A DNA stretch of 27,494 nt, taken from positions 1 to 27,494 of the IMG/VR virus record IMGVR_UViG_3300042924_004742, one strand, 5' to 3'. The translations under genes and the position numbers were made by a program. Under the pieces are notes generated by a model, which saw nothing but the letters and a program-made list of their open reading frames with translations, was not told the DNA's origin and did not search any database. The stretch is from a virus. Numbering within the stretch: the first letter of the stretch is position 1; each line of letters starts with the position of its first letter. This document shows, in pieces, positions 1-27,494 of the stretch.

Positions 1-126
1 ATGAACAAGGCCGTATCTGCAAACATTCAGGAACTGACCCGGGCCAACCGGGAGAAGCCTGCAGGCAAGAAACGAAGCGAAAAACAAATCGCTGCTATCG
101 CATACTCCGCAGCAAGAAAGAAATGA
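1..126 (+). CDS. Small basic phage protein, 41 residues, possibly cut at its 5' end
   Basis: An open frame begins with ATG at the first base of the window and ends at TGA 124-126. Because it starts exactly at the edge, I cannot tell whether this ATG is the true start or an internal methionine. The product is lysine/arginine rich and ends with a segment of the type K-x-S-E-K-Q-I-A-A-I-A-Y-S followed by basic residues. Very small basic phage proteins with a similar 'KQ-x-x-A-I-A' helix are common from memory, but their function is not known to me. Its stop overlaps the start of the next gene in an ATGA arrangement, so the two are probably co-translated on a rightward transcript from outside the window. 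Function unknown. Confidence 0.55.
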   Translation: MNKAVSANIQELTRANREKPAGKKRSEKQIAAIAYSAARKK

Positions 127-737
127 CAATAGACGAAAACGCCAAACACTACTTAGTCCACGCATTGTGGATTGTGGTACTCCTTTTTAGCCTTCAGACC
201 TGTATGCAGGAGAGGGAAAGGAGAAAGGAAAAAGAAGCCTTTATTGAATCCATACAGGACAGCGTAGTACACTACAAGAAGATTGGGGACGAGGTGTACG
301 CCCAAAACGCTCTACGGAGCCTCACAATCAACGAACTCAAGGCAAGCAATGTCAAGGGTAAGGCAGAGGTAAAGAAGCTCTCTAAGAAGCTCTCTGAGGC
401 TCTAGCGTTTGTTGACGTTATGGTGGTCCATGATACGGTCCGATCGGTGATTACTCAAAGGGACACGATTCGTGATTCGTTCACCTACCAAGACTCTTGT
501 TTGGCCCTGTCGGTGGAAGGGGATAGCATCGCCTACAAGATGGCGCCATTGAGCCTTCAGCTGATTCAGCATCGCGATGGGGATTTAATCATTGCATCCG
601 CCAAGGTGGACGGATGCGGGGTTGTGACCAAGATATCCGGATTCTCCGTGGTACAGCCCAAGAAGAAGTGGTACGAAAATCCCGTACTACTGGGGATACT
701 CGGCTTTACAGCCGGAGCATTCGCTATTTCACGATAA
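123..737 (+). CDS. Membrane-anchored coiled-coil protein, possible spanin- or lysis-cassette-type protein
   Basis: The 204-residue product has a hydrophobic segment at about residues 12-27 (VHALWIVVLLFSLQT), then a highly charged, probably coiled-coil stretch (about 30-95). A beta-rich middle follows, and a second hydrophobic segment lies at the extreme C-terminus (about 187-202). A transmembrane anchor, an extended periplasmic region and a possible second anchor fit spanin-like or lysis-associated proteins of phages of Gram-negative hosts. It also resembles in outline the DUF6549-type proteins seen in Bacteroidota phages, a family named from memory. A cysteine lies at the end of the first hydrophobic segment, but the segment looks more like a plain anchor than a clear lipobox. 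The start overlaps the preceding stop by four bases (ATGA). The 3' end overlaps the convergent gene on the other strand by 14 bases. No endolysin is in the window, so the lysis role is inference. Confidence 0.6.
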   Translation: MTIDENAKHYLVHALWIVVLLFSLQTCMQERERRKEKEAFIESIQDSVVHYKKIGDEVYAQNALRSLTINELKASNVKGKAEVKKLSKKLSEALAFVDVMVVHDTVRSVITQRDTIRDSFTYQDSCLALSVEGDSIAYKMAPLSLQLIQHRDGDLIIASAKVDGCGVVTKISGFSVVQPKKKWYENPVLLGILGFTAGAFAISR

Positions 738-1005
738 CGAAAGAAAGGTCAACCTGGATGCCCAAGACGTGGGCTAATGCCATTACGTCTTTTTGTGACG
801 CATAATTCTTGTTACCTTTTTCAAAATAGGGTGTGCTCATGTACTTTTGTATCCTTTGGTAATCAAGTTCATTTTCAGAGCATACTTTTAATAAAGAGGA
901 TTGCTTTCTCTTTATTTGTAACTTGATTAGTTGCCTCAATCGGCTGTTGCTTCTAAGAACGCAGTACTTGAAAGAACTCAGTTCAATTGGATCATCATTT
1001 GTCAT
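724..1005 (-). CDS. Small helix-turn-helix-like protein (XRE-type, tentative)
   Basis: The 93-residue product has a basic N-terminal half. A helical part follows, with a possible recognition helix around L-D-Y-Q-R-I-Q-K-Y-M (about residues 48-57). It closes with a pattern like D-V-M-A-L-A-H-V-L-G-I-Q-V (about 73-85), which resembles the last helix of XRE/Cro-family DNA-binding domains ('lakaLGv'). This is pattern recognition, not a database match. The start ATG lies 11 bases inside the 3' end of the giant gene, so its translation is probably coupled to that gene and it is the last gene of the leftward late transcript. A regulator expressed at the end of the virion operon could act late or switch expression. 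It could equally be a non-regulatory small protein. Its 3' end overlaps the convergent plus-strand gene by 14 bases. Confidence 0.6.
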   Translation of the reverse strand: MTNDDPIELSSFKYCVLRSNSRLRQLIKLQIKRKQSSLLKVCSENELDYQRIQKYMSTPYFEKGNKNYASQKDVMALAHVLGIQVDLSFVIVK

Positions 1006-4000
1006 CCAAGAGATTTCTTACTTTTTCTATTTCTGACTCAGAAAGAATGTCGTTTCCGACATTTGCGCTGTCTAGCCTAATAATATAATTAGATCTTTCT
1101 TTAAGGCCATCAATGGAGTTTATTTTTTTGGCTATAGCTTTTACTTTTGACTCACTTGATAGCCTAGCGAAATCCAAGAACTCATCGGGTACCTGGCCCG
1201 TAAAATATCCCTTATTAAAGCTCTTTACTAAACCTTCATACTGATCTTGAGTCATAGAGTATTCTCTAGCCGCATAATCGGTGTATCGCTTAACCTTGTC
1301 CAAAGATTTGTCTCTTTCGGCACCGGTCTGTCTAGCGGCCCTAAAACCCAAGTCTTTCATCATAGAGTTTAACTCTTTTATGTTTGACTTTTGGATTTCA
1401 TTCTTTTCAATTTTTGTTTTAGGCTCAATTTTGCCCTTCAGTACCTGCTCTTGGTAGTGCTTCTCCGACCAAGACTTGTTGAATATGTCTGTAGCCCTAA
1501 GCATTCTTTCCATAGCATTGTAATCCCTTGTGGCCGCTTCTGCAAATTGGTCAAAAATCTCAAAGAGTCTAGCTAATGGTATGCCTGTCAATGCCGATCC
1601 AGCATTAGCAATTCCTCGCAATATTTCGCCTTCATCAAATGACTCAGCGGAATCCCCAAACTGACGAAACTTTATTGAAAGACCGGGAGCGCCTGCAGAT
1701 ATGTAATCAGATAGTTTTTCGACAGCCATATTAAATTTCTCCCTAGCTGATGCCTCATCGTATTTCTCTTGATCAAACGAGTCCGTGATAAATGGTTTTA
1801 TTCCAACGGCAAACATCAGGTTTCCTGGGACGCCAAAGCCTGAGAAAAACCCGCTCAACAACTCCGTGTAATACTTTGACTCTGACTCTTTTTGTCTTTT
1901 TGATTTCTTTAAGTCTTTGTCTTCATCGTCATCGCCAAAGCCAAGTGCCCCATAAACCAACTCGGGAGTTCTTGAAACAAGCGTGAATAGGGCCGTACTT
2001 ATGAGCCCAAATTGCAGCATAATGTAGGCATGTCTTGCGGGATCCCCTATGCCTTTTGATAACAATTGTGCAGAAAGGATTGCACCTCTCATCATCTGTT
2101 GGCTAGCCGTCTGGTAGCTCATAAGAAGTCTTAAAAGCGGATTTCTTTGAGCATTACTGATCAGCATGTTGTTCCCTGATTGTTGCGACGCGTTTGTTGC
2201 CTTATAAAGTTCAAAGCTGGCATCATTTTGAGCTGCTATTCTTGCGCTGCTTTCATCCATCGTCTTTATGTATTCCTTATACCTTTCGTTCTTAATAGAA
2301 TCATAAAGAGGTCCTCCACCGATAACAATTGACAAAAAGTCAAAAACCGCCGTTGGAGTGTATCCTATTTTGAGCATTTTGTCAACTAATGAGAAAACGT
2401 CAATTTGCCCATCTTTCGTCCTTCTCTCTAGTTCTCTTGCGTCAATGCTGAATATTCTACCTCCGAATCTCTCCTTGACCCACGACATACTTTGGATTTC
2501 TTTTGTCGTAGAAATCCAATTCATTGATTTAACTGAACTGAGATATTTGCCAATACTTGGAGCTAATGGAGCAAAATTCAGCGTGGCAATAGGTTGGAAA
2601 AGAGCGGCCCTTGTGTTAAACCACATCTGACCTAATACGGATCTGTTCACCCAATTAGCAACTCCTTCACCAATAATCTTTGCTTCTATCTTTGAACTCT
2701 TATTTGTGACGACTCTTTGTACATTTGACTTTATTGAATCGGCGCCGGCTTCTCCATATTTGTTTTTTATCAATGTCATCTGCTCTTTGCCAAACATAGC
2801 CTTAGCATTATTCAACAGGGGCATTCTGGTGACCATATCGATCATTCCATCCATGTAGTTGTTATACTTGTACGCCACATTTGAGAAAACAATTTGCCCT
2901 CCATCTCCCCTTGAGATAACATTGTTTGACATTACCGACATCACCCCGTCCTTATTTGGTGAGCTAAGAACATCAATAGACTCATCAATCATTGCATCAT
3001 CGCCGACTATTGACAGCGGAGAATACGGTATAGACTGAGGTATGTTGTTTGAATAAACCTTATTAAGGATTTCTATAGCCCTTGCGTTTTCATCCGGATT
3101 CTTTGAGAAAGAAGAGTTTTTGTTGTACTGCTTAGGATCAAATGAAATCGTGCTATATCCGTAATTTGTTAAGGTAGGCAATATCTGTTCATTTAGAAAA
3201 TCTTGGTATGCTTGAGTGATCTCGCTTACGGCCCTCATTAATCCTTCATCATTTAACACATAGTCAATGATGCTATCTATATCTTCCTTGTTGTAGTTGA
3301 CGAGCCCTTCTCCACCTGCCCTAACTATAGCATCCGGATCCCTAAGCATCATGAATGTGTCTATTATTTGCCCAATAGTCAGCCCATCTTCGTTCGTTCC
3401 TTCTGCATACACATCTCCTATCCTTAGGACAATTGACTTTACCTTTTTGGAAATATCAATGTTAAAGCCGGCATTCTTTAGTTTTTCGGATATTTTATCA
3501 AATCTGCCGATTTGTTGCTTTAATTCATCTCTGCTGAAATCGGCTTTCCAAATCAAGTCAATAAAGTTCTTCTCAAAGAAATCGTAAGATTCATCGTTGT
3601 TGGAAAATACGGCAACTATATTCCTTGTGTCAAAAAGATGATCAAACTTCAGTTTACTTGTAAATTTTCCAAGTCTCCCTAAAAGACTTTTGTTTCGCAA
3701 GGTATTCCGATTTGTGTCTATAGCGATTACGGAGTACGAATTGCTTTCAAAAAAGTCTTTCCATTCAGATATGTTTTTCCTATCTACCTCTTGAATCTGT
3801 CCGCTTTCGTTATCAATAATATAAAAGGCAACACCCGGCCTTTTTGACTTCTCTTCGGCCGACTTGTAATCATTGACCTTTTCCGATGTCCCCAAAGAAT
3901 TTGATATAGCTATTATTGATCGTTCCTTTAAGGACTTATTGTGGTTACTCAATATCTTGTTTGTAGCAGACTGAGATCTAGCACCAGACTTAAATATTGA

Positions 4001-7000
4001 GTTTATCTCGTTGTATAGTGCCTTTAATTCCTTGCCATCCATTTGGCTTAGGCTTTCGTCATTAAAGATTTCAGAATAAAGCTTCAACTCAGATATTGAC
4101 TCATTCGTGAGTTTTGCCTTTGCCAATATACCCGATTTTGCTTTTGACCAACTGGATGGATTTAGCCTAAGTTTTATTTTTTCAATGATGCTATTCCTAG
4201 CTTCTTCAACATCTTTGGCTAATAGTTTTTCCTTTTGAGTCAAAGCTTTCTCAAGTTTCTTTTCAAGTCCTTGAGCCTTTTTATACAAATCAGGATACCT
4301 ATCTATTATGGCCAAGTTGAATTCGTCTTTGAAAAACCTACTCGCGTACTTAGAAAATTGCGGTCCGTTTTCTGCAAAGTACGGCTTAATCATTCCTAGA
4401 GCCGTGCTAGCCCTCGTGACTCCGTTATTGATTAATGCAGAAATTAGTTCTCCAACATCTTCGGTAAACTTTTTAAATCTTTCTGCATCCTGCTCAGGCA
4501 GATTTGCTATACCGAGCCCTCTGCTTTCGCCTCCTTTAACCCAATTAGATAAAGACTTTGCCGCTTTTTGAGCGGAAGATTTTACGCTTTTTGCCTGCGT
4601 ATCCGGCTGAGTTGTTGGCTTTTCTGCTTTTTCTTGCTGTTGTTCTCCGGCCAACAAGTCTTCTACTGCTTTGACCAATTCGGGGTTTGATCCGTCTTTC
4701 TTGGCTTTGTGGTAGGCTTCGGCCATTTTACTTGAATCACTAAAAGAGCTTGGAAGTTCCGTTATTGGGATTTCATTATCAGATATGTTTTCTATAATAG
4801 AGCTATCTATGACTATCAGTTCGTTCCTTGTGTCACTAGCAAAATCTTCTCTTAACAATATCCCCTTTACACCTTTCGATTTTAATTTATTTAATTGCTC
4901 TTGAGTAAGTGTTTGTCCCCTATTTGGCAAATTGTTTTTTTCCAGATAGTCAGCAAAAGAGGCAACGTCGTCAAAATAAACAAGCCCCTCGTTTTTTATT
5001 GAAACATATAGCGCATGTTTTTTTTCTCGTCCAAATCTATCATTAGCGCTCCAATCATCGCTACTGAAGTAAACACCAGGAATTGGAGAGTCTATTGATG
5101 ACTGTTTCTCATCAAACCCGTTTTTAAGTATACTTCTTTTGTCATTTTCGTTCCTAGCCAAATGAACGGACTTTATTGTTTTGGGCAGAAATGGTATAGC
5201 TGATGGGATAGATATATTGCCTCTTTTGTCTCCGCGTTGTGCTAAATTTATTATGTCAAGAATTTTACTAACCGCCCTATATCCCTCTTCTCCATTGACA
5301 ATTTCGTCAACAAAAGTTACAGTATCATCCTCTTTTGCCGCTTCCAAAGCCTTAGCCGTACTCTCCACGTCTTTTAATACGTCCGGCTGAGTTGTTGGCT
5401 TTTCTTGAACTGGCTTTTTTGCGGTAGGAGGAGCCTGAGCTCCTCCCTCTACCGCCGGAGTTACTTGCCCTTCTTGGCGCCCTTCTTCTTGAGGAAGGCG
5501 GGGAGGGGTTTCTCCTTCATCACCTCTTTCTTGGGTGACATTGGTTTCTTGCCGTACATCTTGTTCGGTTTGAGGTTGAACTCCGGCAGCTTCGGGTGCC
5601 GTTCCCGTTTCCCTGAGATTAGGGAAAATCTTTTTCACTTGTTCCACAGGAACAACGCGCTGTATCGTTCGTATGAAAGCACCTTCAGGTACTGTGCCTA
5701 TTTGCCTTTGAGATTCTGCAATAGCAATATCCAACGCTAAATCATTCCAGCCCATTGTTTCACCCTGAGTAGACTTTGCCCCGGGGGCGAAAGCGTTGTC
5801 AAGTTGTATCTCTTCGCCGGTATTTGCGTCACGCAATATGACGCCCATAAACCTTCCCGCATCGTCAAAGACCGAAGACACATACTCCATATTCGAAAAC
5901 GGAGTGCTTTTTGATTCTTCTTCCGAAACGACTTGTTGACTTTCTGGAGAAGAAAGTAACTTACCGCTAAAAGATTTTGGCGCTAATTGGTATACTAGAC
6001 CGCTTCTTGATTGGGTGATTGGGACTCTTCTGAGGACAACAATTCGTTTCTCTCCTGTTTTGGGGTCTGTGATTGTTGCTCCGTGGAATCTTTCTGCTGA
6101 GATTTTTTGCGGTAGCCCTGGTTTAGCAGCTCTGACAACACCTTTAACCTCGATTCCTTGTCCAGCTTGTTCAGTAATAGTAGTTGTTGCGAATTCATAG
6201 TTTAGTAGGTTGTCAATTTGTGACTCAATTAAATCGGAAAGGGTTTGCCTTTCTGTTTCAGAAAGGCTTTCGGACTCTAAGATACGGCTTTGTTCGTCAA
6301 TCATCTGCTCGGCTACAGCCTCAATCTCAGCCATATCAATTTCTTCGGCGTTGGTCATTCGCTGCACTAAGGGTGCAATGATAGGCTCAATCCTTTCAGA
6401 AACGGCGTTTAAGACATTTTGGTCTGATTCCGGTATCTGTAGCTCAATAGTCGGAAAGGCTTCTTCAGGAGCTTCTGTGACTGCTGGACGAGACATTTCT
6501 GCCTCGCTAAATATAGACGAGATCTCTTGGTTTATTTTGTCTATCTTGGCGGTATTCCTCTCACGTATTGCTTGAGGTGTATTCTTGTCCATCTTTGAAT
6601 TGATTGACTCAATTTCAAGCATTTTATCGGCAACCTTCCTGGCAGAAACATCATCAATGTCTTCTGGTATTTGACTGTATATGTTGCCAATCAAGGAAAG
6701 CCTATCAACATTCTTTTTGTACTGAGAGTCTTTGAACTTATCCTTGTTTTGCTCAAACAGATCAAGAGTCACTTCAACCTTGTTATTTCTTGCCACATTA
6801 TGGAACAAGTCTTCTTTAAGCCTTGATCCCGAATAAGCAAAGCCCACACCCCCCAATGGAGCCACGGCAACAAGCGTATTTACGGCTATACCAGCATAAT
6901 CCTCAAGGCTCTTCTCTTCAAATTGGGGTTGTCCTTTTAATTCAGGGAACTGATTCGTGATGGATGCATTAATGGACTCTTGAACGCCCTGGTCTAATAG

Positions 7001-8569
7001 CTCTTCTGCTACCTCAACTCCTGATGTTAACCCAAACGCCTTTATGCCTTGAGTACCGGCCTTTATCGCGAAATCAAGACTTTTCCCGGATGCTAATGCT
7101 TTCACGGCATTTTCAGAAAACGCTTTACTCATTCCGTTTTTGAAAAACCTGTTTATCGGAATGGCGTTCTCAATAAGGCCAGTCTTTGCGGCTCCAACCG
7201 CAGAAAGGATAGCCCTTGTCTGTGGGTCTATCTTTGCGCCAGCCTGCAACGCAGCCTGATCTATTTCCGCAGAATATTCATCATAAGTAAGTGCCGCTGT
7301 TCCAATTGCTCCAACCGCTAATTGACCAAGCCTACCGTAAGGTGTTGCAGCAGCAACAATAGACGGAATCATATTTAATCCTTGCTCAAATACAAAGCCC
7401 AAAGTGTTTGCAGACAACAACCCTCCTTCAACGAATTGACCGGTCTTTGGGTCATAGGGAGCCTTAAAAAGCGCAAGTCGTGGGTCCTTAGTTGCCAACA
7501 GGTTGTCCGTCAGGTATGACTTCATCTTATCCGCAATATCTGTTGCACCTAGTGCTCCGGCAAAATCGGAAAGTAAGTATCCGCCACCTCCAACAAGCCT
7601 TGAAGCAGCCAATATCGCTTTACCAAAGAAGTTAGTTTCATCCAGCTCTTTTGCCTGCTGTAGAACTCTTTCATTAATTTCCGCTAATCGCCCTTGCGCC
7701 TCTGGTATTCCATACTTTTTAACAGACTGCTCGTAGCCTGCATAACTTCTTTCAAAGTCGCCAAATTTTGCGTCAAAATCAGCCTGCAACTGATTAGCAA
7801 GTTCAGCGTATTGGTTGTACTCATCTTGAAGATCCATAGCGCCGTACCAATTGGCCTTGCTAATTGTGGAATTGATCTCGTCAATGGCGGCATTTCTTTC
7901 ATTTGCAAACTCGGGGTTTGATAAAGAGGCTTTTATGTCATCAAAAGAAAGAGGAGCGTCCGGATAATTCTCATTATAGTCATCAGCAGCAAATGCTTCG
8001 CTAGCAAATAGCGAGTTTGCTAGTATATTCCCTTTTCCAAAATCGGACTCGGAGCCAACAGCTCCTTCTTTGGCTATATTTTTGTAGTAATCCTCAATTG
8101 ATTTTAGATCCTTTTTCCCTGCCGTGAAATCAAGTATATTTCTTCCTTCTATTGTATTTGAGAACTTTGTTGGAAGTATTTCTACGCCTCTGCTCAAAAC
8201 TGGTTCGCTGTCAACTTGAACAAACGGACTCTCTAAACTTGACTCATCAATTTCGGGTCTTGCTGGTTGAACCATTTCCCCTCCTTGAAAACCAAACTGC
8301 TGAGGAATAAACGGAACTTCAACTCCGCCTCTTTCTCGCTGAAAAGCGACCCTTGTCCTTGGCAATGGAGGAGCAGACTTTAAGTCCTCTATTAAATTTC
8401 CTGTCCTTTTTGTCGGAGGAGATTCTACATTAAACTCTATTAGGTCTGCTTTATCCGGGTTGTCATTAACCCAGTTTTGGGCTAGCGTTAAGTCATCCAA
8501 ATTAGCGACATCATTTCCAAAATCCTGCCGTAATGCAGCAGCGAGTTCTTTGTATTTTATTTTTGGCAC
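995..8569 (-). CDS. Giant polyvalent internal virion (ejection) protein with an ADP-ribosyltransferase-like segment
   Basis: At 2524 residues this is the largest gene here. The start is GTG at 8567-8569, one base after the stop of the upstream gene; the frame has no ATG or GTG between it and the stop at 8600-8602. Visible regions are: a hydrophobic Ala/Gly-rich helical region (about 320-600); a disordered Pro/Gln/Glu-rich linker (about 990-1065); a segment resembling ADP-ribosyltransferase folds of polyvalent proteins (about 1130-1255, candidate H1136, Y1167, E1250); long coiled-coil stretches (about 1320-1500); and a C-terminal region (about 1965-2260) resembling LPD38-type polyvalent domains. 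That last region includes a hydrophobic segment near 2185-2215 followed by an acidic cluster. Proteins like this sit in phage heads and enter the host with the DNA. It follows three smaller ejection-type genes, which supports that role. I saw no RNA polymerase or lysozyme motif. Domain names are from memory; the internal virion role is inference from size and position. Confidence 0.8.
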   Translation of the reverse strand: MPKIKYKELAAALRQDFGNDVANLDDLTLAQNWVNDNPDKADLIEFNVESPPTKRTGNLIEDLKSAPPLPRTRVAFQRERGGVEVPFIPQQFGFQGGEMVQPARPEIDESSLESPFVQVDSEPVLSRGVEILPTKFSNTIEGRNILDFTAGKKDLKSIEDYYKNIAKEGAVGSESDFGKGNILANSLFASEAFAADDYNENYPDAPLSFDDIKASLSNPEFANERNAAIDEINSTISKANWYGAMDLQDEYNQYAELANQLQADFDAKFGDFERSYAGYEQSVKKYGIPEAQGRLAEINERVLQQAKELDETNFFGKAILAASRLVGGGGYLLSDFAGALGATDIADKMKSYLTDNLLATKDPRLALFKAPYDPKTGQFVEGGLLSANTLGFVFEQGLNMIPSIVAAATPYGRLGQLAVGAIGTAALTYDEYSAEIDQAALQAGAKIDPQTRAILSAVGAAKTGLIENAIPINRFFKNGMSKAFSENAVKALASGKSLDFAIKAGTQGIKAFGLTSGVEVAEELLDQGVQESINASITNQFPELKGQPQFEEKSLEDYAGIAVNTLVAVAPLGGVGFAYSGSRLKEDLFHNVARNNKVEVTLDLFEQNKDKFKDSQYKKNVDRLSLIGNIYSQIPEDIDDVSARKVADKMLEIESINSKMDKNTPQAIRERNTAKIDKINQEISSIFSEAEMSRPAVTEAPEEAFPTIELQIPESDQNVLNAVSERIEPIIAPLVQRMTNAEEIDMAEIEAVAEQMIDEQSRILESESLSETERQTLSDLIESQIDNLLNYEFATTTITEQAGQGIEVKGVVRAAKPGLPQKISAERFHGATITDPKTGEKRIVVLRRVPITQSRSGLVYQLAPKSFSGKLLSSPESQQVVSEEESKSTPFSNMEYVSSVFDDAGRFMGVILRDANTGEEIQLDNAFAPGAKSTQGETMGWNDLALDIAIAESQRQIGTVPEGAFIRTIQRVVPVEQVKKIFPNLRETGTAPEAAGVQPQTEQDVRQETNVTQERGDEGETPPRLPQEEGRQEGQVTPAVEGGAQAPPTAKKPVQEKPTTQPDVLKDVESTAKALEAAKEDDTVTFVDEIVNGEEGYRAVSKILDIINLAQRGDKRGNISIPSAIPFLPKTIKSVHLARNENDKRSILKNGFDEKQSSIDSPIPGVYFSSDDWSANDRFGREKKHALYVSIKNEGLVYFDDVASFADYLEKNNLPNRGQTLTQEQLNKLKSKGVKGILLREDFASDTRNELIVIDSSIIENISDNEIPITELPSSFSDSSKMAEAYHKAKKDGSNPELVKAVEDLLAGEQQQEKAEKPTTQPDTQAKSVKSSAQKAAKSLSNWVKGGESRGLGIANLPEQDAERFKKFTEDVGELISALINNGVTRASTALGMIKPYFAENGPQFSKYASRFFKDEFNLAIIDRYPDLYKKAQGLEKKLEKALTQKEKLLAKDVEEARNSIIEKIKLRLNPSSWSKAKSGILAKAKLTNESISELKLYSEIFNDESLSQMDGKELKALYNEINSIFKSGARSQSATNKILSNHNKSLKERSIIAISNSLGTSEKVNDYKSAEEKSKRPGVAFYIIDNESGQIQEVDRKNISEWKDFFESNSYSVIAIDTNRNTLRNKSLLGRLGKFTSKLKFDHLFDTRNIVAVFSNNDESYDFFEKNFIDLIWKADFSRDELKQQIGRFDKISEKLKNAGFNIDISKKVKSIVLRIGDVYAEGTNEDGLTIGQIIDTFMMLRDPDAIVRAGGEGLVNYNKEDIDSIIDYVLNDEGLMRAVSEITQAYQDFLNEQILPTLTNYGYSTISFDPKQYNKNSSFSKNPDENARAIEILNKVYSNNIPQSIPYSPLSIVGDDAMIDESIDVLSSPNKDGVMSVMSNNVISRGDGGQIVFSNVAYKYNNYMDGMIDMVTRMPLLNNAKAMFGKEQMTLIKNKYGEAGADSIKSNVQRVVTNKSSKIEAKIIGEGVANWVNRSVLGQMWFNTRAALFQPIATLNFAPLAPSIGKYLSSVKSMNWISTTKEIQSMSWVKERFGGRIFSIDARELERRTKDGQIDVFSLVDKMLKIGYTPTAVFDFLSIVIGGGPLYDSIKNERYKEYIKTMDESSARIAAQNDASFELYKATNASQQSGNNMLISNAQRNPLLRLLMSYQTASQQMMRGAILSAQLLSKGIGDPARHAYIMLQFGLISTALFTLVSRTPELVYGALGFGDDDEDKDLKKSKRQKESESKYYTELLSGFFSGFGVPGNLMFAVGIKPFITDSFDQEKYDEASAREKFNMAVEKLSDYISAGAPGLSIKFRQFGDSAESFDEGEILRGIANAGSALTGIPLARLFEIFDQFAEAATRDYNAMERMLRATDIFNKSWSEKHYQEQVLKGKIEPKTKIEKNEIQKSNIKELNSMMKDLGFRAARQTGAERDKSLDKVKRYTDYAAREYSMTQDQYEGLVKSFNKGYFTGQVPDEFLDFARLSSESKVKAIAKKINSIDGLKERSNYIIRLDSANVGNDILSESEIEKVRNLLDDK
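4602..4625. repeat. 24-base perfect direct repeat, copy A (inside the giant gene)
   Basis: The plus-strand sequence begins tccggctgagttgttggct and ends ttct. It is identical to the copy at 5382-5405. On the coding (minus) strand it encodes the peptide E-K-P-T-T-Q-P-D at about residues 1315-1322. The match stops on both sides after exactly 24 bases. This copy lies on the C-terminal side of the ADP-ribosyltransferase-like segment. Confidence 0.9.
5382..5405. repeat. 24-base perfect direct repeat, copy B (inside the giant gene)
   Basis: This is identical to 4602-4625 and lies 780 bases away, which is exactly 260 codons, so both copies are read in the same frame and encode E-K-P-T-T-Q-P-D (about residues 1055-1062). 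It lies on the N-terminal side of the ADP-ribosyltransferase-like segment, at the end of the Pro/Gln/Glu-rich linker. Recombination between the copies would remove the segment without breaking the reading frame. Confidence 0.9.
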
Positions 8570-8570
8570 C

Positions 8571-9812
8571 TTATTTTGTTTTACTAGAATACCTCTTGAT
8601 TAGTTCACCTACTGCAGTTCCTTTTTGGACTTGCCTTTTAGTAGGAGCCAAATTTGCTCCTTTGCCAAGAAGTAGTTGCCTAGCCCTATTCTCCTCAAGA
8701 ACGACATATGCCTCTGTTTCTAAGACCTGGCCTGCAGCATCTCTTTGAGCGATTGTTGCCGACGCCTTATTCTCAACCCAACCAACGCCAACTGGAGCTC
8801 TGCCGACAACCTTCTTTCCAACAGCATCTTTTGGTGTTAAAATAGGCACTTTCTTCCCGTCCTTTAAATAATATGGGTAGGTTCTTACCTCGTTAATAGT
8901 TGGCTTGCCGATTAATATTTCGCCATTTACCCCAACAACAGGATTCACTAGCCCTTCCATTTGAGTAGGGGCTGATAACATTGCGTCTCCAGTAGGGATC
9001 GTTAGAGGAGCTGTTGTTCCGGTTGGTTGATTGGTGTTAAGAATTATTCTTTCACCGCTTAATACGCCTTCATAGAATTCAATAAGCGGAGAAATGTATT
9101 GTAAGGCATCCGGGTCGTCTATGTATTTTTGGGACACCTTTTTTGCCTTTTCTAACTGAGTCCTAGTGACTGTCTTTAATTCGTTCAAGCCGGCCGTATC
9201 TCCTCGATTAATTCCTTGATTTGATTGAGACAAAATATAATCTCTTTGTTTTTCAAAGATATCTCCGCCCAAATCTGCCCGGATGTTTGCCTCAAGTTTT
9301 TTACGCTTACGATCTTCCTGTTGTTCTTTTAAACCACCAATTTGCATATTGTAAAGATCCTCCTGCATTTTTTGGTCCTGAATCCTTCTTTGTTCAGCCT
9401 GTTGATTTTGCGCATAGACCTTTTGGGCGGCACCCGATTGAATGTCCCTAGCTTTTTGCTGAAGCGACTGCGTCATCTTTCGGAATTCTTGATTCAATGT
9501 AAAACTTTCAGGCGACGTCATGTCAACTTTACTTGGGTCAATACCAAGTTGAGCCGCCTTGTTGACAAATTGGTTCAATTCATCAATGCCTGCGTAAAAC
9601 TGCTGTCTTACGGCATCTTCGGCCGTTGCCATCACATTGGGGTCTAGACCAAATTGCGACTCGGAAACCATGTCCATGGGTTGCTGCATGGCACCACGAG
9701 AAAGTGGGTTTGCCGTAGCAGCATTGACGCCCTGGTTCATTCTAAACACAGGCACTTGAAATCCAAACCCAGCGGTTTGCCGAGAGTTATTTGGGGTTAA
9801 TTCAACAGGCAT
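8571..9812 (-). CDS. Q-rich coiled-coil virion protein, probable ejection protein
   Basis: The 413-residue product starts at ATG 9810-9812. It has a disordered N-terminus rich in N, Q, G and M, then a long helical, coiled-coil-prone region rich in Q, E, K and R (about 110-190). The C-terminal half (about 260-413) is more mixed and beta-rich, with several G-V/G-K turns. I know no specific family for it. It sits between another Q-rich protein and the giant polyvalent protein, and its stop is one base from the giant gene's GTG. T7 and P22 have comparable sets of three or more internal proteins at this point in the order, which is the basis for the ejection-protein call. The 33-base leader contains AAAGG close to the start, a weak ribosome-binding signal. 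Confidence 0.65.
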   Translation of the reverse strand: MPVELTPNNSRQTAGFGFQVPVFRMNQGVNAATANPLSRGAMQQPMDMVSESQFGLDPNVMATAEDAVRQQFYAGIDELNQFVNKAAQLGIDPSKVDMTSPESFTLNQEFRKMTQSLQQKARDIQSGAAQKVYAQNQQAEQRRIQDQKMQEDLYNMQIGGLKEQQEDRKRKKLEANIRADLGGDIFEKQRDYILSQSNQGINRGDTAGLNELKTVTRTQLEKAKKVSQKYIDDPDALQYISPLIEFYEGVLSGERIILNTNQPTGTTAPLTIPTGDAMLSAPTQMEGLVNPVVGVNGEILIGKPTINEVRTYPYYLKDGKKVPILTPKDAVGKKVVGRAPVGVGWVENKASATIAQRDAAGQVLETEAYVVLEENRARQLLLGKGANLAPTKRQVQKGTAVGELIKRYSSKTK

Positions 9813-9845
9813 ATACCTTTGTTTTTTTATCTATTATTGGCGTCA

Positions 9846-10730
9846 TTATCTTTTTCTACGCGAAGGCATTCTAGGCCCGAATACGGGGACCCTCTCTGGA
9901 GATCCATACATATAGTCTGGAAATAATCTGGAATAGTAAAACTCTCCTCCCATTGGCACTCCAAATCCTCCCATCATCTCGGGCACATAGGAATACCCTG
10001 AGCTATCGGGAGTTGATAATGCATTTCGCTCGGCCTCTTCAGCCATCGCAACTGCATCGCTTTTTTCTTTCTCCGACATTTTCTTCCATGACTTATAATT
10101 GTTAATTGAAGTCATGTAATTCGGAATATCTCCGAGTATTGCGCCAAGTGATGCCCCAATATTAGAGCGCTGTTGACTGACGTCTCCTTGCAATCCAGCT
10201 CTTTGATTCACGAAATCTTCCATAGCTAATTGATAGACCCTCAAATTTTGATCTCTTTCTTGGGCTAACTCTTGATTACGCATGTTGACCAACTGATCCA
10301 GTTCGGATCTGTTCTTTTGCTGCATAATCGCGTCATTAAGGAGACCTTTGCGTTGTTGATCTGCAATGTTTGAACTGATGCCCTGCATGTAGGCCAATCC
10401 GGCACCACCACCCAAGTTCGCGGCAATCTGTCTGCCACGTTCAAACTGCCTTCCTGCTTGCTCATCGGCCATCCTTTGGTAACCCATTCTTGGCTGGTCA
10501 ACCAATTGTTGCTGTTGAGCTATTCTTTGCGACAAAATTGGATTTGCCCTAAATTGAGGCAAAGTAGGGGCTTGCAACGAATTGAGTTGCTCTTGGGCTC
10601 TCCTGCGAGCCCTATTGGACACCAATGCCGAAAGAATATTTCCTGCTATCGGAGCCCCAACCGAAAACAATGGATTTACACCCATTCTTGACTTTAAGCT
10701 TTGTGCTAATAATTGATCCATGTCGCTCAT
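9846..10730 (-). CDS. Helical Q/N/R-rich virion protein, probable T7 gp14-like ejection protein
   Basis: The 294-residue product begins MSDMDQ. A hydrophobic helix at about residues 20-40 (F-S-V-G-A-P-I-A-G-N-I-L-S-A-L-V) leads into an Arg-rich, then Gln-rich helical region. A short glycine-rich stretch lies near residue 105 (A-A-N-L-G-G-G-A-G-L-A-Y). The C-terminus is rich in Y, G, P and M and ends with a strongly basic tail. This mix of one membrane-active helix and a Q-rich helical body recalls small internal core proteins such as T7 gp14, but similarity at this level is architectural only. It begins two bases after the stop of the glycine-zipper gene (TAAAGATG on the coding strand), so the two are translated together. 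Function inferred from position and composition. Confidence 0.65.
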   Translation of the reverse strand: MSDMDQLLAQSLKSRMGVNPLFSVGAPIAGNILSALVSNRARRRAQEQLNSLQAPTLPQFRANPILSQRIAQQQQLVDQPRMGYQRMADEQAGRQFERGRQIAANLGGGAGLAYMQGISSNIADQQRKGLLNDAIMQQKNRSELDQLVNMRNQELAQERDQNLRVYQLAMEDFVNQRAGLQGDVSQQRSNIGASLGAILGDIPNYMTSINNYKSWKKMSEKEKSDAVAMAEEAERNALSTPDSSGYSYVPEMMGGFGVPMGGEFYYSRLFPDYMYGSPERVPVFGPRMPSRRKR

Positions 10731-10732
10731 CT

Positions 10733-11182
10733 TTATACAAATTTAAGGTATTCAGCCCTATTAGGCATAACATTTTTCCGCATATTTTGGATTTCGTTAA
10801 GGTAAGCATCTTGCCTTACTTGCGCCATAGCGTCAGAAATAGCCTTATTTCTATCGGCCATTTCGCTGGCGTACATCGCATCGTAACTCTCTTCTGCATT
10901 CTGTTCAGCTTCCCTTGCAGCTCCACCTCCGAACAGCCCTGACGCCGCTCCACCAAAAGCTCCCCCAATGCTAGCTCCAAGGGTAGCTCCAAGTTTAGCC
11001 CCAGCCGCTGTTCCTGCACCAGGAGCTAACAAAGACCCAGCAATGGCTCCCAATCCGGTGCCAATAGCCGTGGTCCATGGAGATGCCTTGGCCCGTTGTT
11101 CTTCTTTGGCTCTGTCTCCCATCTCTCGGACATAGTCTGTCCGGCTGGGCATCATAACAGGGTTGTATAAACTTGGATCCAT
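10733..11182 (-). CDS. Small glycine-zipper protein, probable tail/ejection channel component
   Basis: The 149-residue product has a charged N-terminus and a central hydrophobic Gly/Ala-rich block (about 39-90). In that block glycine recurs every third or fourth residue (G-T-G-L-G-A-I-A-G, then G-A-K-L-G-A-T-L-G-A-S-I-G-G), which is a glycine zipper. The C-terminal part (about 90-149) is charged, helical and Met/Asn/Glu rich. Glycine-zipper helices pack tightly in membranes and are typical of pore-forming or membrane-inserting proteins, so a role in the channel that carries DNA across the host envelope is a reasonable inference. The start overlaps the stop of the muzzle gene by one base (TAATG), implying translational coupling. 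No enzyme motif is visible. Confidence 0.65.
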   Translation of the reverse strand: MDPSLYNPVMMPSRTDYVREMGDRAKEEQRAKASPWTTAIGTGLGAIAGSLLAPGAGTAAGAKLGATLGASIGGAFGGAASGLFGGGAAREAEQNAEESYDAMYASEMADRNKAISDAMAQVRQDAYLNEIQNMRKNVMPNRAEYLKFV

Positions 11183-14100
11183 TATCTGAAGACCTTTCTG
11201 AATTGATTAACTGCTGACCGAAGGTTTATGGCACTAGTAGTATTGTTGAAGAACAGCTTTATGGTGTGGTAAGACCCGACAAGCCTCTTTCCAGATGTTC
11301 CGCGAATGATGTTCGCCGTAGCCATACCAAGACGACTAACGATATTGCTTGTTTGGTTTCCGGTTGTATCGGATGCCAATGTTGATGTGTCGTTATAAGC
11401 CGTGATATTGTATTGACTGAAAAGAGACTGACTATTAATACCAACAATGTCTAGCACTTTTGGTTCATTGATGTCTTTGTTGAAGACATACTCAATCTCC
11501 GCATCAACCACTCCTATGTGGTTTCCAGTAAGAAGGTCTAAGTAATCGTTCCCTCCTTTCCATTGATTAATATGCAAGTCAAGCCTATTATGGCCCGGGT
11601 TACCGCTATGTGATTGGATCATATAGGTGCTCCCGTTCAAGTCAAAGATGTACAGCGGCCTGTTGCCGTATTTACCTCCGTGGCCATTGCCTTGTACGAC
11701 CCAATCCAAATTGGAAACAAAAGCGTCAAGCTTGGCATTGTAAGTCATCCATACATTGACGTCTTGGTTATCGTACGGATTGTTTCTCAAAAACCCAATA
11801 ATGTACAAGTTCTTGTCAACGCGGTCGTAAGATAGGGTTATAGAATTCTCGAGCCATGGAACATTCGTCTTTGAAAACTTAGTCCTAAACTCTTCTTCCA
11901 TCCTAGCAAGCGAAACAATCTTGGCTCCATCGGAGATGTTGACCAGGGCGCCTCTTTTCGTGTCTAATACATAAACGCCATTCTCTGTCGGAATCATGCA
12001 GCGAATAAGTTCTACCCCATAATTTGATGTTATTGTTTTTGGTGGAGAATTTTCGCTAATGTAAGTTCCGCCCTGCACGGTTAACACCTCATTGTCTTGA
12101 AGTGTCGTTAGCGACTTATTCACATACAAAAGAGATATAGCATCGTCCTGACCGATGATGGGCTCTCCGTCGTTAAGGAGAGCAATCTTGGTGACTTTGC
12201 CATAGCGCTCGTCCATGTCAAAATAATTCGGAGCCCTAAATCTTGAAAATCCATCAACCCCCAAATCAGCCGATCGAGCATCCGAATAAATAAGCCTTGC
12301 AGGGTAGTTGTTAGAGATTTGAACAAGCCTGTTTTCCGAGAAGAACGATTTAGGCAAGTTCTCAATGGAATACCCAAAATTGTAGTTGTAGAACGCGTCG
12401 GCTTGGTAATGACCAACAGTTCCAGCCGTAGCGCCGGTTAGGTTGTAGTAGGGGAAGCGATCTCTGTCTGAATTGTAAAAAGCATTGGCCTCTCCTTCCG
12501 TGTACATTTCAATGTATTCGGGACTTGTTTTTGTTCCAGTCTTAAATACTTTTGTGCTCGTTGAATTGCAGTTGCCTTGAACATCGGCAAAAAGTCCGTA
12601 TGTTCCACTTGATGTTGGTACATAATACGAAGGCACATTGTACTCATCGTTAACCTTATAACGATACTTTGATATAAAGCAGTCGCCTCCCCACACCTCA
12701 AGAACAACCCTTTGACTGGTTCCAGTAATCGCCGAATATGCTCCCGTGTGGAAATATTCTTGTATTCGGTTTGGGTCGCCATACCTTGAATCCTGCTTAC
12801 CTTCTCTTATGTTGGCAACATACAGCGCCTGCTGAATGTCCGTTGAAGGGCTTGAGTATTGGTTAAAAGGTGTATCTCCGCCAACATAAGAAAACTCTAC
12901 GCCACAATCAACATTTTCTACTGGAGCCGCGGCTTTACCGGAAACAATTGTTGGATAGGATGGTATTGCATTGACGTTGAATCCAGGAAGTTGAGACCCA
13001 AGCCAAGTTACATTCATTAATGGATTTCCATAGATAAGTCCATTTCTGAGTTGCCTTGTTCCGCCTGTTGGGTTGTACGTGTTTAAGTACTGAGAAAAAG
13101 CAACGCTCGCAAAAGTATTAACTCTTCCGGTATTCGCCGTGTCTCTTGGAATATACCCAAATTGTCCCGCGCTCAATGGACAGTAATTGGCCGTAATTAG
13201 ATATAGCGGGTCGTCAAGGAATTGATTCATTGAAATAGCCAAAGATCTTTGCGCCTCAATATTAGAATTCCAAAGGGAGGTATTTGTAGAGGACATGTCA
13301 ATAGACGGGTTTCTTTGCTGACTTGTCAAATCAGTTCCGGCTAATAGATAATTGACGACGCTTCTTGCCGCAGTAATTGTTGACCCAGGAGAAGAAGCCC
13401 GTTCTGATGACCTCAAAAGTATTTTTGATTGCCCCTTTGTTATTGGTATAATCAGCTCTGTTGTTGACAAAGAGCTTAGGTTCATCATTGTTCTTGTGTA
13501 ATACGCAAAAGGCAATCCCGTACTTGCAAGGCTTCCGGTTACATCCGCGTATTTTTGCTGACCAATGTATGATGCAGTCTGTATCCCATTTACTTGAAGA
13601 AACGACTCTTGTATTTTTCTGTTGTACGTATCAACATAGGTGCCTCCTGTTCCAGCTGAACTTTGCGTACGCATATTGATATAATTGTTCGGGTACCAAT
13701 GCAATCTGTGGTCCAAACAAGAATAAACCCTTGCCTCAACGTATCCGGTTGGATACGATATAGACATTCCTCCAGATGTAACGGTTGACGTAGTTGTCGT
13801 TGGAGTTAGGGACGACAATGTAAATCCACAAACATCAACAATGTCTAAATTCAATGATATTAGCTCTGGAGTTGGTATCAATGGTGTCCCCTCGGAGTTG
13901 TAGACGTAGTCAACTGATGGGGCAAAACACTTCTTCCACATCATTCTGTTCTCAGGAATGCTATTTATACTCTTGTACGCAGGAAGTTGGTATGATGGAC
14001 CTCCAAACACAGACAAGAACTCCATGCTTCTTGCCGCGCCCATTTTTAAAGACTTTGGTCCTAAATAGTCAAGGTCTCCAATTCCATTGGTTACGGTGTA

Positions 14101-15996
14101 GTCGTTTGAAGTACCATTGGGATCTCTGCCGGGCGTTGTTACTCCGACATACATTGATGCCGGAACAATGGGAGTTTGATAAACAATATCTCTATCTCGA
14201 TCCATCCTAACAATAGCCATACCTTTCGCCCACGATGGATGTCCTGAAACGTCAATTCCAAGCCCCAATGCTTGAGGCAAGCTGACTCCATCAACGACAG
14301 ATGCCAACAAAGAATAATTTCCAAATTCGTTTGTCCCAAAGGTCCCGGTTGTTGATGTAGCGATTGTTCCAAGATGTTCTCTCTTTGGGAATTTCCAAGA
14401 GAATGGGTCCGAGGAATGGTTGTATGCATTTCCTTTTAATGGCAAAACGCTCGCTGTCCCCGATGTTGAAGGAAAATTTGGGTATGGAGCCAAAATGCTT
14501 GCCGGACAAAGAATGGTAAGTCTAGTTGTTGATACAGAAACAACGTCTGATTCAAAGCTAAGCGTCGTTCCACTTATCGTCATAGTGCACGACACCGACC
14601 CTCCTTGAGCGTATCCAGTGGCTCCAGTCGGCCAGTTTGTCAGCCTATCTATTTCTATTGTGTTTTTATTGTAGTCTACCCCTCCAGTGGTGATTGTTCC
14701 AGTTGTCGCGGTTGTAGTTTTAGGTATGCTCTTCGTGAATGAAGAAAAATCAATAGGCTTGACAGGAGACCAGTTTCCGTATTCATCGTGGTATGTTATC
14801 CCAAATCGGTAAACTTCATCCCTAAAATAACCTCGGTACTTATTGGTATTAATGGGGTCCTCGTAATCAATCATCCTCCTAATCGTCCTTGCCTCTATAA
14901 TTTGAGGGTTACCGTCTGGTATTCGTCTATCAAAGTATTTTATGTTGCCAGCCAAAAGCCGATTGTCTTTCTCAACAATTGTCTTAACGGTTTCTACTGG
15001 AGCATCGGGAGCCGTAATTTCGTCAATATCTAATTCATATTCCGACTCGGTCCCCTTGTAGGTGCCAGTGACTGTTCCGGTACTACCTGTAACCGAATTG
15101 TTTATTTCACTCACATACCCAACCAACTGCCTAATGTATGTGCCATCGTTGTTTTTGACGACAGCTATTTCTATTTTGTCGTAATTGGAAGCCGATTCTC
15201 CAACCCCTATCGGTATGGAAAAATTAATTGACCTGGGTGTCTGTTGACCAACTGCTCCGCCATAGTAATTGACGGTAGTTCCACTTGTGTAAGCAAGAGG
15301 TATGGCAGGAACCGGATTGGTAAACGTTGACCACTTCGTTGTTTCAAGCGTCGTTGTTTTCTTTAATCTGTAAGCAAATTGGTATGTTCCGGCAAGCAAG
15401 GCGCCATTGTTGCCAATAGATGTTATTGACAAACTCATAGCCGTGCTCGCCTTTGATATAAGGTTTAAAAAAGAAGCAGATGTATATGGCCACAATGAAT
15501 TGTCCATATCAATCTTTCGGATCGTATTGGTAAAATCCGTAAAGTAAACCGACTTGTTTTCCCTATCTTCAGTAAAGAAAGAGTCAATACTTCCTGTTGG
15601 AGAAAAGTTCAATCCAGAGTCCGAGCATATTTCGTAAACACTTACATCAGCGTATGTTGAATCTTGAGCAAAAAAGTGAATCCAATTTCTTACGTTTGAC
15701 CCTCCGTTTTCGTCAACATACGAATAAACAACAAACCCATCTCTTGCAACTCCGCCGATTTCTGCTTTAGCAACAGTATATCCTAGAATGTTAATATTAT
15801 TGATTGAGAATCCTAATGCAATATCTTGAGTTCTTAAAAGCCCTGAAGACCTAATCTGGTTGATGATCATCTGCTCACCGGCACCCGTGAGCTCCATATT
15901 AAGCGCATTACGGTAAGTCCCCTCCGGCTGATAGGCCGGAGAGAAGTCTTTGTTGATCCCTTTAAAAAAGGCTTGTCCTTCCTTTTTAATCTCCAT
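11182..15996 (-). CDS. Tail hub/'muzzle'-type protein (tail stabilisation protein) of short-tailed phage
   Basis: The 1604-residue product opens with a pattern I associate with the large tail proteins of crAss-like and related Bacteroidota podoviruses: F-x-K-G-I-N-K-D-F-S and then P-E-G-T-Y-R-N-A-L-N (about residues 11-32). Beta-rich domains follow. Fn3-like strands are visible near 205-240 (Y-Q-F-A-Y-R-L) and near 390-410 (Y-R-F-G-I-T-Y-H-D-E-Y-G-N). Around 1225-1370 the chain has N-Y-P-A-R-L-I-Y-S-D and N-G-V-Y-V-L-D-T-K-R-G, which suggest beta-propeller-like blades as in P22 gp10 or T7 gp12. It ends with an R-L-x-G-S-Y-H-x-I-K-L-F-F segment near the C-terminus. It is thus probably the terminal part of the short tail that gates DNA. 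Both ends touch neighbours by one base (TAATG). The length is similar to other members from memory. Whether it also binds receptor is unknown. Confidence 0.75.
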   Translation of the reverse strand: MEIKKEGQAFFKGINKDFSPAYQPEGTYRNALNMELTGAGEQMIINQIRSSGLLRTQDIALGFSINNINILGYTVAKAEIGGVARDGFVVYSYVDENGGSNVRNWIHFFAQDSTYADVSVYEICSDSGLNFSPTGSIDSFFTEDRENKSVYFTDFTNTIRKIDMDNSLWPYTSASFLNLISKASTAMSLSITSIGNNGALLAGTYQFAYRLKKTTTLETTKWSTFTNPVPAIPLAYTSGTTVNYYGGAVGQQTPRSINFSIPIGVGESASNYDKIEIAVVKNNDGTYIRQLVGYVSEINNSVTGSTGTVTGTYKGTESEYELDIDEITAPDAPVETVKTIVEKDNRLLAGNIKYFDRRIPDGNPQIIEARTIRRMIDYEDPINTNKYRGYFRDEVYRFGITYHDEYGNWSPVKPIDFSSFTKSIPKTTTATTGTITTGGVDYNKNTIEIDRLTNWPTGATGYAQGGSVSCTMTISGTTLSFESDVVSVSTTRLTILCPASILAPYPNFPSTSGTASVLPLKGNAYNHSSDPFSWKFPKREHLGTIATSTTGTFGTNEFGNYSLLASVVDGVSLPQALGLGIDVSGHPSWAKGMAIVRMDRDRDIVYQTPIVPASMYVGVTTPGRDPNGTSNDYTVTNGIGDLDYLGPKSLKMGAARSMEFLSVFGGPSYQLPAYKSINSIPENRMMWKKCFAPSVDYVYNSEGTPLIPTPELISLNLDIVDVCGFTLSSLTPTTTTSTVTSGGMSISYPTGYVEARVYSCLDHRLHWYPNNYINMRTQSSAGTGGTYVDTYNRKIQESFLQVNGIQTASYIGQQKYADVTGSLASTGLPFAYYTRTMMNLSSLSTTELIIPITKGQSKILLRSSERASSPGSTITAARSVVNYLLAGTDLTSQQRNPSIDMSSTNTSLWNSNIEAQRSLAISMNQFLDDPLYLITANYCPLSAGQFGYIPRDTANTGRVNTFASVAFSQYLNTYNPTGGTRQLRNGLIYGNPLMNVTWLGSQLPGFNVNAIPSYPTIVSGKAAAPVENVDCGVEFSYVGGDTPFNQYSSPSTDIQQALYVANIREGKQDSRYGDPNRIQEYFHTGAYSAITGTSQRVVLEVWGGDCFISKYRYKVNDEYNVPSYYVPTSSGTYGLFADVQGNCNSTSTKVFKTGTKTSPEYIEMYTEGEANAFYNSDRDRFPYYNLTGATAGTVGHYQADAFYNYNFGYSIENLPKSFFSENRLVQISNNYPARLIYSDARSADLGVDGFSRFRAPNYFDMDERYGKVTKIALLNDGEPIIGQDDAISLLYVNKSLTTLQDNEVLTVQGGTYISENSPPKTITSNYGVELIRCMIPTENGVYVLDTKRGALVNISDGAKIVSLARMEEEFRTKFSKTNVPWLENSITLSYDRVDKNLYIIGFLRNNPYDNQDVNVWMTYNAKLDAFVSNLDWVVQGNGHGGKYGNRPLYIFDLNGSTYMIQSHSGNPGHNRLDLHINQWKGGNDYLDLLTGNHIGVVDAEIEYVFNKDINEPKVLDIVGINSQSLFSQYNITAYNDTSTLASDTTGNQTSNIVSRLGMATANIIRGTSGKRLVGSYHTIKLFFNNTTSAINLRSAVNQFRKVFR

Positions 15997-16691
15997 TAAT
16001 TAGGCGTTTTGGGGGTGCGCATCAATCTCTTTTGGTTTGGCAGCATCGTGAGCCAAGTAGCAATAGCTGCTTCAATCTCAGGCTTCTGAGGCTGATTGCG
16101 CTTAGACATAGCGTCTGCCTTCAGGGTTACCCATTGTTGGTACAAAGTCTGAATCTCGCTCATTGGAATCTCGTTCCGCTTGCGGTAACGCTCCCTCTTC
16201 ACGAACATGTATTCAATGTAAGCCACAATAGCCCTCAAGTAATACTCCGGAATCAACGGAACGCCGCTAGAGTCTACCGGCATGCCGTAGTACCGGATAA
16301 TCACCTGGTCGTAGGAGTTGCCGCGAATCGTCGTGCTAAACACAAGGTCCGAGCCTTGCTTACTCACCACATAGTCTTTGTCGTAGGTTGTTTGGTCGTC
16401 ATCTGGCACCGAAGACCAATAGTTGGAGTCAAACATGGGGTAAGCCACATTCCCTGCCGTGCTGTTCTTGACGGCAATAGAGTCGATGTAAACGCAGCCC
16501 GTTGGTATAGAAAAGGTATTGCCCGTCGTGATGGTCCCGGTCGATGTGGTAAGGCTGATGGTCGTCAAACCGATATCCCTCAGACCCTGGAAGGCCCATT
16601 CGTAGAAGATGACCCTGTAGCGGTCATTCTCCATGCCCAAGGCAATCATCGCGTTGCTGATGACCTGATCGATTGTTACGGTATTAATCAT
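15996..16691 (-). CDS. Ring/adaptor-type protein (P22 gp4 / T7 gp11-like, tentative)
   Basis: The 231-residue product starts with a helical segment (V-I-S-N-A-M-I-A-L-G) and a motif of the kind E-W-A-F-Q-G-L-R-D-I-G (about 31-41). A Thr-rich beta region follows, then a central beta part with I-I-R-Y-Y-G-M-P. A C-terminal helical part is rich in Y, R, K and E (about 145-200). Helical bundles with an inserted beta domain are typical of the adaptor rings stacked under podovirus portals. It is co-translated with its neighbours: its start overlaps the preceding stop by four bases (ATGA) and its stop overlaps the muzzle start by one base. The position between another ring-type gene and the muzzle supports a ring in the portal-to-tail stack. 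Which ring it forms cannot be told from sequence alone. Confidence 0.65.
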   Translation of the reverse strand: MINTVTIDQVISNAMIALGMENDRYRVIFYEWAFQGLRDIGLTTISLTTSTGTITTGNTFSIPTGCVYIDSIAVKNSTAGNVAYPMFDSNYWSSVPDDDQTTYDKDYVVSKQGSDLVFSTTIRGNSYDQVIIRYYGMPVDSSGVPLIPEYYLRAIVAYIEYMFVKRERYRKRNEIPMSEIQTLYQQWVTLKADAMSKRNQPQKPEIEAAIATWLTMLPNQKRLMRTPKTPN

Positions 16692-17428
16692 TGCTCTTTG
16701 GCTTGTTCTAGGTTAGTGCCATCATAAAGTTCCTTTTCCCTTATGGATATACCGGCAAGTTGAAGAGACCGGAATAACAGTTCGTTGTGGAACATAGCGT
16801 CAATCTCTGGATTAACAACAGGCGATATGCTTATAGCCCTTGGGAACACGACTACCTCAACCAAGTAAGAGCTGCCCGATACTGGTGCCGCTGGGAAGAA
16901 CTCAATCTTTCCTTGGCTTGTCGTGCCGGTTGTCCCGGTAGCAAAAGACGATATCGTGTAAATCGCAGACCTACCCGTGTTGTTTGTGAAAGAGTTAAAA
17001 GTCCTAAGATTTCCATATACCCTTGATGCAGCATTGATGGTCCTAACTCTTTTGGCACTGTTATAGTTCGTTGTAGACCCGGTTGCGTCTTGTACGAGGA
17101 AGTCAATGACCTTGTAAAGCGATGTAGATCCACTTCCTAGAGAAGTGTTTATTACAGAAAACGATATTTCCCTAGTTCCTGCACCAACGCCCGCGACTGT
17201 GACGGTCCTTACCAAAGTGCCGATGCCTTGTTGAAAAGCATCCTCCCGGCTGAAGTCAAAAATGTCGACATCTTTTCGGTCTTGCTTTTTGGTCGGGAAG
17301 ATAATCTCGTCAATAATGCTCAATTGAGCCGTATTGAAGAAATCGGCTTTTTCTGTCGCAGTAAAGTAGGGAGAACCCACCTTATCGCAAATCAAATCAA
17401 ACCTTGCGCTTAGTTCTGTTGTAGTCAT
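16688..17428 (-). CDS. Head-tail adaptor/ring-type protein, first gene of the tail block
   Basis: The 246-residue product has an N-terminal helical pair with the pattern L-S-A-R-F-D-L-I-C-D-K-V-G-S-P-Y-F-T-A-T-E and then F-F-N-T-A-Q-L-S-I-I-D-E (about 5-42). I associate this kind of start with small portal-proximal ring proteins in short-tailed phages. The middle is beta-rich and Ser/Thr/Gly-rich (about 70-185). The C-terminus returns to helix (P-E-I-D-A-M-F-H-N-E-L-L-F-R-S-L, about 208-223). It is the first gene after the terminator that closes the collagen-fibre block, so it probably leads its own transcription unit. An AGAGG sequence lies about nine bases before the ATG. The assignment rests on position and overall pattern, not on a firm family match. 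Confidence 0.6.
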   Translation of the reverse strand: MTTTELSARFDLICDKVGSPYFTATEKADFFNTAQLSIIDEIIFPTKKQDRKDVDIFDFSREDAFQQGIGTLVRTVTVAGVGAGTREISFSVINTSLGSGSTSLYKVIDFLVQDATGSTTNYNSAKRVRTINAASRVYGNLRTFNSFTNNTGRSAIYTISSFATGTTGTTSQGKIEFFPAAPVSGSSYLVEVVVFPRAISISPVVNPEIDAMFHNELLFRSLQLAGISIREKELYDGTNLEQAKEQ

Positions 17429-17475
17429 TTTATACCTCTATCTTTCATTTAACAAACAATCCAACACACGGGTTC
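17429..17475 (-). promoter_or_regulatory. Leader between terminator and tail block; possible promoter
   Basis: These 47 bases lie between the end of an intrinsic terminator and the first tail-block gene, so a promoter here would explain how the tail genes are transcribed. On the minus strand the stretch contains GTTTGTTAAATG and ends with AGAGGTATAAA before the ATG. I do not find a clean Bacteroidota -7 box (TAnnTTTG) with a matching TTTG box upstream, so the promoter call is inference from layout. Leaky read-through of the terminator is the alternative. Confidence 0.25.
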
Positions 17476-17502
17476 AAAAGAAAAGGGAGCCGAAGCTCCC
17501 TT
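17476..17502 (-). terminator. Intrinsic terminator after the collagen-fibre gene
   Basis: On the minus strand AAGGGAGC, a TTCG tetraloop and GCTCCCTT form a perfect 8-base-pair stem, followed directly by TTCTTTT. The UUCG loop and the U-rich tail are classic for rho-independent termination. It starts 21 bases after the end of the fibre gene and precedes the tail block. On the plus strand no T-tract follows, so it acts leftward. Confidence 0.9.
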
Positions 17503-17523
17503 AACAAACCAACTGAAAGTCTT

Positions 17524-18459
17524 TTACTTGTCAGTCCATTCTAGGTCGTCGTTTTCTCCAACAGTCAGCACTTGGCCGGTTGTGCCTACAGCTAAGTTCT
17601 TCCAAGAAGACCCGTCCCAATACTTAATGTCGCCCTTGGCATCTCCATTGCTGAACCCAGGACCCGCGGGCCCTGTTGCGCCTTGCGCACCTTGTGGCCC
17701 CGCCTCGCCAGGAGGCCCAGGTTCTCCAGGGAATCCCTGTAGCCCTTGTGCCCCTGCTGGTCCTTGCGGTCCTTGTGGGCCTGTTGGACCTTGTGAGCCA
17801 TTAGAGCCTGGGTCTCCCTTTGGACCTGCCTCTCCAGCTGGGCCTCGTTCCCCAGGAACCCCTGGAGCGCCAGGAGGCCCAGGATTACCCTGAGCGCCTT
17901 GTGTTCCCGGTTGACCTGTTTCACCAGTTGGTCCAACATCGCCAACCAATGCCAGTAATTCCCAATCACTTGATTCTATGCTCGGAGTCTGAGTTGTTTG
18001 TGCTACAACGCATATCCAGCTGCTTCCTCCATAACTGACGGTGTCGTTTCGAAAATAGACAGTTGATGGGGCATAAGGTCCTTGCCATGCTACCCCAATA
18101 GGCCCTCGTGGACCCGTCGGTCCCGTTGGTCCTTGTGGTCCTTGTGGTCCTGTACTTCCAGATGCTCCGGCTGGACCCGCAGGTCCAGTAGCACCATTGC
18201 TGCCAACAACCCTGCCGGCATTGACCAATCGGCCGCTGACAAATCGCAGAATCAAATCGTTTTGCTCAATGTAGGCCGTCTCTATTTCATCAAGCTGCAC
18301 TTGCGGAACAGGAACTTGTGACGCCTGAGTAGCCAAAAACGTAGCCACCCTATCGGACGAAGATCCGATATTTGCGGCTATTTCAACAGGACTAGCATCT
18401 GGGTACCTTTTTCGGTACCTCAAGATGCGTAGCTCTGTATCTGTAAATGTTGATGGCAT
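17524..18459 (-). CDS. Collagen-like fibre protein with an embedded carbohydrate-binding-like module
   Basis: The 311-residue product has five parts. Residues 1-50 form an HTH-like helical head ([10 protein letters not shown] and [10 protein letters not shown]). A first collagen run of about 12 Gly-X-Y triplets covers about 86-121. A Trp/Tyr-rich module (about 122-172) has the spacing of small CBM5/12-like or fibre binding domains ([25 protein letters not shown]). A second run of about 31 uninterrupted triplets covers about 173-266. The tip (about 270-311) has [11 protein letters not shown] and G-T-T-G-Q-V-L, a pattern common at tail-fibre ends. Collagen triplets imply a rigid trimer. Two genes downstream of the capsid gene, it may be a head fibre; a tail fibre is the alternative. 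It is preceded by a strong Shine-Dalgarno sequence, unlike several neighbours, and followed by a terminator. Confidence 0.85.
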
Positions 18460-18467
18460 TACTTGTG

Positions 18468-18473
18468 CTCCTT
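18468..18473 (-). promoter_or_regulatory. Strong Shine-Dalgarno sequence (AAGGAG) of the fibre gene
   Basis: AAGGAG on the minus strand sits eight bases before the ATG at 18457-18459 and overlaps the stop codon of the preceding gene. It is the best ribosome-binding site seen in the window and fixes the fibre gene's start. The major capsid gene, by contrast, has only an A-rich leader. Confidence 0.8.
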
Positions 18474-19275
18474 ATTGGGGCTTCCTGGTCCTGGCGTACT
18501 TGTTGATATCGGCCATGGTAATCTCTGGCTCTTCCTGCACAGGCTCCGGGGCAACGCTTGGAGCGGGCTTCTCAGCCTTCGCCTCCCTGTCGGATTCCAA
18601 GAATCCAAGACGGCTCTCAATCATCTCAAGGACTTCCTTCTCGTTTACAATTTTCCCAATGGTTGAGTCTTCGTCAACGCCCAAGGTGTAGCTACCAAAG
18701 CGATATACGCCATCGTTTGTTGTGATAACTCCTCGCCCAATGGCGGTTCGGACCAAGTGACGCATTCGGGCCTCACGATTAGGAATTGCGTAAATCTTTA
18801 GGAACTGTTTTGGATTGCGCTCTGCGTAAGTCAAAACGTTTTCAAATGCGATGATTTCATCTTCCTCATCGTAGAACATTCCACATAGCGATGCGACCTC
18901 AAGAAGCCTTCTTCCTTTCAGTTCAGAGGCCAATGTGATTGCCTTTGCATTTAGGAGTTTGTCCTCAATACGTAACTTTGACTCAACTTCTGGCTGTAGC
19001 CTTTTGAATAAAGCGTTTCCATTAAACCATGGAGATTCCGGGTTGTTTGGATGATTTGTCAAAAAATCAAGCAACTCTTTGTTTAACTTATGCACGACCA
19101 TAGGCTCACCTACATTAAAGTGAAACCGCTTATAACGAGTCCGGCCATCAGGTAAAATCGTTTCCGTTAGTCTATGGACTACACCATCCAAGGTCTTGTA
19201 TTCCGAAAAATGGAAAGTGCTCCCATTGCCGGACTGCAAAAGAAAGAACTCAAAGTCGCTTTGTTTAACTGGCAT
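18472..19275 (-). CDS. Unknown virion-module protein between capsid and fibre genes
   Basis: I do not recognise this 267-residue product. Residues 1-60 look beta-rich (F-E-F-F-L-L-Q-S-G-N-G-S, then T-R-Y-K-R-F-H-F-N-V-G). The middle is helical (K-L-N-K-E-L-L-D-F-L and, near 95-130, a Leu/Ala-rich helix ending in C-G-M-F-Y). A basic region with R-E-A-R-M-R-H-L-V-R-T-A-I-G-R-G-V-I lies near 167-184. The last 40 residues are acidic and Pro/Glu/Ala rich, probably disordered. No catalytic motif is visible. It opens a two-gene unit with the collagen fibre, 12 bases apart, set off by terminators on both sides. Candidate roles are capsid auxiliary protein, fibre attachment or assembly factor, on position only. 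Its leader is AT-rich, with five A bases before the ATG and no Shine-Dalgarno sequence. Confidence 0.75.
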   Translation of the reverse strand: MPVKQSDFEFFLLQSGNGSTFHFSEYKTLDGVVHRLTETILPDGRTRYKRFHFNVGEPMVVHKLNKELLDFLTNHPNNPESPWFNGNALFKRLQPEVESKLRIEDKLLNAKAITLASELKGRRLLEVASLCGMFYDEEDEIIAFENVLTYAERNPKQFLKIYAIPNREARMRHLVRTAIGRGVITTNDGVYRFGSYTLGVDEDSTIGKIVNEKEVLEMIESRLGFLESDREAKAEKPAPSVAPEPVQEEPEITMADINKYARTRKPQ

Positions 19276-19323
19276 TTTTTAAAAATTTATGACACTATAA
19301 CACATAAAATTTCGTTCAGTTCC
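19276..19323 (-). promoter_or_regulatory. AT-rich leader after the capsid terminator; possible promoter
   Basis: These 48 bases separate the capsid-gene terminator from the next start. The stretch is very AT-rich and on the minus strand reads GAAATTTTATGTGTTATAG and then CATAAATTTTTAAAAA. Since it directly follows a strong terminator, a promoter is expected for the unknown-protein/fibre pair. I see no clean Bacteroidota consensus, so this is layout-based inference. Confidence 0.3.
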
Positions 19324-19357
19324 AAAACAAAAGCCCCCGCCTTGTGGGCGAGGGCTT
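19324..19357 (-). terminator. Intrinsic terminator after the major capsid gene
   Basis: On the minus strand an 11-base-pair GC-rich stem (AAGCCCTCGCC paired with GGCGGGGGCTT, one G-U pair) with a five-base loop (CACAA) is followed by TTGTTTT. It begins 21 bases after the capsid stop codon. The U-tract lies only on the minus-strand side, so it ends leftward transcription from the capsid gene. Confidence 0.9.
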
Positions 19358-19378
19358 CGTTTCCTCAGTTAAGAGGGA

Positions 19379-20749
19379 TTACGCTGCGTACAACAAGCCG
19401 TGGTTGTTGGCTGCGCGCAATTCAACACCGATGGAAGAGTAGAAGTCTACTGTGAATCCATCTTTACCGTTAGAACGAGCGGCTCCGGAACCGGCCTCTG
19501 GGGTAGTGATACCCTCTTGGACGGTGCGACGGAACTCAAGGCTCTGACCCAACAGGTCTTGCTTGTAGCGCAAGTTGATGAGTGGGTTGCCACGATCGTC
19601 GGTACCCATGTTCAAGAACAGCATGGCTTTGTCCCAGTTGATGCCTGAAGTGGCAGGAGCAGGGAACAGGGCCTCGTTGGCGAATGGGTAGTACAGAACA
19701 AAGTTCAAGATTTTGTCCATGAACTTGTACTTGGTAATGTTCAATCCGGTCATAAGACCATCGCCGGAGAACACACCGAAGCTGATGCCACCGTTCAAGG
19801 TGTAGTCGCGGAGTGCGAACTGAGCGTCAGCATAGGCAGAGCTACCGCAAAGCACAGTAAACTCGCTTCCGTTACTGTTCAAGCACATCAAGCGAACTTG
19901 CTCGGCCAAGTCTGTTTCCGCAATAGCAGAAGAATAGGTTCCAACAACACCATCTGCCTGAATTCGTGGCAAGATACCATTACCTCCAAGGCGACCAGAC
20001 ATTACGTTACCAGTTGTAGCTGATCCGTTTGACTTTGCGGCCAAGATGTACATCTCGCGGTCCATGGCCATCTCTTGCATGGTTTCCATCTCGTTGATGT
20101 AGTAGTAAGACCACTCGCTGTCAGACTTCTTTACGTACTTGAGGTTAGATCCTTGAGTCGTGGAACAGACCACAGAACGACGCATAATGCCGAGGTACTC
20201 GCTGACCTGGTTTTCCTGCCATACACGACCGGATGGGCTATCAGAATATTCAGCCTGCAAGTTGTATAAGTGAGCAAACTTGATTCCGGCAGTTGCGATA
20301 CTTACGCCAAAGTTGGTGCCCAAGGCTTGAAGCTGTAATGTACCAGAAGCCCCATTACCTCCACCACCACTAGTGATACCGGTAACAATCGCATAAGCAT
20401 TGTTCTCAAAGCGAATTACATCTCCGGTCAAGAACGAAGCTTGGGTACCGGCTGCGTATGTGACTGTTCCAGTTGTGTCTCCAGAAGCACCAGTAGCGGC
20501 AGATGCAGCAACCGATTGACGGAATTTGCCTTTTTCAAACCAGTTGAAAACATCGTTACCGACAACGGGGTTCTTGCGCCCGATACGGCTCAAGAGGGTT
20601 GTAATGGTGTACTGAGGGAAGCGATACGTGATATAGTCGCTGAAATCGGGTTTTTGGATTCCACCAAAAACGTAGGTGCTATCCACATTACCAGTTCTGA
20701 TGGTATTTGGGGTAGCATTGTTTGGATTGATTGTATTAATGTAAGCCAT
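19379..20749 (-). CDS. Major capsid protein (HK97-fold expected)
   Basis: The 456-residue product follows portal and scaffold genes and has its own terminator, as expected for the most abundant virion protein. The N-terminal arm is Asn/Thr rich. A beta-rich, Gly/Thr-rich insertion (about 80-158) contains L-T-G-D-V-I-R-F-E-N-N-A-Y-A-I-V, which resembles the E-loop or inserted barrel region of capsid proteins. A helical core follows with E-M-E-T-M-Q-E-M-A-M-D-R-E-M-Y (about 220-234), corresponding to the spine helix of HK97-type shells. The C-terminus has V-D-F-Y-S-S-I-G-V-E-L-R-A. The sequence looks closest to capsid proteins of crAss-like and related Bacteroidota podoviruses, from memory. The start has no Shine-Dalgarno sequence; AAACAAAAAA precedes the ATG, which suits a Bacteroidota host. 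Confidence 0.8.
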   Translation of the reverse strand: MAYINTINPNNATPNTIRTGNVDSTYVFGGIQKPDFSDYITYRFPQYTITTLLSRIGRKNPVVGNDVFNWFEKGKFRQSVAASAATGASGDTTGTVTYAAGTQASFLTGDVIRFENNAYAIVTGITSGGGGNGASGTLQLQALGTNFGVSIATAGIKFAHLYNLQAEYSDSPSGRVWQENQVSEYLGIMRRSVVCSTTQGSNLKYVKKSDSEWSYYYINEMETMQEMAMDREMYILAAKSNGSATTGNVMSGRLGGNGILPRIQADGVVGTYSSAIAETDLAEQVRLMCLNSNGSEFTVLCGSSAYADAQFALRDYTLNGGISFGVFSGDGLMTGLNITKYKFMDKILNFVLYYPFANEALFPAPATSGINWDKAMLFLNMGTDDRGNPLINLRYKQDLLGQSLEFRRTVQEGITTPEAGSGAARSNGKDGFTVDFYSSIGVELRAANNHGLLYAA

Positions 20750-20767
20750 TTTTTTGTTTATTTAAGT
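20750..20767 (-). promoter_or_regulatory. A-rich ribosome-binding leader of the capsid gene, no Shine-Dalgarno
   Basis: The 18 bases between the scaffold stop and the capsid ATG read, on the minus strand, ACTTAAATAAACAAAAAA. No AGGAG-like sequence is present although this should be the most strongly translated gene. A-rich leaders without Shine-Dalgarno sequence are typical of highly expressed genes in Bacteroidota, which supports the host inference. Confidence 0.6.
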
Positions 20768-21904
20768 TTAGAACAAAGGTTTTTCACCCTTTCTCAACCT
20801 TTCAACTTCGGATTCAACAGTAGACAAAGCCTTTCGTGGAGTAGCCTCGGCGATATTTGTTGCCTTCGGTCTCTCTACGTTGGACAGGTTTTGAATCACA
20901 GCGGCTTTTCCTGAATTCTTGGCGCTACGAGTAGCGTACTCAAGTACCTTGTCGAACATTTCCAATTTGTAGGCGCTTTGCACCATCTTTTGGAAATCCG
21001 GTTCTCCATTAGGCTTCAGGAAGTGCTTGATCTGGAACTCAGTTGCCTTAGCCTTATCGTTGTAAGTGGTGAGCATCTTTTGAATGCTTGCCCGGTCTTG
21101 GTCTTTGACCTTGACCCTGTCCACCTTTTCGATGCTATTGATTGCCTTGCGAAGGTTATCATCGTAAACACGCTGATGCTCTTGCGCTTGTAAAGCAACC
21201 TGTTGCTTCTGAACTTCCTGCTGCAACTTCAAGTCCTTTCGTATCCTCTTCGCATTAAGGCGAATTTGGGTCTCGTCAAGGGAGGCAATGTACTCATCAA
21301 GTTCCTCCTTTGTATCAAAGTCGGATTTAAGCTCATACGACAAAAGGTCCACATCTGGAACTGAGTCGTAATCAAGAGTAGACAAGCCTAAATAACTCAG
21401 CCAGTCGCCTCCCTGCTTCATGATCTCATTCGCCTCTCGGATCATGTCACTGGCGAATACGGTCTTGGTGGATTCTTTCGTTTCCTCCAACTCCTGTTTT
21501 AGGCTCTTGAACTTTTCTACAAAATCTTGGGAGGTGTTAACTCCCTCAAGTCCAAGGTCCGCAAACTCGTTTTTGTACTTTGTTACGAAATCATCCGCAG
21601 CAGGTACTTCAACGCCTTCGTCCAAATCAATGTCGAAATTGAGGTCCGTGTTAGGGTTCTCATCTGCATTAACATTTTCTGCACCCGTTTCGTTTGCAGT
21701 ATCATCAACATCTGCCTCTTCCTCCAAGTCTTGGGCAGTTTCTGCCGGAGCTTCGGGAGTTTGTGCCACAGGCTGTGGAGGCGCCTCTGGCTGACCATTA
21801 AGGGCGTTTAGTGCCGCTTGTTCGTTCTCATCGCCTATGGGCGAATGAGATTCCGCCTCGCCCGTCAGTTTCTGAAGGGCTAGCAAATCTAAATCTTCTG
21901 ACAT
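20768..21904 (-). CDS. Probable capsid scaffolding protein
   Basis: The 378-residue product has a strongly acidic, Pro/Ala/Asn-rich disordered N-terminal part (about 15-105, with E-E-E-A-D-V-D-D and D-I-D-L-D-E). A mostly helical, charged coiled-coil body follows (about 125-300, including a Gln/Lys-rich stretch L-Q-Q-E-V-Q-K-Q-Q-V-A-L-Q-A-Q). The C-terminus is basic (T-P-R-K-A-L and E-R-L-R-K-G-E-K). Acidic head, coiled-coil middle and basic capsid-binding tail are the usual layout of scaffolding proteins in HK97-like phages, and the gene sits exactly between portal and capsid genes. No protease motif is visible, so maturation by a fused protease is not supported. It starts two bases after the portal stop. 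Confidence 0.75.
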   Translation of the reverse strand: MSEDLDLLALQKLTGEAESHSPIGDENEQAALNALNGQPEAPPQPVAQTPEAPAETAQDLEEEADVDDTANETGAENVNADENPNTDLNFDIDLDEGVEVPAADDFVTKYKNEFADLGLEGVNTSQDFVEKFKSLKQELEETKESTKTVFASDMIREANEIMKQGGDWLSYLGLSTLDYDSVPDVDLLSYELKSDFDTKEELDEYIASLDETQIRLNAKRIRKDLKLQQEVQKQQVALQAQEHQRVYDDNLRKAINSIEKVDRVKVKDQDRASIQKMLTTYNDKAKATEFQIKHFLKPNGEPDFQKMVQSAYKLEMFDKVLEYATRSAKNSGKAAVIQNLSNVERPKATNIAEATPRKALSTVESEVERLRKGEKPLF

Positions 21905-21906
21905 GT

Positions 21907-24132
21907 TTATTGGGTTTTTTGTTCTTTTAATGCCTCAATGATGAGGTTGAAGTTCTGTTCTTGCTCTTTTTTGAGCATATCAAGTTGAGTTTGTTGCTCC
22001 ATCGTGCGATTCTTTAACTCCTCCCTTAACATTTGGAGTTGTCCTTTGTTCTCGGAACGAGCCTTGTCAACTTGAATTTGTTTCTCAGTATCTCCAATGA
22101 TTTGCTGTTGAGCCATCTGTTGTTGCATCATCATTTGCTGTTCTTGCGATTGTTCCGCTTGAGATGCTTTTCGGTCTTGGAGTGCAAGGAACTTCTTGAC
22201 GCCCTCTTTGGTGTCTGGATTGAATAAAAGAACCATAGCCTCGGAAATACTTAGGCTGTTAGCCTGTACGGCGGAACTAACAAGTTGCTCAAACTTCGGC
22301 CTATTGTTCATAATATCATCGGAGTTAACCTTGATAAAAATACCATAATCCTGAAGAGGTACATCTTCATCAATCTCCATAAGGTCAATGCCGATTTGCG
22401 AGACAATTGGCTCATATTGTTCTTTTAAGAATGGGAAAATCGTCTTGATGTAGTTGGCATACTTCTGCAACAGCTCGTTCTCAAAAATTTCAAACGCTTT
22501 GTTCAACGGCTGAGTAATAAGACTGCTTTGCATGACCGCCATCTGATTCACTCCAACAAGAGAATCCCCTTTTTGAAAGCCTTGGCGAGCGTCGTTGATT
22601 CCAGAAATCTTGTCGATTTCCATGTCGATGTACGACGCCAAGTTGAGGTATAGGTTAATTGAATTGGAGATACCCGTGTCAATGCTCGGGAATGGGTTAC
22701 CATTGGGCGGTACCGCCTCCTGTCCGCTACTCGTAAACGCAATACCGGAGGTCTTCAGGTAGTACATCACGTCCTGCAACTGCAGGTTGTCCGGCTTGTA
22801 GCGAAGGTCGTAGACAAAACCCTTACGGCCTGCCGTTGACATCTCCTGCTGCACGGTGTACATGATCAGGTCCTTGAACTCCTGCAGAGCAGACATCTCC
22901 TCAACCTTGGACACGGTCCTAAAGTTGGTGTACTGCGGGGAGATAATCGTGTAACTGTACTCGGCTTTCACCGGATTGTCGACGCTATCCCTAACGATGT
23001 TATTCATCTCGCCCCATTCCTTCACAATGCTAGACCCCACAAGGGTCGCCTTGCGAATTGTCTCAACATTCCTTGTTTCAATGCGTCCTCCATTCTCCTT
23101 CTCCTTTTCCGTCAACTTTGGTTTTTCGTCTTTCCCGAGGATCTTGACATGCTCACCGCCATATTGGTCCACGGTTACCTTGGCGCGTACCTGGCGAATG
23201 TCCCTCCACTCCGCGTAAAACACCAAGCACATAAACTGATTGTTCACGGTGATGTAAGGCAACAAGAAGTTCGTTCCATTCTGCGAATAACCACCCCATA
23301 GCCAAGAACCTTGGTCGTACCTTATCGTGTTAAGCTCTTCAAGCGTTAGACCGTAGGTGTCGCAGACCTCTGTTACCGGAGCATAGCGCCACTCGCCAAT
23401 GAAAGCCGAGGTGCTAAAGCTGTCATCAAAAACATAAGGATCTACAATGACATAACGAGGGTCTACACGGCGGATGTGTGGCTTTCCGTACTTGAGCTCG
23501 TGCTTACCAATAGCCCGGCCGGTTATCAGGATGTCCCTCCAAAAGGCAAGCCTGGTCTGCACGTATTTATCCCTCTCAATCTCATAGCGTAAGATGGAGT
23601 CCATGGTGCGCTCAATGGGTTCCTTGTAAGAGGAACGCATGTAGAGGTCTAATTCTTCTTCAGAGTACGGAATAAAATCCGGCTCCTTCATCTCAATAAG
23701 TTCGCCTGTCGGATCAATCTTTGGAATGACAGACATCATAATCTTTTGTGCTACAATGGAAGATTTCTTCTTCATCTTCCTAGATACAGCATCACGATTT
23801 AGTGTCTTACACGATACGTCTAGCTTCTGAATAGCCACCTCCCCTTCCAGGAGGTTGACCTTGTTGCGGATTTTGTTGAAGTTAATCCACAATGCCGGAA
23901 GGCTCCGCCCGTTGTAATCCTTCTGCAGGAAGTCAAACTTCTTGGAAAGGTCGTAGTCTCCATTGTAGAAGTTCATGGACCGGTCCATGGCTGTGTAAAG
24001 GTTGGGAATGTAACCGTTCGCTACCGTCTGCCCAAGAATAGCCAAGATGGCTTGCTTGTGATAATCCTCCCCTTTCTGCGAGTCTTGGACCCACATATTG
24101 GGGAAAGTTGTTTGTATTGCGGTAGCGCTCAT
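21907..24132 (-). CDS. Portal protein
   Basis: The 741-residue product is in the portal position, directly after the large terminase with an ATGA overlap. Its length is in the range for podovirus portals (P22 gp1 is about 725). The N-terminal part includes M-D-R-S-M-N-F-Y-N-G-D-Y-D (about 48-60) and a helix with N-K-I-R-N-K-V-N-L-L-E-G. The centre has R-R-V-D-P-R-Y-V-I-V-D-P-Y, the typical portal 'DP' region. A segment with D-K-I-S-G-I-N-D-A-R-Q-G resembles the conserved Ile-Ser-Gly stretch of portals. The last 88 residues (from about 654) are a Gln/Met/Glu-rich coiled coil, comparable to the C-terminal barrel of P22-type portals. It forms the dodecameric DNA entry ring at one capsid vertex. 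Confidence 0.9.
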   Translation of the reverse strand: MSATAIQTTFPNMWVQDSQKGEDYHKQAILAILGQTVANGYIPNLYTAMDRSMNFYNGDYDLSKKFDFLQKDYNGRSLPALWINFNKIRNKVNLLEGEVAIQKLDVSCKTLNRDAVSRKMKKKSSIVAQKIMMSVIPKIDPTGELIEMKEPDFIPYSEEELDLYMRSSYKEPIERTMDSILRYEIERDKYVQTRLAFWRDILITGRAIGKHELKYGKPHIRRVDPRYVIVDPYVFDDSFSTSAFIGEWRYAPVTEVCDTYGLTLEELNTIRYDQGSWLWGGYSQNGTNFLLPYITVNNQFMCLVFYAEWRDIRQVRAKVTVDQYGGEHVKILGKDEKPKLTEKEKENGGRIETRNVETIRKATLVGSSIVKEWGEMNNIVRDSVDNPVKAEYSYTIISPQYTNFRTVSKVEEMSALQEFKDLIMYTVQQEMSTAGRKGFVYDLRYKPDNLQLQDVMYYLKTSGIAFTSSGQEAVPPNGNPFPSIDTGISNSINLYLNLASYIDMEIDKISGINDARQGFQKGDSLVGVNQMAVMQSSLITQPLNKAFEIFENELLQKYANYIKTIFPFLKEQYEPIVSQIGIDLMEIDEDVPLQDYGIFIKVNSDDIMNNRPKFEQLVSSAVQANSLSISEAMVLLFNPDTKEGVKKFLALQDRKASQAEQSQEQQMMMQQQMAQQQIIGDTEKQIQVDKARSENKGQLQMLREELKNRTMEQQTQLDMLKKEQEQNFNLIIEALKEQKTQ

Positions 24133-26015
24133 TTACGTTGTAGTTTTCCCTCCTTACTGAAAACATAGTCAAATCCCTTGAATAGGTCATTGCTTGTCTC
24201 TTTTCTTAACAAACGACTTTTGGCTACCGTTCGTAAATTAATCAAGGTAAGGCCCCAAGCATCTACTCGGTCATATTTTCTTTTTTTGTTTTCTGGGTTG
24301 TAATTGGCCAAATCCGACAGCAAATCGGAGTAATGGTAATGTTCAATGTTGGACGTCAGGTCATCATCAATAACGCCAATCATCTGATCCTTAACCATTT
24401 CGTCCATGTAGACCCCGTATTCTATGACATTCCCCGGTCTGGCTAATTTGCCAATCTTGGGTGGTTTTTTCGCCAGAAACTTCGTCAAGTCCCTATCTTG
24501 GAAGTAGGATATCATTCGGGCCCTGTTTCTTTCAATCAACACCGTGCAGGTGTTCTTCTTGCTGTAGTACTCCACCGCCAGGGCGCATTGCTCGTAAGCC
24601 TCGTTCATGTCCTTGGGCTTGGCCGTGTACTGCAACACGGCACCACCGCTGTGCGTCTCCTCTTCCCCTAGGTGCAACCCCTTCGCGATAAAGAACGATA
24701 GGTCCGAGCCAATGCCTTCTTTCTTGGCGCCATCCGTCGGGTCACACCCGGCGGCATACTGAACGTCGTCAGAGGGTTCCTCCAACATGATGACATCCCC
24801 GTCCTCCTTGGGAATGAATACCACCTTGTCGTTGGATTTACGGAACAGACCCCTCTTCATCTTGGGTGGATGGGTGTCCAAGTGCGCGATCCGGTTGTTA
24901 ATCAACTCCACGTCAAAAGGCGAATCACCCACCTGGATGAACATTTCCTCAGCCTCCAAGGGGTACTGAACGATAAAGTCGTAATACCGCTTCATGGACT
25001 GCTTACGCTTTTTCTCGCGCTCACTAAGGATATACTTCAACCCTTCAACGACGTTCTCGTTGCCTAGCTCGTTGTCAATCATAAAGCCGCTCCAGCCGGC
25101 AGCAAAGTAGCGGATAAGGCCATAGCCCTCCGCGTTGTACCAAAAGTCCTTGAAGTCATCGCCATTCTCTGCAGCATCTCCCGCCGTACCGGCCAGGATG
25201 GGAACGCCTTTCCGGGTGATACCATCATCCGCTGCCAAAGCCGGCTCCGTATAGGACCAGTTCTGCTTTAGCTGCCCTGGGTCCCACTTGCCGGGCTCCT
25301 CGTACACCACCATGCGCATACCGGATCCCTCAAACGACGTCGGCTCAGGGGAACGGCCAAAGATCACCGAGTTAAGGCCCACCTTCTTGATGTTGCCGTC
25401 CTTGTCGCGAATCTTCTTGGCGAACTCTAGGCGCGACGCCGAGTTACCGGCCATAGATGTAGCGCGTAGGAAAGACGGCAGGTTGTTGTACCCGGTCTTC
25501 AGCACGTCGCTCATGAACTTCTTCATGTCCTCCTCGGACTTGGATGTGAAACCAATCTCCGAATAGGGATTGTGGATTGCCGTGCAGTACATCGCGTTGG
25601 CAAGGCTGTAGGACTTGCCCCAACGTCGCCGTCCACCAAGGATGACGCCACTACCGGTATTGTCCGGGTAGAGGCTTGACTCGCCGTACAGGCAAGACTC
25701 AATGAGGTTAAAGAACTCCGCGTTACACCTTCGAAACTCCGGGGAAATAAGCCCCCCGTTCTTGGACTTCATCTTCCAGAAGTAGGTGTACATGTACATC
25801 ATCCCGCAGATGCCATCATGCCCAAACCTCGTCCTGCGTATCTGTTCGTTCTCCCATTTGGACTGCTCGGTCCGGCTGGAAAACGAAGGAATAATCATCT
25901 TCTTGGGCTTGTAAGTGGACATCTGTATTTGTCCAATCTTGTCCAAGTAGTACCTGACCCTCTCGTTGACGTCAAAGGCGCTGTTGAATAGGTAATCAAC
26001 CAGGCTTTGCTTCAT
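24129..26015 (-). CDS. terL: Large terminase subunit (ATPase and nuclease)
   Basis: The 628-residue product has the complete motor and nuclease set. A Walker A loop G-G-R-R-R-W-G-K-S is at 127-135. Walker B with catalytic glutamate lies in R-M-V-V-Y-E-E (234-240). A coupling motif I-L-A-G-T-A-G is at 273-279. The RNase H-like nuclease acids are D425 (G-C-D-P-T-D-G), D438, E495 (V-L-I-E-R-N) and D582/D585 (D-R-V-D-A). It drives DNA into the procapsid through the portal and cuts the concatemer. Its start overlaps the upstream stop by four bases and its stop overlaps the portal start by four bases (both ATGA), so the packaging genes are tightly coupled. GC content is clearly higher here than in the giant gene. 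No inactivating change is visible. The headful, cos or terminal-repeat packaging mode cannot be told from here. Confidence 0.95.
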   Translation of the reverse strand: MKQSLVDYLFNSAFDVNERVRYYLDKIGQIQMSTYKPKKMIIPSFSSRTEQSKWENEQIRRTRFGHDGICGMMYMYTYFWKMKSKNGGLISPEFRRCNAEFFNLIESCLYGESSLYPDNTGSGVILGGRRRWGKSYSLANAMYCTAIHNPYSEIGFTSKSEEDMKKFMSDVLKTGYNNLPSFLRATSMAGNSASRLEFAKKIRDKDGNIKKVGLNSVIFGRSPEPTSFEGSGMRMVVYEEPGKWDPGQLKQNWSYTEPALAADDGITRKGVPILAGTAGDAAENGDDFKDFWYNAEGYGLIRYFAAGWSGFMIDNELGNENVVEGLKYILSEREKKRKQSMKRYYDFIVQYPLEAEEMFIQVGDSPFDVELINNRIAHLDTHPPKMKRGLFRKSNDKVVFIPKEDGDVIMLEEPSDDVQYAAGCDPTDGAKKEGIGSDLSFFIAKGLHLGEEETHSGGAVLQYTAKPKDMNEAYEQCALAVEYYSKKNTCTVLIERNRARMISYFQDRDLTKFLAKKPPKIGKLARPGNVIEYGVYMDEMVKDQMIGVIDDDLTSNIEHYHYSDLLSDLANYNPENKKRKYDRVDAWGLTLINLRTVAKSRLLRKETSNDLFKGFDYVFSKEGKLQRK

Positions 26016-26494
26016 GCGTGAAAGCTGTCAATAGCGGACATCTCGTCCTCGGCAGAAGAATCCTTCTGTATGTCCATGTTCATCTCCGTGTTGATCATGA
26101 TCTCAATGGCCTTACGCTGTTTGGTCAGGTCAATGAGCGATGCGGAAAGCTTCTTAATCTCGTCGGCCTCTAAGCCTTGAGCTCCTTTGAGCCTCTTGCG
26201 TATCTCGGATAGGGCTGCCTCTAGGGCTTCCAGGGACTCTCTTTCCGAACCAATGCCCTGCATGTCGTGGTATGCTTCAATGTACTTACCGATCTTGTCC
26301 TTGCGGACTGAAGACACGTTGAGGAGTACTTTTTGGTAGCGCTCCTCGGGTGATAGGTTCTTGTAGGGGGACTTCCAATCCGCGTACAGGGCCACGAACT
26401 TGAACTCGTCCGACGTTATGCCCTTGAACTCCGTAAGGATGGACAAATGAGGATTGTCATCAAAGACATCCTCTTGACTTATTTTAAATAGCAT
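26012..26494 (-). CDS. Small helical protein in the small-terminase position
   Basis: The 160-residue product has a short N-terminal part (L-F-K-I-S-Q-E-D-V-F), a Trp/Tyr-containing region (A-L-Y-A-D-W-K-S-P-Y-K-N-L, about 36-48) and a long helical, coiled-coil-prone stretch (about 85-140, rich in E, K, R and L). The C-terminus is acidic and Ser rich. A small, helical protein immediately before terL with an ATGA overlap suggests the small terminase (DNA recognition), whose sequence is often too diverged to recognise. I see no clear helix-turn-helix, so another virion or packaging accessory role is possible. The leader (GAAACAACATTTCTTAA before the ATG) lacks a Shine-Dalgarno sequence. Confidence 0.6.
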   Translation of the reverse strand: MLFKISQEDVFDDNPHLSILTEFKGITSDEFKFVALYADWKSPYKNLSPEERYQKVLLNVSSVRKDKIGKYIEAYHDMQGIGSERESLEALEAALSEIRKRLKGAQGLEADEIKKLSASLIDLTKQRKAIEIMINTEMNMDIQKDSSAEDEMSAIDSFHA

Positions 26495-26516
26495 TTAAGA
26501 AATGTTGTTTCTATGC

Positions 26517-27494
26517 CTAGAAACTAAACTCGCGAACTGCTAAAACGCTACTGCTTAAGCCTTTGGATGCTGCTTGAGGGATTGGAGCCGGAAGGGCAAA
26601 TACGTATTGCCTACCACTACTCGCGCCTTGCTGATTTGACGACCAAAATGCCGTATTTGCTGGTATAAAATTAGTCAATCCAAATGGGTCTCCTTGGGAG
26701 TATAATAGGTTGTTGTAAATGGCTGAATGCGCACCCTCGGAAGGAAGCGCCCAATCGCTGTACGTGACTCCATTCACCGTTGCAGAAAAAGCGTCTGCCT
26801 CAGCAGCGGCGCCTGTGCCTGTTGCTGCGGCAATAATTATCGCCGTATTGGCAGCGCTTTGACTTATAGCTAGCGATCCTGAGGCGGTAAGTATTCCCAC
26901 TCCAGTTACGTTTGTACCTGTGGGCGTACACCAAACAACCCCGGTGTTAATTATTCCTTCGTAAAGAACATAACCTTTTCTTGCAGATGAATCAATATGA
27001 AAAATGATGCCACCTTGAGTCCGATCGCCAATTGCCGGTGTTACCGAAAAAGTCGGCCAAGATAGGATGTTGATTTTGGTGTTTGACAAAATGCCGTCAG
27101 CATTGGTAAATCCGGAGCCTTGAGTTACTATGCCAAGTCCGGTTGCTGATGTTGCCGAAATCTTTACAATCGGATTGTTTGTTGCCCCGGTTGGAGAGGA
27201 AACGAAAAAAGATGGAGATGTTCCAATCGGTGTCCCAGTAGGGAATGCCAAAGCATATGTGCCAGCGGCACTCCTAGACCCGGTTACTTGCGCCGCTGTA
27301 AGTCCAACATTGCTGTATACAGAGTTGATTAACGGAGCGTTTGTGCTTGTCTGAGTTACATCTAGGCTTATGTAATTGAATGGAGATTCATTTACTCTAG
27401 AATCGTTAACAATAGTGTTTATTTCCTTGCTAGTTACAAATATTGCCGGGTTGCTGCTTGGCTGACTTAGTACAACCGTTGTTTTAGGAAAGCT
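26517..27494 (-). CDS. Surface/adhesin-type protein with a DUF1566-like C-terminal domain, 5' end outside the window
   Basis: The reading frame ends at TAG 26517-26519 and stays open without a stop to the right edge, so the visible 325 residues are the C-terminal part of a longer protein. A TTG codon at 27249-27251 is internal, not a start. The first half is Ser/Thr/Asn/Gly rich and beta-like (I-S-A-T-S-A-T-G-L-G-I-V-T-Q-G). From about visible residue 153 the chain follows a DUF1566-like layout: G-D-R-T-Q-G-G-I-I-F-H-I-D, then V-V-W-C, then Y-S-D-W-A-L-P-S-E-G, then F-W-S-S-N, ending V-R-E-F. Such domains are often described as C-type-lectin-like and occur in surface, fibre and diversity-generating-retroelement target proteins. 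Next to packaging genes, a receptor-binding or capsid-decorating role is plausible but unproven. Confidence 0.8.
   Translation of the reverse strand, partial: SFPKTTVVLSQPSSNPAIFVTSKEINTIVNDSRVNESPFNYISLDVTQTSTNAPLINSVYSNVGLTAAQVTGSRSAAGTYALAFPTGTPIGTSPSFFVSSPTGATNNPIVKISATSATGLGIVTQGSGFTNADGILSNTKINILSWPTFSVTPAIGDRTQGGIIFHIDSSARKGYVLYEGIINTGVVWCTPTGTNVTGVGILTASGSLAISQSAANTAIIIAAATGTGAAAEADAFSATVNGVTYSDWALPSEGAHSAIYNNLLYSQGDPFGLTNFIPANTAFWSSNQQGASSGRQYVFALPAPIPQAASKGLSSSVLAVREFSF

Follow-up and report, generated by a model that had tools for sequence, protein, structure and literature searches.

Giant phage proteins that carry host-acting enzymes vary highly, and the route by which their domains are added or replaced in frame had been unclear. 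At the locus described here, a segment resembling an ADP-ribosyltransferase (ART) lies inside such a giant protein and is bracketed by two identical copies of a 24-base sequence. The window, by which we mean the whole stretch of DNA that was analysed, comprises 27,494 nucleotides of a viral record from IMG/VR (IMGVR_UViG_3300042924_004742). An earlier note, made without database searches, had proposed that this segment is a swappable effector cassette carried inside an injected protein. Our analysis indicates that the segment is likely (probability roughly 0.77) to be an effector cassette that can be exchanged, occupying a hypervariable slot in a giant phage protein of the polyvalent type. The features are listed below in the order in which they are translated; L006 and L050 are a closer and a more distant relative of the window.

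995..8569, minus strand: giant open reading frame (ORF) of 2,524 aa with a GTG start, the carrier of the cassette; it ends the gene run behind a 1,604-aa virion structural gene
5406..8569, minus strand: conserved N-terminal part, aa 1–1055 (aa identity 93% to L006 and 52% to L050)
5382..5405, minus strand: linker repeat, upstream copy (EKPTTQPD), which retains the upstream CAA (Q) context of the single copy in L006
5339..5380, minus strand: N adaptor VLKDVESTAKALEA (aa 1064–1077), just inside the upstream linker copy
4730..5338, minus strand: variable insert of 203 aa (aa 1078–1280), ART-like, with a weak Pfam match
4772..5116, minus strand: stretch matching Pfam ART-PolyVal (PF18760), E 8.4e-4, sub-threshold
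4646..4729, minus strand: C adaptor KMAEAYHKAKKDGSNPELVKAVEDLLAG (aa 1281–1308), just inside the downstream linker copy
4626..4645, minus strand: short tail EQQQEKA, from the C adaptor to the downstream linker copy
4602..4625, minus strand: linker repeat, downstream copy (EKPTTQPD), which retains the downstream DTQAK context common with L006
995..4601, minus strand: conserved C-terminal part, aa 1324–2524 (aa identity 97% to L006)

Behind the virion structural gene comes a run of small genes that ends with the giant gene, and the record also encodes a portal, a terminase and a capsid protein. The portal is distantly related (~23% identity) to portals of Flavobacterium, Bacteroides and Cellulophaga phages. 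The window most likely belongs to an uncultured Bacteroidetes phage whose giant protein would be delivered into a Bacteroidetes host, although injection is inferred and we have no data on this phage. Gene order likewise suggests a virion-borne role for the giant protein, in ejection or as cargo, and fits the label of ejection protein given in the earlier note; this remains an inference, as packaging is untested and injection has not been shown. Its basis is the polyvalent-protein model (PMC5512222) and the crassvirus cargo proteins (PMC10172136). Searches of the phage collection with tblastn gave no match to the giant protein, its C-terminal part or the ART insert.

The 24-mer TCCGGCTGAGTTGTTGGCTTTTCT occurs twice in the window, at 4602–4625 and 5382–5405, with 24/24 bases identical, a spacing of 780 nt and no extension of the identity past 24 nt at either edge. 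It is the longest exact direct repeat of the whole window. Both copies are in frame on the minus strand of the ORF at 995–8569, where they encode EKPTTQPD at aa 1056–1063 and 1316–1323, and the positions, spacing and peptide that the earlier note had described for this in-frame pair were thus confirmed. One rival explanation treats the 24-mer as low-complexity linker sequence that chance, or selection acting on the peptide, has repeated, and Pro/Thr/Glu-rich linkers are frequent in the giant protein. Against this, 300 synonymous-codon shuffles of the giant gene gave longest repeats of mostly 11–15 nt and at most 20 nt, and 300 codon-order shuffles gave 17 nt or less, so shuffling never reached 24. 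The match also includes synonymous sites: given the peptide EKPTTQPD, identical codons at all seven whole residues have P = 8e-4, and we therefore regard the 24-mer as a duplication at the DNA level, beyond a resemblance between peptides. Because, in addition, the segment is not kept in all relatives (L006) and comparable linker duplications recur around other frames, as described below, the low-complexity reading is refuted and can be all but dismissed. A second rival, that the repeat layout is an assembly artefact of a metagenomic contig, draws on the window being a single metagenome-derived viral record. However, two IMG/VR contigs from other samples (L002 and L003), which are 97.8% identical to the window in DNA over 15 kb, retain the 24-mer pair at the identical 780-nt spacing. 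The pair is therefore not an assembly accident, and this explanation too is refuted, with next to no room left for it.

The insert matches ART-PolyVal with 20.5 bits over 115 residues (E 8.4e-4). As the curated cut-off of 31.2 was not reached, we call it ART-like and not a member of ART-PolyVal. The active site described for that family is H-Y-D, with H in strand 1, Y in strand 2 and D in strand 5 (PMC5512222), and H1136, Y1167 and E1250 (or D1255) are placed as in an H-Y-D/E ART. This placement was made by inspection; automatic alignments misplaced the motifs, and the structure model of the insert was unusable. The ART-like domain is the sole domain recognised in the giant protein of the window. 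It is without a close homologue beyond near-identical relatives in the fetched loci and the phage collection, and a PDB sequence search with the frame and with the ART gave no match. The ART-like call of the earlier note thus held in part, on the strength of a sub-threshold Pfam match and candidate H-Y-D/E residues. We consider this identity moderately supported; it is inferred from sequence alone, as is ART activity.

Is the segment present, absent or replaced in relatives? The earlier note had proposed this check, and had held that its idea would fail if all relatives kept the segment with diverged linkers. That outcome did not occur. L006, found through the C-terminal part of the giant protein, aligns to window positions 1–4625 at 95.7% and 5414–11340 at 92.8% DNA identity, and over these ~10.5 kb of aligned DNA it departs from the window only between 4625 and 5414. 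Homology ends at the last base of one linker copy (4625) and restarts 9 nt outside the other (5414), and where the window carries the ART-like cassette the slot of L006 holds an unrelated module of ~2.2 kb, which is a replacement. Only one linker copy is present in L006; its upstream context, CAA, is that of the upstream copy in the window, and its downstream context, GATACGCAGG, is that of the downstream copy. L006 is not an empty site, as it carries another module, and simple insertion is therefore unproven. Deletion of the segment by recombination between the two copies, which the earlier note had envisaged, was not shown. In the more distant relative L050, the slot holds a chain of domains, GNAT-like, ART-like and ParB-like by inspection, that ends in a framed cassette with a different insert. 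Comparison with L050 revealed conserved peptides at both ends of the segment. The idea of a swappable cassette is thus supported, but the 24-mer is an outer scar, and the conserved edges are the N and C adaptors inside it. The idea also extends to a class, with linker duplications at other frames and single-linker alleles lacking a frame in another family. As a separate observation, the alternative module of L006 (L006:5875-8116) includes a conserved domain bearing the motif EIQSDWGQ, homologues of which occur in the cyanobacterial Dolichospermum phage Dfl-JY45 (28%) and in a phage record from Manatee Spring, and part of this module (GGKANIDLTFGVVP...) is common to L050.

A degenerate DNA pattern for the C adaptor was found in 47 IMG/VR contigs and 4 bacterial genome contigs, always in a large ORF and preceded by a different sequence each time. 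The consensus over 40 distinct copies is xISEAYHKAKxDGSNPELVKAVExLL, with eight invariant residues. Using a position-specific score matrix (listing threshold 9), we found that in 46 of 49 large ORFs the N adaptor (ALKDVESTAKALEG) precedes the C adaptor; nearly all real pairs scored 20–43, against a maximum of 8.0 in a reversed-sequence control. An independent scan that began with the N adaptor placed a C adaptor within 400 aa after 20 of 28 strong matches and after none of 19 weak ones. Among the strong matches without a C adaptor, four or five extend past the end of the retrieved DNA, the C adaptor is degenerate in two (L170 and L183), and L190 lacks one. With duplicates removed, 63 contigs carry 67 distinct frames; their inserts range from 17 to 329 aa and fall into 50 sequence-similarity clusters. 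Inspection together with Pfam and PHROG matches identified several ARTs and ParB-like, metallopeptidase-like and NlpC/P60-like inserts. Near-empty frames also occur, many short inserts have no recognisable domain, and most genomes have one frame. No family in Pfam, NCBIfam or PHROG describes the frame, and searches with the C adaptor gave one insignificant match in phages and zero in plasmids. The recurrence of this adaptor pair around dozens of unrelated segments suggests that these phages trade host-acting domains in frame. The pair also provides a practical probe, as it points to dozens of candidate effector domains that are short, mostly without annotation and exactly delimited.

Several individual frames are worth recording. 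Tandem frames separated by short linkers occur within one protein in L141 (two frames), L130 and L156. L146, which is the same contig as L103 and is binned as Candidatus Nomurabacteria, has a frame with a short insert in a 634-aa reverse-strand ORF; this could reflect either a contig of phage origin or transfer into a different phylum. The metallopeptidase-like insert at L109:8400-9374 matches a stretch of an N4-type virion RNA polymerase family (phrog_2206, E 3.5e-8).

Two familiar kinds of element were considered for the frame and rejected. Inteins do not fit, as frames are as short as ~59 aa, starting with ALKDVES and ending with VKAVEDLL, without splice-junction residues. Nor does a transposon or integron cassette, given that the window has no inverted repeat of 16 nt or longer, that inserts are in one frame with the giant ORF and that the duplications vary in length.

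For the 64-aa short frame of L122, modelled with 13 short frames, AlphaFold2 predicted helices at residues 8–18, 35–48 and 52–63 (pLDDT 87.7, pTM 0.73). The predicted frame is thus a three-helix unit, to which the N adaptor contributes one helix and the C adaptor two. For the frame and insert of the window itself, the model reached a pLDDT of 43 with only the C hairpin (~72) usable, and Foldseek searches with the frame against PDB and BFVD gave no significant match. A rival explanation holds that the frame is an ordinary conserved small domain, inherited vertically, with a loop that tolerates long insertions; it would have little to do with mobility, and the repeats would be incidental. The compact three-helix prediction, the existence of short and near-empty frames and the presence of one frame in most genomes speak for it.

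The distribution of frames speaks against it. Outside the adaptor region the window protein resembles almost no other carrier, and the carriers form several unrelated groups. DNA identity is restricted to the frame in the unrelated giants L126 and L132 (71%) and in L127 and L131 (75%); L133 and L151 are 84% identical across it and also show lesser protein similarity immediately upstream of the N adaptor, besides a weak distant match. Comparing the DNA of the window with that of L109, we found only the two adaptors to be alike (32 nt at 96.9% and 89 nt at 87.6%), the insert between them being ART-like in the window and metallopeptidase-like in L109. The close relatives L113 and L134 show identity until 36 nt into the 42-nt N adaptor and again from 7 nt into the C adaptor, and their inserts of 199 and 155 aa are unrelated. 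Codon identity in the adaptors exceeds a codon-usage null (z 9.3 and 12.5, uncorrected for relatedness). Together, these comparisons present the frame as a unit that moves between giant proteins: its sharing and the swaps between relatives are shown, and the order and direction of events are inferred. For the ordinary-domain explanation, frames in giants that are dissimilar outside the adaptors, and inserts and frames common to otherwise unrelated proteins, are difficult to accommodate. The enrichment of flanking duplications and the finding that close relatives differ in having or lacking the frame, both presented next, weaken it further, and we consider it very unlikely.

Linker duplication was assessed across the set by comparing the 90 nt upstream of each N adaptor with the 96 nt downstream of its C adaptor, with the expectation taken from mismatched pairs. 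A flanking match score of at least 14 was reached in 11 of 64 frames, against 0.32 expected, and a score of at least 18 in 7 of the 64, against 0.08 expected. The duplicated linkers measure 39 nt in L191, 34 in L193, 33 in L113/L134, 31 in L117, 24 in the window and 23 in L133. Recognisable flanking repeats are limited to 11–14 of the 64 frames. In L191 the linker EQQPISTTQS recurs several times between modules. A search for relatives of L117 gave only its own contig.

A junction search in the L113/L134 family yielded eight contigs, two of which (L201 and L208) were left out of the allele reading. Four others (L202, L203, L205 and L206) lack a frame and contain only one linker, GQPSMMKRTPA or a near variant of it; L202 and L203 look identical over the stretch read and count once, so there are fewer than four independent frame-less alleles. 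In the remaining two, L204 (the L134 contig) and L207 (the L113 contig), frames that hold unrelated inserts are flanked by the linker on each side. The single linker of L202, 33 nt long, aligns to both copies of L204, at 91% to the upstream copy, and downstream homology between L202 and L204 restarts at the first base of the single linker. Alleles with and without the frame thus exist among close relatives. Because the frame-less alleles carry another module to the left of the linker, which the framed alleles lack, these events are replacements or insertion combined with loss, and simple insertion is undemonstrated.

These junctions also bear on a narrower rival, in which linkers are the sole points of exchange by homologous recombination and the adaptors are kept for docking, folding or proteolytic release, not as recombination handles. 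The repeated linker of L191, the break at a linker in L006 and the difference at a linker between the L202 and L204 alleles favour it. However, the breaks between L113 and L134 fall inside the adaptors, the DNA likeness between the window and L109 is confined to the two adaptors, and adaptor codon identity is above the null. We therefore consider the linker-only explanation unlikely.

Under the exchangeable-cassette reading that we prefer, the cassette consists of the ART-like domain within a small split helical frame, with the N-adaptor helix before the insert and the C-adaptor hairpin after it. Because the adaptors are predicted to fold together, unrelated domains might be tolerated between them with the rest of the chain undisturbed. 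New cassettes would enter in frame at inter-module linkers, leaving the linker duplicated on both sides, as in the 24-mer. Inserts of established frames could then be replaced through recombination inside the conserved adaptors, and the module could be removed cleanly if the linker copies recombined. The giant protein would probably be virion-borne and delivered to a Bacteroidetes host, and the ART-like domain would there modify a protein of that host. We infer, and have not shown, the order of events and their direction, the machinery of recombination, what the frame does, packaging into the virion, injection and enzymatic activity. In the window record and its near relatives we found no ERF or RecT family recombinase, and only a few of 29 records had one; for this reason we name no recombinase. 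A bolder reading, against which we lean slightly, is that the framed cassette is a self-contained, in-frame mobile unit spreading between unrelated giant phage proteins, in which the split mini-domain would offer host-acting domains a universal socket, exchange would use the adaptors as handles, and the linker duplication would be an integration scar.

Polyvalent proteins, large multidomain proteins described in phages and conjugative elements, were proposed to be injected, and cassette recombination was raised for one Verrucomicrobium locus (Iyer et al. 2017, PMC5512222). Our carriers are similarly large phage proteins encoded next to structural genes, and as a set they resemble polyvalent proteins in having varying combinations of ART, ParB-like and metallopeptidase domains. 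The window protein meets the polyvalent criterion of size and position (2,524 aa, after tail/virion structural genes); as to multiple domains, it shows only the ART-like one, and its slot relatives show GNAT-like, ART-like and ParB-like segments. A difference is that we found in that study no paired framing adaptors, no duplicated linkers and no alleles without a frame, and its main text uses the word 'linker' 0 times. Polymorphic toxins (PMC3482391) also combine a constant carrier with effector domains that recombine beside a conserved motif. Here, unlike in those toxins, exchange takes place within the chain and on two sides, with adaptors flanking the insert and ~1,200 conserved aa of the carrier following it; the arrangement of a C-terminal toxin and an adjacent immunity gene is not met, the insert being internal and the slot having no immunity gene. 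Recent domain-level shuffling within phage genes was reported by Smug et al. 2023 (PMC10684548). Our observations resemble that mosaicism but differ in that exchange is confined to a defined frame, and that study makes no mention of ejection proteins, polyvalent proteins or linkers. It was thus already known that polyvalent proteins vary in their domain make-up and that cassettes recombine in polymorphic toxins; paired adaptors, linker scars and framed and frame-less alleles were not found in the family libraries or the open-licence literature searched. A recurrent frame with visible scars offers an answer to the question of in-frame exchange that is testable both in sequence data and at the bench.

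Two minor observations concern the rest of the window. Its major capsid protein (19379–20749) is 99–100% identical to those of L012–L014 and only 90% identical to those of the L002 and L003 contigs; the giant gene is ~97.8% identical in DNA to the latter two, and the genomes are therefore mosaic. A 311-aa ORF at 17524–18459 contains long collagen-like Gly-X-Y repeats and is perhaps part of a tail fibre.
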